Source of the DNA: Gelidibacter gilvus
GTDB taxonomy: Bacteria; Bacteroidota; Bacteroidia; Flavobacteriales; Flavobacteriaceae
Assembly (NCBI RefSeq): GCF_004115975.1
Contig: NZ_SDDZ01000001.1
Coordinates: forward strand, 372,001 to 436,000
Length of the DNA stretch: 64,000 nucleotides
Direction of reading: 5' to 3'
The notes under the pieces were generated by a model. That model was not told where the DNA came from and did no database searches. It saw only the letters and a program-made list of their open reading frames with translations. The translations under genes were made by a program, and so were the position numbers. Positions 1-64,000 of this stretch are shown in pieces. How positions within the stretch are numbered: the stretch's first letter is position 1; every line of letters begins with the position of its first letter.

Positions 1-246
1 GGGGGAGTGATTGTATTTCTTTCAACAATTCTCATTACTTATTTTGTTGTCGATCTTTTTAAAATTCTTATCGCCAAAAAACTTAAGAATAAATTGACCC
101 CACGTCGTATTTTTAAAACTAAAAAAATCGTTGCCCTGGTGATTTTAGCTTTTGGAGTGTTATTGTTGTCGCAGGCGTTCTTCCCTAAAGAAAAGGAATT
201 GCTCAAAGACCGATTGGAGCAGATCAATCCTTTTGAGAATAACTAG
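1..246 (+). CDS. LysE-family-like exporter, C-terminal fragment
   Basis: The reading frame is open from the first base of the window and stops at 244-246, so this is the 3' end of a longer gene. The visible 82 residues contain a hydrophobic helix (VIVFLSTILITYFVVDLF), a basic stretch with KILIAKKLKNKL, a second helix (IVALVILAFGVLLLSQAF) and a charged tail. That order, a D-L-x-K at the end of one helix followed by a basic loop and a last helix, resembles the C-terminus of LysE/RhtB amino-acid exporters, which work in the inner membrane. The assignment is by resemblance of a short piece only; another small polytopic membrane protein is possible. The repeat array begins within about 15 bases of the stop codon. 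Confidence 0.5.
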   Translation, partial: GGVIVFLSTILITYFVVDLFKILIAKKLKNKLTPRRIFKTKKIVALVILAFGVLLLSQAFFPKEKELLKDRLEQINPFENN

Positions 247-489
247 ATCAGTTTTTGATTTATAGAACACAGACCTGCCCGTCCGTACAGGCGGGTGGCT
301 CGGATTTCTTATGACAATCATTTATTTTGAACATTTATCAGTGGCCATCTGCTCAATCTGCGTCCTCAGCATTCCATCATTAGAACACAGACCTGCCCGT
401 CCGTACAGGCGGGTGACGCGGATTTCTTATGATAGTCACTGATTTTTAAGCGTTTTTTAAAAATCTGAAAAGTTCGTTTGACAGAACTT

Positions 490-523
490 AAACCTCTCGG
501 ATATTCAAAACCTGAGAGGTTTT
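490..523. terminator. Terminator-like hairpin inside repeat unit two
   Basis: AAACCTCTCGG at 490-500 pairs with CCTGAGAGGTTT at 511-522 (one G-T pair) and is followed by a T run. The same hairpin recurs at 782-818 in unit four, and a relative is found at 59541-59588, so it is a dispersed element as well as a possible terminator. Confidence 0.5.
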
Positions 524-781
524 TTAGTCTAAATCAGTGGCCATCTGCTCAATCTGCGTGCTCAGCGTTCCATCATTAGAACACAGACCTGCCCGTCCGT
601 ACAGGCGGGTGACTCGGATTTCTAATGATAATCATTGATTTTGAACATTTATCAGTGGCCATCTGCTCAATCTGCGTTCTCAGCGTTCCATCATTAGAAC
701 ACAGATGACGCGGATTTCTTATGATAGTCACTGATTTTAAAGCTTTTTTTAAAAAGCTGAAAAGTTCGTTTGACAGAACTT

Positions 782-818
782 AAACCTCTCAGATATTCAA
801 AACCTGAGAGGTTTTTTT
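782..818. terminator. Terminator-like hairpin inside repeat unit four
   Basis: AAACCTCTCAG at 782-792 is an exact inverted repeat of CTGAGAGGTTT at 804-814, followed by TTTT. It is the perfect form of the hairpin at 490-523; the stem position that differs (A against G) keeps pairing through a G-T wobble. Confidence 0.5.
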
Positions 819-1213
819 AATCTAAATCATTGGCCATCTGCTCAATCTGCGTCCTCAGCGTTCCATAATCTTAACAGATGACTTGGATTTCTTATGTTAA
901 TCATTGATTTTGAACATTTATCAGTGGCCATCTGCTCAATCTGCGTCCTCAGCGTTCCATCATTAGAACACAGACCTGCCCGTCCGTACAGGCGGGTGAC
1001 GCGGATTTCTTATGATAATCATTGATTTTGAACATTTAATAGTGGCCATCTGCTCAATCTGCGTCCTCAACATTCCATCATTAGAACACAGACCTGCCCG
1101 TCCGTACAGGCGGGTGACGCGGATTTCTTATGATAATCATTGATTTTGAACATTTATCAGTGGCCATCTGCTCAATCTGCGTCATCAGTGTTCCATCCTA
1201 AAAATTTAGGAAT

Positions 1214-1242
1214 AAAAAAACCCTCAACGTCAGTTGAAGGTT
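1214..1242 (-). terminator. Rho-independent terminator after tRNA-Cys
   Basis: Read on the minus strand, AACCTTCAAC, a four-base loop and GTTGAGGGTT form a 10-bp stem with one G-T pair, followed directly by TTTTTTT. It begins about six bases after the 3' end of the tRNA. Confidence 0.85.
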
Positions 1243-1247
1243 TCTTG

Positions 1248-1318
1248 AGGCATCAAGCGGATTCGAACCGCTGTAGAAGGTTTTGCAGACCTCTGCCTAG
1301 CCACTCGGCCATGATGCC
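1248..1318 (-). tRNA. tRNA-Cys (anticodon GCA)
   Basis: On the minus strand the 7-bp acceptor stem GGCATCA/TGATGCC closes a 71-nt cloverleaf. The anticodon loop CTGCAAA carries GCA at its centre, and the T arm contains GGTTCGAATCC. The discriminator base is U, as is usual for cysteine tRNAs, and the 3' CCA is not encoded (the genomic sequence reads CAA). The flanking repeat array stops just short of the terminator of this tRNA. Confidence 0.95.
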
Positions 1319-1370
1319 AGTTTTTGGAAGTGCAAAGGTAAAAAAAATAAACTTGGTAAGCTATTTAGTT

Positions 1371-1733
1371 TTATTTATTTCGGTGCGATGTTAATTTTAT
1401 GGTCACTTTTTCCACATCGCCTCCAATTGGCGGATTTAATTTACTCACATAAACCGTCGCTTTTCTCACCAATTGATCTTCGTTAAAAATACGATTTAAG
1501 ATGCGTTGGGCCACAGTTTCTAACAAATATGAAGGTATGTTCATTTCTTCCTTTATAATCCTGTTAAGCAATACGTAATCTACAGTATCGCTTAATTTAT
1601 CTGAAGTTGCAGAAGGTTTTAAATCTGCTTTGACCTTTAAATCTACACGATAATCGCTACCAATTGTCGTTTCTTCTTTCAAACAGCCGTGATGCGCGAA
1701 CACGCGGATATTTTCAACTTTTATAGTACCCAT
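1371..1733 (-). CDS. folB: Dihydroneopterin aldolase
   Basis: This enzyme cleaves 7,8-dihydroneopterin to 6-hydroxymethyl-7,8-dihydropterin and glycolaldehyde in cytosolic folate synthesis. The 120-residue length is typical. The N-terminus VENIRVFAHHGCLKEE matches the conserved family start (normally a hydrophobic strand, then HGxxxEE), followed by IGSDYRVDLKV; the C-terminal KLNPPIGGDVEKVTIKL is the usual final strand pair with P-P-I. It is divergently arranged with glnS, and a TAnnTTTG element lies about 18 nt upstream of the ATG on this strand. No other folate gene is nearby. The identification is secure at family level. Confidence 0.92.
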   Translation of the reverse strand: MGTIKVENIRVFAHHGCLKEETTIGSDYRVDLKVKADLKPSATSDKLSDTVDYVLLNRIIKEEMNIPSYLLETVAQRILNRIFNEDQLVRKATVYVSKLNPPIGGDVEKVTIKLTSHRNK

Positions 1734-1750
1734 AATTCCTTTTATAGCCG

Positions 1751-1758
1751 CAAAAATA
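1751..1758 (-). promoter_or_regulatory. Candidate -7 element for folB
   Basis: The minus strand reads TATTTTTG, an exact match to the Bacteroidetes -7 consensus TAnnTTTG, 18 nt before the folB ATG. No convincing TTG -33 element was seen. It sits back to back with the glnS element 28 bases away. Confidence 0.5.
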
Positions 1759-1785
1759 AGGCATTTCTAGAACTAAAAAAATCCT

Positions 1786-1793
1786 TAATTTTG
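1786..1793 (+). promoter_or_regulatory. Candidate -7 element for glnS
   Basis: TAATTTTG matches TAnnTTTG and lies about 50-60 nt before the two candidate glnS start codons. No clear -33 TTG at the usual 17-23 nt spacing. Confidence 0.5.
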
Positions 1794-1841
1794 CACAGGA
1801 ATTCTTATTGGATATTTTATTTAAATAAATAATAAGAAATA

Positions 1842-3863
1842 ATGAATAGTCGTATGTCAGAAGAAACAAAACCGCTCAACTTTATTGAGCATATCATAGA
1901 AGAAGATTTAGCCAAAGGGATGTCTAGAGACGACCTGCGTTTTAGGTTTCCGCCAGAGCCCAATGGATACTTACATATTGGACATACCAAAGCCATAGGC
2001 ATCAGCTTTGGTTTAGGTGAAAAATATAACGCGCCCGTCAATTTGCGTTTTGATGATACCAATCCTATCAAAGAAGAACAGGAATATGTGGATGCTATTA
2101 AGGAAGATGTGGCGTGGTTAGGCTATACATGGGAAAACGAAGTATATTCTTCAGATTATTTTCAGCAGCTATATGACTGGGCCGTACAACTGATTAAAGA
2201 AGGGAAGGCTTACGTTGACTCACAATCTTCTGAAGCCATGGCGGAACAAAAAGGCACTCCAACCCAACCCGGTGTGGATGGACCTTATAGAAATAGGAGT
2301 ATAGAAGAAAATCTCGATCTTTTTGAACGGATGAAAAATGGGGAATTTGAGGAAGGCTCCCACGTATTGCGTGCTAAAATTGACATGGGGCATACCAATA
2401 TGTTGATGCGTGATCCGTTAATGTACCGTATTTTGAAGAGACAGCATCACCGAACGGGTAACGACTGGTGCATTTACCCAATGTACGATTGGACCCATGG
2501 CGAGAGTGATTATATAGAAAGTATTTCGCACAGTTTATGTTCTCTCGAATTTAAGCCGCACAGAGAGCTTTACGATTGGTTCCTTGACCAAGTAGTCGAG
2601 GATGACAGAATACGTCCAAAACAACGCGAATTTGCCCGTTTAAACCTTAGTTATACCATTATGAGCAAACGCAAGCTGCTCAGATTGGTGGAAGAGCAAA
2701 TTGTTTCTGGATGGGATGATCCGCGGATGCCGACCATTTCCGGATTGCGCCGTCGCGGATACACGCCAAATGCCATTAAAAAGTTTATTGAAACCGTGGG
2801 TGTAGCTAGGCGTGACAACATCATTGATGTTGCGCTTTTGGAATTTTGCATCCGTGAGGATTTGAACAAAACAGCACCACGTGTGATGGCAGTTTTAGAT
2901 CCTGTAAAATTGGTGATTACCAATTACCCAGAAGGAAAAGAGGAGTGGCTGGAAGCAGAAAACAATCAGGAAGATGACAGTGCTGGATTCAGAAAAGTAC
3001 CTTTTTCAAGAGAATTGTACATTGAAAGGGATGATTTTAAAGAACAGGCAGGTAGTAAGTTTTTTAGATTGACCTTAGATCAGGAAGTGCGTTTAAAGAA
3101 TGCTTATATCGTAAAAGCCGAAAATGTTGTTAAAGATGACGCTGGAAATATCCTGGAAATCCATGGTACCTATTCTGAAGATCCTTCTATAAAAGTGAAA
3201 AGTACGATTCATTGGGTCTCTATAAAACACGCTGTAAAAGCTGAAGTTAGGGAATACGACCGCTTGTTCATGCATGAATCTCCTGATACACATCCAGAAA
3301 AGGATTTTATGGAGTTTTTAAATCCAAATTCCTTAAAATTAATAACCGCTTATGTAGAGCCAAGTTTAAAAGATGCTGAGGTTAATGAAAGATTCCAGTT
3401 TCAGCGTTTAGGCTATTTCAGTGTCGATAAAGACACCACTGCTGAAAAATTGGTATTCAATAAAACAGTAGGTTTACGAGATTCATGGGCTAAAGAATCA
3501 CGAAATGTTGGAGCTGAAGCAAAGAAAACCGAAGCTCAGGCAAAACCAAAAAACCACCAACCACAACGTAAAGCTATAGATATCATTCAGCAATTGGGTA
3601 AAAAATACACCAATCTTCCTGAAGAAAAACAATTGGCTACCAAGGCAGAAATTCAAGAATTGGCTAAAAATGTCAGTTATGAAGAGTTACAGCCATGGTT
3701 TAATACAGCAGCCAAAAAAGTGGGTACCCGTATTGCCACAATGATCACGCTTGGTGTATTATTAGAGCTGGGATTGGAAAAAAATGAAGATATTGATGCC
3801 TTTATTACTGCTGGATTAGAAGATAAGAATGAAACTCTTGTTGGCGTCACAAAATGCATCTAG
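1842..3863 (+). CDS. glnS: Glutamine--tRNA ligase with a C-terminal extension
   Basis: This class I synthetase charges tRNA-Gln with glutamine. The catalytic core shows PPEPNGYLHIGH (HIGH at residues 45-48) and TIMSKRKLL near 273 as the KMSKS loop; the anticodon-binding beta barrels follow to about residue 560. The protein is 673 residues, against about 555 for E. coli GlnRS. The extra tail begins after a lysine- and glutamine-rich linker (KAEAQAKPKNHQPQRK) and is predicted to be a helical domain of about 90 residues. Deinococcus GlnRS has a YqeY-type tail, but I cannot assign this one to that family by eye. Two in-frame ATGs compete: 1842 (MNSRMSEE) and 1854 (MSEETKPLNF); the second gives the usual N-terminus. 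Confidence 0.95.
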   Translation: MNSRMSEETKPLNFIEHIIEEDLAKGMSRDDLRFRFPPEPNGYLHIGHTKAIGISFGLGEKYNAPVNLRFDDTNPIKEEQEYVDAIKEDVAWLGYTWENEVYSSDYFQQLYDWAVQLIKEGKAYVDSQSSEAMAEQKGTPTQPGVDGPYRNRSIEENLDLFERMKNGEFEEGSHVLRAKIDMGHTNMLMRDPLMYRILKRQHHRTGNDWCIYPMYDWTHGESDYIESISHSLCSLEFKPHRELYDWFLDQVVEDDRIRPKQREFARLNLSYTIMSKRKLLRLVEEQIVSGWDDPRMPTISGLRRRGYTPNAIKKFIETVGVARRDNIIDVALLEFCIREDLNKTAPRVMAVLDPVKLVITNYPEGKEEWLEAENNQEDDSAGFRKVPFSRELYIERDDFKEQAGSKFFRLTLDQEVRLKNAYIVKAENVVKDDAGNILEIHGTYSEDPSIKVKSTIHWVSIKHAVKAEVREYDRLFMHESPDTHPEKDFMEFLNPNSLKLITAYVEPSLKDAEVNERFQFQRLGYFSVDKDTTAEKLVFNKTVGLRDSWAKESRNVGAEAKKTEAQAKPKNHQPQRKAIDIIQQLGKKYTNLPEEKQLATKAEIQELAKNVSYEELQPWFNTAAKKVGTRIATMITLGVLLELGLEKNEDIDAFITAGLEDKNETLVGVTKCI

Positions 3864-4174
3864 GTTTTTTCTAAATACTAATCTCTTTTTATAATCTGCC
3901 GTGCAACCGATTTCAATCGGCATGCACGGCAATTTATTTCTGATCAATTTTCATTCACTTTTAATCGACCTTACTGCAAGAGCTATTAAATGTGCTCTTA
4001 TGACATGTTTTTTTTGACTTTTTCCCCAGAGCATGAAGGTTGTTATGATACAAGAACTTCATTTTTATTTTATTCGGTTATTGGAGATACATGACATCAA
4101 ACTTCAGAGAATAAAATAAACCACTTACATTTACAAAGACTGAATTTCAAGGTTCGGTTTTCTTTTTTTTTACT
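3864..4174. other. Intergenic region, 311 bp
   Basis: The stretch holds the strong hairpin at 3898-3930 near the glnS stop and, near the other end, a near-match to a -7 element (TACATTTA at 4126-4133) that could serve the next gene. Nothing protein-coding is recognisable. Confidence 0.5.
3898..3930 (+). terminator. Strong hairpin downstream of glnS
   Basis: GCCGTGCA at 3898-3905 pairs with TGCACGGC at 3923-3930, and inside it CCGATT pairs with AATCGG, giving an almost continuous 14-bp stem with a tiny loop. The following bases are AATTTATTTC, without a clean T run, so termination is likely but the hairpin could also protect the 3' end. Confidence 0.6.
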
Positions 4175-5344
4175 GTGATATACTTTAAACGCTACGGTTC
4201 CATTGCTCAAATTCCTCCTGAATGGAATGGCTTGGTTACACATGACCTGTTTCTTCATACCACGTATTTAAAAGCGCTCGAAGACGCTGCACCAGAAACT
4301 ATTTATCTGCATTATATAGGCGTTTTTAACGACGATATTTTAGTTGGAATTGCCATTGTTCAACGAGTAAAATTATATGCCAAGGATATGTTTAGGAAGG
4401 CATCGTCTTCAAAATTAAGGTCTATTTTGAAAGACGGACTCACACGCATTTTAAAGGGAAATATTCTGGTGGTCGGTAATTTGACGCATACGGGACAGCA
4501 TGGATTGTATTTTAATCCTAATCTTATCTCGCAAGACCTATTTCTGAAAACTTTATTAGAAGCGATTGACGATCTCAAAAATCATATCAGTAAGGAAAAT
4601 CATAAATCGATAAGAGCGATTCTTTTTAAGGATTATTTCCAGGACGACAGCATCCATAAGTCTTCTAAATTGTTGGATAAATACGGACTATATCCCATTG
4701 ATGTGCAACCTAATATGATATTAGACATTCGACCACATTGGCACAACATGGACGATTATTTTAAGGATCTCAATAAGAAATATAAAACACGGTATAAACG
4801 TGCTAAAAAGAAACTTGGCAATATTACATCAAGAGAATTGAATGAGGAAGCCATTTTTAATACTTCTGAACACTTACATAGATTATACAAAAATGTGTCA
4901 AATAATGCCTCCTTTAATACCTTTGTGTTGCCAGAACATCACTTTTATACCTATAAACTTCAGTTAAAGGAAAAATTTAGAATATTTGGGTATTACTTGG
5001 ATGATGAACTCATTGGGTTTTACACTTTGATTCTAAATAATGAGACTTTGGAAACTTACTTTTTGGGATATGAAGAAGCAAACCAATATGACCATCAGCT
5101 GTATTTGAATATGCTCTATGAAATGATGGCGTTTGGAATTAACCATGGTTTCAAAACCATCGTATACGCCAGAACTGCTATGGAAATTAAATCTTCAGTG
5201 GGTGCACAGCCAAAAGCGATGTCCATGTATTTTAAACACACTAATCTATTTTTAAATGGTTTGTTTAAACCTATTTTTAAGTTGATGGATCCTGAACAGC
5301 GATGGGAGGAACGCCATCCGTTCAAAAACTCAGAAGATTCTTAA
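4175..5344 (+). CDS. FemAB/GNAT-like acyltransferase domain protein
   Basis: The 389-residue protein looks like a double GNAT fold: an N-terminal domain with strands such as YLHYIGVFNDDILVGIAIVQ, a basic helical segment (KYKTRYKRAKKKL near 205-218), and a C-terminal domain with FRIFGYYLDDELIGFYTLIL, ETYFLGYEEAN and GFKTIVYARTAMEIKSSVGAQP. This is the layout of FemAB-like or GNAT proteins that add amino acids or acyl groups, but no substrate can be named. No signal peptide is seen, so it should act in the cytosol. The start is a GTG directly after a T-rich tract; no in-frame ATG is near, so the start is moderately sure. It stands alone between glnS and a small acidic protein. Confidence 0.7.
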   Translation: MIYFKRYGSIAQIPPEWNGLVTHDLFLHTTYLKALEDAAPETIYLHYIGVFNDDILVGIAIVQRVKLYAKDMFRKASSSKLRSILKDGLTRILKGNILVVGNLTHTGQHGLYFNPNLISQDLFLKTLLEAIDDLKNHISKENHKSIRAILFKDYFQDDSIHKSSKLLDKYGLYPIDVQPNMILDIRPHWHNMDDYFKDLNKKYKTRYKRAKKKLGNITSRELNEEAIFNTSEHLHRLYKNVSNNASFNTFVLPEHHFYTYKLQLKEKFRIFGYYLDDELIGFYTLILNNETLETYFLGYEEANQYDHQLYLNMLYEMMAFGINHGFKTIVYARTAMEIKSSVGAQPKAMSMYFKHTNLFLNGLFKPIFKLMDPEQRWEERHPFKNSEDS

Positions 5345-5415
5345 TATAGAACTAAACATTTTGTTCTTTTTGTTAAATTGGCTAACTTTCTAAGATTCAC
5401 AAAAAACACTAAAAC

Positions 5416-5628
5416 ATGAAATTATCACAAAGTATATTGTCAGAGATTATGCAGGTCACACGGGATATTGAGGAGAACTATCCAGAACTTGAGAAATATT
5501 TGGACGAACGGCCATTGACCCTTCCTGATGAAAATGACCCTGAGGCTAAGGTTGACAATGAAGCACTTGAGAAATATTTGAGCAGCTTAAAGGCCATGGT
5601 TAAGAAGTATAAGAAGAGCACTAAGTAA
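5416..5628 (+). CDS. Small acidic-then-basic helical protein
   Basis: A 70-residue protein of unknown function. The first half is acidic and helical (EIMQVTRDIEENYPELEKYL), followed by a proline-containing acidic linker (LTLPDENDPEAKVD) and a basic C-terminal helix (LSSLKAMVKKYKKSTK). The words EKYL occur twice. There is an A-rich leader (CAAAAAACACTAAAAC) before the ATG and a strong terminator directly after the stop, so it is probably a single-gene transcript. The look is that of a conserved flavobacterial small protein, but I do not recognise a named family. Confidence 0.75.
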   Translation: MKLSQSILSEIMQVTRDIEENYPELEKYLDERPLTLPDENDPEAKVDNEALEKYLSSLKAMVKKYKKSTK

Positions 5629-5630
5629 AT

Positions 5631-5672
5631 AAAAGAGGCTGATTCATATCTTATGATTCAGCCTCTTTTTTA
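5631..5672. terminator. Bidirectional terminator between convergent genes
   Basis: AAAGAGGCTGA and TCAGCCTCTTT form an 11-bp stem, further extended by ATCATA/TATGAT in the loop, with TTTTTT on the plus strand and TTTTATTT on the minus strand. It serves the small protein gene at 5416 and the band-7 gene ending at 5697. Confidence 0.9.
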
Positions 5673-5696
5673 ATTTTTAGATAGTTTTTAAAAACT

Positions 5697-6629
5697 TTAC
5701 GACTTCTTATCTTCGTTTTTCTTCTTCAACTTAGCTTCTTTCATCGCCTCACCAATCTGGTTACTTGCTGTAAAACTAGCCACCATATTGTTCAGCATAT
5801 CACTTCCTGCTTGAGGTGAGTTTGGTAATAATATCAAGTTGCTGTTGACATGCTCACCAATAGATTGAAGTGTATCATAATGTTGCGTCACTACAATCAG
5901 CGCAGAAGCTTCCTGTGAGTTGATTCCAACACGGTTTAATACATCAACTGATTCTTCCAAGCCACGTGCAATTTCACGACGTTGGTCTGCAATACCCTGA
6001 CCTTGTAAACGTTTACTTTCGGCTTCCGCTTTAGCGCGTTCTACAATTAAAATACGGGCGGCATCACCTTCAAACTGTGCAGCTATTTTTTCGCGCTCTG
6101 AGGCGTTAATTCTATTCATTGCGGCCTTTACTTGCGCATCTGGATCAATGTCCGTCACCAGTGTTTTAATAATATCATAGCCATAATCTGACATGGCATC
6201 GTTCAATTCCGTTTTTACGGCAATGGCGATATCATCTTTTTTTACGAAGACGTCATCCAATTTCATTTTAGGAACTTCGGCACGAACCACATCAAAGACA
6301 TAACTGGTAATCTGATCATGCGCATAATCCAATTTATAAAAAGCATCATAAACTTTTTTGGAAATAACCATAAACTGAACCGAGATCTTTAAACGCACAA
6401 AAACGTCATCCAAGGTTTTTGTTTCTACAATAACATCTAACTGTTGGATCTTGAGGCTCATTCTTCCTGCAATACGGTCAACAATCGGAATTTTCATCTG
6501 AAGACCAGAATGGCGAATACTATGAAATTTTCCAAAGCGCTCCACAATTGCCGCAGACTGTTGCTTCACTGTAAAAAATGAGGAAAAGAATATGATTAAA
6601 CCAATGATAATAAAAGGAATAGCAAGCAT
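5697..6629 (-). CDS. SPFH/band-7 (stomatin-like) membrane protein
   Basis: Stomatin/prohibitin-family proteins form oligomeric membrane scaffolds and often control membrane proteases. The 310-residue chain has one N-terminal membrane helix (LAIPFIIIGLIIFFSSFFTV), then the band-7 domain beginning VKQQSAAIVERFGKFHSIRHSG, with LQMKIPIVDRI and the helix NRINASEREKIAAQFEGDAARI before an Ala/Glu-rich coiled coil (RAKAEAESKRLQGQGIADQR). The lysine-rich tail (EAKLKKKNEDKKS) is cytosolic. The usual NfeD partner protease gene is not next to it: the neighbour upstream is gltX. It closely follows the QmcA/HflK-like slipin pattern; a more exact subfamily cannot be assigned. Confidence 0.88.
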   Translation of the reverse strand: MLAIPFIIIGLIIFFSSFFTVKQQSAAIVERFGKFHSIRHSGLQMKIPIVDRIAGRMSLKIQQLDVIVETKTLDDVFVRLKISVQFMVISKKVYDAFYKLDYAHDQITSYVFDVVRAEVPKMKLDDVFVKKDDIAIAVKTELNDAMSDYGYDIIKTLVTDIDPDAQVKAAMNRINASEREKIAAQFEGDAARILIVERAKAEAESKRLQGQGIADQRREIARGLEESVDVLNRVGINSQEASALIVVTQHYDTLQSIGEHVNSNLILLPNSPQAGSDMLNNMVASFTASNQIGEAMKEAKLKKKNEDKKS

Positions 6630-6725
6630 AATACGATTTTTAGATGGTTAGATAATGTAAAGTACTAATTTAAATTATATTTACTCAGAATCTTCTCTTT
6701 TTTGTTAATAGAAATCCATCTAGAT

Positions 6726-8237
6726 TTATAAGGCTTGTACCAAATAATCAATACGTTGCACTGTTTCAGCCTTACCAATCATAAACATGATTTCAAATAC
6801 ATCTGGACCTTGCATGGCGCCAACCAATGCCAAACGCAGGGGTTGCATGACTTTACCAAAACCGACACCTTTTTTAGCAATCCAAGCTTTGACATCCGTT
6901 TGGATATTTTCAACCGTAAAATCTGAAGTGTGGGTAATTATTTGTTCCAATTCACTCATTAATTCCCGAGCATCATTAGTCATAATTTTAGCAAAGGCTT
7001 TCTCATCGTAGGTTTTAGGCGCTTCAAAGAAATATGAGGATAAGTCCCAAAAATCAGAAATAAAGGTTGCTCGTTCCTTAATCAATCCAACAACCATTGC
7101 AACATAATTGACGTCAATATCTTTTAGTTGTGGCTGGCTCTCCTTAAAGATTTCAGCCAATTCATCATCATTTTGATACTGCATATATTGATGATTGAAC
7201 CATTTGATTTTATCAGGATCAAATCGGGCACCAGATTTGTGAACACGCTCCAATTCAAAGGCATCAACAAGTTCTTCCAAAGTAAATTGTTCTTGTTCAG
7301 TTCCTGGATTCCATCCTAAAAATGCTAAAAAGTTGATCAAGCCATCAGCAAAGTAGCCGTCTTCTTTATAACCTCGAGAAATATCGCCAGTTTGAGGATC
7401 TTTCCATTCCAAAGGAAATACAGGAAAGCCCAATTTATCGCCGTCACGTTTGCTCAACTTCCCTTTTCCGGTCGGTTTAAGCAGCAAAGGTAAATGTGCG
7501 AATTGTGGTTTTTCCCATCCAAAAGCTTCATATAATTGGTAATGCAAGGCCAAGGATGGTAACCATTCCTCACCTCGGATGACGTGTGTAATCTCCATTA
7601 AATGATCGTCAACAATATTTGCCAAATGGTAGGTGGGCATGCCATCACTTTTAAACAATACTTTATCATCCAAAATATTGGTGTCTATGCTAATGTCACC
7701 TCTTACAATATCAGTGAGTTGGAGGGTCTGATCCTTAGGCGATTTAAATCGGATGACATAATCCTCGCCATTGTCCAGCTTTTTTTGGGTTTCTTCTTTT
7801 GAGAGTGCCAATGAATTTAGCAATAACTTTCTGTTATGCCAATTGTAAATAAAGGTTTTTCCTTGGGTTTCGTGGTCTTTTCTATGATGATCCAAACTTT
7901 CGGCTGTATCAAATGCATAATAGGCATTGCCAGATGCTATCAGCTTTTCAGCATAATCCCGATATAAATGTTTGCGTTCACTTTGTCGGTAAGGACCAAA
8001 TTTTTCGTTGTGATTGGGACCTTCATCAAAAGGAATATTGCACCAATTTAAGGCGTCAATAATATATTGTTCAGCGCCTTCCACATAACGGTTCTGGTCG
8101 GTATCTTCTATTCTTAGAATAAAGGTCCCATTATGCTTTTTGGCAAATAAGTAATTAAAAAGTGCCGTACGGACACCACCAATATGTAAAGGTCCGGTTG
8201 GACTTGGTGCAAAACGCACACGAACTTGATCAGTCAT
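6726..8237 (-). CDS. gltX: Glutamate--tRNA ligase
   Basis: This class I synthetase attaches glutamate to tRNA-Glu in the cytosol. It shows the start motif RFAPSPTGPLHIGGVRTALF (HIGG at 18-21), the insertion with VDDHLMEITHVIRGEEWLPS, and the KMSKS-type loop GKGKLSKRDGD near residue 260; the C-terminal helical anticodon-binding half follows to residue 503, a normal length. Since glnS is also present, this enzyme need not misacylate tRNA-Gln. A promoter with TTG, 20-bp spacer and TATCTTTG lies about 22-52 nt before the ATG on the minus strand. Confidence 0.96.
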   Translation of the reverse strand: MTDQVRVRFAPSPTGPLHIGGVRTALFNYLFAKKHNGTFILRIEDTDQNRYVEGAEQYIIDALNWCNIPFDEGPNHNEKFGPYRQSERKHLYRDYAEKLIASGNAYYAFDTAESLDHHRKDHETQGKTFIYNWHNRKLLLNSLALSKEETQKKLDNGEDYVIRFKSPKDQTLQLTDIVRGDISIDTNILDDKVLFKSDGMPTYHLANIVDDHLMEITHVIRGEEWLPSLALHYQLYEAFGWEKPQFAHLPLLLKPTGKGKLSKRDGDKLGFPVFPLEWKDPQTGDISRGYKEDGYFADGLINFLAFLGWNPGTEQEQFTLEELVDAFELERVHKSGARFDPDKIKWFNHQYMQYQNDDELAEIFKESQPQLKDIDVNYVAMVVGLIKERATFISDFWDLSSYFFEAPKTYDEKAFAKIMTNDARELMSELEQIITHTSDFTVENIQTDVKAWIAKKGVGFGKVMQPLRLALVGAMQGPDVFEIMFMIGKAETVQRIDYLVQAL

Positions 8238-8258
8238 TTTTTCTATGATTTAGAACTG

Positions 8259-8289
8259 CAAAGATAGATTTTTCAGGTTCAAGGTTCAA
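8259..8289 (-). promoter_or_regulatory. Candidate gltX promoter
   Basis: On the minus strand a TTG (8289-8287), a 20-bp spacer and TATCTTTG (8266-8259) fit the Flavobacterium pattern TTG-N17-23-TAnnTTTG. The ATG is 21 nt past the -7 element. Confidence 0.6.
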
Positions 8290-8330
8290 GGTTTGGAGGT
8301 TCAAAGTTTAGTGTTACGGGTGATTTTAAA

Positions 8331-8640
8331 TTCACTTTTCAAGCATTCAACTTCAATTTCATTTTCATGACATGCTTCTCCCTAATTAGAAGCGTATCAC
8401 ATTTAGGTAATTTAGTTAATGATTTTTAATTGACTTTTCTAGCATTTCAACTTCAATTTCAACTTCAATTTCATTTTCATGACACGCTTCTCCCTAATTA
8501 CAAGCGTATCACATTTAGGTAATTTAGTTAATGATTTTTAATTGACTTTTCAAGCATTTCAACTTCAATTTCAACTTCAATTTCATTTCCATGACGCGCT
8601 TCTCCCTAATTAACACAAGCTTATCACATTTAGGTAATTA
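8331..8640. repeat. Three tandem repeats of 99-112 bp between divergent genes
   Basis: Copies lie at 8331-8429, 8430-8541 and 8542-8640. Each reads TTNACTTTTC-AGCATT, then CTTCAATTTCA words, ATGAC-NGCTTCTCCCTAATT, then AAGCGTATCACATTTAGGTA. Copies two and three hold an additional CTTCAATTTCAA. They fill most of the gap between gltX and the DUF4175 gene, which are divergently transcribed. No long open frame runs through them. The rest of the gap (8238-8330 and 8641-8727) holds the gltX promoter and A+T-rich sequence with short GGTTCAA iterations. Confidence 0.9.
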
Positions 8641-8727
8641 CAGATTAAAATAAAATTGTAGTTTAGTAGGTTATATAGCTGAGATCATTTCTCCTAAAAA
8701 TGAAATCTTTTAAAAATCACCAAATCT

Positions 8728-11700
8728 GTGTCAAACAACTTTAAAACCATACAGACCAAACTAGAACAATTTATCAAGCGCTATTATACTAACGACTTGA
8801 TAAAGGGTGGCATCCTGTTTTTTGCCATTGGTTTGTTGTATTTATTATTCACGCTGTTTATTGAGTATGTATTATGGTTGGGTCCAACGGCAAGGACCTT
8901 CTTATTTTGGATTTTTGTAATTGTAGAATTGGGTTTATTTGTCCGGTTTATTCTTTGGCCATTATCAAAATTGTTCAAACTTCAAAAGGGGATTGATTAT
9001 GAAGAGGCCTCCAAGATCATTGGGAAACACTTTCCTGAGGTCAGTGATAAATTACTGAACGTGCTTCAACTTCAAAGTAACTCGGATCAGTCTGAACTCT
9101 TGATGGCGAGTATTGAACAAAAATCGGCTGAACTTCAACCTGTGCCTTTTAAAATGGCGGTGAATTTCAAGAAGAATGTGAAGTACCTAAAGTACGCCGC
9201 CATTCCGATCTTGATTTTATTAGTGACCTTCATTAATGGGCATTTTAACTGGTTTAGTGATAGCTATGAACGCGTGGTTAATTATAAAATAGCTTATGAA
9301 CCGCCGGCGCCATTTCAGTTTTTTGTGGTCAATGACGAACTTCAGGCCATAGAGAATAAAGATTTTAAATTGATGGTAAAAACCGCTGGGAATGTCGTTC
9401 CGGAGAACGCCCAAATTCACTACGCTGGTGAAACTTATTTTTTAAGGCAAACCGACCCAGGGTCTTTTGAATATGTTTTTCCTCAATTGAAAAATCCAGT
9501 TTCGTTCACACTTTCTGCCAATAAAGTAGTGTCCAAAGCCTATCAGTTAAGTGTTGTTAACGTACCAACGTTGGTTAATTTTGAAATGCTTTTGGATTAC
9601 CCGACCTATATCAACAGGAGGGATGAAGTCTTAAAGAGCACTGGCAACACTACTATCCCGGAAGGGACAACCGTGACCTGGAAAATTAATACCCGTGCTA
9701 CTGATCAAGTGGTCATGTACGCCAATGATACGCTTCAGTTTGAGCCTAAATCTAACACTTCTTTTGAAATTTCCAAAAAACTGTATTCGAGATTAGATTA
9801 TAATATCACAACAAGCAACGCCTCTTTAAAGGACTACGAGAATTTAGCCTATAGTATTCAAGTCATTAAAGACGCTTATCCTGAACTCAGTATCAAGGTT
9901 GAACGAGATACCATTGATAATCAATCGCTCTATTTTTACGGGCAGGCCAGTGATGATTATGGATTGAGCAAGGTGCAATTGGTATATTATCCTACTGATA
10001 ATGAATACGATAAGCTTATGGAGACCATCGTGATTGCCCAATCTAATTTCGAGGAATTTGTGACGGCATTTCCAAATAATCTGAAGTTGAAAGAAGGTGT
10101 GACCTACGAATTGTATTTTCAAGTGTTTGATAATGATGCCATTCATAATCATAAGAGTGTAAAAAGCGCAGTTTTTACCTACAGAAAACTTACTCGGGAT
10201 GAAGAAGAACTGAAACAACTTAAAGAGCAAAGTGAAACCATCAACAATCTGGATAATTCTTTTGAGAAAATGAAACTTCAGGAAAAGCAGCTGGAAGAAT
10301 TATCGCGAACGCAAAAGGAAAAGGAGGAACTTAATTTCAGTGATAAGAAAAAACTGGAAAACTTCATCAAGCGTCAGAAGCAGCAGGAGGAAATGATGCA
10401 AAATTTTAATAAGCGGCTTAAAGACAATCTGGAGGATTTTCAAAAAGAAAATACCGAAAATGATCCCTTTAAGGAAGATCTTAAAGAACGGTTAAGGGAC
10501 AATGAGGAACAACTTCAAAAAGACGAAAAGCTTTTAAAGGAACTTGAGCAGCTTCAGGATAAAATCCAAAAGGAAGAGTTGACCGAGAAACTTGACCAAT
10601 TGGCAAAGCAAAATAAAAATAAGCAGAAGAGCTTACAGCAATTATTGGAATTGACCAAGCGTTATTATGTTGCCAAAAAGACTGAAAAGTTGCAACGGGA
10701 ACTCGACAAGTTAGCAGACAAACAAGATCAATTATCGAAAGAAGATAAAGATTCGAACACCAAAGAAAAACAAGAGGAGTTAAATAAAGACTTTAAGGAT
10801 TTTCAAGAAGAATTGGAAGAACTCCAAAAAGAGAACCAGGCTTTGAAAAAGCCATTGGACGTGCCACAGGATAAGGAAGCGGAAAAGGAAATTCAAAAGG
10901 ATCAACAAGATGCCTCCGATGATCTTCAAAAGAAAGAAGATGCAGAAGAAAAGAATGATCAAAAGAATGCAGATCAAAAGCAGAAGGATGCGCAACAAAA
11001 GCAGAAGAATGCGGCAAAGAAAATGAAGCAAATGAGTTCAGAAATGGGCCAATCCATGATGTCTGGAGGTCAACAGCAGATGCAAGAAGACGCGACCATG
11101 TTACGTCAGATTTTGAAGAATCTTTTGCTGTTTTCCTTTGAACAAGAAGATTTGATGGATCAATTTAAAAGCATACAAATCAACCATAATCAATACGGTA
11201 GTTTTTTGCGAAAACAAAGTAGTTTACGCGAGCATTTTGAGCACATTGAAGATAGTTTATTTGCCTTATCCATGCGTCAACCTAAGCTTTCAGAACATGT
11301 GAATTCTAAGATAACCGATGTGTTTTTCAATATTGATAAATCCATGGATCAACTTTCTGAAAACATGTTGTACCAAGGCGTCGCTACCCAGCAATACACC
11401 ATGACGGCAACCAACGATTTGGCGAATTTCTTGAGTGATGTTTTGGATAATATGGAAGCTGATATGAATGCCGCACAAGGTGAAGGATCTGGAAAGGGTC
11501 AGGGACAAAGTGGCGGTTCTGGTAGTATGCAATTGCCTGATATTATTATGAGTCAGGAAGAATTGAATAAGCAGATGGAAGAAGGAGTTAAAAAAAGTAC
11601 ATCAGGTAAGGAGAAGGAAGGTGAAGGTAAGGAAGATGGCGATGGTAAAGAAGGTGAAAAGGGAGATAATAAGTCTGGTAAGGATGGTAAAGAAGGCGGT

Positions 11701-12159
11701 GAGGGGAATCAGCAGGGCGAGGGTGAAGGTTCTTCTGAAATCATGAATGGTGAGTTGTATCGCATTTATCAGCAACAGCAACAATTACGTCAAGCTTTAC
11801 AGGACAAACTAAAGGAACTGGGTAAGTCAGGTGAAGGGCAACAGCTCTTAAAACAAATGGAAAACATTGAATCGGATTTGATAAATAAGGGTTTTACCAA
11901 TCAAACCTTACAACGCATGATGAATTTGCAACACCAACTTTTGAAGTTGGACAATGCTACTTTTCTACAGGGGGAGGAAAATAGGCGTGAGTCCAATACG
12001 AATAGAAAACAATTTGAGAACACTGCCAATGATCAAATTCCAACGGCGAAAGAATATTTTAATACTACTGAAATATTAAATCGACAAGCTTTACCTTTGC
12101 AACAAATTTACAAACAAAAGGTACAGGACTATTTTAAAAAGGAAAATGATCAGCTTTAA
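8728..12159 (+). CDS. DUF4175 family giant coiled-coil membrane protein
   Basis: The 1143-residue protein has three hydrophobic helices near the N-terminus (about 25-50, 54-80 and 150-170), then a large region with beta-rich, Ig-like segments up to about residue 480. From about 490 to 770 it is a long Glu/Lys/Gln-rich coiled coil, followed by a helical part and a low-complexity Gly/Glu/Lys section (about 905-1010). This is the DUF4175 architecture of Bacteroidota; its role is not established, and it should sit in the inner membrane with a large soluble part. The start is GTG at 8728; an ATG at 8700 is out of frame. Its last 14 bases overlap ybeY, so both are probably co-transcribed. Confidence 0.85.
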   Translation: MSNNFKTIQTKLEQFIKRYYTNDLIKGGILFFAIGLLYLLFTLFIEYVLWLGPTARTFLFWIFVIVELGLFVRFILWPLSKLFKLQKGIDYEEASKIIGKHFPEVSDKLLNVLQLQSNSDQSELLMASIEQKSAELQPVPFKMAVNFKKNVKYLKYAAIPILILLVTFINGHFNWFSDSYERVVNYKIAYEPPAPFQFFVVNDELQAIENKDFKLMVKTAGNVVPENAQIHYAGETYFLRQTDPGSFEYVFPQLKNPVSFTLSANKVVSKAYQLSVVNVPTLVNFEMLLDYPTYINRRDEVLKSTGNTTIPEGTTVTWKINTRATDQVVMYANDTLQFEPKSNTSFEISKKLYSRLDYNITTSNASLKDYENLAYSIQVIKDAYPELSIKVERDTIDNQSLYFYGQASDDYGLSKVQLVYYPTDNEYDKLMETIVIAQSNFEEFVTAFPNNLKLKEGVTYELYFQVFDNDAIHNHKSVKSAVFTYRKLTRDEEELKQLKEQSETINNLDNSFEKMKLQEKQLEELSRTQKEKEELNFSDKKKLENFIKRQKQQEEMMQNFNKRLKDNLEDFQKENTENDPFKEDLKERLRDNEEQLQKDEKLLKELEQLQDKIQKEELTEKLDQLAKQNKNKQKSLQQLLELTKRYYVAKKTEKLQRELDKLADKQDQLSKEDKDSNTKEKQEELNKDFKDFQEELEELQKENQALKKPLDVPQDKEAEKEIQKDQQDASDDLQKKEDAEEKNDQKNADQKQKDAQQKQKNAAKKMKQMSSEMGQSMMSGGQQQMQEDATMLRQILKNLLLFSFEQEDLMDQFKSIQINHNQYGSFLRKQSSLREHFEHIEDSLFALSMRQPKLSEHVNSKITDVFFNIDKSMDQLSENMLYQGVATQQYTMTATNDLANFLSDVLDNMEADMNAAQGEGSGKGQGQSGGSGSMQLPDIIMSQEELNKQMEEGVKKSTSGKEKEGEGKEDGDGKEGEKGDNKSGKDGKEGGEGNQQGEGEGSSEIMNGELYRIYQQQQQLRQALQDKLKELGKSGEGQQLLKQMENIESDLINKGFTNQTLQRMMNLQHQLLKLDNATFLQGEENRRESNTNRKQFENTANDQIPTAKEYFNTTEILNRQALPLQQIYKQKVQDYFKKENDQL

Positions 12160-12556
12160 TTACGAAACAGATTTTGAATTACTTAATGAAGACGAGTTGT
12201 CTCAATGGATTTCTGATACCATCATTAATGAAGGATTTAAGGAAGGAGAAATCAATTATATTTTTTGTGACGACGCCTATCTTTTGGACCTCAATATAGA
12301 GTTTCTGGAACATGATACCCTGACCGATATTATAAGTTTTGATTACACTCTTGGAAAACTTATTGGTGGCGATGTTTATATTTCAGTTGAAAGAGTTAAG
12401 GAAAACGCTAAGGATTTTGCCGTTACTTTTGAAAATGAATTATGCCGGGTCATGATTCATGGGATTCTTCATTATTGCGGCTACAAGGATAAAAGCGAGA
12501 GTGACGAAGCTGAAATGCGCTCGAAAGAAAACTACTACATATCTAAATTACCTTAA
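12146..12556 (+). CDS. ybeY: Endoribonuclease YbeY (16S rRNA 3' maturation)
   Basis: YbeY is a zinc endoribonuclease for rRNA processing and ribosome quality control. The 136-residue product shows LNIEFLEHDTLTDIISFDY and GDVYISVERVKENA, both typical, and the metal motif HGILHYCGYKDK near residue 104-115. The first two histidines are present; the third metal ligand of the E. coli motif (HGxLHLxGYDH) reads lysine here (KDKSE), as I recall for Bacteroidota homologues. It overlaps the DUF4175 gene by 14 bases. Translational coupling is likely. Confidence 0.92.
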   Translation: MISFNYETDFELLNEDELSQWISDTIINEGFKEGEINYIFCDDAYLLDLNIEFLEHDTLTDIISFDYTLGKLIGGDVYISVERVKENAKDFAVTFENELCRVMIHGILHYCGYKDKSESDEAEMRSKENYYISKLP

Positions 12557-12573
12557 GTATCGGGAAATCAGCG

Positions 12574-12581
12574 TATATTTG
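12574..12581 (+). promoter_or_regulatory. Candidate -7 element for mnmG
   Basis: TATATTTG matches TAnnTTTG exactly, 18 bases after the ybeY stop and about 120 nt before mnmG. The inferred leader would include the parS-like site at 12662. No clear -33 element. Confidence 0.45.
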
Positions 12582-12661
12582 CAAACTTTTCTTTTGAGTA
12601 AGAATTGGTTAGCAGAATTACTCTGTTTTATTTTCTAGTTCTTGGTATCAAAAGAATATAA

Positions 12662-12677
12662 TGTTCCACGTGGAACA
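12662..12677. promoter_or_regulatory. parS-like centromere site upstream of mnmG
   Basis: TGTTCCACGTGGAACA is a perfect 16-bp palindrome. It matches the chromosomal ParB-binding site parS (TGTTNCACGTGNAACA; the Pseudomonas form has the same GTTCCACGTGGAAC core). It lies 24 bases before the mnmG ATG. A second copy follows the gene at 14591. Confidence 0.78.
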
Positions 12678-12700
12678 ATCGAATTTTAAATTAACAAACC

Positions 12701-14572
12701 ATGTTTGATAAAGTATATGATGTAATTGTTGTTGGCGGGGGTCATGCTGGTAGTGAAGCTGCAGCGGCGGCTGCCAATATGGGAAGTTCTGTATTATTGA
12801 TTACGATGAATCTTCAGAATATAGCGCAAATGTCTTGTAATCCTGCTATGGGAGGAATTGCCAAAGGACAGATTTTACGTGAGATTGATGCCTTAGGTGG
12901 CTATAGCGGAATTGTGAGCGACACATCCGCAATCCAATTTAAAATGTTGAACAAGTCTAAAGGACCTGCTATGTGGAGTCCTAGAGTTCAATCTGACCGA
13001 ATGCGCTTTGCTGAGGATTGGCGATTGATGTTGGAGCGGACGCCAAATCTTGACTTTTATCAAGATATGGTATCAGCACTTATTGTAGATAATCATCAGG
13101 TGGTCGGTGTCAAAACGTCTTTAGGATTAGAAGTTAGAGGCAAAACTGTGGTGCTGACCAACGGTACTTTTTTAAATGGATTAATCCATATTGGTGATAA
13201 GAGTTTTGGAGGAGGCAGAGCAGGCGAAAGAGCAGCTACTGGAATTACAGAACAGCTGGTCGAATTGGGATTTGAATCCGGGAGAATGAAAACTGGGACT
13301 CCGCCGAGAGTGGACGGAAGATCTTTGGACTATTCACAAATGGTGGTGCAGCCCGGTGACGAAGTGCCAGAAAAATTTTCTTATTCTGACATTACGAAAC
13401 CTTTGACACATCAACGCGATTGTCATATGAGTTTTACGAGTCCGTTGGTACATGATTTGCTTAGGGAAGGTTTTGATCGCTCACCAATGTTTAATGGTAG
13501 AATTAAAAGTACGGGTCCGAGATACTGTCCTTCCATTGAAGATAAAATCAATCGGTTTGCGACGAAAGATCGCCATCAAATATTTGTTGAACCAGAAGGA
13601 TGGAACACGGTGGAGGTGTACGTAAATGGATTCTCTACATCGCTTCCAGAAGATGTTCAGTTTAAGGCCTTGCGTTCAGTAGTAGGTTTTGAGAAGGTGA
13701 AATTTTTCAGACCCGGATATGCTATTGAGTATGATTATTTTCCACCGACGCAATTGAAGCACACTTTAGAAACTAAGTTGATCAAAGGCTTATTTTTTGC
13801 GGGACAGATTAATGGAACGACCGGTTATGAAGAAGCTGCTTCACAGGGGTTGATGGCAGGAATTAATGCGGCCCTTTTAGTTCAGGAAAGAGATGAGTTT
13901 ACGCTAAAGCGTAATGAGGCTTATATTGGGGTTTTAATTGATGATTTGATTACTAAAGGCACCGAAGAACCTTATAGAATGTTCACTTCTCGTGCTGAAT
14001 ATAGAACGTTATTGAGACAGGATAATGCCGATTTGAGACTCACGCCAAAAGGATATGAGCTTGGATTAGCGAGTGAAAAACGATTGAAACGGATGGAGGA
14101 GAAGCATTCTAAGTCTGATGCTTTTGTTGAATTTTTTAAACAGACCAGTGTTGAGGCAAAGGATATCAATCCTATTTTAGGAGATAATGATTCCGCCTTG
14201 GTCAATCAATCAGGAAAACTCTTTAAGGTTTTTGCACGTCCAAATATTTCTATGGAGGATATCCGGAAAATTGAAACCGTCGACGCTTATATCCTAGAGC
14301 ATGATTTGGATAAGGAAACCATCGAGCAAGCTGAAATACAGGTCAAATATTCTGGATATATCGACAAGGAAAAGAACAATGCTGATAAACTTAATCGGTT
14401 GGAGGATTTGAAAATTCCTGATGGTTTTGACTATTCCCAAATGAAATCAATGAGCACTGAAGCGAGACAAAAATTGGAGAAAATCCGTCCTCGAACCATT
14501 TCACAAGCTTCAAGAATCAGTGGCGTTACTCCAAGTGATGTGTCGGTACTATTGGTTTATATGGGTAGATAA
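12701..14572 (+). CDS. mnmG: tRNA uridine-5-carboxymethylaminomethyl modification enzyme MnmG
   Basis: MnmG (GidA) works with MnmE to add the carboxymethylaminomethyl group to U34 of certain tRNAs, using FAD, NADH, methylene-tetrahydrofolate and glycine. The 623-residue product has the FAD dinucleotide motif VVGGGHAGSEAA at 11-22, the family signatures CNPAMGGIAKG, GRMKTGTPPR and GYEEAASQGLMAGINAA, and the helical C-terminal domain that binds MnmE and tRNA. The gene is bracketed by two parS-like sites. In many bacteria gidA lies close to the replication origin, though dnaA, parA and parB are not in this window. Confidence 0.97.
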   Translation: MFDKVYDVIVVGGGHAGSEAAAAAANMGSSVLLITMNLQNIAQMSCNPAMGGIAKGQILREIDALGGYSGIVSDTSAIQFKMLNKSKGPAMWSPRVQSDRMRFAEDWRLMLERTPNLDFYQDMVSALIVDNHQVVGVKTSLGLEVRGKTVVLTNGTFLNGLIHIGDKSFGGGRAGERAATGITEQLVELGFESGRMKTGTPPRVDGRSLDYSQMVVQPGDEVPEKFSYSDITKPLTHQRDCHMSFTSPLVHDLLREGFDRSPMFNGRIKSTGPRYCPSIEDKINRFATKDRHQIFVEPEGWNTVEVYVNGFSTSLPEDVQFKALRSVVGFEKVKFFRPGYAIEYDYFPPTQLKHTLETKLIKGLFFAGQINGTTGYEEAASQGLMAGINAALLVQERDEFTLKRNEAYIGVLIDDLITKGTEEPYRMFTSRAEYRTLLRQDNADLRLTPKGYELGLASEKRLKRMEEKHSKSDAFVEFFKQTSVEAKDINPILGDNDSALVNQSGKLFKVFARPNISMEDIRKIETVDAYILEHDLDKETIEQAEIQVKYSGYIDKEKNNADKLNRLEDLKIPDGFDYSQMKSMSTEARQKLEKIRPRTISQASRISGVTPSDVSVLLVYMGR

Positions 14573-14897
14573 GGTTCTGTAAAATCAAAATGTTCCACGT
14601 GGAACGTATGGGTAATTGTTATTGCTACTATTTGTTTTGGATAGACTTTAATCACCTTAAAGTGGCTCAAAATTAAACAAATTGATTTTGGATATCTTTA
14701 GTTGAAAGAATGTTCGCAGGACAAACCTATCAGTTAAAATAAGAAATTAATCAGTGTTATCTGCGTTCTATTATTTGAGATAAAGAGGGTAGAAGTGTTT
14801 GGTAGGATTTTGTGTTGGAAAAGTATTGACCAATTCTAGGAAAAGATTCAAGCTATTGATTAATTTCGGTCCCGTAAAATCAATTTAAAACATTCAA
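14573..14897. other. Intergenic region, 325 bp
   Basis: It contains the second parS-like site at 14591 and, at 14749-14770, ATCAGTGTTATCTGCGTTCT, a short piece similar to the ATCAGTGGCCATCTG and ATCTGCGTNCT words of the repeat array at 250-1199. No gene or clear promoter was found. Confidence 0.5.
14591..14606. promoter_or_regulatory. parS-like centromere site downstream of mnmG
   Basis: TGTTCCACGTGGAACG shares the 14-bp palindromic core GTTCCACGTGGAAC with the site at 12662; only the last base breaks the outer symmetry. It begins 19 bases after the mnmG stop codon. Confidence 0.75.
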
Positions 14898-15770
14898 TTG
14901 AGCGTGTCAAATCCGTCGCAACAAAAAAGCTATATCAAAGTTAAAGACCACTCTGTTTCCCAAGAGAGTTTTGAGTTATTATATAATGTCGATTTAGAAA
15001 TGCTCGAAACATTTCCACAGCCCTCTACAGATAAATTACCCGATTATTATAAGAGCGACGATTATATTTCGCATACTGATGGTAAACGGAATGTCTTTGA
15101 AAAAGTTTATCACTTTGTAAAAGGGATCGCTTTAAAGCGAAAGATGAAGCTTATAGATTCCATTTCAAATAATACAAAATCACTATTGGATGTTGGCTGT
15201 GGCACTGGCGATTTTCTACAAGTCGCTTTTGAGTCCGGTTGGACCATCACAGGAATAGAACCCAATGAGCAGGCCAGAACACTTGCCAATAAAAAAACAA
15301 ACGATGCTATTTTGAATAGTGAGCAACTTTTCACTCTTCAATCACAAAGTTTTGACGTCATTACATTGTGGCATGTGCTGGAACATTTACCAGACCTTGA
15401 AGTCCACTTTTCTTTATTCAAAAAATTATTAAAACCGGATGGAGTTTTGATTATTGCGGTTCCTAATTTTAAAAGTTATGATGCGCAATTGTATAAAGAG
15501 TTTTGGGCGGCTTATGATGTGCCAAGACATCTTTGGCATTTTAGTCAGGAATCAATAAAGAGATTGGCAAATGGCGTGCAACTGGAATTGATGAAAACGC
15601 TACCAATGAAATTTGATGCGTTTTATGTGAGCTTACTTTCTGAAAAATATAAGTTTGGTAAAATAAATTATTTTAAAGGATTTTGGAATGGATGCCGATC
15701 CAATTGGAGAGCAGGACGCACAGGGGAGTATTCTTCACTGATTTATGTCTTAAAGCATCAGAAGCCGTGA
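14898..15770 (+). CDS. Class I SAM-dependent methyltransferase
   Basis: The protein carries the SAM-binding motif I SLLDVGCGTGDFL near residues 95-107, an acidic end of strand two (GIEPNEQA), and the later motifs FDVITLWHVLEHLPD and LKPDGVLIIAVPN. This is the UbiE/Methyltransf_11-23 type. The C-terminal part (YDVPRHLWHFSQESIKRL) is common in methyltransferases acting on lipids or surface glycans, but no substrate can be named. The longest frame opens with TTG at 14898; a GTG two codons later (14904, VSNPSQQK) is the likelier start. It stands alone with mnmG upstream and the OmpH-like gene downstream. Confidence 0.85.
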   Translation: MSVSNPSQQKSYIKVKDHSVSQESFELLYNVDLEMLETFPQPSTDKLPDYYKSDDYISHTDGKRNVFEKVYHFVKGIALKRKMKLIDSISNNTKSLLDVGCGTGDFLQVAFESGWTITGIEPNEQARTLANKKTNDAILNSEQLFTLQSQSFDVITLWHVLEHLPDLEVHFSLFKKLLKPDGVLIIAVPNFKSYDAQLYKEFWAAYDVPRHLWHFSQESIKRLANGVQLELMKTLPMKFDAFYVSLLSEKYKFGKINYFKGFWNGCRSNWRAGRTGEYSSLIYVLKHQKP

Positions 15771-15949
15771 TTTTAGCCTTTTTAAGAAAGGATTTTCGCT
15801 ACTTCGCGGGTTTGCCTATGCTTTTCTTTAAAAGCTTCTTAAATCAACCCTGAAAAGGCGATTTCTTATCGATAAAACTAATAGATTATGTCGTTCTCAT
15901 AAATATAAACTATACTATATATTTTATTAAAATTCACATTGACTTTATT

Positions 15950-15957
15950 ACATTTGC
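15950..15957 (+). promoter_or_regulatory. Candidate -7 element for the OmpH-like gene
   Basis: TACATTTG matches TAnnTTTG and ends 23 nt before the chosen ATG at 15981. This supports the ATG at 15981 over the upstream in-frame TTG at 15939, which would lie before the inferred transcript start. Confidence 0.55.
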
Positions 15958-15980
15958 AACAAAATTTTAAAAACACAAAA

Positions 15981-16496
15981 ATGAAAAAAGGTTTTATCGC
16001 TCTATTAACTTTAGTGGTGTTATCATCATGTCAGGAGCAAACAAAAATTGGATTTGTTGATAATAGCAAATTGATTAATGATTACCAGAAGAAAAAAGAT
16101 ATTGAAGCTAAATTTCAAGTTGAAATTGATGCCTTCAATAGAAAAGTTGATAGTATCGGTCAATCTTTTCAAACTTTAGCTGCTCAAATGCAAGAAAAGG
16201 ATCCACAAATGGTTCAAAAGAGTTCTCAGGATCAATACCAAGCTTTGGCACAACAGTACCAACGTTTTCAACAGCAGTTTCAAATGGAAGAACAACAAAT
16301 CCAAAAGAAAAGCCAATCTCAAATAGATACACTTATTAAAGACATCAGAAGTTTTGTAAAAGATTACGGACAAAAGAATGGCTATTCCTTTATATTAGGA
16401 AGCAATGAAGCTGGTAGCGTCATGTATGGCAAAGATAGCCAGGATTTGACCAAAGACATTTTGGAAGCACTTAACGCTGAAAAAAAGAAGGACTAA
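15981..16496 (+). CDS. OmpH/Skp family lipoprotein
   Basis: Skp/OmpH proteins are periplasmic chaperones that hold unfolded outer-membrane proteins. This 171-residue product has a lipoprotein signal (MKKGFIALLTLVVLSSCQEQ, lipobox LSSC with Cys 17), the typical IGFVDNSKLINDYQKKKDIE segment, a Gln-rich helical hairpin (about 45-125) and the closing GYSFILGSNEAGSVMYG region with D-L-T-K-D-I. The lipid anchor differs from the soluble E. coli Skp. The frame is open back to a TTG at 15939, but the signal peptide and the -7 element favour 15981. A shared terminator follows the stop. Confidence 0.9.
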   Translation: MKKGFIALLTLVVLSSCQEQTKIGFVDNSKLINDYQKKKDIEAKFQVEIDAFNRKVDSIGQSFQTLAAQMQEKDPQMVQKSSQDQYQALAQQYQRFQQQFQMEEQQIQKKSQSQIDTLIKDIRSFVKDYGQKNGYSFILGSNEAGSVMYGKDSQDLTKDILEALNAEKKKD

Positions 16497-16524
16497 TTCC
16501 TGTAAAATAGTATAGATATCCAAT

Positions 16525-16550
16525 AAGAGCCAGTTTTTAACTGGCTTTTT
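16525..16550. terminator. Bidirectional terminator overlapping the end of holB
   Basis: AGCCAGTT (16528-16535) and AACTGGCT (16539-16546) form an 8-bp stem with a three-base loop and a T run on the plus strand. The holB stop codon (16537-16539) lies inside the hairpin, so the last holB codons are part of the stem. Confidence 0.8.
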
Positions 16551-17691
16551 TATGTAGTAAACGGGTCAATTTAATCGAGAGATCGGTTAAGATGATTTTG
16601 GAATTTCCGTTACGTTCAATATGGTAAATGGCATCTTGAAGCTCTTGACTGATTTCCATAATGTTGCCTTCATGTACAAAAGGCGCGAAATTTTCAAGCT
16701 TAAAGTTTTTGGTTTTCGGTTCTATAAATACCAATTGATTGGCATTATAATTCAGTAAAAGTGCCTGCCTGAAAAAATCGATGCAAAACTGCAAAAACTG
16801 CTTTTGTGTCTCACGACCGGTTTTGGCAACTTGTTCACTCCAACTTATCAGATCATGAATGGCGCTTTTATTGCCTTTCGCCTTAAAAGCACTACGGATC
16901 CAAAACACAAACCATTCTTCAAATTGTATATCTTCAGAATCGTGATATACTAAATCACAAGCCTTATTGTAATTTCCGTTAGATTGCCGAGCAATTTTTG
17001 TGGCCGTCGCCTCGTCTAGCTGGTAGTTTTCCTTGAGGGCTTCCGTTATAACAGCGTCTGCCAATGGTGGAAAATGGAGTACTTGACATCTCGATCTTAT
17101 CGTATTGATGATCTGTCCCTCATCTTCAGCAATAAGGATAAAGACGGTTTTAGCTGGCGGTTCCTCGATAAGCTTTAAGAGTTTATTGGCTGCAGACGTA
17201 TTCATTTTTTCTGCCATCCAAATCAACATGATTTTATAACCACCTTCATAGGATTTTAGCGAGAGTGCCTTGACAATGTTTAAAGCTTCATCAACACCTA
17301 TTTGTCCTTGTTTGTTGTCAATACCCAACATGCGGTACCAGTCAAAAAGATTTCCATAAGGTTGTTCTTTAAGTAGTTGTCGCCATTCTTCCATAAAATG
17401 ATTGGAAACGGGATGACTTTTTATTTTATCGGTAGTAGCAACCGGGAAAGCAAAATGTAAATCGGGATGGGAAAAGTTTTTGAACTTCAAATTGCAATGC
17501 TCATTTCCACCTTTATTTTCAGAATTCTTATTGCCACAAAGTATGTATTGTGCATAAGCAATGGCCATTGGTAAAGTTCCCGATCCTTCTGGACCAACAA
17601 ACAATTGGGCATGGGGGATACGGCCATTGTCCGCGCTCTGGGTTAAATGGTTTTTGAGATGTTCCTGTCCTAAAACGCTACTGAATTGCAT
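16537..17691 (-). CDS. holB: DNA polymerase III delta' subunit
   Basis: Delta' is the stator of the clamp loader. The 384-residue protein begins FSSVLGQEHLKNHLTQS and has the P-loop-like GPEGSGTLPMA at 33-43, which lacks the lysine needed for ATP hydrolysis, as expected for delta'. A shortened cysteine cluster (CGNK...EHC) follows, then LLKLIEEPPAKTVFILIAED and the sensor-type SRCQVLHFPPL. The C-terminal collar domain extends to the shared terminator. The ATG lies only four bases beyond a TAnnTTTG element on the minus strand, so the transcript may have almost no leader. It is divergent from pgk. Confidence 0.93.
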   Translation of the reverse strand: MQFSSVLGQEHLKNHLTQSADNGRIPHAQLFVGPEGSGTLPMAIAYAQYILCGNKNSENKGGNEHCNLKFKNFSHPDLHFAFPVATTDKIKSHPVSNHFMEEWRQLLKEQPYGNLFDWYRMLGIDNKQGQIGVDEALNIVKALSLKSYEGGYKIMLIWMAEKMNTSAANKLLKLIEEPPAKTVFILIAEDEGQIINTIRSRCQVLHFPPLADAVITEALKENYQLDEATATKIARQSNGNYNKACDLVYHDSEDIQFEEWFVFWIRSAFKAKGNKSAIHDLISWSEQVAKTGRETQKQFLQFCIDFFRQALLLNYNANQLVFIEPKTKNFKLENFAPFVHEGNIMEISQELQDAIYHIERNGNSKIILTDLSIKLTRLLHKKAS

Positions 17692-17695
17692 GGCA

Positions 17696-17703
17696 CAAAA
17701 CTA
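17696..17703 (-). promoter_or_regulatory. Candidate -7 element for holB
   Basis: On the minus strand TAGTTTTG matches TAnnTTTG and ends four bases before the holB ATG. If it is used, transcription would start at or next to the start codon. Confidence 0.45.
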
Positions 17704-17778
17704 TGTATTTTTTTTCATTAAAAATTTGTTGAAATTGAATTCTCAAAAGAATGCATTTATAATCATTTCAGAAATGGT

Positions 17779-17786
17779 TACATTTG
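17779..17786 (+). promoter_or_regulatory. Candidate -7 element for pgk
   Basis: TACATTTG matches TAnnTTTG and ends 27 nt before the pgk ATG; the same eight bases occur before the OmpH-like gene and atpB. Confidence 0.55.
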
Positions 17787-17813
17787 TTTCCATTTTAAAA
17801 TAAATAGACGCCC

Positions 17814-19001
17814 ATGAAAACCTTGAAAGATTTCAATTTTAAAAATAAAAAAGCACTTATCAGAGTAGATTTTAATGTGCCTTTGGATGATCAGTTTGTA
17901 GTCACTGATGACAGCAGAATAGTTGCAGCAAAACCAACCATATTAAAAATATTGGAAGATGGTGGCAGTTGTATTTTGATGTCGCATCTGGGACGGCCAA
18001 AAGGTGTTCAAGGAGAATTTTCATTGAAACATATTCACAATAAGGTGGAAGATATTATAGGGGTAAAAACCATTTTTGTTTCAAATAGTATTGGTGGAGA
18101 AGCTCAAGCCGCTTCAGATAATTTACAACCGGGTGAAATATTACTTCTTGAGAATCTTAGATTTCATGATGAGGAAGAGGCTGGAGATAAAGATTTTGCC
18201 GAGAAATTATCAAAATTAGGTGATGTCTATGTGAATGATGCTTTTGGAACGGCGCATAGAGCACATGCTTCAACGGCTGTAATTGCCGATTTTTTCCCAG
18301 AAAGAAAATACTTCGGTTATCTATTGGAGCAGGAAATGGAAAGTATCAAGAAAGTAATGGAGAATGGTGAAAAACCTGTATTGGCAATTCTTGGCGGGGC
18401 TAAAGTGTCTTCTAAAATCACCATTATAGAAAATATATTAGATAAGGTTGACCACTTGATTATTGGTGGCGGAATGACTTTTACTTTCGTAAAAGCACAA
18501 GGAGGAAAAATTGGCGATTCGATCTGTGAAGATGATAAAATGGAATTGGCTTTGGAAATCCTCAAAAAAGCCAAGGAAAAAAACGTAAAAGTCCATCTGC
18601 CGGTTGATGTCATCGCAGCTGATGCCTTTAGCAATGACGCCAATACCCAAATTGTCAAGGTTAGCGAAATTCCTGATGGATGGCAAGGTTTGGATGCCGG
18701 TCCACAAACTATTCGAAATTTTCATGAGGTCGTGCTTCAATGCAAAACCATATTATGGAACGGTCCTTTAGGTGTTTTTGAAATGGAGAATTTTGCGAAT
18801 GGCACTATCGAGCTTGGTAAGTCAATTGCGGAAGCCACCAAAAATGGCGCTTTTTCTCTGGTAGGTGGTGGCGACTCGGTGGCCGCTGTGAAACAATTTG
18901 GTTTTGAAGATAAAGTGAGTTATGTGAGTACAGGTGGTGGCGCTATGTTGGAGAGTCTGGAAGGAAAAACGTTACCGGGAATTGCTGCGATTTTGAAATA
19001 A
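17814..19001 (+). CDS. pgk: Phosphoglycerate kinase
   Basis: This glycolytic enzyme transfers phosphate from 1,3-bisphosphoglycerate to ADP. The 395-residue product is of normal length and shows the substrate-binding RVDFNVPLD at about 18-26, SHLGRPKG near 59-66, [11 protein letters not shown], the hinge GGAKVSSKI near 199-207 and the nucleotide-binding WNGPLGVFE and GGGDSVAAV. The gene is transcribed alone, with no gap or other glycolytic gene adjacent, from a clear -7 element. Confidence 0.98.
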
Positions 19002-19164
19002 ACAGCTTGTTAGGAGGTCACTACCCTCTCAAAAGTATAGATAAAAGGGCGATTTATTCGGTGAAATGCATTTATGTGTGTTAAATTGTTGTTTTATATA
19101 ATCATTTTAGATATTATTGTACGAATTTAATCAACTCATCGTTGACATATAAAACACCTTACTA

Positions 19165-20754
19165 ATGAACCAAAAACTAGTATCTCTGACTTTTGGTGCC
19201 TTGTGTGTATGTGGTCTTAGTTTCTCTCAAGTTAAAACTAAAAAAGCAAACACTCCCACGGCACCTGACAAAACTGTTTCAGTTCAAATTGATTCCATTA
19301 GTGATGGGAAGAATTTGGATGCGATCGAAATGGCAATAGTAGCCGATTCCTTATCTGCAAAAACCATTGAGGATTTGCAATTAGCATCAGAAATCGACCA
19401 AAAATGGCTCGACGAATTGTACAGCAACGAATTGTTTGATAGTATCTATGCCTCTGTTACAGATTTGAAGTATGATGCTGTTGACTATCCTGAATTGCCT
19501 ACTGACACTTTAAAAGCAAGGCTTCATAAGCTAAGCTCTAAAACACCTTTTAACATAGAATACAATGAGTCTTTAGAAAGTGTCATCAAATCTTACTTAA
19601 AACACCGACGTAATTCTTTGGAGCGCTTGATGTCTTTGAGCGACTATTATTTCCCAATGTTTGAAAGAGAACTGGACAATTATAATATTCCGTTGGAAAT
19701 AAAATACTTGGCCATTGTTGAATCGGCATTAAAGCCGAGAGCAAAGTCTCGAGTAGGTGCTACAGGTTTATGGCAATTTATGTTTGCTACCGGTAAGCAG
19801 TATAATTTAAATGTAACCAGTTATGTGGATGAACGGAGTGATCCGCTTAAATCTACAGAAGCGGCCAGTAAATATCTTGCTAGACTTTACGAGATCTTTG
19901 GCGACTGGGATTTGGCCTTGGCTTCTTATAATTGTGGACCTGGTAATGTCAGTAAAGCCATCCGACGTTCAGGAGGTTATGAGAATTACTGGAATATCAG
20001 GCCTTATTTGCCAAAGGAAACTGCGGGATATTTACCAGCTTTTTTAGCAACGATGTATATTTTTGAATATGCTGAGGAACATGGATTTAAAAAACACCGA
20101 CCAGAATTTAGATATATTGATACGGATACCATTCACGTCAAGCAGATGATCAGTCTGGATCAGGTATCAGAATTGCTGGAGCTGCCAATGGAAGAACTTC
20201 AGTTTTTAAACCCATCTTATAAGTTGGATATCATTCCTTATGTTGAAGGAAAAAATTACACGCTCAGATTGCCAAGACATGCCGTTGGAAAGTTTGTGAC
20301 CAATGAAGCGAGTATTTATGAGTTTGTGACCAATGAAATGAACAAACGCGAAAAGCCATTGCCTCAATTGTTTGAGTCCGAAACCAAAACTACCTATAGG
20401 GTGGTGTCTGGAGACAATTTGGGGAAGATTGCCCGACAGTTTAATGTAAGGGTGTCGCAGTTAAAACAATGGAACGGCCTGAGGAGTAATGATCTTAAAA
20501 TAGGACAGCGTCTTATAGTTTATAGAACGCAGCCTTCTACTTCTGCATCAAAGTCGGTAGCCAATGTTTCTACAAAACCGACGGTTCAAAATAGTACTTC
20601 AAACAGTTCTAAGACTTATAAAGTAAGGTCTGGAGATTCGTTATGGAGCATTTCCAAAAAGTTTCCTGGAGTTTCAATTCAAAATATCAAAGATTGGAAC
20701 GATATTAGTGGTAATAATTTAAAAGCAGGAACAACACTTAAACTTTCGCGTTAA
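19165..20754 (+). CDS. Lytic murein transglycosylase with two LysM repeats (MltD-like)
   Basis: The protein cleaves the MurNAc-GlcNAc bond in peptidoglycan. It has an N-terminal signal peptide (LVSLTFGALCVCGLSFSQ), a helical region to about residue 170, and an SLT domain with IKYLAIVESALKPRAKSRVG, the catalytic Glu near 189, then GATGLWQFM and LASYNCGPGNVSKAI. Two LysM peptidoglycan-binding repeats follow: TYRVVSGDNLGKIARQFNV near 410 and TYKVRSGDSLWSISKKFPG near 484. The 529-residue length and order are those of MltD-like enzymes. A cysteine is present in the signal region but without a good lipobox. The DUF4837 lipoprotein gene follows after 25 bases, so they are probably co-transcribed. 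Confidence 0.93.
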   Translation: MNQKLVSLTFGALCVCGLSFSQVKTKKANTPTAPDKTVSVQIDSISDGKNLDAIEMAIVADSLSAKTIEDLQLASEIDQKWLDELYSNELFDSIYASVTDLKYDAVDYPELPTDTLKARLHKLSSKTPFNIEYNESLESVIKSYLKHRRNSLERLMSLSDYYFPMFERELDNYNIPLEIKYLAIVESALKPRAKSRVGATGLWQFMFATGKQYNLNVTSYVDERSDPLKSTEAASKYLARLYEIFGDWDLALASYNCGPGNVSKAIRRSGGYENYWNIRPYLPKETAGYLPAFLATMYIFEYAEEHGFKKHRPEFRYIDTDTIHVKQMISLDQVSELLELPMEELQFLNPSYKLDIIPYVEGKNYTLRLPRHAVGKFVTNEASIYEFVTNEMNKREKPLPQLFESETKTTYRVVSGDNLGKIARQFNVRVSQLKQWNGLRSNDLKIGQRLIVYRTQPSTSASKSVANVSTKPTVQNSTSNSSKTYKVRSGDSLWSISKKFPGVSIQNIKDWNDISGNNLKAGTTLKLSR

Positions 20755-20779
20755 GTGTTATAAATTTAAAAACCACAAC

Positions 20780-21751
20780 ATGAAAACTATTTACGCTATT
20801 GCCTTTTCTTTAATCTTGTTTACGTCTTGTAATAAAGGTAAGGATCAACGAATCATTCCTGGATCGAATGGAAACATTAATAACCTTTTGGTCGTCGTTG
20901 ATAATCTCCTATGGGATGATAGTGTAGGGGAAACCATTAGAGACGTTGTTGCAGCTTCTATACCACTTTTAAGTCCAGAGGAACCCGTGTTTTCACTTAA
21001 CCAAATGCCACCTATGGTATTTGAGGGATTTGCCACTAAAAACAGAATTATTTTAAAAATAGAAAAAGGCGGTGAAGCTGGTGTCGTCATTAAAAATGAT
21101 GTCTACGCAAGACCTCAAACCGTTGCTGTTGTTTCTGGAAAGACCGATAAGGAAATTAATGATCAGTTGCAGATAAATGGCGATAAAATAATCGCAGCTT
21201 TCAAGAAAGAGGAATTAAAAGAAAACCAACGTCGTATTAGAATTTCTTTAATGGATGACGGTGCTCTACAAGAATCTTTAGGCGTTAAATTAAATTTTCA
21301 AACGGCCTATAGAATCGCCAAACAAGAAAAGGATTTCTTTTGGATCAGAAAAGACATTCCTACGGGCACCATGGACATCATGATTTATGAAGTGCCTCTT
21401 AACGCTATAAAAAAAGGAGATAGCACCATCATCGACATTATTAGAATGAGAGATTCCATTGGTGAAGTCCATATTCCTGGTCCTGTAGAGGGTTCTTATA
21501 TGATTACCGAAGATGCTTATACGCCTTATCTATATGAAACTACGGTTGATGGTAAGCCAACATTTGAAACTAGAGGTATTTGGGATGTTAAGAACGCTTT
21601 TATGTCGGGACCTTTTATCAACTACGCCATTGAAGATAAAGCGAACAGCAGATTTGTTGTCATTGAAGGTTACGTTTTTTCACCGTCGGTTGAAAAAAGG
21701 AACAATATTTTTGAATTGGAAGCTATTATAAAATCCATTAGGATAAAATAA
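20780..21751 (+). CDS. DUF4837 family lipoprotein
   Basis: A 323-residue lipoprotein: the signal MKTIYAIAFSLILFTSCNKG has a lipobox ending FTSC (Cys 17). The body begins with IPGSNGNINNLLVVVDNLLWDD, which, with FEGFATKNRIILKIEKG and the final IFELEAIIKSIRIK, is characteristic of DUF4837, a Bacteroidota family of unknown role. It follows the transglycosylase by 25 bases and ends at a bidirectional terminator, which suggests a job in the cell envelope together with that enzyme. No catalytic motif is visible. Confidence 0.85.
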   Translation: MKTIYAIAFSLILFTSCNKGKDQRIIPGSNGNINNLLVVVDNLLWDDSVGETIRDVVAASIPLLSPEEPVFSLNQMPPMVFEGFATKNRIILKIEKGGEAGVVIKNDVYARPQTVAVVSGKTDKEINDQLQINGDKIIAAFKKEELKENQRRIRISLMDDGALQESLGVKLNFQTAYRIAKQEKDFFWIRKDIPTGTMDIMIYEVPLNAIKKGDSTIIDIIRMRDSIGEVHIPGPVEGSYMITEDAYTPYLYETTVDGKPTFETRGIWDVKNAFMSGPFINYAIEDKANSRFVVIEGYVFSPSVEKRNNIFELEAIIKSIRIK

Positions 21752-21777
21752 TCACAAAAAGCAAATCACATAAAACA

Positions 21778-21817
21778 AAAAAAGAGCCAACGATTAAATT
21801 GGCTCTTTTGTTTTTAT
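21778..21817. terminator. Bidirectional terminator between DUF4837 and tatA
   Basis: AAAGAGCCAA (21781-21790) pairs with TTGGCTCTTT (21799-21808) around an eight-base loop, with A/T runs on both sides. It serves both convergent genes. Confidence 0.9.
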
Positions 21818-21826
21818 AGGATATAA

Positions 21827-22021
21827 TTATTTGTTTTTATCAGTGGATGTGTTTGTTTCATCACTTTCTTCTTTACTGGCATCCTTAAACTCTTTAATGC
21901 CACTTCCTAATCCTCTCATGAGTTCTGGAATTTTCTTGCCTCCAAAAAGCAATAATACCAACACGACTACGACTACTATTTGCCATGGTCCAACCGCTAA
22001 AAAAATACTTGATGCTATCAT
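21827..22021 (-). CDS. tatA: Sec-independent translocase TatA/E-like protein
   Basis: TatA forms the pore-like assembly that moves folded proteins with twin-arginine signals. The product has a short N-terminal membrane helix ([17 protein letters not shown]) with the usual F-G-G turn, then the amphipathic helix [20 protein letters not shown] and an acidic tail. I chose the ATG at 22021 (64 residues) over the TTG at 22042, because TatA proteins have few residues before the helix and because a -7 element overlaps the region at 22040-22047. TatB and TatC are not adjacent. Confidence 0.92.
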
Positions 22022-22039
22022 AACATTTGATTTGAACTG

Positions 22040-22047
22040 CAAATTTA
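22040..22047 (-). promoter_or_regulatory. Candidate -7 element for tatA
   Basis: The minus strand reads TAAATTTG, matching TAnnTTTG, and ends 18 nt before the chosen ATG. It overlaps the alternative TTG start and so argues against it. Confidence 0.5.
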
Positions 22048-22120
22048 ATAATTAAACTTCAAATTAAACGTTAAAAACAAACTTTAGATGAAAGACAATA
22101 TAGATTGGCTTAATTTTATT

Positions 22121-22128
22121 TAATTTTG
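22121..22128 (+). promoter_or_regulatory. Candidate -7 element for the M23 peptidase gene
   Basis: TAATTTTG matches TAnnTTTG and ends six bases before the ATG at 22135. It would give a leaderless or nearly leaderless transcript. The in-frame TTG at 22126 lies inside this element. Confidence 0.45.
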
Positions 22129-22134
22129 TTTAGC

Positions 22135-23001
22135 ATGACCACTAGAAAAAAAGAGAAGAAATTCACAAAAAAACTACTTCATAAGTACCGTTTGGTAATA
22201 CTTAATGAAGATACCTTTGAAGAGCGCTTTGCCATTAAGTTAACACGCTTGAATGTGTTTGTTATTGTATCTTTAAGCAGTATACTGCTGGTTGCAGGAA
22301 CTATCTTTTTAATCGCGTTTACGCCATTGAGGGAATATATACCTGGGTATTCTTCGGCAAAATTAAAGAAGCAAGCCACACAGCTCAGTTTTAAAACGGA
22401 TTCCTTGAAGCAGGTGATAGATGTCAATGAAAAATATTTTGCCTCCATTAAACGTGTGCTTACAGGCGATGTTAAAACTGTTGAGTTCAACAAAGATTCT
22501 ATTTTAAACGCTTTCCATGAAGATGCCGGGCAATTAACTATAAAACCGACCAAGCAGGATTCCGTATTACGGGAAAAAGTGGATAAGGAAGATAAATACA
22601 ACTTTTTTGAATCGGCCATCTCAGCTTCAAACTTCGTTTTGTTTCCACCGGTAAATGGAACTATTTCAGAAGGTTATAATGTAAAGGAAAAACATTATGC
22701 CGTCGATATTATTGTTGCTAAAAACACGCCGGTTAAGGCCACAGCAGATGGGACGGTTATATTTGCAGAATGGACCTCCGAAACAGGTTACGTGGTCATA
22801 ATAGAACACAGTTATGAGCTTATTTCGGTATATAAGCATAATGCGTCGCTGACCAAGGAACAAGGTGATATAGTTAAAGCAGGAGAAGTCATTGCCATTT
22901 CAGGAAACACAGGCGAATTCACTACAGGACCGCATTTACACTTTGAATTATGGAGTAAAGGCTATCCGATCAATCCAACCAATTTTATAGATTTCAAATA
23001 A
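22135..23001 (+). CDS. M23 family (LytM-type) metallopeptidase
   Basis: M23 peptidases cut peptide cross-links in peptidoglycan. The 288-residue protein has a basic cytosolic N-terminus (TTRKKEKKFTKKLLHKYR), one membrane helix (LNVFVIVSLSSILLVAGTIFLIAF, about 38-60), a linker, and a C-terminal LytM domain. The zinc ligands are visible: His and Asp of KHYAVDI near 187-191 and the GPHLHFEL pair near 265. It is thus membrane-anchored and faces the periplasm. The start is ATG 22135 rather than the TTG nine bases upstream. The GH3 gene begins directly after its stop codon, so the two are co-transcribed. Confidence 0.92.
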   Translation: MTTRKKEKKFTKKLLHKYRLVILNEDTFEERFAIKLTRLNVFVIVSLSSILLVAGTIFLIAFTPLREYIPGYSSAKLKKQATQLSFKTDSLKQVIDVNEKYFASIKRVLTGDVKTVEFNKDSILNAFHEDAGQLTIKPTKQDSVLREKVDKEDKYNFFESAISASNFVLFPPVNGTISEGYNVKEKHYAVDIIVAKNTPVKATADGTVIFAEWTSETGYVVIIEHSYELISVYKHNASLTKEQGDIVKAGEVIAISGNTGEFTTGPHLHFELWSKGYPINPTNFIDFK

Positions 23002-24504
23002 ATGTTTACAATAAAATCGGCTCTTGCCAAAGTCTTTGCGCGCTCCGTTAGAAAGTCGGTTTTAAAATGGGCCAATAACCCCATCGAAACCCAAAACGCT
23101 GTATTCAAGCACCTCATGGAAGAGGCCCAAAACACACAATTTGGGAAGGACCATGATTTCAGGAATATCAAATCGCATTCCGATTTTGTTTCACGTGTTC
23201 CCGTTCGGGATTATGAAGAATTAAAGCCATATGTGGAACGCGTGGTTGCGGGAGAACCAGATATTTTATGGAAAGGCAAGCCCCTGTATTTCGCCAAAAC
23301 ATCCGGAACTACTTCGGGTTCAAAATACATTCCGCTCACCAAAGAAAGCATGCCAACACATGTTGAAGCTGCCAGAAATGCCATTCTCATGTACATTGCA
23401 GAAACCGGGAATTCAGAGTTTGTCAATGGAAAAATGATCTTTCTGCAAGGCAGCCCCATTTTAAAGGAACAGAACGGGATCCAACTCGGGCGTTTATCAG
23501 GGATCGTTGCCCATTTCGTTCCAAAATATCTTCAAAAAAACAGAATGCCTTCATGGGAAACCAATTGTATTGAAGATTGGGAAACGAAAGTGGAAGCGAT
23601 TGTTGCTGAGACCCTACCAGAAAATATGACTGTAATTTCAGGAATTCCATCTTGGGTACAAATGTATTTTGAAAGAATCCATGAAAAAACAGGTAAAAAA
23701 GTTGGAGAAGTTTTTAAAAATTTCAACTTATTTATTTTTGGAGGTGTTAATTATGAACCCTATCGCGCAAAATTTGAGAGCCTAATAGGAAGAAAAGTGG
23801 ATAGTATAGAACTCTATCCTGCTAGTGAAGGGTTTTTTGCGTATCAAGATCAGCAAAATCAAAAAGGAATGCTGCTGCAATTAAATTCAGGAATTTTTTA
23901 TGAGTTTATCAAAGCAGATGAGTTTTTTGATGAGCATCCAAAAAGGATGACCATTTCCGATGTGGAATTGAGAACCAATTATGTGATGATCATTTCATCA
24001 ACCGCAGGGCTATGGGCATATAATATTGGAGATACGGTTGAGTTTACCTCGCTAAAACCCTATCGGGTGATCGTCTCAGGTCGGATTAAGCACTTTATTT
24101 CTGCTTTTGGCGAACACGTGATTGGTAAGGAAGTAGAGCAAGCGCTCCATGAAGCAATTGAGGGATCCAACGTTCAGGTTTCAGAATTTACGGTGGCACC
24201 ACAAATCAATCCGTCCAGCGGATTACCGTACCATGAATGGTTTATCGAATTTGAAAATGAGCCTGATAATTTATCGCAATTGGCAGAGAGGATTGAGATG
24301 TCACTTCAAAAGCAAAACAGCTACTATTTAGATTTGATTCAGGGTAAGGTGTTGCAGCCTTTAAAAATTTCAAGGGTCAAAAAGAATGGTTTTCAAGATT
24401 ATATGAAATCCATAGGAAAACTTGGCGGTCAAAATAAACTTCCTAGACTTTCCAATGACCGAAATATAGCAGACACGCTTACCAAACAAAATTTAACTAA
24501 ATAA
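23002..24504 (+). CDS. GH3 family acyl-acid-amido synthetase-like protein
   Basis: GH3 proteins belong to the adenylate-forming (ANL) superfamily; plant members join amino acids to auxin or jasmonate. The 500-residue product shows the ATP-binding motif AKTSGTTSGSKYIPLT near 98-113, the middle motif ELYPASEGFFAYQ near 273-285 and the C-terminal VSGRIKHFISAFGEHVIG, all standard for GH3. Bacteroidota commonly carry one copy; its substrate is not established. It abuts the M23 peptidase gene (no gap) and precedes the DUF6909 gene by 28 bases. Confidence 0.9.
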   Translation: MFTIKSALAKVFARSVRKSVLKWANNPIETQNAVFKHLMEEAQNTQFGKDHDFRNIKSHSDFVSRVPVRDYEELKPYVERVVAGEPDILWKGKPLYFAKTSGTTSGSKYIPLTKESMPTHVEAARNAILMYIAETGNSEFVNGKMIFLQGSPILKEQNGIQLGRLSGIVAHFVPKYLQKNRMPSWETNCIEDWETKVEAIVAETLPENMTVISGIPSWVQMYFERIHEKTGKKVGEVFKNFNLFIFGGVNYEPYRAKFESLIGRKVDSIELYPASEGFFAYQDQQNQKGMLLQLNSGIFYEFIKADEFFDEHPKRMTISDVELRTNYVMIISSTAGLWAYNIGDTVEFTSLKPYRVIVSGRIKHFISAFGEHVIGKEVEQALHEAIEGSNVQVSEFTVAPQINPSSGLPYHEWFIEFENEPDNLSQLAERIEMSLQKQNSYYLDLIQGKVLQPLKISRVKKNGFQDYMKSIGKLGGQNKLPRLSNDRNIADTLTKQNLTK

Positions 24505-24532
24505 TTCTATCTTTACAAGATAAATACTAAAT

Positions 24533-26218
24533 ATGAATAAAAAGCATCATGCCCGAACGAGAGCCCAGGAAAGTTCAAATGCCATTGAAAGAATGTATAT
24601 TACCATGCGCCATTTGTTTAATCGCGGATTTTACAAGCCAATGGGTATTTCTGGTGAAACCCTTCGGGAGTCGTTATTACTCCTAAGACCTGAGATCTAT
24701 GGATCCATTGGAGAAGAAAAAGCAGAGTTAGAAGGTCTGCTTTATGTTGTGGATAGATTACCATATGGGATTGAAGAATGCACCTTTATCAACCTAACTA
24801 GCGATGAAGGCTATAGCAATTCACATTTTAAAGCGATTATTCCTCCAAAAAGAAGACGAAATTGTTTCCGTATAGACAATGAGCAAATGAATATTGAAAT
24901 CACACGAGGTCGCTCAGAAATCTATGATATTTTAACACACTTGACCTTTATGTTTGTAGAGTCTCACAAAATCAGCAAGCGTGTGCTTATTGATGAGGAG
25001 GGAACGACTACTAGAGATTGGCTAAAATTGGAAAAAGCAGTACTTTCCAACCAAGAATTGACGCAACCAGAAAGAGAGATTGCTATCGCGCATACCGCGA
25101 ATATTTTAGGCAGGACGTTTGATGAACTGACCCAGATGTACAGTTCTTTTGCCTTGCCAGACCAACCAGAACGCTTTCTACATTTAATTTACTGGTTAGG
25201 AAAACTAGCCATAGAGGAAGTGGTCAATAACAAAGGAAGAACGGTAACCTTTAGTCCAGTGTTAAGAGAACGACTGGGCCATCATATCCATGGTGAAATT
25301 TGGTCGGACACCATTAAGGAAGCCTTAATAAAAAACGGATTGATTGATCGTCCTATCCATGTGATCAGTGCAAACATGCATAGTGTTATGAATTCCATTT
25401 TTGCACCTCAAGCATTAAAGACCTTGGCGACAAAAAAGAGCATGTTTGAAGTCTACGAAGCATTAAGCCAAAAGGAAAATCAAGAATTACGAAATAAAGT
25501 CACCAAGGAAGCCTTATCAAAAGGGATGATCTACATTCCAGACACTTCAGGTACCAATATTGACGTTCAAATTTTTGATACGGCCAAAATAGATTTCACA
25601 AAAACAGATTTAGAAACTTCGAAATTGTTTGAGGATTCAGAAAAACCAGTCCTATTTGTGATGGATTACGCCTTTGGAGAACAAGCTTATGAAACCATTG
25701 ATGAGTTGCTAAAACCAATTAAATTAAAGGATCAGCAAATCCATCTGAATATTGATTCCATCTCCATTATGGGCAAAGCCGGAATTCTAGAAGGTGGCAA
25801 AGGAGACATTATGATTCCGTCTGCACATATCTTTGAAGGCACCGCCGATAATTACCCATTGGAGAATCAGCTTTCCAAATCGGATCTTGAAGGACATGGG
25901 ATTGATGTCTATGAAGGAACTATGATTACTGTTTTAGGAACCTCTCTTCAAAATAAAGAGATCTTAAAATTCTTTTTCAATTCCACGTGGAATGTCATTG
26001 GTTTGGAAATGGAAGGCGCTCATTACCAAAAAGCCATACAGGCAGCTTCAAAAGTTAGGGGCAGTATTAACCCTAATGTTAAGGTGAGATATGCATATTA
26101 TGCTAGTGATAATCCGTTAGAAACTGGGAGCACTCTAGCCTCAGGAGGCTTGGGAACTACAGGTGTAAAACCAACCTATTTAATAACTAGAAAAATATTA
26201 CATCAAATATTCAACTAA
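24533..26218 (+). CDS. DUF6909 family protein with nucleoside-phosphorylase-like C-terminus
   Basis: A 561-residue soluble protein conserved in Bacteroidota whose function is not established. The N-terminal half is helical (RAQESSNAIERMYITMRHLF, a T-R-G-R-S-E-I motif, and HLTFMFVESHKI). The C-terminal half has KPVLFVMDYAFGEQAYETID, SISIMGKAGILEGGKGDIMI and, near residue 490, NVIGLEMEGAHYQKAI. A G-x-E-M-E-G motif is the hallmark of the nucleoside phosphorylase/nucleosidase superfamily, and the strand order before it fits, so a nucleosidase-like or ligand-sensing domain is plausible. It is preceded by a near-match to the -7 element (TATCTTTA at 24509) and followed by the polysaccharide cluster. 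Confidence 0.75.
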   Translation: MNKKHHARTRAQESSNAIERMYITMRHLFNRGFYKPMGISGETLRESLLLLRPEIYGSIGEEKAELEGLLYVVDRLPYGIEECTFINLTSDEGYSNSHFKAIIPPKRRRNCFRIDNEQMNIEITRGRSEIYDILTHLTFMFVESHKISKRVLIDEEGTTTRDWLKLEKAVLSNQELTQPEREIAIAHTANILGRTFDELTQMYSSFALPDQPERFLHLIYWLGKLAIEEVVNNKGRTVTFSPVLRERLGHHIHGEIWSDTIKEALIKNGLIDRPIHVISANMHSVMNSIFAPQALKTLATKKSMFEVYEALSQKENQELRNKVTKEALSKGMIYIPDTSGTNIDVQIFDTAKIDFTKTDLETSKLFEDSEKPVLFVMDYAFGEQAYETIDELLKPIKLKDQQIHLNIDSISIMGKAGILEGGKGDIMIPSAHIFEGTADNYPLENQLSKSDLEGHGIDVYEGTMITVLGTSLQNKEILKFFFNSTWNVIGLEMEGAHYQKAIQAASKVRGSINPNVKVRYAYYASDNPLETGSTLASGGLGTTGVKPTYLITRKILHQIFN

Positions 26219-26227
26219 TTAAAAGCT

Positions 26228-27289
26228 ATGAATGAAGATTTAAGTAAAAATCAACCACCAAGTGATGAGGTTGATTTGGGTCAATTGTTTAATGCGATTG
26301 GAAGGCTTTTTGAACGGTTTTTTCGGTTTATAGGTTCAATATTTACTGCTATATTCAGTGTTATTATATTCATCCTCAAAGTCATAATTGACAACTTTAA
26401 GCTCATTTTTGCAGTCTTGATTGGGGCCTTTATTTTAGGTTATTTTATTGAAAGAAGTCAGCCTGTTGTCTATTCTTCACAACTGCTAGTAAAACCTTAT
26501 TTTGATTCTAAATATCAATTGATAAATAACGTCAATTATTTTAATACATTGATTAAAACACAGGGTTATGAAGAGTTATCAAATGTTTTTAAAATTCCTC
26601 TAGAATCTGCCTTAGAACTAAAATCTTTTGAGGTGAAGCCTGGACCAGAAAGTGATAATGACAAAGCGAAGGCCTATGGCAATTTTCTTGAATCTATTGA
26701 TACATCTAGCGCAAGAACTATTACCTATAAAGAATTTATCCGAAATAGAGATATTTACTCTTCAGTAATTTTCGAGATCAACGTAGAATCAACAAAAAAA
26801 GATATATTTAAAAATCTAGAAGAGGGATTAAATAGAACATTCAGGAACACCTATTCTGAGCGTATGAAACAAAGAAGGGATACCTTAATTGCAATACAGA
26901 AATCAAACATTTTAGCTTCCCTTACCTCAGTTGACTCCCTTAGCAAAGTTTACATTGCGGTTCTTCGAGAAGAATCCCGAAAGGGCGCTACTAAAATTAG
27001 CTTTGGAGAAGGTCTTTCATTCGAACCCGAAAGTAAGTCTAAAACTAAAGAATTTGAGTTGCTCGAAAGAGAAATTGTTCTAAGAAACAAATTAGCGAAA
27101 CTAGATGAAATGAAAGTAGAAGAGGATAGTTTTTTTGATGTTGTGTCTAGTTTTCAAGAGGTAGGTAATATAACTTCCAAGTTTAAGGATAGATACACTA
27201 TCCTTTTTCCACTAATTGGGTTTTTAGTGCTGACCATTATTTTTATGATTAAACGAACCATTAAATATGTTCGAGGTTATGAAAGGTAA
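26228..27289 (+). CDS. Wzz-like chain-length determinant / membrane protein
   Basis: The 353-residue protein has hydrophobic segments near 38-74 (ending LIFAVLIGAFILGYFIERSQ) and again at about 325-342 (ILFPLIGFLVLTIIFMIKR), with a periplasmic region between. That region contains a coiled-coil part (KLAKLDEMKVEEDSFFDVV) and starts with PVVYSSQLLVKPYF, similar to the beta strand after the first helix in Wzz proteins. This two-helix topology is that of polysaccharide co-polymerases, which set glycan chain length. It opens the polysaccharide cluster, overlapping rfbB. Divergence from classical Wzz is large, so the family call rests on topology and context. Confidence 0.65.
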   Translation: MNEDLSKNQPPSDEVDLGQLFNAIGRLFERFFRFIGSIFTAIFSVIIFILKVIIDNFKLIFAVLIGAFILGYFIERSQPVVYSSQLLVKPYFDSKYQLINNVNYFNTLIKTQGYEELSNVFKIPLESALELKSFEVKPGPESDNDKAKAYGNFLESIDTSSARTITYKEFIRNRDIYSSVIFEINVESTKKDIFKNLEEGLNRTFRNTYSERMKQRRDTLIAIQKSNILASLTSVDSLSKVYIAVLREESRKGATKISFGEGLSFEPESKSKTKEFELLEREIVLRNKLAKLDEMKVEEDSFFDVVSSFQEVGNITSKFKDRYTILFPLIGFLVLTIIFMIKRTIKYVRGYER

Positions 27290-28334
27290 AACGTCGATTT
27301 TAATAACAGGAGGAGCCGGTTTTATTGGATCTCATGTTGTTAGATTATTTCTAACTAAATATCCTGACCATCAAATGTATAATCTCGATAACCTTACCTA
27401 TGCTGGAAATTTAGAGAATTTAAAGGATGTTGAGAATCTACCAAACTATACTTTCATAAAAGGTGATATCGTTGACCAAAATTTTATAAACGAGATTTTT
27501 GAAACCTATAAGTTTGATAAGGTCATACATTTAGCGGCGGAGTCTCATGTAGACCGATCTATTGAGGATCCTTTGGCATTTGTAAAAACAAATGTTATAG
27601 GCACGATGAATTTGCTGAATGCTTTTAAAATGCTCTGGAAAGACGATTTTAATGGCAAGCTTTTTTACCATATTAGTACCGATGAGGTTTACGGCAGTTT
27701 AGGTCAAGAAGGATTTTTTACAGAAGAGACGCCTTATGATCCTAATTCACCTTACTCGGCGTCCAAAGCAAGTTCAGATCATTTTGTCAGGGCTTACGGA
27801 GAAACTTATGGATTGCCATATATCATTTCCAATTGTTCAAACAATTATGGGCCTTATCAATTTCCTGAAAAACTAATTCCCTTATTTATCAATAATATTT
27901 TAAGTGGAAAATCACTGCCAGTCTATGGCGACGGCAATTATACTAGAGATTGGCTTTATGTGGAAGATCATGCAGAGGCGATAGATTTGATCTTTCATAA
28001 AGGTAAAATTAATGAAACTTATAATATTGGCGGATTTAACGAATGGAAAAACATTGATTTGATCAACCTTTTGTGTGATAAGATGGATCTTAGATTGGAG
28101 AATGACAAAGGAACTTCCCACAAACTTATTACCTATGTCAAGGATAGGCCAGGACATGATTTAAGGTATGCCATTGATGCCAATAAACTTAAAAAAGAAC
28201 TGGGTTGGGAACCTTCATTAACCTTTGAACAGGGTCTTGCTAAAACTATTGATTGGTATTTAGAGAATGCTACATGGCTCAAAAACGTGACTACTGGCGC
28301 GTATCAATCCTATTATAAAAAGCAATACAGTTAA
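27279..28334 (+). CDS. rfbB: dTDP-glucose 4,6-dehydratase
   Basis: RmlB converts dTDP-glucose to dTDP-4-keto-6-deoxyglucose, the second step to dTDP-L-rhamnose. It is an extended SDR enzyme with the NAD motif [11 protein letters not shown] (residues 10-20), [11 protein letters not shown], the catalytic STDEVYG segment and the YSASK active-site Tyr/Lys near 158-162. The 352-residue length is standard. Two ATGs are possible, 27267 and 27279; [12 protein letters not shown] from 27279 fits the family and overlaps the preceding gene by 11 bases. It leads the rfbBACD block. Confidence 0.97.
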
Positions 28335-28335
28335 G

Positions 28336-29193
28336 ATGAAAGGAATTATTTTAGCCGGAGGATCTGGAACGCGATTGCATCCATTAACCTTAGCCATAAG
28401 CAAGCAATTGATGCCCGTCTATGACAAACCCATGATATATTATCCTATATCCACCTTGATATCCTCAGGTATTCGAGAAATTCTGATTATTTCGACACCG
28501 CAAGATTTACCTCTTTTTAAACTACTGTTGGGTGATGGCACTCAATTTGGCTGCGAATTCCATTACGCAGTACAGGAAGAGCCTAAGGGTTTGGCCCAAG
28601 CTTTCCTAATTGGGGAAGAATTTATTGGGAAAGATAAAGTTGCCTTAATCTTGGGTGATAATATCTTTTACGGATCGGGATTGTCTGAGCTACTTCAAGC
28701 CAACAGCAACCCAGATGGAGGTATTATTTATGCTTATCATGTCAATGATCCTGAACGTTATGGGGTGGTTGAGTTTGATGAGAATGGGCATGCTATTTCC
28801 ATAGAAGAAAAACCGATAACCCCAAAATCCAATTATGCTGTTCCTGGAATCTACTTTTATGATAATTCAGTTATTGAAATAGCTAAGAGCATTAAACCTA
28901 GTAAAAGAGGTGAGTTGGAAATTACTGACGTCAATAAGGCGTATTTAAAGCAAGGAAAACTGAGTGTAAGTATTTTGGATAGAGGAACCGCTTGGCTAGA
29001 CACAGGCACCTTTAAATCGCTTATGCAGGCGGCACAGTTTGTCCAAGTAATTGAAGAACGTCAAGGTCTTAAAATAGGCTCAATTGAAGAGGCAGCCTAC
29101 AAAATGGGGTTCATCAATAAAAAACAATTACATGCGTTGGCCGAACCACTTTTAAAAAGTGGCTATGGACAAAATTTGATAGATTTAAAATAA
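28336..29193 (+). CDS. rfbA: Glucose-1-phosphate thymidylyltransferase
   Basis: RmlA makes dTDP-glucose from dTTP and glucose-1-phosphate, the first committed step of dTDP-rhamnose synthesis. The N-terminus [18 protein letters not shown] has the nucleotide-binding G-G-x-G-T-R-L, followed by [25 protein letters not shown], and [15 protein letters not shown]. The 285-residue length is normal. One base separates it from rfbB, and rfbC begins six bases after its stop. Confidence 0.97.
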
Positions 29194-29199
29194 GTTATT

Positions 29200-29745
29200 T
29201 TGGGAATAGAAGAGACGAACTTAAAAGATTGTTATTTAATTACGCCAAAAGTTTTTGCAGATGACCGCGGCACTTTTTTTGAAAGTTTCAATAAAAAGCA
29301 ATTTTTAAAATTAACAGGGCTCTCAATTGATTTTGTTCAGGATAACCAATCATTATCCCAAAAGGGGGTGTTAAGAGGGCTACATTTTCAGACCGGAGAT
29401 TTTGGACAGGCAAAATTGGTTCGAGTTATTACCGGCAGTGTTTTGGACGTTGCTGTAGATGTTCGACCGGAATCTAAAACTTTTGGACAGCACTTCTCAA
29501 TGGTTTTGAGTGCCCAAAACAACAAGCAACTATATATTCCACGAGGTTTTGCACATGGATTTTTAGTTTTGGAAGACCATACTATTTTTTCTTATAAATG
29601 CGATAATTACTACAACAAAGCATCTGAAAGTGGAATCATTTTTAATGATCAAACACTCCAGATCGATTGGGGATTTTCAGAATCAGAACTTATTATTTCA
29701 GAAAAAGACAAAGAACTTCCAACGTTTGAAACTCTTTTCAAATGA
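29200..29745 (+). CDS. rfbC: dTDP-4-dehydrorhamnose 3,5-epimerase
   Basis: RmlC epimerises the C3 and C5 positions of the keto sugar. The product of 181 residues shows FADDRGTFFESFN, the signature LRGLHFQ (catalytic His) and YIPRGFAHGFLVLEDHT, with a cupin fold. The gene starts with TTG at 29200; translation from there gives a typical N-terminus (IEETNLKDCYLITPKVF), and no ATG or GTG fits better. The stop overlaps the ATG of rfbD (ATGA type), which indicates translational coupling. Confidence 0.95.
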   Translation: MGIEETNLKDCYLITPKVFADDRGTFFESFNKKQFLKLTGLSIDFVQDNQSLSQKGVLRGLHFQTGDFGQAKLVRVITGSVLDVAVDVRPESKTFGQHFSMVLSAQNNKQLYIPRGFAHGFLVLEDHTIFSYKCDNYYNKASESGIIFNDQTLQIDWGFSESELIISEKDKELPTFETLFK

Positions 29746-30599
29746 AAAAAACAGTCCTTGTCACAGGTGGTAACGGTCAATTGGGACAATGCATCCAAAG
29801 CATTGCCAATCAGTTTCCATCACTTCATTTTTTGTTTGTAGACAAAGACATACTCGATATTACAAATGAAAAGGATGTTCTAGACTTCTTTGAAGCACAT
29901 CATATCCATTGGTGTATTAATTGTGCAGCATATACAGCGGTGGATCATGCTGAAGAAAATCAGGAATTGGCACTTCAGGTTAACGTAGTTGGCGCAAGAA
30001 ATATAGCCAATGCGTGTCAACGGAACGGTAGTAAGTTAATTCAAATATCTACCGATTTTGTTTTTGATGGGAAGAGTTCCAACCCCTACAAAGAAACAGA
30101 TCGTGTTAATCCTCTGGGTGTTTATGGACTGACCAAACTAAATGGAGAAGTTGAGGTTAAAAAGAATTGTCCCTCTTATTTTATTGTAAGAACCTCTTGG
30201 TTGTATTCTGAATTTGGAAATAACTTCATGAAAACAATGCTGAGATTGGGTTCGGAAAAAACTCAGTTAAGCGTTGTCAATGATCAAATAGGTTCCCCAA
30301 CATATGCAATAGATTTAGCCGAAGCGTTGATACAAATAATTCAACTTGATACAGATAATTATGGTATTTACCATTATTCCAATCACGGTCAGATCAGTTG
30401 GTTTGATTTCGCGAAAACTATTTTTGAGCTAACTAACAACGACCTTAGCTTAAACCCAATTCTTTCGAAAGATTATGCGACTTTAGCTGAGAGACCAAAA
30501 TACAGTGTGTTGGATACCTCTAAAATTACTGATGAATTTGCTTTAAAAATTCCATTTTGGAAAGACAGTTTAGCTAATGCGCTTTCTAAGGTAAAATAG
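29742..30599 (+). CDS. rfbD: dTDP-4-dehydrorhamnose reductase
   Basis: RmlD reduces the C4 keto group with NAD(P)H to give dTDP-L-rhamnose. The 285-residue SDR product has VTGGNGQLGQ near 6-15, CAAYTAVDHAEE, STDFVFDG and the YGLTKLNGE active-site helix, followed by RTSWLYSEFGNNFMKTM and DQIGSPTYA. It completes the four-gene rhamnose block, so the nearby glycosyltransferases can be expected to use dTDP-rhamnose for at least one residue of the surface glycan. A gene-free gap of 365 bp follows. Confidence 0.96.
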   Translation: MKKTVLVTGGNGQLGQCIQSIANQFPSLHFLFVDKDILDITNEKDVLDFFEAHHIHWCINCAAYTAVDHAEENQELALQVNVVGARNIANACQRNGSKLIQISTDFVFDGKSSNPYKETDRVNPLGVYGLTKLNGEVEVKKNCPSYFIVRTSWLYSEFGNNFMKTMLRLGSEKTQLSVVNDQIGSPTYAIDLAEALIQIIQLDTDNYGIYHYSNHGQISWFDFAKTIFELTNNDLSLNPILSKDYATLAERPKYSVLDTSKITDEFALKIPFWKDSLANALSKVK

Positions 30600-30964
30600 C
30601 TCACAGTCACCACAATCAATACATGTAATTCACCTTGCAATTAGAAAAAGTACAATTACTGAGATAAAATTTTCGTTATTTTATAGACGTTTCCATGCTT
30701 AGAGAAACTGTAAAACAATGAGGATACAAATTTCTAAATTAGGCACGGCACCAATGCTAAAAACTATTTGTGGCTGTGTTCAATAGTGAATTACATAGGT
30801 TTTAAAGTTTACTCACTAGAAGACAGCTATGAAAAAATGGATATTATTTTCCCGCTGATAGTTCATAAAGAACTGAAAACATTAAGTTTGTCTTCTGATA
30901 AAGTTATGTTTAACTTTTGTGGAGTTATAAACAACAGGTAATAGTTTTACGTCAAATTGTTAAT
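30600..30964. other. Intergenic region, 365 bp, in the polysaccharide cluster
   Basis: A+T-rich, with no open frame I would call a gene and no clear terminator or full promoter; TATGTTTA at 30904-30911 is an imperfect -7-like element before the next gene. The gap separates the conserved rhamnose block from the variable genes and may be a past recombination joint. Confidence 0.4.
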
Positions 30965-31777
30965 ATGGAAGAATATTTTAACGGACAAAAATTATATGGA
31001 GACGACTTCAATAGCGATCAAATAACGCAATGGTATAAGGAGGAAGAGGAAGGTTACTCTAAACTTGACTCAAGGGAATTGATCCTTTTAGATCAGGATA
31101 TATATCTTTATGAGCATATTAATAGGGTTCATGGGTATCAATATTTGGAGAAAAACCGAACGTATAAAAATGTTTTAGGTATAGGATCTGCCACTGGGCA
31201 TGAGTTTTTACCTATTTTAGATAAGATTGAAAATCTATATATTCTTGAACCATCAGATAAACTTAAAGGACAAAAAATAAAAGATAAAACCATTACCTAC
31301 ATCAAGCCACAAATTAACGGTGATATAGTTTTTGAAGATGGTTTTTTTGATTTAGTCACATGTTTTGGGGTGTTACATCATATTCCAAATGTTTCTCATG
31401 TATTGAAAGAAATCCACAGAACGATGAGGAAAGATGGCATATTGCTACTAAGAGAACCCATAGTGTCAATGGGAGACTGGAGACAGCCAAGATATGCGCT
31501 CACCAAGAACGAAAGAGGCCTTCCTGAATCATTTCTTAACGAGCAGTTGAAGCGGTTTGAATTTGACGTCATAAGTAGGAAATACTGCTTTACACTTTCA
31601 ACCTTATTCTCAAGATTAACCCAGAACATACTTTCAAAGCCCATTTATGCTTATAAACCCTATGTTTATTTTGATAAGGTATTATCAAGTGTTTTCAGAA
31701 ATAATGTTAAATATCACACTGAAAACAAGTTTCGAAGGCTTTTTCCTCAATCCGTTTATTTTGTTTTAAAAAAATAG
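30965..31777 (+). CDS. Class I SAM-dependent methyltransferase in the polysaccharide cluster
   Basis: The protein has a degenerate SAM motif I (KNVLGIGSATGHEF near 76-89), an acidic strand-two end (LYILEPSDKLKG), and the later motifs DGFFDLVTCFGVLHHIPNVSHVLKEI and MRKDGILLLREP, typical of Methyltransf_11. It is about 270 residues with ATG 30965 (MEEYFNGQKLYGDDF); the frame is open for 16 codons upstream without a credible start. Within this cluster it probably methylates a sugar or a precursor. Confidence 0.8.
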   Translation: MEEYFNGQKLYGDDFNSDQITQWYKEEEEGYSKLDSRELILLDQDIYLYEHINRVHGYQYLEKNRTYKNVLGIGSATGHEFLPILDKIENLYILEPSDKLKGQKIKDKTITYIKPQINGDIVFEDGFFDLVTCFGVLHHIPNVSHVLKEIHRTMRKDGILLLREPIVSMGDWRQPRYALTKNERGLPESFLNEQLKRFEFDVISRKYCFTLSTLFSRLTQNILSKPIYAYKPYVYFDKVLSSVFRNNVKYHTENKFRRLFPQSVYFVLKK

Positions 31778-31823
31778 ATAATTAATTTCTTGTTAACGAG
31801 ACTAGCTAGATAAATGCTGGTTT

Positions 31824-31852
31824 TTGAGTGAAAATTAAGATCTATAAATTTG
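31824..31852 (+). promoter_or_regulatory. Candidate internal promoter before the Wzx-like gene
   Basis: TTG (31824-31826), an 18-bp spacer and TAAATTTG (31845-31852) fit the Flavobacterium consensus well. The -7 element ends four bases before the ATG at 31857, so a leaderless transcript is implied. Confidence 0.55.
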
Positions 31853-31856
31853 CTAT

Positions 31857-33194
31857 ATGATTAAAAGAATATTTATTGTTGCACTATTAACAGGATTTTC
31901 TCAAATCATATCATTGGTCTCTGTTGGTTTTTTAAAATCGCTGGATCAATCACTTGTTTATGACATTGGAAATTTTGAATCTCTTGTTGTTATTTTTACT
32001 GCAATTATAGCATTAGGCCTTCAATTGGTTACCGTAAGAGATATAGCATTAGCTGATAAATGGCAAAAAATCTTAATAAATAGTCAGAGAGATCGCTTTA
32101 CTTTTTCGTTGCTCATTTTTGTAAGTATCATCTGTTTTGATTTGTTTTTTAAAGAAATCAAACTGGACCATCTTTTATTCTATGTAGTGATCCCCTTAAT
32201 AGCTTTAAATTCAGATTATTCATTTTATGGTAAGGGAGAGCCCGTAAAAGGTGCTTTTCTGTCTTTTTTAAGAGTTTTTATTCTATCCATATTTATTATT
32301 TTAAGTGTCGTGTTCGATAATGAATACGTCAAGATCACCTATATCATAACAGTACTGTTAACTTATTTGTTAGTAGGATTGCTCTCTTCCTATTTTAATA
32401 AGCAAACTTATTTTTTGATGCCTAAAAAAGATTTTTATAAGTCTTATTATGCCTCATTCAATGTGGGTATTGCTTCTTTCGCACTTGTTTTTTTTGGTTT
32501 GGGTATTGTTTCTTTTGCAAGTTTCTTTTTTACCGAACACGCCATTGCAAATGCGTATCTCTTATTAAAAATTTATGTTTTTTATATTGGTATCAAAAGA
32601 TTGCTCGTGCAAATTCTGTTTAAAGAACTTACCGATGGAGATTTGGTGAAATATGTTGATCAAATTGGAGTTTTTGTTTCCATAGCTGTGATCATAGTCT
32701 TTTATTATTACCCTGAGTTTTCAATTAAATTTTTCACTAAGGATTATCAGAAATCATTGGATAGTATGATATACTTGCTACCAGCCATCTTTTTCACATC
32801 GATATCCTTTGCTGGATCACTAGAATTAATTTTAAAGAATAAAGACAAAATTTATGCTCTCGGATTTATTTTTGGTGCTGTTGTAGTATTGGTATTAGTT
32901 TTTATTTTCAGTTTTGTAGACAACACAAACGAATCCTATATTTATTTAGCTATTTCCATAGGCGAATTGTGCGCTATTTTAATCCATGGTTGGGGTTTGG
33001 GCAAGTTCAAGTTTTTTAAAGATAGAGCCTTATATTTCATCCCAAGTGCTGTTGTATTGGTGACACTGAATTTTCTATTAATGATGTTAAACTCTAAATT
33101 AATCTCATTGATATCATTTGTGGCCATAGTATCCGTTTATATATTACTAATTTTGAAAAATAAAATTGGTAAGAAGGTCAATATTGAAAATTAG
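31857..33194 (+). CDS. Wzx-like polysaccharide flippase (MOP superfamily)
   Basis: A 445-residue polytopic membrane protein with about 12 hydrophobic helices distributed over its length and few charged residues, in the layout of Wzx/RfbX flippases that move undecaprenyl-linked repeat units across the inner membrane. Helices such as FIVALLTGFSQIISLVSVGF at the N-terminus, LLFYVVIPLIALNSDYSFY and SFALVFFGLGIVSFASFFF support this. Codon use is strongly A+T-biased compared with the flanking housekeeping genes, as is common for transferred glycan clusters. Sequence motifs in this family are weak, so the call is by topology and position next to a polymerase-like gene. Confidence 0.78.
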   Translation: MIKRIFIVALLTGFSQIISLVSVGFLKSLDQSLVYDIGNFESLVVIFTAIIALGLQLVTVRDIALADKWQKILINSQRDRFTFSLLIFVSIICFDLFFKEIKLDHLLFYVVIPLIALNSDYSFYGKGEPVKGAFLSFLRVFILSIFIILSVVFDNEYVKITYIITVLLTYLLVGLLSSYFNKQTYFLMPKKDFYKSYYASFNVGIASFALVFFGLGIVSFASFFFTEHAIANAYLLLKIYVFYIGIKRLLVQILFKELTDGDLVKYVDQIGVFVSIAVIIVFYYYPEFSIKFFTKDYQKSLDSMIYLLPAIFFTSISFAGSLELILKNKDKIYALGFIFGAVVVLVLVFIFSFVDNTNESYIYLAISIGELCAILIHGWGLGKFKFFKDRALYFIPSAVVLVTLNFLLMMLNSKLISLISFVAIVSVYILLILKNKIGKKVNIEN

Positions 33195-33215
33195 TTGGAA
33201 TATAGAAATTAATAG

Positions 33216-34424
33216 ATGAGTGCGGAACGATCAAGAATAAAAATTCAACCAGCAGCTTCGATATTTATGATTATCGTTCTTGCGTTATTTCTCTTTGATA
33301 GAGGGTTCTCCAAACTACCGCTTAAAGGACCTTTATATGTGCACGACTTTCTACTCATTTTGGCTACAATGGTTGCCTTGGTAAGAACAAAGTTAACTTT
33401 TAAATTTCCGTCGATTTTCTTATTATGTCTTATTTCAATAATTTATTTAGTAAAATCAATATTTTTCTTTGACTTAGGCGGGGATTATTTAATTTATTTA
33501 TTCCGGCAGTTTTTTCTATTTTTCTATCTTATATGCTGCTATATAATAGCTAATAAAGTGTTCGAAACACCTGAAAACATTGATAAGGCAATTGCTATTA
33601 TCAAAAAAATTGCTTTTTGGTCTATTGTATTTCAGTTAATTTACTTTGCATACCTATATGCTACTGTTCCAAATTACTCACCGTTAACAACGTTTTCATA
33701 TTATTCGTCTGTTGTTGTGATGGGTGTATTGACTTATGGTGCCTATGCTTTGGTGTTTTTTAATGGTTCCAAAAGAGCTTTGGTGTTTTTAATGGCCTTA
33801 ATAATTTCTGGGCTTTTAGGTCACGCATCTTCTTTCTTCGCCTTGTTTGTAATGCTTTTGATCCATTTCTATATTTCATTTACCCCAAAGGTTAGATTTA
33901 TTACTGCTGGTGTGTTATTGGTGATATTGGTACTTTTGTTTCAATTACCTCAGTTTAATGATAATAATGCTACTTGGAGAATCATCTATTGGTCGCAAGT
34001 AGTACATAGGGCCGTTATTGATAATTTTATGATTTTTGGTGATGGTTTCGGAAGGCCTTACATGTCTTTGGAAGATGCTAAAGTATTTACCAGACAAATT
34101 AATTCTTCATTTATGGAAACTGGGGTTAATTATAAATATGAAAGATGGGTAACTCCGCCGCACAATTCATTTCTAACTATTATTCATCATATTGGCGTGG
34201 TGCCTCTGTTACTTTTATTTCTGCCAATAAAAGGATTATTCAGTCAAATATTTATCGAAAGTAGATCGATGGACAAGGATCGTTTATTCTTGTTTTTCAC
34301 ATTATGGGGATTAATAATATGGGTGTTTTTTAATGTTATTTTAGAGTTGCCTCATTCTGCCATATACTTTTGGCTCATTTACTTTACATACATTTTTTAT
34401 GAAAAAAGAACGTCAAAAGAATAA
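33216..34424 (+). CDS. Wzy/WaaL-like O-antigen polymerase or ligase (copy 1)
   Basis: A 402-residue integral membrane protein with about 10-12 helices and a large loop near residues 265-320 that ends in the motif TPPHNSFLTIIHHIGVVPL. A P-H-N-x-F sequence before a late helix is typical of O-antigen ligase/polymerase proteins. It resembles the product at 41370-42563 along the loop (IFGDGFG, then A/P-P-H-N-S-F-L), so the two are probably paralogues. It is 21 bases after the flippase gene and overlaps the next gene by 26 bases. Polymerase and ligase functions cannot be told apart from sequence. Confidence 0.8.
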   Translation: MSAERSRIKIQPAASIFMIIVLALFLFDRGFSKLPLKGPLYVHDFLLILATMVALVRTKLTFKFPSIFLLCLISIIYLVKSIFFFDLGGDYLIYLFRQFFLFFYLICCYIIANKVFETPENIDKAIAIIKKIAFWSIVFQLIYFAYLYATVPNYSPLTTFSYYSSVVVMGVLTYGAYALVFFNGSKRALVFLMALIISGLLGHASSFFALFVMLLIHFYISFTPKVRFITAGVLLVILVLLFQLPQFNDNNATWRIIYWSQVVHRAVIDNFMIFGDGFGRPYMSLEDAKVFTRQINSSFMETGVNYKYERWVTPPHNSFLTIIHHIGVVPLLLLFLPIKGLFSQIFIESRSMDKDRLFLFFTLWGLIIWVFFNVILELPHSAIYFWLIYFTYIFYEKRTSKE

Positions 34425-35526
34425 GATCTTATTTCTAATACAACTACCACCTCCAATTCATGGCGTCTCTGTTATAAATGAACATATCTACAATTTAGAT
34501 ATTTTTAATGGCCCTTTTAGAAAGGATGAAGTTGAGCTCAAATTCTCAAATAACCTTGAAACACTTTCCCAATTAAGTTTTGAAAAGATATTTCGAACTT
34601 TTAAAATTGCCTATAGTTTAATTAAGAAATGCATCACGTTTAGACCAAACTTTATTTATTTTACAATTTCCCCAGCCAACAATACCTTTTATAGAGATTT
34701 ACTGTATGTGCTCATTATTAAAGTAATGCGAGTACATCCAATTTACCATTTACATGGTAAAGGAATTGCTGATAACATTACTAAACATGGGTTTTTATTG
34801 AAAATTTACAGATGGGTATTTAATAATGCCACTATAATCCATCTCTCAGATGGACTGTTGGCTAGTGAAATAACCCCGCTGAATTTAACCAACACCAAAA
34901 CCTATACACTTCAAAATGGAATTAAAAAAGTAGAAGGTTCTTCGTCTTTTAAATTAGAGGAAAAAGAGGATGATATTCTGTTTTTATCCAATTTATTCCC
35001 TTCTAAAGGTATATTTGTTCTTTTAGAAGCATTACAATTGGTCGTTAAAAAACGGCCATTAATAAAAGTGAATATTGTTGGTGACACTGTAAATGCAGAT
35101 ATTTTGCAAAAGGTAAATGATAAGATAGAGTCGTCCGGATTAAAGAAAAATGTCATTATCCATGGTTCAAAAACTGGTTCTCAGAAGAATGCCTTTTTTG
35201 AATCGTCAAAAATATTTGTACACCCAACGCTTAATGACGCGTTTCCATTAGTCATTTTAGAGGCCTTACAATACGGACTTCCGGTAATTTCTACCTTTGA
35301 GGGGGCTATCCCGGAAATTATTGATCAAAATACAGGAGTTCTTTTGCCCAAAAACCAGCCTAAGATGTTAGCTGATGAAATTGTAAAGATGCTTGACAAT
35401 ACGCCTAAATTGATTAAAATGAGCGCCAACTGTCGCACTCAGTTTAGCGAATATTATTCACTAGATCGTTTTGACAGGAATCTTAATGTTATTTTTGAAG
35501 CTATATTAGAAGAAGCATATGTTTGA
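34399..35526 (+). CDS. Family 4-type glycosyltransferase
   Basis: A GT-B fold glycosyltransferase of 375 residues. The N-terminal domain begins LFLIQLPPPIHGVSVINEHI, with YHLHGKGIADNI in the middle; the C-terminal domain shows ILFLSNLFPSKGIFVLLEAL and the donor-binding motif HPTLNDAFPLVILEALQYGL, which fits the E-x7-E pattern, then PVISTFEGAIPEII. It should act at the cytosolic face of the inner membrane, adding one sugar to the lipid-linked repeat unit; donor and acceptor are unknown. It overlaps both neighbours (26 bases upstream, 8 bases downstream). Confidence 0.85.
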   Translation: MKKERQKNKILFLIQLPPPIHGVSVINEHIYNLDIFNGPFRKDEVELKFSNNLETLSQLSFEKIFRTFKIAYSLIKKCITFRPNFIYFTISPANNTFYRDLLYVLIIKVMRVHPIYHLHGKGIADNITKHGFLLKIYRWVFNNATIIHLSDGLLASEITPLNLTNTKTYTLQNGIKKVEGSSSFKLEEKEDDILFLSNLFPSKGIFVLLEALQLVVKKRPLIKVNIVGDTVNADILQKVNDKIESSGLKKNVIIHGSKTGSQKNAFFESSKIFVHPTLNDAFPLVILEALQYGLPVISTFEGAIPEIIDQNTGVLLPKNQPKMLADEIVKMLDNTPKLIKMSANCRTQFSEYYSLDRFDRNLNVIFEAILEEAYV

Positions 35527-36976
35527 GATTAATAGATTAGATGCTCTGGAGTATGATGAATTGATTTCTGTAGAACAAATTGAACACGGAGAGATCAAGG
35601 ATAGGCCAGAAGCTGAACATAAACTTCGAAAGGTTTGGTTTTTCCTTTTTGCTGAAGGTTTTAAGAGGACTTTCGCCAAAATAAGATCCAAAAGGAATAG
35701 ATTATTGGATCTACATAAATACAAAACCATCATAAAGGTTAAGTATCAAAATAAAACTTACTTAAATTTTAGCCTTCAAACTTCAAGGGAACTTCAGGAT
35801 TTTGTGATCAGGAATGCCTTTTTTGAGAGTGATGAAAGTTTCAATTATTCTTTTGAAAACAGCAGCTTGAACTTCAACCAATTTGTTGGAAAGGACTATT
35901 CTGATCAGGACAAAATTAAACCCATTGCCATTTCTGAAAAAAAGGAAAACCCCTTAAATGTCATTTCTCCAACCTATGATGAGGGCGTGTTTTTATATGG
36001 TTTAGGTGATTATTCACGTGTTTATATTGCACCTAATCTGAAGAGTTTAAAGCAGATTTATTGTATTGATTATGTCTCAACCTATGCTGATTACTACAAA
36101 ACATCCTATAATTATGAATTTAGTGGTTTGGTACCTCAAGAGAGTTATGATCAACTAAGTTTGGTAAAAAAGCCATTGGCCATTATAGCCACCTATCATT
36201 CCGATCATACACGGATTGTTGGGGAGATTTTCAATATCAATCCAAATACAATTTTCTTTATAGAAAAACCGCCTTGTGTCACTTTAGATGATATTTCAAA
36301 GTTAGTCCAACTTTACCTCAATGGAGCTAAAATTGAAATAGGATATAATAGAAGATATATCCCCATTAATCAAGAAATCAAGAAACGTTTGAGTGGTCAA
36401 AGAGCGGTTATCAATATCTCTATAAAGGAAATACTCATAAATGACAATCATTGGTATTTTTGGGAAAATCAAGGCACACGCATCACAGGAAATTTAACAC
36501 ATTGGATTGACATCTGTAATTTTTGGCTTGAAGACGAGATTCCGATAGAACTGAACATGCTAAAAAGCGCTTCTAAGGACGAGACATTTGCCGTATCAAT
36601 TTTATATAGTAATGGATCACTTGCTAACATAACGGTATCTGATAAAGGTAACTCTTTGAGAGGGGTCCAGGAAAAAATAGAGATACGCACAGAGCTTGAA
36701 ACCTACCATATTGACGATTACCAAAGAATGTATTTCATAACAAAAAATGGTAAGAAGCACAATAGAAATCGCATTAAACGCATTAAAGGGCATGATGAAA
36801 TGTATAAATATGTTGTAGATTTGTACCATGATAAAGTTGGTTTTAACTATGGCGTCCAAGACTTGATAAAAACCGCCTTAACGACGTATCATTTATCTGA
36901 AATGTTTAAAAACGACATTAGAACCTTCACCATAAAAGACACGATCATGTCTATGTTAAATAAAATTAAAGTCTAA
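35519..36976 (+). CDS. Atypical Gfo/Idh/MocA oxidoreductase with N-terminal extension
   Basis: The 485-residue protein has a Rossmann-like motif only from about residue 158 (FLYGLGDYSRVYIAPNL), then IIATYHSDHTRIVGEI, the family motif FIEKPPCVTLDD near 248 and IGYNRRYIP near 280. This is a Gfo/Idh/MocA NAD(P)-dependent sugar oxidoreductase core. The first 155 residues are an additional region with no recognisable fold (basic, with KIRSKRNRLLDLHKY). The core resembles the C-terminal half of the product at 38006-40153, including the position of an H-W/I-D-I/L helix. It is translationally coupled to the glycosyltransferase by an 8-base overlap. Confidence 0.75.
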   Translation: MFEINRLDALEYDELISVEQIEHGEIKDRPEAEHKLRKVWFFLFAEGFKRTFAKIRSKRNRLLDLHKYKTIIKVKYQNKTYLNFSLQTSRELQDFVIRNAFFESDESFNYSFENSSLNFNQFVGKDYSDQDKIKPIAISEKKENPLNVISPTYDEGVFLYGLGDYSRVYIAPNLKSLKQIYCIDYVSTYADYYKTSYNYEFSGLVPQESYDQLSLVKKPLAIIATYHSDHTRIVGEIFNINPNTIFFIEKPPCVTLDDISKLVQLYLNGAKIEIGYNRRYIPINQEIKKRLSGQRAVINISIKEILINDNHWYFWENQGTRITGNLTHWIDICNFWLEDEIPIELNMLKSASKDETFAVSILYSNGSLANITVSDKGNSLRGVQEKIEIRTELETYHIDDYQRMYFITKNGKKHNRNRIKRIKGHDEMYKYVVDLYHDKVGFNYGVQDLIKTALTTYHLSEMFKNDIRTFTIKDTIMSMLNKIKV

Positions 36977-37003
36977 AGAATCTTAAAATTAACATTAAAT
37001 AAA

Positions 37004-37942
37004 ATGCTCAAAAAATTAGTTGTTATTCTGACCTTAGTAATGATTGTGGCATCCTGTAAGGACGATTCCAAACAAAGTAAAGCTGACGAAACTTCAGAAA
37101 CAGAAACGTCAAAAACAGCTTTTGAGGATCGCGAAATTGAAGAGGCACTTTTTGATGGTTATTTTGTAAAACATTCCTCTGGCTATGATATCGCGTTAAA
37201 GAATAATACACTTTATATGCTCAAAGCCAATCCTTCAGAAAAGGATGAAAACACCACCTTCTTTGTGGATGTTATTCCAAAAAACGGAAGCTTGCAAAAT
37301 TTTAACTTGCCGCCTTCCGAAGTAAACTTCAACGACAGTTTGAGTGAAAATTATAATAATGTTGCGGTGCACAAGTTTGTTTTACCTAAGGTAGAAGGTG
37401 ATTATGAAATTATAGTAGGTCAATATGATAATGTGGGAAGGGTTTGGACAACAACGATTCAATCAGGGATGTTAGGTCAAGATATCCACAACTACAGAAA
37501 TGAATATGCCAAAAATATTAAATCAACTAGATATTTAAAAGAATTTGAAACGGCATTAGCTCAAGGTTACTTTATGATGTATCCGGAAGGTTACGATGTA
37601 TTGGTTAATGGGAATATGGTTTACTTTATTAAACCAACAAACATTGATGTAGATGTAGATACCAGGTTTTACTTGCATGTCAAATTTGAAAATACTGAGG
37701 AAAACATGGTATTGGATTTTAATGGAAGAGATGCTCAGATAGATCAGAGGCTTGGATCAAAGTATGAAAATTTTACAGTAATTAGAAAAGAGGTGCCATC
37801 AGAAAAGAAGATTGTTGAGGTAGGCGTTGGCCAATTTAATAATGAAGGTAGGACGTGGCAAGTTATTTATGATCTAGAAAAAATGTATGATAATATCACA
37901 TATATGTATGATAATCAGTACAGGGAATATATTCAGAAGTAA
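37004..37942 (+). CDS. Lipoprotein with two copies of an unrecognised domain
   Basis: The signal MLKKLVVILTLVMIVASCKDD has a lipobox ending VASC (Cys 18), followed by a Ser/Thr/Glu-rich linker. Two copies of a roughly 110-residue domain follow, at about 46-158 and 183-295. Both have AL-x2-GYF, GYD, a short hydrophobic strand pair, F-x-L/V-H/D-V, a later K-F/E-V-P/L-P turn and I-I/V-x-V-G-Q-(F/Y)-(D/N)-N-x-G-R-x-W. I do not recognise the family. A duplicated beta-rich, lipid-anchored protein inside the glycan cluster suggests an envelope role in polysaccharide export, assembly or attachment, which is inference from context. Confidence 0.8.
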   Translation: MLKKLVVILTLVMIVASCKDDSKQSKADETSETETSKTAFEDREIEEALFDGYFVKHSSGYDIALKNNTLYMLKANPSEKDENTTFFVDVIPKNGSLQNFNLPPSEVNFNDSLSENYNNVAVHKFVLPKVEGDYEIIVGQYDNVGRVWTTTIQSGMLGQDIHNYRNEYAKNIKSTRYLKEFETALAQGYFMMYPEGYDVLVNGNMVYFIKPTNIDVDVDTRFYLHVKFENTEENMVLDFNGRDAQIDQRLGSKYENFTVIRKEVPSEKKIVEVGVGQFNNEGRTWQVIYDLEKMYDNITYMYDNQYREYIQK

Positions 37943-38005
37943 CCACTGCTTTCAATAAAACAATATGCCATCAACTAAAAGCAGTTGGTAAAATAATTCA
38001 AATTC

Positions 38006-40153
38006 ATGAAACAAGTCATACAAAATTTCAAATCGGGAGAGTTATATGTTGATGATGTGCCCTTGCCCTCAATTTCAGAAGGCATGGTTTTGGTTGAAAA
38101 CAAATTTTCATTAATAAGCGCCGGGACGGAGCGAGGCACAGTTAAAGTTGGTAAGGCCAGCTTACTTGGAAAAGCAAAACAACGGCCAGATTTAGTTGCG
38201 CAAGTAATTCAAAATATTAAAAAAGAAGGTTTAAAGGCAACATTAGACAAGGTAAAAACAAAATTAGACAGTTTAAAAGCTTTAGGATATAGCACCTCTG
38301 GTGTGGTTAGTGCATCCATGGACACTAACAACATGTTTCAAGTTGGCGATAGAGTGGCGTGTGCTGGACAAGATTATGCATCTCATTCTGAAATTGTAGC
38401 CATACCACAAAATTTAATCGCAAAAATACCGGACAATGTCTCCTTTGAAGATGCCAGTTATACAACATTAGGGGCAATTGCCCTGCAAGGTGTTAGACAA
38501 AGTGAACCAACTCTTGGTGATAATGTTTGTGTCATCGGTTTGGGGTTATTAGGCCAGATCACATGTCAACTTCTAAAAGCAAATGGCTGCAATGTGTTTG
38601 GCATTGATTTATCTTCCCGATTGGTAGCTCTTGCCAATGAAACGGTCGCAGATAACGCAATGTTAAGAAGTGACTCCAATCTTTTGGCTACAATAGACGA
38701 CTTTACAAATGGACATGGTTTTGATAGTGTCATTATTACTGCTGCCACACCATCCAATGATCCAATTGAGCTATCCGCTGAGATCGCACGAAAAAAAGGA
38801 AAAATAGTTGTGGTTGGCGCTGTCAAAATGGACATCCCAAGAGATCCTCATTTTTTTAGAAAAGAATTGGATTTACGGATGTCATGTTCCTATGGCCCTG
38901 GTCGATACGATGTGAATTACGAAGAAAACGGTCAAGATTATCCTTATGCTTATGTGCGTTGGACAGAACAGCGAAATATGGAAGCTTTTTTGAAATTGAT
39001 TTCAAATGGCAGTGTGAATTTAAAACCGCTGACCACTCATGTCTTTGATATTGTGGAGGCTGAGAAAGCTTATGACATTGTTTTAGGTAAAGTTGAAGAG
39101 TTTTCCCTAGGGATTTTATTAAAATATGATGACAGTAATTCACTAAAAAACGTATCAAAGTTTAAAGTCAATACAAATGCTGTTAAAAACATCAATATCG
39201 GATTTATAGGCGCGGGAAGTTTTGCCCAAAGTTATTTGATTCCCAATGTTAAAGCTGCGGGTGCCTCTTTGGACACTGTGGTAACCACCAAGGGAATTAC
39301 ATCTAAAAATGTCGCTGAAAAATTCGGATTTAACCATACCTCTTCAAATGCTGACGATGTTATGGAAAACCCTCAAATCAATACGGTTTTTATTGCAACA
39401 CCTCATAACTCACACGCACAATACGCGATTGGTGCTTTAAAGGCGAATAAGCACGTTTTTATAGAAAAGCCTTTGGCCATGACTCCAGAAGAGCTAAAAG
39501 ACGTTGAGGAGGACTATAAAGAGGCAGGCGTCACGCTTATGGTTGGGTTTAACAGACGTTTTGCAGATGTTTCTAAGGCCATTAAAAAAGCTTTCGAGAA
39601 TTTAACGGAGCCTGTATTTGTAAATATAAGGGTAAATGCAGGATTTATTCCCAAAGAGCATTGGACACAAAACCCTGAAATTGGTGGCGGAAGAATTATT
39701 GGCGAAATGTGCCATTTTATAGATTTGATGCAGTATTTCACGGATTCTGAACCTATTAAAGTTTATGCGGATTGTATCAATACCACCAATGAGAAACTGA
39801 AAGCTGATGATAATATTTCTATAATAGTAAAGTTTAAAAATGGTTCTGTAGGAAGTCTTAATTATTTGGCCAATGGCGACAAATCTTTGCCAAAAGAAAT
39901 GATTGAAGTTTTTGGAGGCGGAAAAACCGGTAGAATCCACGATTTTAGGTCGGGAGAACTGCATGAAGGAAATAAAATCACAAAAATAAAGTCCATTTCA
40001 AAAGGGCATAAACAAGAAGTAGAAGCATTTTTGACTTCGATAAAAGAAGGCACTGTCAGTCCAATAAGCTTTGAATCCATAAGGCTTACCACTGAAACTA
40101 CATTTAAAATAATTGATAGTTTAAATATTGGTCTGCCACAAACTATTAGCTAA
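38006..40153 (+). CDS. Bi-domain oxidoreductase (zinc-ADH-like plus Gfo/Idh/MocA)
   Basis: The 715-residue protein is a natural fusion. The N-terminal 360 residues are a medium-chain dehydrogenase/reductase: SLISAGTERGTV, VGDRVACAGQDYASHSEIV, and the Rossmann motif VCVIGLGLLGQITCQLL near 174-190. The C-terminal part from about residue 395 is a Gfo/Idh/MocA enzyme: IGFIGAGSFAQSYLIPN, VFIATPHNSHA, VFIEKPLAMTPEEL near 483-496 and MVGFNRRFADV. Such fusions occur in bacterial capsule and exopolysaccharide clusters, often next to a heparinase II/III protein. Here a toroid-fold protein (42556) could fill that place. The reaction is not established. Confidence 0.88.
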   Translation: MKQVIQNFKSGELYVDDVPLPSISEGMVLVENKFSLISAGTERGTVKVGKASLLGKAKQRPDLVAQVIQNIKKEGLKATLDKVKTKLDSLKALGYSTSGVVSASMDTNNMFQVGDRVACAGQDYASHSEIVAIPQNLIAKIPDNVSFEDASYTTLGAIALQGVRQSEPTLGDNVCVIGLGLLGQITCQLLKANGCNVFGIDLSSRLVALANETVADNAMLRSDSNLLATIDDFTNGHGFDSVIITAATPSNDPIELSAEIARKKGKIVVVGAVKMDIPRDPHFFRKELDLRMSCSYGPGRYDVNYEENGQDYPYAYVRWTEQRNMEAFLKLISNGSVNLKPLTTHVFDIVEAEKAYDIVLGKVEEFSLGILLKYDDSNSLKNVSKFKVNTNAVKNINIGFIGAGSFAQSYLIPNVKAAGASLDTVVTTKGITSKNVAEKFGFNHTSSNADDVMENPQINTVFIATPHNSHAQYAIGALKANKHVFIEKPLAMTPEELKDVEEDYKEAGVTLMVGFNRRFADVSKAIKKAFENLTEPVFVNIRVNAGFIPKEHWTQNPEIGGGRIIGEMCHFIDLMQYFTDSEPIKVYADCINTTNEKLKADDNISIIVKFKNGSVGSLNYLANGDKSLPKEMIEVFGGGKTGRIHDFRSGELHEGNKITKIKSISKGHKQEVEAFLTSIKEGTVSPISFESIRLTTETTFKIIDSLNIGLPQTIS

Positions 40154-40155
40154 AT

Positions 40156-41373
40156 ATGTTGTCACAAGCAAACTTGAAAAGCCTATATATCTATGTAATG
40201 TATGTGTTGGCTTTTATGATACCCTCAGGAATTTACAATTTTGAAGGTGTTGTTATCGCATTACTGTTCTTGTTGTGGTTGGTTACCAAGCAATACAAAG
40301 AAATAAAAAGTCAAACTACAATTCTTCCGTTTTTACTTCCTTTCTTTTTTTTGTTATACCCTTTGAGTTTGTTTTATACAAACGATTTGCCAAGTGGCTT
40401 TGGCCAAATCACTATGCACCTGTCTTATCTGCTCATTCCACTGGCTTTTATCAGCAACGTGATTGATGATAGAATAAAAAGAAATATACTGCTGGTTTTT
40501 CTGTTTTCGACAGTTTTATTTGTCTTTATCGCTGATGTTTATGCCGTTGTTGACATTATTCAAACGGAGCGTTATATCGTTAGGGTAGCTAAAGGTGATT
40601 ACTATAAATTTTTATCTTATGGTTTAACAAGAGTTTTTTCTGATTGGCATCCTACTGTTGTATCGCTATTTTTGATGTTTAGTTTGGTTTTAACGGTAAA
40701 GTATCTTTTTAAACCCAAGAAATTCTTATCGATATTTTTATCGATTTTTATCATTATAAACATTTTTTTGCTTAAGTCTTTAATTGGTATTATATGCTTA
40801 TTGGGTGTAACGGTGTTGTTCTTGTTCTCTTTGATTAAAAGGAAACCTTATAAGTTTGGCGCGGTGTTTCTTGTTATTATCCTAGCGATTGCTTTTTATA
40901 TTTTCAACCCCTTTAGGATTGATAAGATTCAGCAGTTTAAAAGAACAAATGTGGAAATAACAGATAATCAGGACACGAGGAATGTACTTTCTATCAGATT
41001 GGTTAAGTGGAGCTCCACATTCAATTTGTTTTTAGAAAATCCGGTTTTAGGTGTTGGTCCAGGCGATTTGAAACAAGATCTCGTTGGCGAGTATATTGAT
41101 AAAGGTTATGATTTTGCTGCAGAGCGCAGATTTGGACCTCATAATCAATACCTCCAAATACTTGCGGCTTTTGGTGTTTTTGGATTTGTGCTGTTTTTTA
41201 TAATCCTATTTTGGCCTTACTTAAAAGGCATTGAGATCAATAACCTGTATTTTTGGTTTTTAATTATGACCTTGACGTTTTTTATGACAGAAGATGTTTT
41301 AGAAAGACAACAAGGAATCGTGTTTTTCAGCTTCTTTTATGCACTACTTCTAATGCGCCCTAAAAGAACATGA
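40156..41373 (+). CDS. O-antigen ligase/polymerase-like membrane protein (copy 2)
   Basis: A 405-residue protein with about 10-12 membrane helices and a large loop containing SIRLVKWSSTFNLFLENPVLGVGPGDL and RRFGPHNQYLQILAAFGVFGF. These are the two signature stretches of Wzy_C/O-antigen ligase proteins (an arginine-containing segment and P-H-N-x-Y/F-L). It lies two bases after the bi-domain oxidoreductase gene and overlaps the next polymerase-like gene by four bases. Among the three such proteins in the cluster this one fits the WaaL/Wzy consensus best; whether it ligates or polymerises cannot be read from sequence. Confidence 0.85.
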   Translation: MLSQANLKSLYIYVMYVLAFMIPSGIYNFEGVVIALLFLLWLVTKQYKEIKSQTTILPFLLPFFFLLYPLSLFYTNDLPSGFGQITMHLSYLLIPLAFISNVIDDRIKRNILLVFLFSTVLFVFIADVYAVVDIIQTERYIVRVAKGDYYKFLSYGLTRVFSDWHPTVVSLFLMFSLVLTVKYLFKPKKFLSIFLSIFIIINIFLLKSLIGIICLLGVTVLFLFSLIKRKPYKFGAVFLVIILAIAFYIFNPFRIDKIQQFKRTNVEITDNQDTRNVLSIRLVKWSSTFNLFLENPVLGVGPGDLKQDLVGEYIDKGYDFAAERRFGPHNQYLQILAAFGVFGFVLFFIILFWPYLKGIEINNLYFWFLIMTLTFFMTEDVLERQQGIVFFSFFYALLLMRPKRT

Positions 41374-42563
41374 AATTAAGGATAATCATAGGTATTAGTT
41401 TTCTTTTAGCGTTGGATTTGGTATTTCTAATAGCTTTTGGAAAATCATATACGACGCTCACTTTATTTCCTCCTTTTTTCTATGCCCATGATGTGATGTT
41501 GTTGATGATGATGCTTTTTTGCATTCCCTATTTTAAATTCGCTCAACGCATCAGAAGTATAGAGTTACTGTTTTTAATTGCCGTTTTCTACTTAATATAT
41601 TCTTTCTTTAACCGAGGCATTGAAAATGTAGAAATTATTTTAAGACAATTCATGATCTTTGGTTATGGCATTTGTCTCTATGTCATTATGAATTCGGTTT
41701 TTACAAACAAGACCATAAGCAAGAATTTCGCGCAATACGTGATGTATTTTGGATTGGCGTGTGTAACAGTACAAATTCTATATATTCCCTATATATTCCT
41801 TTACGTGGGCAAAAATCCTTTTTTTGAAAGATGGTATTTTTCGCCCATAATAATGATGGGCATTTTTATTTTAGCCAGTTATATTTTGATTAATGTGAAG
41901 GGTAAATTGCTGAAAAATATACTGTTTGCAGTCGTTTTTATAGTGTCGCTTTCTACCGGACATGATTCGACATATTTGAGTTTAGCCGTGATTTATATTG
42001 CTTATCTGTTTGTGATGAGCTCAAGAAATTATAGAATTATAGTATCGATGTCTCTTTTAATTGGGATGGTATTGGTTTTTTACTTTATCCCTTCATTTAC
42101 AGACGTTAATGTCAAGTGGCGATTATTGTTTTGGAAAGATTCCTTGTTGCGCATTGCTAACAACTATTTTATTTTTGGTGATGGGTTTGGAATCCAATAT
42201 GGCACAGAAGAGACTATAAAAAATTTAAATTCACTTTACCCCGATTTGCCAAAGAGTCCTAGGATTTCTGGCGATGAAAAATACCTGACGGCTCCACATA
42301 ATTCTTTTCTATCTATGGCCATCCACATCGGTATCCTTTCAATCGTGTTTTTGTTTTATCCCATTAAAGCGTTTTTCACCTATAAAAGCTTCAGAATGGA
42401 TAATGAAATTTTATTTTTGTCATTAAGTTTGGTTGGAATGGTGGTCTTTTCTGCTTTTAATGTCATTTTAGAGCTTCCGCATTCGTCATCAATCTTTTGG
42501 ATTGTGTTATTTGGTTTAATATTTAAACTATCAGAAAAAATTGGAATACCATCAAATGAGTGA
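41370..42563 (+). CDS. Wzy/WaaL-like membrane protein (copy 3)
   Basis: A 397-residue polytopic protein, related to copy 1 at 33216: both have FIFGDGFG near residue 268, a variable loop and then T-A/P-P-H-N-S-F-L followed by a hydrophobic helix with I-G-(I/V)-x3, F-Y/L-P-I-K. Further matches are FNVILELPHS near the C-terminus and the membrane-helix spacing. It starts four bases before the end of copy 2. Polymerase and ligase roles cannot be separated by eye. The final eight bases overlap the start of the toroid-fold gene. Confidence 0.8.
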   Translation: MKLRIIIGISFLLALDLVFLIAFGKSYTTLTLFPPFFYAHDVMLLMMMLFCIPYFKFAQRIRSIELLFLIAVFYLIYSFFNRGIENVEIILRQFMIFGYGICLYVIMNSVFTNKTISKNFAQYVMYFGLACVTVQILYIPYIFLYVGKNPFFERWYFSPIIMMGIFILASYILINVKGKLLKNILFAVVFIVSLSTGHDSTYLSLAVIYIAYLFVMSSRNYRIIVSMSLLIGMVLVFYFIPSFTDVNVKWRLLFWKDSLLRIANNYFIFGDGFGIQYGTEETIKNLNSLYPDLPKSPRISGDEKYLTAPHNSFLSMAIHIGILSIVFLFYPIKAFFTYKSFRMDNEILFLSLSLVGMVVFSAFNVILELPHSSSIFWIVLFGLIFKLSEKIGIPSNE

Positions 42564-43710
42564 GAGCTTTGAAAAACTCAAGGCATATTGTGAAAAAGAA
42601 AACTTTAAAGGATGGGATCCCTATGACGGTTTAAACAGTTGGTTCATTCAGAAGACCGTTTTAGGAAAATCCAGATTCTTCAGATTAGCTTGGATCCAAC
42701 TTTTCAAAAGAAGCCCGATTAATTTACGACCTTTATTTGGGGTGGAAAAGGATTACAATCCTAAGGGATTGGGACTTTTTTTGACGGGATATTGCAATCT
42801 TTATAAGATTGAAAAAAATCCGGTCCATTTAGAGAAAATAAACACTTTGGCCCATCAAATTATCAGTCTTCAAACCAAAGGTTACTCTGGAGCGTGTTGG
42901 GGCTATAATTTTGACTGGCAAGCGCGAGCCTTTTTTCAGCCAAAATTCACACCCACAGTAGTGGCCACTACCTTCATCTCTGAAGCGCTTTTAGAAGCCT
43001 ATGACATTACCCAAAACAAGCTGTATTTGGATACGGCTATAAGTGCCTCAAAATTTGTATTGAACGATTTGAACAAATCCTATGACAATGACGGCGATTT
43101 TACCTTTTCATATTCACCTTTAGATCATACGCAAGTTTATAATGCGGGTTTGCTAGGTGCAAAATTATTGAGTTTGGTTTATAAATATACCCAAGAAAGC
43201 CATTTGTTGGACGAAGCCAAAAAAGTGGTCTCCTATGTGTGTAAAAGGCAGTATCAAGATGGATCATGGAGCTATGGCACCTTGCCTTTCCACCAATGGA
43301 TAGATAATTTTCATACGGGATATAATCTTGAATGTATCCATGTCTATCGTACGGTCTCTGGAGATACTTCCTATGATGAATACTTTGATAAAGGAATGTC
43401 TTATTATTTAACTACGTTTTTCACTGACGAGGGAATTTCCAAATATTACAACAACAGCATATTTCCAATTGACATTCATGCCCCCGCACAATTAATTGTT
43501 ACCTTGGCAAAATGTGGTAATTTTACGTCTCAGAAAGCACTGGTAGATCGCGTTCTTAATTGGACCATCATTAACATGCAATCTCCAAAAGGTTATTTTT
43601 ACTATCAAAAAAAGAAGCATGTTACATCAGGAATTCCTTATATAAGATGGGCACAATCTTGGATGTTTTATGCGTTTAGTTATTATTTTGTTGAATCAGA
43701 AGAGCAATGA
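42556..43710 (+). CDS. Alpha/alpha-toroid protein of the polysaccharide cluster
   Basis: A soluble protein of 384 residues built of repeated helical hairpins: GLGLFLTGYCNLYKIE, TPTVVATTFISEALLEAYDIT, TAISASKFVLNDL, VYNAGLLGAKLLSLVYKYTQ, AKKVVSYVCKRQYQDGSWSYG, WIDNFHTGYNLECIHVYR, and IDIHAPAQLIVTLAKCG. This regular pattern, with aromatic and acidic residues between helices, is that of six-hairpin glycosidases, lyases and related toroids. No signal peptide is present, so it is cytosolic. I cannot name its reaction; related proteins are sometimes annotated as aminolevulinate dehydratase, which this sequence does not support. I chose ATG 42556 (MSESFEKL) rather than 42541. Confidence 0.7.
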   Translation: MSESFEKLKAYCEKENFKGWDPYDGLNSWFIQKTVLGKSRFFRLAWIQLFKRSPINLRPLFGVEKDYNPKGLGLFLTGYCNLYKIEKNPVHLEKINTLAHQIISLQTKGYSGACWGYNFDWQARAFFQPKFTPTVVATTFISEALLEAYDITQNKLYLDTAISASKFVLNDLNKSYDNDGDFTFSYSPLDHTQVYNAGLLGAKLLSLVYKYTQESHLLDEAKKVVSYVCKRQYQDGSWSYGTLPFHQWIDNFHTGYNLECIHVYRTVSGDTSYDEYFDKGMSYYLTTFFTDEGISKYYNNSIFPIDIHAPAQLIVTLAKCGNFTSQKALVDRVLNWTIINMQSPKGYFYYQKKKHVTSGIPYIRWAQSWMFYAFSYYFVESEEQ

Positions 43711-44447
43711 ACAGGATTAAAATTCTTAATACGGTTATAGATAACTATTCCACAGAAGAGACACTGGCGATTGTTGAAAATGCCATTAAGAATAAAAAGC
43801 AAATACATCACACGGTTGTAAATGCAGGCAAAATTGTTGCCATGCAATCGGATTTACAATTGCGTAAAAGTGTTAATGAAAGTGATTTGATAAATGCCGA
43901 TGGTCAAGCTGTGGTTTGGGCATCTCGGATTTTAAGAAAGCCTTTAAAAGAACGCGTTGCAGGCATTGATTTAATGATAAATTTGGTGGCCTGTGCACAT
44001 AAAAACAACACCAAAATATTCTTTTTTGGAGCCAAGGAGGAAGTTGTCAAAGAAGTCGTAAATAAATATTCCAAGGCCTATTCGCCAAACATTATCGCTG
44101 GTTATAGAAATGGCTATTTTAAAAAAGAAGAAGAGCAGGAAATAGCGAAAGAAATATCTAAAAGTGGTGCCAGTATTCTTTTTGTAGCGATCAGCTCTCC
44201 CACAAAAGAAAACTTTTTATACGAGAACAAGGAGCTTCTCAGTAATGTCAACTTTATTATGGGTGTCGGAGGTAGCTTTGATGTGGTTTCCGGTAAAGTA
44301 AAACGCGCACCCTTATGGATGCAAAACTCTGGAATGGAATGGTTTTACCGTTTTATTCAAGAACCAAAACGCATGTGGAAGCGCTATCTTGTGGGTAACA
44401 CAAAGTTTATTTTTCTTGTTCTAAAAGAAAGATTGTCCATAACATAA
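43707..44447 (+). CDS. WecG/TagA/CpsF family glycosyltransferase
   Basis: GT26 enzymes transfer N-acetylmannosamine(-uronic acid) or similar sugars to an undecaprenyl-linked acceptor at the inner membrane. The 246-residue product shows HHTVVNAGKIVAMQ, the signature NADGQAVVWASRIL with the catalytic Asp, RVAGIDLM, FFFGAKEEVV and the late VGGSFDVVSGKVKRAP and GMEWFYRFIQEPKRMWKRY. These fit the family well. It overlaps the toroid gene by four bases (ATGA). The wecB gene at 48204 could supply the UDP-ManNAc donor. Confidence 0.93.
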   Translation: MNRIKILNTVIDNYSTEETLAIVENAIKNKKQIHHTVVNAGKIVAMQSDLQLRKSVNESDLINADGQAVVWASRILRKPLKERVAGIDLMINLVACAHKNNTKIFFFGAKEEVVKEVVNKYSKAYSPNIIAGYRNGYFKKEEEQEIAKEISKSGASILFVAISSPTKENFLYENKELLSNVNFIMGVGGSFDVVSGKVKRAPLWMQNSGMEWFYRFIQEPKRMWKRYLVGNTKFIFLVLKERLSIT

Positions 44448-44577
44448 TCCTTAATTCTTAGTGATTTTCGACTTTCAAGATGGAATGGATGCCTCTGCCG
44501 TTCAAAGATGTTTGTTTTATAAGAGCACTATTGACTTCTTTTTTATTTGTTCAATACCAGATATAATTATTAACTTG

Positions 44578-44611
44578 TTGAACTCGAAATTGAAATAACA
44601 CATTATATTTG
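44578..44611 (+). promoter_or_regulatory. Candidate internal promoter before the decarboxylase-like gene
   Basis: TTG (44578-44580), a 23-bp spacer and TATATTTG (44604-44611) fit the Flavobacterium consensus at its long limit. The gap of about 230 bp between operon segments agrees with a new transcript for the last two plus-strand genes. Confidence 0.55.
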
Positions 44612-44691
44612 AAAATTCAAATCATTGTAGTGTAATCAATGAGATAATTGCATATTTCATTATAAAATGTGCTCAAATGAATTCGAATTTA

Positions 44692-45681
44692 ATGTCTAAA
44701 AACATCCTCATTACAGGAGCCGCAGGATTTCTTGGATCCCATCTCTGTGATCGCTTTATAAAAGAAGGTTTTAATGTTATTGGAATGGATAATTTCATTA
44801 CCGGTGACTTTAATAATATTAAGCACTTAGAAGATCATCCGCTGTTCAAGTTAATTGAGCATGATGTTACCAAACATATTACCATTGAGGAAGACCTACA
44901 TTATATCCTCCACTTTGCATCGCCCGCAAGCCCTATCGATTATTTAAAAATCCCCATTCAAACTTTAAAAGTGGGGTCTTTGGGTACGCACAATTTGTTG
45001 GGTTTGGCCAAAGCAAAAAAAGCCAGATTGCTCATTGCGTCCACTTCTGAGGTTTATGGTGATCCGTTGGTACATCCACAAACGGAGGACTATTATGGCA
45101 ATGTCAATACCATTGGCCCGCGTGGCGTATATGATGAAGCCAAACGCTTTCAAGAATCGATAACCATGGCCTACCACAGATTTCATGGTCTCGAGACCCG
45201 TATCGTCAGGATTTTTAACACCTATGGCCCGCGAATGAGACTCAATGATGGGCGCGTTATTCCGGCATTTATGGGACAAGCGCTAAGAGGCGAAGATTTA
45301 ACCGTTTTTGGCGATGGCTCACAAACACGCTCTTTTTGTTATGTTGATGATCAGATAGAAGGTATTTATAGATTGTTATTCAGTGATTATGCCTATCCTG
45401 TAAATATTGGTAATCCTCACGAAATTTCGATTAAGGATTTTGCTGAAGAAATTATAAAACTCACCAATACCAATCAAAAAGTGGTCTATAGAGACCTCCC
45501 GGTTGATGATCCAATGCAAAGACAACCAGATATTAGTTTGGCTAAAAAGCTATTGGACTGGGAACCAAAAGTTGGGAGAGCAGAAGGCATGGCCATTACC
45601 TATAATTATTTCAAAAGTCTTTCAGAAGAAGAACTCTATAAAAGTGCACATAAAGATTTTACAAACCATATAAAAAAATAA
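44692..45681 (+). CDS. UDP-glucuronate decarboxylase-like SDR enzyme
   Basis: An extended SDR enzyme of about 330 residues. It has [18 protein letters not shown] at the N-terminus, [37 protein letters not shown], the active-site [13 protein letters not shown] (Tyr and Lys) and [19 protein letters not shown]. This string is characteristic of UDP-xylose synthase (UXS/UGD decarboxylase), which makes UDP-xylose from UDP-glucuronate; UDP-glucose dehydrogenase is not in the window. Two ATGs are possible (44677, 44692); [10 protein letters not shown] from 44692 gives the normal start. It is followed one base later by the sugar transferase gene. Confidence 0.9.
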
Positions 45682-45682
45682 T

Positions 45683-47041
45683 GTGAATACTTTTAAGCAA
45701 GGTCGATATTCTGGGTATTTAAGGCCCATTTCATATGTAATTGATTTAACTGTAATCAACGGTCTTGCGATTTTTTATTTTTTCAAAGATATTGATCCCA
45801 TCCTTTTTGTATTGGTAGTGTCCAGTGCTTGGGTGATTCTATCGATAGCTTCAAAATTCTATGAAGTGTATCGATATACCAGAGAGGTGACCATCTTTTC
45901 TTTGGTTTTGCGACAGATGATTCTATTTACCCTAATTATTTTTGCTTTTTCAGGCTATCATCAACAATTCAATATCGCACCTAAAACGGTTATAAAATAT
46001 GTGCTGTTGGTCTTTACGTTTATTACCGTCTTCAAATTTGCCGTATATTATTTGCTTCAGAAATATCGAGTATCATTTGGTGGAAATTACAGGAATACGG
46101 TCATTTTAGGGGTTAATAAGAAAACGTTGGCCTTAGAGAATTTTTTCAATAAAAATCCAGAATATGGGTACATCCACAAAAAGACCTTTAGTTTTCGTGA
46201 TAAAAAAGATGTTGATCTTAACGTCTGCTTCGAGTATATTAAAGAGAATGCAGTTGATGAAATCTATTGCTCCATTTCAGAACTTTCAAATACGCAGATC
46301 ATGGAAATTACCGATTTTGCAGATAATAATCTCAAAATCTTAAAATTTCTACCAGACAACAAAGAAATTTATTCCAAAAAACTGAAATATGAGTATTACA
46401 ATTATATCCCAATACTCTCACTAAGAAACATTCCACTTGAAGACTCTGTAAATCAAGTGATAAAAAGGAGTTTTGATATTGTTTTTTCAAGCTTGGTCAT
46501 TGTTTTAGTTTTATCATGGCTCACGCCGTTGATCGCTATTTTGATCAAGTTAGAATCCAGAGGGCCTGTGTTTTTCAAGCAGTCCAGAAATGGGTTTAAC
46601 TATAAAGAGTTTGACTGTTATAAGTTCAGATCGATGACACCAAACAACGATGCCCACCTTTTTCAAGCCACCAAAGACGATCAACGCGTGACGAAAGTAG
46701 GCAAGCTGTTAAGAAAAACGAGTATTGACGAATTGCCACAGTTTTTCAATGTTCTTTTTGGAGACATGTCTGTTGTAGGCCCAAGGCCACACATGGTGAG
46801 CCATACCAGTATTTACGCAAAGCGAATAGACAAGTTTATGGTAAGGCATTTTGTCAAACCTGGCATTACGGGCTTAGCTCAAATAAGCGGCTTCAGGGGC
46901 GAAATCGAAACGGATAAGGATATTATTGGCCGTGTCAAATATGATATTTTTTACATTGAAAACTGGTCGTTATTACTCGATCTAAGAATCATTGTAAGAA
47001 CCTTTCTTAACGCTATAAAAGGCGATGAAAAGGCTTATTAA
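45683..47041 (+). CDS. Undecaprenyl-phosphate sugar-1-phosphate transferase (initiating enzyme)
   Basis: This polyprenyl glycosylphosphotransferase (WcaJ/WbaP type) starts each repeat unit by transferring a sugar-1-phosphate to undecaprenyl phosphate. The 452-residue protein has four to five N-terminal membrane helices, a central domain (YRNTVILGVNKKTLALENFF), a further helix near 270 (IVFSSLVIVLVLSWLTPLIA) and the catalytic domain: GPVFFKQSRNGFNYKEF, CYKFRSM, VGKLLRKTSIDELPQFFNV, MSVVGPRPHM and KPGITGLAQISGFRG. It starts with GTG one base after the preceding stop. It ends four bases into the convergent GT4 gene. Confidence 0.95.
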   Translation: MNTFKQGRYSGYLRPISYVIDLTVINGLAIFYFFKDIDPILFVLVVSSAWVILSIASKFYEVYRYTREVTIFSLVLRQMILFTLIIFAFSGYHQQFNIAPKTVIKYVLLVFTFITVFKFAVYYLLQKYRVSFGGNYRNTVILGVNKKTLALENFFNKNPEYGYIHKKTFSFRDKKDVDLNVCFEYIKENAVDEIYCSISELSNTQIMEITDFADNNLKILKFLPDNKEIYSKKLKYEYYNYIPILSLRNIPLEDSVNQVIKRSFDIVFSSLVIVLVLSWLTPLIAILIKLESRGPVFFKQSRNGFNYKEFDCYKFRSMTPNNDAHLFQATKDDQRVTKVGKLLRKTSIDELPQFFNVLFGDMSVVGPRPHMVSHTSIYAKRIDKFMVRHFVKPGITGLAQISGFRGEIETDKDIIGRVKYDIFYIENWSLLLDLRIIVRTFLNAIKGDEKAY

Positions 47042-48204
47042 AGTTGTTGGACTAGTTTATCCAACTGTTTGTTAAAATCAAAGTGGAGTGTTGCAGATGC
47101 TTTGATGTGCTCCTTGAAGTCTTCATTGAGACTGGATTTTTTGAGAGTTGAAAGAATACCATTTAAATCGTCATAATCTCCAGATTTTGCAACCCACCCG
47201 AGTTGATATTTTGTAATGACAGCTTCACCTTCACCACCTCCAAAATAAAGCATAGGAAGCCCTAGTTTAGCGTATTCAAATATTTTTGAGGGTACTGAGC
47301 CATAAATCCTATTGAGTAGCGGAATGATGCCTAAATCGAATTTTAAAAGCTCTTGATGCAACACATCCCGTGAAACTTCACCATGATAGCTGATGGGCAA
47401 CTCTGGATGTGTCTTAATATAGCTTTCTATGTTTGACTGTTCTGCCCCAGAACCATAAATGTCGAGCTCAATATGTTCATAATCGAGTTCTTGGCAAAGT
47501 CTTAAAATTCCTTGGGCAATTCCCAGCAATCCGGCATAGACCATTTTAATTTTACCAGGACCTGTTTCAATCGGAGCAGCGATTTCTGGAACGTCAAAAT
47601 CGGGGTAGTTTCTGTATAAGAAGGTTTCCTTATATGGGAACAGTGTTTTAATATGGGTCAGGATTTCGTCGCTTTGACCCAGAATCAGGTTTGCCTTCTT
47701 GTAATTTGAACGTTCAATACGTTCTAAAAGGCGATAACTAAAGTTCTTTTTTAAAGCGCCCAGCTCCAGTCCTGCAAGAGGCCATAAGTCGCTGACATTG
47801 AGAATAAGCTTGCGTTTTTTTGATCGTAGAAAAGTACAACACGTAAAAGCTACCAAAAGTGGGGGCGATTGTACAATAACCGTTGTTGGAATTTTATGAA
47901 ATATGAAATACCAGATGAGACTAAAACTGTAGGAGACCATCGCTAGCAAACGGATGACTTTGTTTTTTGAAACGGTAGCGTAAATCCATAAACGATGGAG
48001 AGTCATCCCTTTTTCATTGGAAGTATGTCTAAATTTGCCACGATAGGGTTTAAAAATTCTACCTGTCGGATAGTTGGGCAATGGTGTGATGACGGAAACC
48101 TTAAAGTTTCGCTCTTTTAAGCCTTCCGCCAAATGAAAAATTCTGTTGGATGCAGCGCCAATTTCAGGAGGAAAATAACTTGTAATGATTAGGATCTCTT
48201 TCAT
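47038..48204 (-). CDS. Family 4-type glycosyltransferase (WbuB-like)
   Basis: A GT-B glycosyltransferase of about 388 residues: EILIITSYFPPEIGAASNRI and LAEGLKERNFKVSVITPLPN at the N-terminus, LILNVSDLWPLAGLELGAL, and the C-terminal IKMVYAGLLGIAQGILRL with the donor region VPSKIFEYAKLGLPMLYFG. This pattern is near WbuB-like transferases acting on N-acetylated sugars, often next to wecB genes, as here. The frame is open 20 codons further upstream, but ATG 48204 gives the usual MKEILIIT start and overlaps the wecB stop by one base (TGATG). It meets the initiating transferase tail to tail. Confidence 0.87.
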   Translation of the reverse strand: MKEILIITSYFPPEIGAASNRIFHLAEGLKERNFKVSVITPLPNYPTGRIFKPYRGKFRHTSNEKGMTLHRLWIYATVSKNKVIRLLAMVSYSFSLIWYFIFHKIPTTVIVQSPPLLVAFTCCTFLRSKKRKLILNVSDLWPLAGLELGALKKNFSYRLLERIERSNYKKANLILGQSDEILTHIKTLFPYKETFLYRNYPDFDVPEIAAPIETGPGKIKMVYAGLLGIAQGILRLCQELDYEHIELDIYGSGAEQSNIESYIKTHPELPISYHGEVSRDVLHQELLKFDLGIIPLLNRIYGSVPSKIFEYAKLGLPMLYFGGGEGEAVITKYQLGWVAKSGDYDDLNGILSTLKKSSLNEDFKEHIKASATLHFDFNKQLDKLVQQL

Positions 48205-49298
48205 CACGATTTGTAGATGTCCACGAGATGATTGATGATGCGTTTTGCGGCATGACCGTCCCATAATTCGGGGATTTCACCCTTTTTCCAATCGCCAGAA
48301 AATAATTTTTCAAAAGCATCCGCAATTTTTTCTGGATCATTACCTACCAAAACATTGGTACCAATAGTGCAAGTTTCCGGCCGTTCTGTACTATCTCTTA
48401 AAGTGATGCACGGCACGTGCATGACCGTAGTTTCTTCTGTAATTCCTCCAGAATCCGTAAGTACGGCAAAGGCGTTTTTAACGAGATAATTGAACTCCAA
48501 ATACCCCAAAGGCGCCACATAATGTAAGTTGTCAAAGTTTAAGTTCAACCCTTCCAAAAGTTTTTTGGTTCTTGGATGAACAGGAAAAATAATGGGATAG
48601 TCTTTTCCTAATTGGGCAAGTTGTGTGATTAAAGCTTTGAGTTGCTGTTCTTCATCTACATTACTTGGCCTGTGTAAGGTCATGACCATATATTTTTTTT
48701 CCTGCAATTGAAGTGTCTTATAAAGTTCAGGTTGTTGGAGTCTGTCTTCATTTTTAAGGAGCGTATCAATCATCACATTACCAACAAAATAAATCTGATT
48801 TTTAGGCACGCCAAGATCCTCAAGGGTTTGTGAAGCTAAAGGTGTGGTGGTGAAAAAATAGTCGGTTAAGCTATCGGTAACAATTCTGTTTATTTCTTCT
48901 GGCATATTGAGATCGCCTGAACGAATACCTGCTTCTACGTGGGCCACTTTTATCCCTGCTTTTTTTGCCACTATGGTGCAGGCCATGGTTGAGGTGACAT
49001 CCCCAACCACCATGACCAAATCTGTTGGGTTTCCAGCCAATACCTTTTCGAATCCTATCATAATAGCTCCAGTTTGTTCTGCCTGTGTGCCACTTTTTAC
49101 ATCCAAATTGATATCTGGAAACGGAATGTTTAGTTCTTCAAAAAAGGTATCACTTAAGTTTTTATCATAATGTTGACCGGTATGGATCAATTGATAATTA
49201 AGAGCAACACCTTCTGACTGTTTTTGCTTGATGGCCTCAATAATAGGTGCTATTTTCATGAAGTTTGGGCGTGCTCCGGCTATAATGGTTATGGTCAT
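48204..49298 (-). CDS. wecB: UDP-N-acetylglucosamine 2-epimerase (non-hydrolysing)
   Basis: The enzyme interconverts UDP-GlcNAc and UDP-ManNAc. The 364-residue protein shows IAGARPNFMKIAPIIEAI at the N-terminus, IHTGQHYDKNLS, VVGDVTSTMACTIVAKK, VAHVEAGIRSGD, MPEEINRIVTDSL and, in the C-terminal half, VLTDSGGITEET, all diagnostic. The wecC dehydrogenase that would make UDP-ManNAcA is not in the window, so ManNAc itself or a later derivative may be the cluster sugar. It lies between the GT4 and CapK-like genes, with overlaps of one and four bases. Confidence 0.95.
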   Translation of the reverse strand: MTITIIAGARPNFMKIAPIIEAIKQKQSEGVALNYQLIHTGQHYDKNLSDTFFEELNIPFPDINLDVKSGTQAEQTGAIMIGFEKVLAGNPTDLVMVVGDVTSTMACTIVAKKAGIKVAHVEAGIRSGDLNMPEEINRIVTDSLTDYFFTTTPLASQTLEDLGVPKNQIYFVGNVMIDTLLKNEDRLQQPELYKTLQLQEKKYMVMTLHRPSNVDEEQQLKALITQLAQLGKDYPIIFPVHPRTKKLLEGLNLNFDNLHYVAPLGYLEFNYLVKNAFAVLTDSGGITEETTVMHVPCITLRDSTERPETCTIGTNVLVGNDPEKIADAFEKLFSGDWKKGEIPELWDGHAAKRIINHLVDIYKS

Positions 49299-50611
49299 AT
49301 CTTATTTAATAATGATGTAAACTGTTTTAATTTTCCTGATTTAGAACGTTTTAAACGTGTTTGACGCTCAAAGATAATAGTTAGTCCCTTTTCAAGATAG
49401 TTTTCTATTTCTTTAATTATAATTTTAGTTTGGCTATCGGATAACTTCTCATTGCTGACATAGATGATTTTGAAGGTTTGAAGATCCAATTGCTCAATCA
49501 TAAATTCCTTGACATTGCCATCATCTTCAACAATACTTTTGGTAATATAGTAAAACGTAAGTCCGGCTGCTTTCTTTCCACTTGGCAAGATGGCAAGATC
49601 ATTGGTGCGTCCAATTAATTTTTGAAGCTGAGGTTTTTGAAGTGTACTTTCTTTAGAGAGGATGCCAACATCGCCAATATCATAGCGAATAAAAGGATGG
49701 GCCTTATTGTATAGTGAGGTGATGACCACACGGCCTTCCTCACCGTAAGGTAAAACTTGATTGTTATCGTCGACAATTTCCACAAAAAGAGTCTCGCTGT
49801 TGACAATCCATTCGTCTTTCGGATTTTGAAAAGCGATTAAATCCAACTCAGAGGCTCCATATTCATTGACTACTGGAATACCGAATTGTTTTTCCATGAG
49901 TAACTTATCATTTTCAAACAACATTTCTGAAGTTACGACACAAGCTTTTAGAGTAGGGCAGACACTGGTTAATATTACCTCTCTTTTCTCCAAGAATTTT
50001 GCAAATTGAACAATAGCACTTGTATACCCGTTGATATAATCAAAGCTGGTGGTTCTGAACTTTTTTAAAAAGCCTTCAAGCGCGACGTCACTAAAGTCAT
50101 AAACAGAAAAGCGAAACCGACCGCTTAACACATCTTTAAAACGTTCTTGGTAATAACCTTTTTTATCTAAGGGAATTCCGTAGAATCGCGCCTGTTTAGA
50201 ACTGTTGAAATTGAGATTGAACCAACCAAATCGGTCCTGAATGATGGTCCAAGTGAGTGCGTGGCAAAATTTGTCCTTCGCAAAAACAAACGGGTCTCCA
50301 GAAGAACCTGAGGTTTTGTTGACATAGACGTTTTTTGGTGAAAAACCTTCCGACAGCCGATTGATTAAAGGCTGCTGTAAATCTCTTTTCGTCATGATAG
50401 GTACAGCGTCCCAATTTGTGAATCTAGTCTCTTTAAAAACAGATTGGTAAAAGGGATTGTGTTTTAGGTGATAATTGACAATTTGTACTTTTTGCTTTTC
50501 AATATAGTCACGGAACCCTTCCTCGTTAAGGTTTTGAATAGAGACCAATACCCGTCGAGCTTCCTTAATTGGAAATCCGTTCAATTTTAAAGAAAGATCA
50601 AATAAATTCAA
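49295..50611 (-). CDS. CapK/PaaK-like adenylate-forming enzyme
   Basis: A 438-residue protein related to phenylacetate-CoA ligase and CapK. It has HLKHNPFYQSVFKETRF, VPIMTKRDLQQPLINRL, the ATP-binding NKTSGSSGDPFVFAKD near 98-113, VVNEYGASELDLIAFQNP, VVITSLYNKAHPFIRYDIGD and GRTNDLAILPSGKKAAG. CapK-type members sit in capsule clusters and may activate an acyl group that decorates the glycan; the substrate is unknown. It is the first gene of the three-gene minus-strand operon that ends the cluster. Confidence 0.87.
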   Translation of the reverse strand: MNLFDLSLKLNGFPIKEARRVLVSIQNLNEEGFRDYIEKQKVQIVNYHLKHNPFYQSVFKETRFTNWDAVPIMTKRDLQQPLINRLSEGFSPKNVYVNKTSGSSGDPFVFAKDKFCHALTWTIIQDRFGWFNLNFNSSKQARFYGIPLDKKGYYQERFKDVLSGRFRFSVYDFSDVALEGFLKKFRTTSFDYINGYTSAIVQFAKFLEKREVILTSVCPTLKACVVTSEMLFENDKLLMEKQFGIPVVNEYGASELDLIAFQNPKDEWIVNSETLFVEIVDDNNQVLPYGEEGRVVITSLYNKAHPFIRYDIGDVGILSKESTLQKPQLQKLIGRTNDLAILPSGKKAAGLTFYYITKSIVEDDGNVKEFMIEQLDLQTFKIIYVSNEKLSDSQTKIIIKEIENYLEKGLTIIFERQTRLKRSKSGKLKQFTSLLNKI

Positions 50612-50659
50612 TTGATACCCTGTTTTTGAGAATGTAAAGTAAAGAAATATATTAAACTC

Positions 50660-50872
50660 TTATCTAAAATCAATCTTGAAGATTCCAGATTTAATTCCGT
50701 CCTTTTCCGATTGAACCTTTGTGGTTTTTAAAGATTTTGTCTGTGGACAATGCATCATCAGAATAAAATCCACAATCGGATGATAGCAAGCAGCGGTCTC
50801 AATTTTGGTAACATCACATAACATGCTAATTTGGACGAATGGTAAATCATTACTAATTAAATCTTGATTCAT
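50660..50872 (-). CDS. Possible small protein, 70 residues
   Basis: An open frame with an ATG in the 374-bp gap between the CapK-like gene and purD. The sequence (QISMLCDVTKIETAACYHPI, then DFILMMHCPQTKSLKTTKVQ) includes three cysteines but matches no family I know. It could be a real small protein or chance; no -7 element or terminator was seen with it. The rest of the gap carries the purD promoter. Confidence 0.35.
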   Translation of the reverse strand: MNQDLISNDLPFVQISMLCDVTKIETAACYHPIVDFILMMHCPQTKSLKTTKVQSEKDGIKSGIFKIDFR

Positions 50873-50939
50873 GATTCTATAAGCGCAACGGTCTTGATTC
50901 TTTTATCTTCCATATTCGATTTAATCGTCAAAAATATTA

Positions 50940-50968
50940 TTGTTTTGATGGCATAAACTATATTTTTG
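50940..50968 (+). promoter_or_regulatory. Candidate purD promoter
   Basis: TTG (50940-50942), an 18-bp spacer and TATTTTTG (50961-50968) fit TTG-N17-23-TAnnTTTG. The purD ATG lies 17 nt after the -7 element. Confidence 0.65.
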
Positions 50969-50985
50969 CACCAAACATCACTAAC

Positions 50986-52257
50986 ATGACCATTTTAATT
51001 CTCGGTTCCGGTGGAAGGGAACATACTTTTGCTTGGAAAATAGTTCAAAGCCCATTATGTCAAAAATTATTTGTTGCTCCAGGAAACTCAGGAACTGCTG
51101 AAATAGCAGAAAATGTCGATCTGAATGTCACCGATTTTCAAGCGATAAAAAAATTGGTCCTGGAAAAGCAAATTGATATGGTTGTTGTGGGTCCGGAAGA
51201 TCCTTTGGTGCAAGGAATCCACGATTTCTTCCTGGAAGACGAAGCGCTAAAAAACGTGGCAGTTATTGGTCCCCAAAAGGACGCAGCACAATTGGAGGGC
51301 AGTAAGGAATTTGCTAAAGAATTCTTGTTCCGTCATCATATTCCAACTGCGGCTTATCAGAGTTTTGATGCCAATACGTTGGAAGCAGGATATCAGTTTT
51401 TGGACACTTTGAAACCACCTTATGTTTTAAAAGCGGATGGTTTGGCAGCAGGCAAAGGGGTTTTGATTTTAAATGATCTTGATGAAGCCAAAGCAGAACT
51501 AAAGAGCATGTTGGTAGATGCCAAATTTGGAACGGCCAGCAACAAAGTGGTTATTGAAGAATTTTTGGACGGTATTGAACTCAGTTGTTTTGTTCTTACC
51601 GATGGGAAAAACTATAAAATTTTACCAACGGCTAAGGATTATAAACGTATTGGCGACGGTGATACCGGATTAAATACAGGTGGAATGGGTGCAGTTTCTC
51701 CGGTACCTTTTGCCACGGAATCATTTTTGAAGAAGATTGAAGAACGTGTTGTCAAACCTACAGTTTCTGGACTTCAAAAGGATGGTTTACATTATAAAGG
51801 CTTCATTTTTATTGGGTTGATCAAAGTAGGGGATGATCCAAAGGTTATTGAATACAATGTACGGATGGGAGATCCCGAATCAGAAGTGGTCTTGCCAAGG
51901 CTCAAAAATGACTTGGTAGAGATTTTTCAGGCCATTGCCAGTCAAACACTGGACAAAATTGAAATTGAAATCGATCCACGTGCCGCTACAACAGTTATGT
52001 TGGTATCTGGTGGTTATCCTGAAAGTTATGAAAAAGGCAAGGAAATCACCGGATTGCAAAATCTAACCGACGTTATCCCTTTCCACGCAGGCGCCATATT
52101 GAAAGACGGTAAAGTCGTGACCTCTGGAGGGCGTGTGATGGCGATTACCTCAATTGGAAATACGTATCAAGAGGCCATAAAAAAATCTTATCAGAATATA
52201 GAAAAACTACATTTTGATAAGATGTATTACCGTAAGGATATTGGTTTCGATTTATAA
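50986..52257 (+). CDS. purD: Phosphoribosylamine--glycine ligase
   Basis: PurD catalyses the second step of purine synthesis, joining glycine to phosphoribosylamine with ATP. The 423-residue ATP-grasp enzyme begins MTILILGSGGREHTFAWKI and shows VVVGPEDPLVQGI, VLKADGLAAGKGVLIL, VVIEEFLDGIELSCFVLTDG, NTGGMGAVSPVPF and EYNVRMGDPESEVVLPRL. Length and motif order are standard. It overlaps the end of the convergent DUF6341 gene by six bases. No other purine gene is adjacent. Confidence 0.97.
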   Translation: MTILILGSGGREHTFAWKIVQSPLCQKLFVAPGNSGTAEIAENVDLNVTDFQAIKKLVLEKQIDMVVVGPEDPLVQGIHDFFLEDEALKNVAVIGPQKDAAQLEGSKEFAKEFLFRHHIPTAAYQSFDANTLEAGYQFLDTLKPPYVLKADGLAAGKGVLILNDLDEAKAELKSMLVDAKFGTASNKVVIEEFLDGIELSCFVLTDGKNYKILPTAKDYKRIGDGDTGLNTGGMGAVSPVPFATESFLKKIEERVVKPTVSGLQKDGLHYKGFIFIGLIKVGDDPKVIEYNVRMGDPESEVVLPRLKNDLVEIFQAIASQTLDKIEIEIDPRAATTVMLVSGGYPESYEKGKEITGLQNLTDVIPFHAGAILKDGKVVTSGGRVMAITSIGNTYQEAIKKSYQNIEKLHFDKMYYRKDIGFDL

Positions 52258-52476
52258 ATACGAATGGGATGAGATGCTCTTATCGTCTTCATTATTATCA
52301 TCATGTTCTTTTAATTGAAGCATCCAATACACAAATGCCACAAAAGTAATGATGATAAGTATCCAAGAGACAAAATTGGCAAGCCACCAATTGCTGAGTT
52401 CCAATTCTCTTAAAGCATCAAAAGGCAATAATAAATACTCAAAAAAAGCTGCGAAGCCATTCCAAAAATCAGTCAT
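52252..52476 (-). CDS. DUF6341-like small membrane protein
   Basis: A 74-residue protein with an aromatic N-terminus (MTDFWNGFAAFFEYLLLPFDALREL), one membrane helix (WLANFVSWILIIITFVAFVYWML) and an acidic, hydrophilic tail (KEHDDNNEDDKSISS). This matches the small DUF6341-type proteins seen near upp and a DUF6427 protein in flavobacteria, an arrangement repeated here. Function unknown. Confidence 0.75.
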   Translation of the reverse strand: MTDFWNGFAAFFEYLLLPFDALRELELSNWWLANFVSWILIIITFVAFVYWMLQLKEHDDNNEDDKSISSHSYL

Positions 52477-52603
52477 GATAATAAATATTATATTTACAAG
52501 ACAAAATTACGTTATTTTTATTTGAAATGTTCCATAAAGTGACAACGAATTTTGTTTCCATGGAAGTAAAGACTCAGTAAGAAACCCCAGAACACAGCTC
52601 TAA

Positions 52604-53527
52604 ATGATTTCAAGTTTTTTTAGTAAAGCAAAACCCATACATCTTCTGGTGGTAAGCGCAATGCTTCTTATTGTTTTTGTTGTGACTAAACTAACGACGC
52701 TTACAGAGCCGTTTTCAGTAGAACTTCTCTTAAAGCAGTCCTTTCTTTTTGGCGTGTGTTTAGCATCGCTTTTTGTGCTTGATTTCTTCGTCAGCAAAAA
52801 CAATCTTACCAAAAGGAATAGTTATAAAATCTTGATGTTCGGTCTGTTTGTGGCCGTTTTACCGGAAAGTTTGGGCAATTCTAAATTACTTATTGCCAAT
52901 TTATTTATTTTATTGGCCTTGAGGCGTATCATAAGTTTAAGATCCAGAAAAGAAATTAAGAAAAAGCTTTTTGATGCGGCCTTTTGGATCAGCTTGGCAA
53001 CGCTCTTATTTTTTTGGGCATCATTATTTTATATTTTGATTTTTCTCGCCTTGTTTCTGCATTCCATTGAAGACATTAAAAATTGGATCATTCCCCTAAT
53101 CGGAATACTGTGCGTTGCCATAATAGCAGCGTCTTATATGATTGTAACAGGGATGGATTTTGAAACCTATCTCAATGGCTTTTTTGACGTGAGTTTTGAT
53201 TTCACCTCCTTAAACTCAAAGCGTATTATTATAGCTGTTACCTTATTACTGTCTTATGGAGTATGGGCTTCTTTTTATTTTATGAGAAGTATAAAACAAC
53301 AATTAAAGAGCTATAGACCGTCATTTGTCATCGTTATTGTGTCGTCGTTAATTGCCTTGACGATTATTGTGGTTTCGCCTTATAAAGATGGCAGCGAATT
53401 CATATTTTTATTCGCACCCTTGGCTATTATCATGTCTAATTATTTAGAAATTATAACAGAAAAATGGTTTAAGGAAGGTTTGATCCTTGTTTTGATATTA
53501 GCTTCTCTATTGAACTTACTGCTGTAA
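52604..53527 (+). CDS. DUF6427-like polytopic membrane protein
   Basis: A 307-residue protein with about eight to nine membrane helices, among them HLLVVSAMLLIVFVVTKL, LLIANLFILLALRRI, AAFWISLATLLFFWASLFYI and a final VLILASLLNLLL. The start (MISSFFSKAKPIHLL) and the middle KLFDAAFWISLATLLFFW segment are what I associate with the flavobacterial DUF6427 family, of unknown function. The gene is convergent with upp, overlapping its end by 12 bases. Confidence 0.75.
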   Translation: MISSFFSKAKPIHLLVVSAMLLIVFVVTKLTTLTEPFSVELLLKQSFLFGVCLASLFVLDFFVSKNNLTKRNSYKILMFGLFVAVLPESLGNSKLLIANLFILLALRRIISLRSRKEIKKKLFDAAFWISLATLLFFWASLFYILIFLALFLHSIEDIKNWIIPLIGILCVAIIAASYMIVTGMDFETYLNGFFDVSFDFTSLNSKRIIIAVTLLLSYGVWASFYFMRSIKQQLKSYRPSFVIVIVSSLIALTIIVVSPYKDGSEFIFLFAPLAIIMSNYLEIITEKWFKEGLILVLILASLLNLLL

Positions 53528-54175
53528 TTTTTCGCCAAATGCCAAATCTCCAGCATCTCCAAGCCCAGGAATGATATAGCCTTTTTCGTTTAGATCTGGA
53601 TCTACGGTTGCAATCCATAAATGCGTGTCTTTACTAAAATGTTTGCGGATATAATCAATACCATCTTGCGCGCCTATAACGCACGCCAAATGCACTTCCT
53701 TAGGTTTTCCAAAAGGTTTTAGTGCTTCGTACGTGGCCACAAGAGATTGTCCTGTGGCTAACATAGGGTCTGCCAAAATAAGGGTTTTATTCTCCAAACT
53801 TGGGCATGCCGAATATTCTACAACAATCTCAAAACTATCCGGATTTTTATGATGCTGTCTATACGCCGAAATAAAAGCGTTATCCGCATTGTCAAAATAG
53901 TTCAATAACCCATTGTGCAAAGGTACACCTGCCCTTAAGATGGAACAGAGCACAATATCATTGTTCATAATGTTCATCTCGCAAGTTCCCAAAGGTGTTT
54001 TAATAATTGCGGGTTTATAATTTAACACCTTACTTATTTCATAACCTAAAATCTCTCCAATACGCTCAATATTTCTTCGAAATCGCATGCGGTCTTGTTG
54101 GATATTCACATCTCTCATTTCTGAAATGAACGTGTTTAAAATGGAATTTTTTTCTGTTAAATTGTGAATGTGCAT
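53516..54175 (-). CDS. upp: Uracil phosphoribosyltransferase
   Basis: Upp salvages uracil by making UMP from uracil and PRPP. The 219-residue protein has LCSILRAGVPLHNGLL, the PRPP-binding LILADPMLATGQSLVATYEAL and the uracil-binding C-terminus YIIPGLGDAGDLAFGE. It is slightly longer than the E. coli enzyme and closer to other Bacteroidota forms. It diverges from the DUF4254 gene, with near-match -7 elements on both strands in the 73-bp gap. Confidence 0.95.
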   Translation of the reverse strand: MHIHNLTEKNSILNTFISEMRDVNIQQDRMRFRRNIERIGEILGYEISKVLNYKPAIIKTPLGTCEMNIMNNDIVLCSILRAGVPLHNGLLNYFDNADNAFISAYRQHHKNPDSFEIVVEYSACPSLENKTLILADPMLATGQSLVATYEALKPFGKPKEVHLACVIGAQDGIDYIRKHFSKDTHLWIATVDPDLNEKGYIIPGLGDAGDLAFGEKLQQ

Positions 54176-54248
54176 AAGGCTTAAACTCTGTTTTGAATGG
54201 TAAAGTTAATTAATTAGAAGTATATTTACGACTTAAATTCATCAGATT

Positions 54249-54857
54249 ATGTTTACAGCAAAAGCCAATGAAATTTTTCAAAAAGTCATCGATACGTATC
54301 ACATAAAAAATACCGTTGACCAAGTTTTTAAGAACATTTACGACGAAGACGACCACTTGATTGAACATCTTTTATATAGAAAATGTTGGATAGATACCGT
54401 GCAATGGCATTATGAAGACATCATCAGAGACCCAAATATTGACCCTGTAGAGGCCTTAAAATTGAAGCGTCAAATTGATGCTTCCAACCAGGATAGAACG
54501 GATATGGTAGAATATATAGACGGTTATTTTTTAAGTCTTTATAATGATGTTGAACCTAAACCCAATGCCACGATCAATACGGAAAGTCCTGCTTGGGCCA
54601 TTGACAGATTATCCATTCTAGCTTTAAAAATATATCATATGAATGAAGAGGTTGAGCGTCCTGATGCCTCTTCGTCGCATAAACTCAATTGTACCACTAA
54701 ACTTAATGTGCTCTTGGAACAGCGGAAAGATTTGAGCCAAGCTATTGACGACTTACTTGTGGACATTGAGAATGGCGATAAATACATGAAAGTGTACAAG
54801 CAAATGAAAATGTACAACGACGATGAGTTGAACCCTGTGTTGCGCGGACAAAAATAA
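54249..54857 (+). CDS. DUF4254 domain protein
   Basis: A 202-residue, all-helical, soluble protein. The sequence LLYRKCWIDTVQWHYEDIIRDPNIDP and RQIDASNQDRTDMVEYIDGY, then TESPAWAIDRLSILALKIYHM, is the typical DUF4254 pattern, with conserved W-H-x-E-D and N-Q-x-R. Its role is not established. It sits 46 bases upstream of a family-9 glycosyltransferase gene, an arrangement that recurs in Bacteroidota and suggests a function in lipopolysaccharide synthesis. Confidence 0.88.
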   Translation: MFTAKANEIFQKVIDTYHIKNTVDQVFKNIYDEDDHLIEHLLYRKCWIDTVQWHYEDIIRDPNIDPVEALKLKRQIDASNQDRTDMVEYIDGYFLSLYNDVEPKPNATINTESPAWAIDRLSILALKIYHMNEEVERPDASSSHKLNCTTKLNVLLEQRKDLSQAIDDLLVDIENGDKYMKVYKQMKMYNDDELNPVLRGQK

Positions 54858-54903
54858 CCTAATTCCTGCGCAGCCAGGAACCTCAGTCAAGATCATTTAA
54901 TAG

Positions 54904-55926
54904 ATGTCCAAACTACCCAAACACATCCTCGTCATCCGTCTTTCTGCCATGGGAGATGTTGCCATGACCATTCCTGTTTTAAGGGCGTTCACGGAGCAAT
55001 ATCCAGAGGTCAAGTTAACTGTTTTGACCAGAGAGTTCTTCACCCCTTTTTTTCGTGATTTAAAAAATGTATCTGTGTATGCACCAGATTTAAAAGGAAA
55101 ACATGAAGGTTTTTTTGGACTATTGGAGCTTTCAAAAGAATTAAGGATTTTGGGAATTGATGCCGTAGCCGATTTGCACAACGTTCTCCGAAGTAAAATA
55201 TTAAAAATCTTTCTTTTGGATCTTAAAATCATTCAAGTAGACAAAGGAAGAACTGAAAAGAAAGCGCTAGTCAATGGTAAAGTTTTCGAACAGCTAAAAA
55301 CCACGCACCAACGTTATAGAGATGTTTTTGAAAAGTTAGGGTTTCCTATTAAAGATTCCGATCCCATTTTTCCGGAACGTGCCGAATTGAATTCCAAAAC
55401 CCTTGAATTGGTAGGAAAGGGTACCAAAAACTGGATAGGAATTGCGCCATTTGCAGCTTACAAAAGCAAAATGTATCCTTTGGAATTAATGGAAGAAGTG
55501 ATTAATGAGCTATCAAAAAACTACAAGATCCTATTGTTTGGCGGCGAAGCTGAAGCAGAGTATTTGAGTTCTCTTGAAAATGATCAGATCATCAGTATCG
55601 CCGGAAAATTAAGTCTTGATGAGGAATTGGACCTTATTTCAAATTTGGATGTGATGCTTTCTATGGATTCTGGCAACGCACATATGGCAGCTATGTTGGG
55701 TGTAAAAGTAGTGACGCTTTGGGGAGTGACCCATCCTTATGCTGGTTTTTTCCCATTTCATCAGAATGAAAATAATGCACTTTTAGCTGATCGAGAAAAA
55801 TTTCCTAGAATTCCCACTTCTATTTATGGCAATAAATTCCCAGAAGGCTATGAGACGTGTATGGCAACTATCAGTCCAAAAGACATTATTGAAAAGATCG
55901 AAAACATCATAAAAAAACCCCGCTAA
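54904..55926 (+). CDS. Family 9 glycosyltransferase (heptosyltransferase-like)
   Basis: A GT-B glycosyltransferase of the ADP-heptose:LPS heptosyltransferase family, 340 residues. It begins HILVIRLSAMGDVAMTIPVL, has AVADLHNVLRSKIL and IGIAPFAAYKSKMYPLELM, and the donor-site region VMLSMDSGNAHMAAMLGVKVVTLWGVTHPYAGF. Members add heptose or other sugars to the lipopolysaccharide core in the cytosol. The true donor in this organism is not known. The stop codon lies within a small terminator-like hairpin. Confidence 0.9.
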   Translation: MSKLPKHILVIRLSAMGDVAMTIPVLRAFTEQYPEVKLTVLTREFFTPFFRDLKNVSVYAPDLKGKHEGFFGLLELSKELRILGIDAVADLHNVLRSKILKIFLLDLKIIQVDKGRTEKKALVNGKVFEQLKTTHQRYRDVFEKLGFPIKDSDPIFPERAELNSKTLELVGKGTKNWIGIAPFAAYKSKMYPLELMEEVINELSKNYKILLFGGEAEAEYLSSLENDQIISIAGKLSLDEELDLISNLDVMLSMDSGNAHMAAMLGVKVVTLWGVTHPYAGFFPFHQNENNALLADREKFPRIPTSIYGNKFPEGYETCMATISPKDIIEKIENIIKKPR

Positions 55927-55943
55927 AAAGCAGGGTTAGATTT
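55916..55943 (+). terminator. Small terminator-like hairpin after the GT9 gene
   Basis: AACCCCGC (55916-55923) pairs with GCAGGGTT (55930-55937) with one mismatch. The loop contains the stop codon at 55924-55926. The T run after the stem (AGATTTAATC) is weak. Confidence 0.45.
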
Positions 55944-56108
55944 AATCTTATGTTAATAGATAGTCCTTATAATAGTAACAATTAAATCAGTTATAAAAAT
56001 AGAGATTTCATTTTTCTTAACATAATTTTAAGAGAATTACTTCAGTATTTTCGATGAAATAAAGGATTTCATGGATTAAATGTACTTATCCTCAATTTTT
56101 ATGAGGCA

Positions 56109-57164
56109 TCAAATATCATCATAATCAATTTTAATATTTGGTGTTAATGGGTGTGCCTGACAGGTTAAGATCAAGCCTTCAGCAACTTCGCCATCGGTCA
56201 AAATATTGTTTTGACGCATTTTAGCTTCACCTTCAATCACTCTCGCCAAACAACTACTACAAATACCACCTTGGCAAGAATAAGGTGCATCTAAATCGTT
56301 ATCAAGAGCGGCCTCAAGAATGGTCTGTTTTTGTGACATTTCAAAAGTTGTCGTGTCATCATCCAAAACAACGGTAATTTTTGTTTGTCCATCAGGAATG
56401 GTCGCCGTATCCCTTTCTGTAGGTTTTGCAGCCTTGAACAACTCAAAAAACACGCGGTCTTTAGGGATTTCATGTTCTACAAGTACATCTTTAACCGTGT
56501 GGATCATAGCTTCCGGACCACATAAGTAGAAGGCATCAATACTCAAGTCTTTGTGCTTGTGCTTTAAAATCAGGTTGACCGTGCTTTTTTCAATCCGTCC
56601 AAAAATAGAATCATCTTCTTGCGCTTGACTAAATACAAACTGAATGGCCAAACGATCGCTATGTTGACGATAAAGATCAAGTAATTCGCTCATGAACATT
56701 GTATCGTCTGGGGTTTTATTACCATATACCAAAACTACATTACTCATGACCTCTTCTTCCAGAGCGCATTTAATGATGCTTAAAATAGGTGTAATTCCAC
56801 TTCCTGCTGCAAAGGCAGCAATATGTTTGGTTTTGGAATCATTCGGTTCAAAAATAAAATGGCCTCTTGGTGGCGCGATTTCCAATTGGTCTCCAACCTT
56901 CAACTGTTTGTTGACATAGGCAGAAAAAGTACCATCTTTTACTTCTTTTACAGCCACTCTTAAATCGCCGCTTTTTGGCGAAGAACATAAGGAGTAATCA
57001 CGTCTTATTTCTGTACCATTAAGGTTAGATTTTATGGTGATATATTGGCCTGCTTTGAATTGAAAGGCTTCTTTGAGATGTTGAGGGACTTCAAAGTTGA
57101 GGGTAACCGATTTGGAAGTTACTCTCTCAATATTTTTTATGGTTAGGGTGTGAAAATGTGACAT
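56109..57164 (-). CDS. PaaE-like ferredoxin-type oxidoreductase (FAD, NAD(P)H, 2Fe-2S)
   Basis: A 351-residue electron-transfer protein of the ferredoxin-NADP reductase type with a C-terminal plant-type ferredoxin. The FAD domain shows FQFKAGQYITIKSNL and RRDYSLCSSP; the NAD(P) domain has AAGSGITPILSII and FYLCGPEAMI. The 2Fe-2S site is PYSCQGGICSSCLARV (C-x4-C-x2-C near 296-304) with the fourth Cys in LILTCQAHP. This order equals PaaE of the phenylacetyl-CoA epoxidase, but paaABCD are absent here, so the partner is unknown. ATG 57164 is preferred over the TTG at 57182, because a -7 element lies at 57180-57187. Confidence 0.9.
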   Translation of the reverse strand: MSHFHTLTIKNIERVTSKSVTLNFEVPQHLKEAFQFKAGQYITIKSNLNGTEIRRDYSLCSSPKSGDLRVAVKEVKDGTFSAYVNKQLKVGDQLEIAPPRGHFIFEPNDSKTKHIAAFAAGSGITPILSIIKCALEEEVMSNVVLVYGNKTPDDTMFMSELLDLYRQHSDRLAIQFVFSQAQEDDSIFGRIEKSTVNLILKHKHKDLSIDAFYLCGPEAMIHTVKDVLVEHEIPKDRVFFELFKAAKPTERDTATIPDGQTKITVVLDDDTTTFEMSQKQTILEAALDNDLDAPYSCQGGICSSCLARVIEGEAKMRQNNILTDGEVAEGLILTCQAHPLTPNIKIDYDDI

Positions 57165-57179
57165 GTTATAATTTTTCCC

Positions 57180-57187
57180 CAAAAGTA
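57180..57187 (-). promoter_or_regulatory. Candidate -7 element for the PaaE-like gene
   Basis: On the minus strand TACTTTTG matches TAnnTTTG and ends 15 nt before the ATG at 57164. It overlaps the alternative TTG start at 57182. Confidence 0.5.
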
Positions 57188-57344
57188 ACGAAAGCTTATA
57201 ATAAATGCCACCTCTCTAACAAAATTATAAGAGAAGAACGGCTGTTTTTAAGGTGAAAGGCTTCTTAAACTTCCTTTGATTGAAATTTGTTTGTAACAAT
57301 AAGTGTATTAATATTACCAATGTTTAAATCACAACCCAAACAGT

Positions 57345-58817
57345 ATGTTTAAATATTTTATTAGTCTCGAGTGGAAATCCTTTATAAGATCAGCTTCTTT
57401 TAAAACCAATCTCTTCCTAAAAATAATGATGATTTTTGGCGCGCTATGGATGATAGCCTCATTTTCAATATTAGGGTTTGGGGTTTATTTTATGATTGAG
57501 GATGTCCTGAAAATGGAACCTTTTCAAGTGGTCAATCAAGTCTTAATTTATTATATGGTCTTTGACTTGGTGTTTCGGTATTTTCTTCAAAAAATGCCCG
57601 TTATGAACATCAAACCTTTAATGTATTTGCCCATTAAAAGAAAAGAAATTGTCAATTTTGCAATTGGTAAAACCATGATTTCGTTTTTCAATGTTCTGCA
57701 TGCGTTTTTCTTTATTCCTTTTTCGATAGTACTTATCATGAAAGGTTTCCCTGTTTTACAGGTGTTGGCTTGGAATCTTGCTATTTTAGGATGGATCTAT
57801 TGTAATAATTTCCTCAATATCTTCGTCAACAATAAAGATGTGGTATTCTTTGCGGTCATTGGTTTTATTGTCGTGATGATTGGGCTTCAGTATTACGGTA
57901 TTTTTGACATCACACAATTTACCTATCCTATTTTTAACTCATTTTACGCAGTGCCCTATTTGGCATTTATTCCTGTAGTATTGGCAGGGGTGTTTTATAA
58001 GATAGCGTTTACCTATTTCAAAAAGAACTTGTATTTGGACGCTGGTCTTTCCGTAAAACATGACATAGCAGAAACTCAAGATTATACCTGGTTGAACCGA
58101 TTTGGAAGCATGTCCACCTTCCTTAAGAACGACATTAAATTGTTGAGACGCAATAAACGTTCAAAAACGACTTTGTTGATGAGCGTGTTGTTTATATTCT
58201 ACGGATTGCTGTTTTTTACCGGGTCAGTTGAAGCCTACGATGGACCTTTCTGGAGAATCTTTGCCGGTATATTTATTTCTGGCGGATTTTTATTCACCTT
58301 CGGACAATTTGTGCCAAGCTGGGACAGTGCGTATTATCCATTAATGATGAGCCAAAATATTCGTTATAAAGAGTATATCGCTTCAAAATGGTATTTAATG
58401 GTCATTGCCACTATAATTTCAACCATCATTTCTGTTTTTTACCTGTATTGGGGATGGCAGGCATATGCTGCGGTTGTAGTTGGCGCCATTTACAACATTG
58501 GCGTAAACAGTCATTTGGTACTTTGGGGAGGTGCGTATATAAAAACGCCAATTGACCTGACCACAAGTAAAAAAGCTTTTGGAGACAAACAGGCGTTTAA
58601 TGCGAAGACCTTGTTATTGACCATTCCAAAATTGTTATTGCCAATGGTCATTTATGCCGTTGGACATTTTACACTAGGTGAAGTTTTTGGTTTTGCTTTG
58701 GTTGCAATTGCAGGATTGACCGGATTTTTATTCAAGAATAAAGTATTCGATATTATAGAAAAAGTCTATAAATCAGAAAAATATAAAACATTAGCAGCTT
58801 ACAAACAAAACAACTAA
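57345..58817 (+). CDS. DUF5687-like membrane protein, probable ABC transporter permease
   Basis: A 490-residue protein with about 12 membrane helices, such as IMMIFGALWMIASFSILGFGV, VVFFAVIGFIVVMIGLQYYG and WYLMVIATIISTIISVFYLYW. The N-terminus FISLEWKSFIRSASFKTNLFLKI resembles the cytosolic start of ABC-2-type permeases of DUF5687. The gene for the matching ATPase begins two bases after its stop, so the two should form an exporter. The substrate is unknown. Confidence 0.82.
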   Translation: MFKYFISLEWKSFIRSASFKTNLFLKIMMIFGALWMIASFSILGFGVYFMIEDVLKMEPFQVVNQVLIYYMVFDLVFRYFLQKMPVMNIKPLMYLPIKRKEIVNFAIGKTMISFFNVLHAFFFIPFSIVLIMKGFPVLQVLAWNLAILGWIYCNNFLNIFVNNKDVVFFAVIGFIVVMIGLQYYGIFDITQFTYPIFNSFYAVPYLAFIPVVLAGVFYKIAFTYFKKNLYLDAGLSVKHDIAETQDYTWLNRFGSMSTFLKNDIKLLRRNKRSKTTLLMSVLFIFYGLLFFTGSVEAYDGPFWRIFAGIFISGGFLFTFGQFVPSWDSAYYPLMMSQNIRYKEYIASKWYLMVIATIISTIISVFYLYWGWQAYAAVVVGAIYNIGVNSHLVLWGGAYIKTPIDLTTSKKAFGDKQAFNAKTLLLTIPKLLLPMVIYAVGHFTLGEVFGFALVAIAGLTGFLFKNKVFDIIEKVYKSEKYKTLAAYKQNN

Positions 58818-58819
58818 TT

Positions 58820-59518
58820 ATGATAACAGTATCCAATCTATCAAAATCATATAATGCGGGCCCGGTTTTAAACATTGAAAACCTCGACATTCCAAAAGGT
58901 CAGAGCTTTGGCTTGGTGGGCAATAATGGTGCAGGAAAAACCACGTTTTTCAGTCTTTTGCTCGATTTGATCCAGCCCACCACAGGATTCATTAAAAGTA
59001 AGGACATCCAAGTCAATGAAAGTGAAGACTGGAAACCTTTTACTTCGGCTTATATTGATGAAACATTTTTAATTGGCTATTTGACTCCAGAAGAATACTT
59101 CTATTTTATTGGGGAATTACGCGGTCAAAATAAAGCCGATGTGGATGCTTTATTAAAGCAATTTGAAGACTTTTTCCATGGCGAAATATTAAACCAAAAA
59201 AAGTATCTAAGAGATTTGAGCAAGGGCAACCAGAAAAAGGTAGGCATTATCGCCGCACTCATCGGGAATCCCGAAGTCATCATTCTTGATGAACCTTTTG
59301 CAAATCTTGATCCAACCACCCAAATCCGTTTGAAACAGATCATCAAAAATCTTGCAGGGCAACAAGGCGTTACGGTACTGGTATCAAGTCATGACCTGAT
59401 GCATGTTACGGAAGTGAGTGATCGGATTGTAGTTTTGGAAAAAGGAGAAGTTATAAAAGACTTGGCCACAAGTGCAGCCACGTTGAAAGAATTGGAAGCA
59501 CATTTCGCAGGGGAATAA
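58820..59518 (+). CDS. ABC transporter ATP-binding protein
   Basis: A 232-residue ATPase subunit with Walker A GLVGNNGAGKTTFF near 32-45, a signature motif LSKGNQKKVGIIAAL (S-K-G-N instead of S-G-G-Q, as is common in ABC-2 exporters), Walker B VIILDEPFANLDP and the switch His in VLVSSHDL. It is coupled to the DUF5687 permease gene (two-base gap), which completes an inner-membrane exporter. A nested hairpin lies just after the stop. Confidence 0.94.
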   Translation: MITVSNLSKSYNAGPVLNIENLDIPKGQSFGLVGNNGAGKTTFFSLLLDLIQPTTGFIKSKDIQVNESEDWKPFTSAYIDETFLIGYLTPEEYFYFIGELRGQNKADVDALLKQFEDFFHGEILNQKKYLRDLSKGNQKKVGIIAALIGNPEVIILDEPFANLDPTTQIRLKQIIKNLAGQQGVTVLVSSHDLMHVTEVSDRIVVLEKGEVIKDLATSAATLKELEAHFAGE

Positions 59519-59878
59519 CTGGATATCGTAGCGAAACAACACCTCACAGATTTTTACTTGTCCGCCTAAGGAGGAAAACCTGTGAGGTCTTGTCACATCT
59601 TCTGTACATGAAATGAAACGCCTTTCCATCTGATAGTTCAGGTAAGTGTTGTTGATTCTAACTGATACTCGAAGGATTTTTGAAACAAACGTAAAATTGC
59701 AATTTGGTACTTTTGTTTTGGGATTTTTAAGTTTTACATCTCCGCACCTATACGAGAGATACCTGAGAAACACCCAAGTAACAGGCATCGAAAAGTCCAC
59801 TGATTTTTCCCCTATAATTCAAAAAGATGCTTATTTTTACAGCATTGCATAATATTTGCAGCTGTTTTCAGTTATCTT
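59519..59878. other. Intergenic region, 360 bp
   Basis: It holds the hairpin at 59541-59588. The rest up to the sprE/porW start is A+T-rich; a 68-residue frame at 59646-59852 looks like chance. Near the sprE start, AATATTTG is one base off the -7 consensus. Confidence 0.5.
59541..59588. terminator. Nested hairpin, probable terminator of the ABC operon
   Basis: ACCTCACAG (59541-59549) pairs exactly with CTGTGAGGT (59580-59588). Its 30-base loop contains a second inverted repeat, TCCGCCT and AGGAGGA (59561-59575). The outer stem and flanks (CAGATNTT before, AAAACCTG after) resemble the hairpins at 490 and 782, whose loops lack the inner palindrome. Confidence 0.6.
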
Positions 59879-62464
59879 ATGAACCTAATACGACCCACGT
59901 TGCACAGCTTTTATAAATCCATATTATTTCTGGTTTTGACGGCACTTATAGTCACAAGTTGCTCGCGCAAGAAGGATACCTTCATCAACAGAAATTTCCA
60001 TGCAATGGGCACAAAGTATAATATTCTCTATAATGGAAATATTGCGCTGGAAAATGGAAGAGCCGCCGTGGACGATGCGTTTACGGATAATTTCTGGGAG
60101 TTGCTTTCTGTAGAACGTATGGAAACTACCGATGATTTTATGCTTCCGGGACAATCTAAAAATTCCGATTTTGAACGTGCTGAAGAAAAAGCAATTAAAG
60201 CAGTTCAAACCCATGGCATGAATATCAAAGGCAGGGAATACAACCCTCAAATTGATGAAGCTTATTTATTGCTTGGAAAAGCACGTTATTTTGACCAACG
60301 TTTTATTCCAGCAGTGGAAGCCTTTAATTATATTCTTTACAAATACGCGGCTAGCGACAAAATCAATGAAGCAAAGATTTGGCGTGAGAAAACGAACATG
60401 CGACTTGAAAACAATGAGCTTGCCATCAAGAATTTAAAGCGATTGATGCGACAGGAAAAATTGAGCGATCAGGATTTAGCCGACGCTACCGCTACTTTGG
60501 CGGAAGCCTACATCAACATTGAGGCAAAGGACAGCGCTTTGACCCAATTGGCAATTGCAGCCGCACATACTAAGAAAAACAACGAAAAAGCACGTTACAA
60601 TTATATCAGGGGCCAACTTTACAATGAGTTTGGCTATAAGGACAGTGCCAATATTGCCTTTGATAAGGTGATTAATTTGCACAGAAAAGTACCTCGAGCT
60701 TATTATATCAACGCACATTTGGCAAAAGCCGCCAACTTTATGTTGGATACTGGCGATGTTTTAGCATTCCATGAATATCTCACTGACCTTGAAGAGGACA
60801 GAGAGAACCGACCATTTTTGGACAAAATCTATTACCGGATTGCAGAATTCCATAAAGAGGCCGATCGCGATTCTTTAGCGGTTGTATATTATAACAAATC
60901 CCTAAGGTCATCTTCAGGCGATAGACACTTACGAGCTCTCGACTACGTGACGCTGGGCGATATGAGTTTTGACAAATCGGAATATAGAACAGCAGGTGCT
61001 TATTATGACAGTACGTTAACCAATATGGTGGTCGACTCCAAACCTTTCCGAACGATCAAACGCAAAAGGGAAAACTTGGACGATGTCATTTATTATGAAG
61101 GTGTAGCGCAAGTAAACGATAGCATCTTGAATTTGGTGAGTTTATCTGACGCCGATAGAATCGCCGTTTTTGAAACTTACATCGATAAATTAAAGGCAGA
61201 AGCCCAAGAGTTAAAAGAGCAAGAAGAAATTGCCTTGAGGAAGGCCAATTCAGGTATTGTATCCGCTGATAATATCGGCGATAACAGAAATCTGGGGAAC
61301 ATTGCAAGCAGCGGCTCAAAACCACCGGGTGGTGCAAAATCAACATTCTATTTTTATAATTCGAATACCGTAGCCTACGGAAAAAATGAGTTTTTGAAAA
61401 TTTGGGGAGACCGTTCACTTCAAGATAATTGGCGACTTTCAAGTACGCGAAGTAATGAGCTCACCGTCCAAAGTAATAATTTGGCAATTGACGCTTCAGA
61501 AGAGGAACGTTACGATCCGGAGTTTTATGTTTCAAAAATTCCTTCCGATCAAAAAGTTATTGACAGCATCAATAAAGACAGAAATTACGCCTATTATCAA
61601 TTGGGAGTCATCTATAAGGAAAAGTTTCAGGAATACGAACTTTCAAAAGAAAAGCTCACCACCTTGATGCAGAACAATCCAGAAGAGCGCCTCGTATTGC
61701 CATCCAAATACAACTTGTACAAATTATATGGTCGATTGGACGAAACCAATGCTGCAGAGCAGATGAAGCAGGATATCATTACAAATAATCCAGAATCGAG
61801 ATACGCTGCCATTCTTTTAAATCCAAAATCGGAAATGTCTAAGGACGAGAACAGTCCTGAAAGTATTTATGAGCGTACCTATGCCAGTTATGAAGCACAA
61901 AATTTTCAAGAGGTCATCGATCAGAGCGATAAGTACATTCTTGAATTTGAAGGCGAGGCCATTGTGCCTAAGTTTGAAATTTTAAAAGCCTCGGCAAAAG
62001 GCCGTCTGTACGGATTTGAAGCTTATAAAGAGGGTGTGAATTATATCGCTTTAAACTTTCCAAATTCTGAAGAGGGCAAACGCGCTCAGGAAATCATGAA
62101 AAACGTTATTCCTGCATTATCAGACAGGGAATTTAAAACAGATTCCATTGGCTCCAAATTCAATGTTCTGTACAAGTTTGAAAATACCAGCAATGAAGAT
62201 TTAGATGCCTTTTTAAAGACATTGAATGATGAGGTCACCCAAATCCGATATTTCGATTTGAGCGTTTCCAAAGATGTTTATGATATTAACACTACTTTTA
62301 TAGTGGTACATGGCCTAAAGAGTATTTACGGAGCAAGCGGATTTGCCGATTTGCTAAGAGAACGAAAAGCCAATATTACACGACCTTATATTGCCATTTC
62401 ATCACCTAACTATGAAATTGTGCAAAGACATAAAAACCTCAAAGACTACCTAGAAAATCAATAA
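59879..62464 (+). CDS. sprE: Type IX secretion / gliding motility lipoprotein SprE (PorW)
   Basis: SprE/PorW is an outer-membrane-associated TPR lipoprotein needed for the type IX secretion system and gliding in Bacteroidota. The 861-residue protein has a lipoprotein signal ending LIVTSCSRKK (Cys 28), then the conserved FINRNFHAMGTKYNILYNG, and TPR-like repeats through most of the length (DEAYLLLGKARYFDQRFIPA, AEAYINIEAKDSALTQLAIA, KSEYRTAGAYYDSTL). The C-terminal part (IGSKFNVLYKFENTSNEDLD) with VVHGLKSIYGASGFADLL is also conserved. It is directly followed by the bactofilin and ATP synthase genes, a usual flavobacterial order. Confidence 0.9.
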   Translation: MNLIRPTLHSFYKSILFLVLTALIVTSCSRKKDTFINRNFHAMGTKYNILYNGNIALENGRAAVDDAFTDNFWELLSVERMETTDDFMLPGQSKNSDFERAEEKAIKAVQTHGMNIKGREYNPQIDEAYLLLGKARYFDQRFIPAVEAFNYILYKYAASDKINEAKIWREKTNMRLENNELAIKNLKRLMRQEKLSDQDLADATATLAEAYINIEAKDSALTQLAIAAAHTKKNNEKARYNYIRGQLYNEFGYKDSANIAFDKVINLHRKVPRAYYINAHLAKAANFMLDTGDVLAFHEYLTDLEEDRENRPFLDKIYYRIAEFHKEADRDSLAVVYYNKSLRSSSGDRHLRALDYVTLGDMSFDKSEYRTAGAYYDSTLTNMVVDSKPFRTIKRKRENLDDVIYYEGVAQVNDSILNLVSLSDADRIAVFETYIDKLKAEAQELKEQEEIALRKANSGIVSADNIGDNRNLGNIASSGSKPPGGAKSTFYFYNSNTVAYGKNEFLKIWGDRSLQDNWRLSSTRSNELTVQSNNLAIDASEEERYDPEFYVSKIPSDQKVIDSINKDRNYAYYQLGVIYKEKFQEYELSKEKLTTLMQNNPEERLVLPSKYNLYKLYGRLDETNAAEQMKQDIITNNPESRYAAILLNPKSEMSKDENSPESIYERTYASYEAQNFQEVIDQSDKYILEFEGEAIVPKFEILKASAKGRLYGFEAYKEGVNYIALNFPNSEEGKRAQEIMKNVIPALSDREFKTDSIGSKFNVLYKFENTSNEDLDAFLKTLNDEVTQIRYFDLSVSKDVYDINTTFIVVHGLKSIYGASGFADLLRERKANITRPYIAISSPNYEIVQRHKNLKDYLENQ

Positions 62465-62476
62465 ACCACCAGAATT

Positions 62477-62920
62477 ATGTTTACAGAAAAACCAAAAAAA
62501 GGAAAAACAACCTCAGAATCAGTTAATCAACAAAACACTATAGCAAAAGGTACCACCATTACGGGTGATATCATTAGCGATGGCGATTTTAGAGTTGAAG
62601 GAACCATATTGGGCAACGTTAAAACGCCCGGTAAAGTGGTTCTTGGAAAAACAGGAATTATTAACGGCACACTTAAGGGCGCCAATGCAGATATTGAAGG
62701 GAAGTTTTCAGGAAAACTTATTCTTTCAGATACCTTATCATTAAAATCCTCAGCTTTTGTTGAAGGCGAAGTAGAAGTGGGCAAATTGGCCGTAGAGCCA
62801 GGCGCTGCGTTCAATGCTACCTGTCTAATGAAAGGCACTCTCAAAGACCATAGCAATACAAATACTTCAAAAGCACCAGAAACCAATGCCAGAGCAACCG
62901 AAAAAGGGCAACCCGCTTAA
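62477..62920 (+). CDS. Bactofilin family polymer-forming protein
   Basis: Bactofilins form cytosolic filaments that organise cell-shape or envelope proteins. The 147-residue product has a flexible charged N-terminus, a central right-handed beta-helix domain from TITGDIISDGDFRVEGTI to LAVEPGAAFNATC with repeated hydrophobic steps (G-x-I/V-x-G), and a disordered Thr/Glu tail. It follows sprE by 12 bases and overlaps atpZ by 35 bases, so the three are co-transcribed. Confidence 0.92.
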   Translation: MFTEKPKKGKTTSESVNQQNTIAKGTTITGDIISDGDFRVEGTILGNVKTPGKVVLGKTGIINGTLKGANADIEGKFSGKLILSDTLSLKSSAFVEGEVEVGKLAVEPGAAFNATCLMKGTLKDHSNTNTSKAPETNARATEKGQPA

Positions 62921-63119
62921 TAGCTATGCAAAATATTCTGGTATAGGCATCCAAATGTTTGCTATTATCGGAATTGGCAGCTTTATAGGCGTCAAGCTTG
63001 ACGACCATTACGGCAATGAAGGCAGTCTTTGGACCATTATATTGTCCTTAACGGCCACTATTGTGGCGGTGGTTTTTGTAATAAGACGTATTATTGCAAA
63101 TTCAAAAGACGATAATTAA
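62886..63119 (+). CDS. AtpZ/AtpI-type ATP synthase assembly protein
   Basis: A 77-residue protein with two membrane helices: GIQMFAIIGIGSFIGVKLDD and WTIILSLTATIVAVVFVIRRI. This hairpin, with an acidic D-D between the helices, is the AtpI/AtpZ family, which helps assemble the F-type ATP synthase rotor ring and sits at the head of atp operons. The start lies inside the bactofilin gene in another frame (35-base overlap). The atpB gene follows after one small gene. Confidence 0.88.
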   Translation: MPEQPKKGNPLNSYAKYSGIGIQMFAIIGIGSFIGVKLDDHYGNEGSLWTIILSLTATIVAVVFVIRRIIANSKDDN

Positions 63120-63317
63120 AGCCCATAACAAATAATCTATGGTTTTATTCCCTTGTACATTGCGCTTGTCGAAATGAAGGGAAGTGCTTGTCCCGTTTTT
63201 TGGTAGGACTTAAATTCCGTGTTGTAATATAAGTGCTATCTACCAACAGGCAGATGCATGCGTTTTTTGAAACACCGTGCGGAATAATCATAACATCCAA
63301 TAAATTTTCCTTATTTA

Positions 63318-63719
63318 ATGAATCCAACCTTTATAAAAAGACAAGTTAATTTCTTACTTCTCATCACTGTTTTAAGTTTAGTACTTTATGGTATGCATAG
63401 TTATTTGCTGACCTATTTTGGAACGGAACTGAAATTGTTTTTTCCCGTGTGGCACATTTATGTCTTTCATTTTGTCGTAACCACCTTGTTGTACACTGCG
63501 GTAAACTATAAGTTTTCAACTGGTAAAACGGATATTTTTATGTTGTTCATGATTTGTACCTTCATTAAAATGTTTCTGGCTATTTTGTTTTTGTTACCTA
63601 TCATATTATCAGATTTTGAGAAGAAACAACCCGACATTTTTAACTTCTTTATTCCTTATTTTATCTTTCTGGGCTTTGAGGTTTACTCCATTACAAAATT
63701 CCTCCAAAAAGCACCATAA
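63318..63719 (+). CDS. DUF6168-like four-helix membrane protein
   Basis: A 133-residue protein with four hydrophobic helices (FLLLITVLSLVLYGMHSYL, VWHIYVFHFVVTTLLYTAV, IFMLFMICTFIKMFLAILFLL, IFNFFIPYFIFLGFEVYSI) and short loops. It lies between atpZ and atpB as in other flavobacteria, and its size resembles AtpI-like subunits. It is probably linked to ATP synthase assembly, but no function is established; the family name is from recognition. The 198-bp gap before it contains a CTTGTCGAAATGAAGGGAAG sequence of repeat type but no gene. Confidence 0.75.
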   Translation: MNPTFIKRQVNFLLLITVLSLVLYGMHSYLLTYFGTELKLFFPVWHIYVFHFVVTTLLYTAVNYKFSTGKTDIFMLFMICTFIKMFLAILFLLPIILSDFEKKQPDIFNFFIPYFIFLGFEVYSITKFLQKAP

Positions 63720-63750
63720 AGACCCTAGGCTTAATATTGATAAAAAAGTG

Positions 63751-63781
63751 TTTGACATTTAACATAATGTACGTACATTTG
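63751..63781 (+). promoter_or_regulatory. Candidate atpB promoter
   Basis: TTTG (63751-63754), a 19-bp spacer and TACATTTG (63774-63781) match both boxes of the Bacteroidetes promoter; this is the best match in the window. The ATG of atpB lies 38 nt downstream. Confidence 0.75.
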
Positions 63782-63819
63782 CACGGAATTTAGAGCAAGG
63801 TATTTTTAAGCTATTTATA

Positions 63820-64000
63820 ATGACATTAAACACTTTAAGAGCCGTATTATTTTTAGTTTTTTCTGTAGCAATCACCAATTCTGGTTTTGCTTCACAAGAT
63901 AACGAAGATCAAGATGAAGGGTTCAATGCCACTGAGATGATTATGCATCACGTTAAAGATGCCCATGAATTTCATATTGTAGATTGGAATAATGAACCTA
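63820..64000 (+). CDS. atpB: ATP synthase F0 subunit a, N-terminal fragment
   Basis: The gene runs off the window after 60 codons. The product begins with a signal-like hydrophobic stretch (LRAVLFLVFSVAITNSGFAS), then an acidic segment (QDNEDQDEGFNATEMI) and MHHVKDAHEFHIVDWNN, the N-terminus of Bacteroidota subunit a, the proton-channel subunit next to the c ring. A full promoter precedes it, so the structural atp genes can be transcribed separately from atpZ. Confidence 0.9.
   Translation, partial: MTLNTLRAVLFLVFSVAITNSGFASQDNEDQDEGFNATEMIMHHVKDAHEFHIVDWNNEP

Follow-up and report, generated by a model that had tools for sequence, protein, structure and literature searches.

A 22-bp imperfect palindrome at one point of older repeats in Gelidibacter gilvus, with filled and empty sites within and between species

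Bacterial genomes commonly contain very short palindromic repeats, but clean pairs of filled and empty sites that show how they move are seldom available. The locus described here raises the question of how a 22-bp sequence came to be present in some units of a tandem array and absent from others. The array lies in a stretch of 64,000 nucleotides of the Gelidibacter gilvus genome (contig NZ_SDDZ01000001.1, positions 372,001 to 436,000; hereafter the window), where seven head-to-tail units on the plus strand occupy positions 262-1195 between an upstream ORF (1-246) and a tRNA-Cys gene on the minus strand (1247-1318), which forms part of the right anchor for orthologous loci. A scan for known RNAs in positions 1-2000 of the window found the tRNA alone. 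Five of the seven units carry an identical 22-mer, CCTGCCCGTCCGTACAGGCGGG, at one shared point. These are the short-form units U1 (262-376), U3 (576-690), U6 (963-1077) and U7 (1081-1195), with exact plus-strand copies at 274-295, 588-609, 975-996 and 1093-1114, respectively, and U2 (380-572), a long form that contains a second hairpin insert and has its exact plus-strand copy at 392-413. The palindrome is absent from U4 (694-865), also a long form, which reads ACAGA|TGACGCGG with nothing at the junction (705|706), and from the short-form U5 (867-959), which reads ACAGA|TGACTTGG with nothing at 878|879. Thus, the pattern of five filled and two exactly empty units noticed in the preliminary description was confirmed.

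The inserted sequence has 17 G or C among its 22 bases in a window of 36% G+C, and was absent, at up to 3 mismatches, from all 100 shuffles of the window. The preliminary description had presented it as a G+C-rich palindrome of 22 bp. Its length and composition stand; the palindrome is only an imperfect one, nested pairing placing C7 opposite A16 and T3 opposite G20. The preferred DNA fold is predicted to be a bulged stem, CCCG-(bulged T)-CC / GG-CGGG, with 6 pairs, a loop of five and an energy of -5.3 kcal/mol, leaving the outer CCTG (CAGG in the complement) unpaired outside it. Since CCTG lies outside the stem and the 22-mer is not a clean palindrome, the sequence has an orientation. The fold is weak in the array version (z -1.64 and -0.97 for the two strands) and in the common version (z -1.98 and -1.35). 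No match to the perfect palindrome CCTGCCTGCCGGCAGGCAGG was found in the window, even with 3 mismatches allowed, and no clear compensatory changes were seen at three pairings among 37 distinct 22-mers (up to 4 mismatches), a sample biased to near-identical copies. A scan for transcription terminators returned 5 minus-strand stems at the palindrome copies as opposed to 0.8 in shuffles. This role was rejected: each copy provides a 6-pair minus-strand stem followed by CTGTGTTCTA, with no proper T run.

Comparison of the units gave a first indication of relative ages. With the palindrome left out, the nearest relative of U4 is U2, the two showing 7 differences in 171 aligned columns and both having the long insert; nevertheless, U2 is filled and U4 is empty. 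The left end of U5 is the most diverged among the units. Among the five filled units, 19 of 93 unit columns are variable, and the five palindromes are identical. This identity is only mildly unusual, since 3 of the 72 windows of 22 columns elsewhere in the unit are invariant as well. Together, the different states of the closely related U2 and U4 and the identical copies in varying units suggest that the palindrome is younger than the units.

The host unit has inverted ends, the left end reading TTAGAACACAGA-TGACGCGGATT and the right end, when read on the complementary strand, TGGAACGCTGA-GGACGCAGATT. Searching the genome for the end pattern GAACRCNGANRACGCNGATT at up to 2 mismatches gave 34 matches, 8 in the array and 26 outside, as compared to 2 for the reversed control. 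The 93-193 bp unit therefore resembles a MITE in having terminal inverted repeats and dispersed copies of its ends, the ends having been matched alone. Similar repeats elsewhere in the genome consist of ~9-bp words (CACGGATTA CACGGATTT ...), and wherever two words are visible the palindrome separates the first from the second. Arrays of such word repeats free of the palindrome also exist, for example at C42:137617-137963 and C5:41613-41980. At C14:9692-10069 of the same genome, four host-type ends are spaced by 115-125 bp and their junctions are empty.

Confinement of the 22-mer to this array had been considered, in the preliminary description, as what would favour simple unit duplication and one deletion. 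The genome contains 21 copies at up to 3 mismatches, however, 16 of them outside the array, the reversed control pattern giving 0. Fifteen of 17 loci in this genome lie outside predicted ORFs (at least 70 aa). As in REPs, a short palindrome able to form a stem-loop is found in several intergenic copies; their number is low for a REP. Read by eye, each of the 16 dispersed copies is immediately preceded by a word of the CRCNRA kind (CGCTGA, CACGAA, CACGGA), which is of the GAACGCTGA type in six (L011, L012, L015, L018, L019, L020) and of the CACGAA type in ten. Exceptions at the junction are limited to L009, where the word is one base off, L017, which is shifted by one base, and L019, which has no visible second word. 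Two dispersed copies, L011 and L018, lie at the same spot in the orientation opposite to that of the other 14. The loop, TCCGTA in 5/5 array copies, is TCCGTT in 10 of the 16 dispersed copies and TCCGTA in just one (L011). Four loci (L006, L007, L013 and L021) have about 40 bp of flank in common and must therefore have spread as composites. For the genus, identity at period 9 across the junction is 0.420, as compared to 0.341 with re-paired flanks, and 15 of 2000 permutations are as high; among the 8 lags tested, lag 6 stands out too (19/2000). Two related palindromes with perfect arms were also seen in this genome: CCTGCCCGTACTTTCGGGCAGG near the usual junction (L215, C37:311342) and CCTGCCTGCCGACAGGCAGG further inside a host repeat of the same kind (L216, C38:361520).

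Relatives of the array were sought in the other species. The glnS-tRNA region was located in 9/9 genus genomes, and the ~1.5 kb preceding it could be read in G. gilvus (G000) and seven others, the contig of G002 ending early. In G004, the closest genome (90% over the query), the locus consists of one unit with an empty left end, while G006 has two units, both with empty left ends. The left end is empty in G008 too, where a palindrome is found in the right end, at the mirror position and in the same orientation towards the end word. No palindrome occurs in the part read at this locus in G001, G003, G005 and G007. The empty left ends of G004, G006 and G008 make it most likely that the left end was empty in the ancestor; comparison of these sequences most likely makes the gain in G000 recent and that in G008 a separate event at the other end. 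Two of the 16 dispersed loci (L012 and L018), chosen before their state in relatives was known, were traced as well. Two neighbouring sites lie beside L012. At site A, G008 carries the palindrome and G000 and G004 are empty; at site B, the palindrome is present in G000 and absent from G008, a missing flank alters the site in G004, and a decayed copy occupies it in G006. One or two flank bases differ between the filled and empty states of these sites, so that exactness is imperfect there, and the decayed copy in G006 together with the empty site in G008 requires two gains or one loss at site B. The L018 palindrome is common to G000, G004 and G008, which makes some of the copies old.

At up to 2 mismatches, the 22-mer was detected in 10 of 118 genomes: 9/9 of the genus, 0/62 other genomes of the family and 1/47 of the order. 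This last genome, G071, contains 8 near copies, each with 1-2 mismatches; very short contigs carry some of these. Scanning genome_contigs for exact matches yielded 111 stretches with the 22-mer; judging by the titles of the 80 that are listed with one, 75 are from Bacteroidota, 4 from Planctomycetota and 1 from an uncultured bacterium. Some are Gelidibacter stretches with the same flanks as the genus genomes (e.g., L103 and L075). Spread by viruses is unsupported, viral_contigs containing 0 exact matches to the 22-mer, and window positions 860-1200 had no match among plasmids. The flanks of 102 sites in other lineages were grouped into 69 clusters, which with 23 clusters from the genus makes 92. 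In the other lineages, a purine precedes the palindrome in 61/69 clusters, and T occupies the third position downstream of it in 44/69. Hosts there include hairpin repeats such as AAGCTGAA|CTTGTTTCAGCTT in Salegentibacter. Short-period hosts, with at least 70% identity at lag 8-10, account for 5/69 clusters as compared to 0.9 expected; the 69 clusters as a group give no period-9 signal. In G001 and G. salicanalis the host is a group II intron, the palindrome overlapping the end of the D1-D4 match. Two neighbouring D1-D4 copies are present in L077 (G001:C8; see also L118), each with a 22-mer, one of which has its last base changed, and other palindromes, CCTGCCCGCCGGCAGGCGGG and CTTCGACAAGCTCAGG, lie between them.

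Empty partners were then looked for by joining the flanks (12+12, up to 4 mismatches). Uninterrupted joined flanks were found for 25/69 clusters of other lineages, one of which, L171, was the filled site itself, leaving 24/69 at most as compared to 3, 2 and 2 in controls with re-paired flanks; a few of the 24 matches are unrelated DNA, as in the control, and the sample searched, ~1.46 million bases from 310 loci, is biased, much of it lying near palindromes. Partners matching at 24/24 bases were obtained for L099 in L169 (both Salegentibacter tibetensis) and for L163 in L182. Within the genus the same test gave 11/23 against 4, 7 and 6 in controls, a weak result because the flanks are alike. 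The inverted-repeat score of the flanks averages 4.00 over the 92 clusters and 3.69 when flanks are re-paired, a value of 4.00 being reached in 9 of 2000 permutations: the excess is small and real. Palindromes sit in the middle of an inverted repeat at L105, L123 and L125. Targeting of hairpin loops was discarded as a general rule, just 3/92 clusters scoring at least 8.

Thus, the 22-mer is interspersed and lies at one point of older repeats, and the same or nearly the same site, compared within and between species, occurs both filled and empty with no target duplication. The precise gain of a small palindromic element in an older repeat, as originally envisaged for the array, is borne out by the dispersed copies, the empty orthologues in sister species and the paralogous empty sites. 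Since one sequence offers such pairs, with a constant junction, inside a single genome, among sister species and across distant lineages, the spread of a 22-mer devoid of genes becomes directly testable.

Could the palindrome itself be immobile? A composite made of the end word, the palindrome and the inner words might have arisen once and spread as an ordinary repeat, ectopic gene conversion then swapping the two states. Such a history would accommodate the match of roughly 75-88% between parent copies over ~70 bp, the longer flanks shared by several copies and the loop TCCGTA common to the array copies. It is nonetheless unlikely given that the palindrome faces either way with respect to the end word (L011 and L018 versus the other 14), resides at opposite unit ends in G000 and G008, and has unrelated repeats as hosts in other lineages; moreover, the outer parent sequence extends for just ~10 bp before unrelated DNA begins, offering little for conversion to act upon. 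A different possibility is that all units were once filled and that U4 and U5 were emptied by hairpin-driven slippage, an idea already raised in the preliminary description. Palindromes are prone to deletion and U5 is a diverged unit, both of which would suit such losses. We find this very unlikely, as the empty orthologous left ends in G004, G006 and G008 would demand up to three further losses and no direct repeat surrounds the palindrome (A|CCTG...CGGG|T), making exact empty sites an improbable product of slippage.

The remaining alternative, which overlaps with the reading that we favour, is that a host RAYT (TnpA-REP) or IS200-like Y1 enzyme moves the 22-mer. The lack of target duplication and the predicted bulged hairpin would fit single-strand chemistry, four Y1 transposase genes (L052-L055) are present in the genome, and Y1 matches were obtained in 13 of the 16 further genomes searched (60 matches). 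By their motifs, two of the four genes most resemble subclass 2.6 and the other two subclass 1.2 of PMC6006769, with no exact fit. The hairpins beside these genes, AGACCTGACAGGTTTT...CTGTCAGGTCT, AGCCCTGAAAGGGCG and GCTCCTACGGAGC, nevertheless differ from the 22-mer, which at up to 4 mismatches is found at 0/34 Y1 loci in 17 genomes (4/4 of those in G. gilvus plus 30 of the 60 matches in the 16 genomes); no Y1 (RAYT) gene examined was flanked by the same palindrome in the manner of REPs. Genomes G005, G007 and G071 contain near copies, 8 of them in G071, and yielded no Y1_Tnp match at E 0.001. Finally, a search of the 6 nt preceding the hairpin on its 5' side, in both strands, encountered GTRG in 0/23 genus and 0/69 other clusters (0/92 overall), so that the GTAG/GTGG foot of REPs is missing. 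The RAYT acting in trans put forward in the preliminary description thus finds no backing, as nothing points to one, and we regard a mover of this type as doubtful. That no RAYT partner is visible hints at another possible route, single-strand or recombinational. Two minor observations concern the Y1 loci: a related palindrome, CCTGCCTGTCCGGCAGGCAGG, lies near the Y1 gene of L309, and the two 1.2-like genes of G. gilvus have GCCCTGAAAGGGC and GCTCCTACGGAGC palindromes beside them. Subclass 1.2 generally lacks typical IS200 terminal structures, according to PMC6006769.

Our preferred interpretation is that the 22-mer is probably a REP-like, oriented and non-autonomous element, gained in an older unit with inverted ends and then copied locally. 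The array copies are probably not the outcome of five separate insertions, the simplest account being one insertion followed by copying between units, as suggested by the loop TCCGTA, present in all five and in just 1/16 dispersed copies. One copy with this loop would have entered the G000 lineage after its split from the nearest sister, in the left inverted end of the intergenic unit next to tRNA-Cys, at the boundary between the first two 9-bp words. The unit may already have been a tandem array at that time or may have become one afterwards. Unequal crossing-over or gene conversion would then have spread the palindrome to some units, U4 and U5 staying empty. Movement itself could be due to a trans-acting enzyme with a folded single strand as substrate, by analogy with IS200/IS605 and REP elements. 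More tentatively, it is possible, if on the whole improbable, that these sequences represent a phylum-wide family of selfish 22-bp palindromes that enter a fixed position in other intergenic repeats and are moved by undescribed machinery other than RAYT.

How does the 22-mer compare with known systems? IS1397 and IS621 insert into REP sequences and encode a transposase. They resemble the 22-mer in having a fixed point of another palindromic repeat as target and differ from it in that the 22-mer is 22 bp with no gene; for the same reason it is unlike IS200/IS605 elements, which encode TnpA. With REPs and REPINs it shares being short, GC-rich, imperfect, oriented and mostly intergenic, occurring in several copies and lacking an enzyme of its own; REPs, too, can form tandem arrays, as mentioned in PMC3116915. 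A GTAG or GTGG foot plays a role in REPs (PMC8266576). In contrast, the 22-mer has neither foot nor a Y1 gene beside it among the loci inspected, enters other repeats at a fixed point and is found as the same 22 bases in distant lineages. CGTC-tagged palindromes, present in Bacteroidetes as well (PMC3733652), are likewise short palindromic repeats, but CGTC occurs within 6 nt of the 22-mer foot in only 2/23 genus and 0/69 other clusters, and the CGTC in the array belongs to the host unit, being present in empty units too. The atypical hairpins of TnpA-Y1 subclass 2.6 have genomic copies in Bacteroidetes, as PMC6006769 indicates, and the second insert of U2 and U4 looks alike; the 22-mer differs from them in sequence and is not beside any Y1 gene inspected. 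GC clusters of yeast mitochondria are also short GC-rich palindromes in AT-rich DNA, with filled and empty sites between strains and a mover that is not known, and a putative target duplication is reported for them in PMC4478555, whereas none is seen for the 22-mer. Thus, the REP-like kind is already known; the open-licence literature that we searched, including searches with the literal sequence, contained no description of this palindrome family or of its fixed junction.

The second insert of U2 and U4 is about 78 bp long (approximate spans 444-530 and 737-823) and contains another hairpin, AAACCTCTC...GAGAGGTTT at 490-522 in U2 and one of the same kind at 782-814 in U4, both resembling hairpins beside 2.6-like Y1 genes of the genus. 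The orthologue of this insert in G006 (AAACCTCTCAGGTTTTCAAAACCTGAGAGGTTT) is close to the hairpin beside a Y1 gene of G001 (L292). Other short-period, word-like repeats surround genes at L056-L068: four of the GxxExxY family and nine of the 23S IVP four-helix family, the latter being the loci inspected among 12 matches. By eye, the repeats on the other side of these genes are often inverted. We speculate that the host units of the array may be gene-less relatives of such GxxExxY and 23S IVP elements. The window includes a further tandem repeat at 8346-8639, with a period of 112, 2.6 copies and 95% matches.
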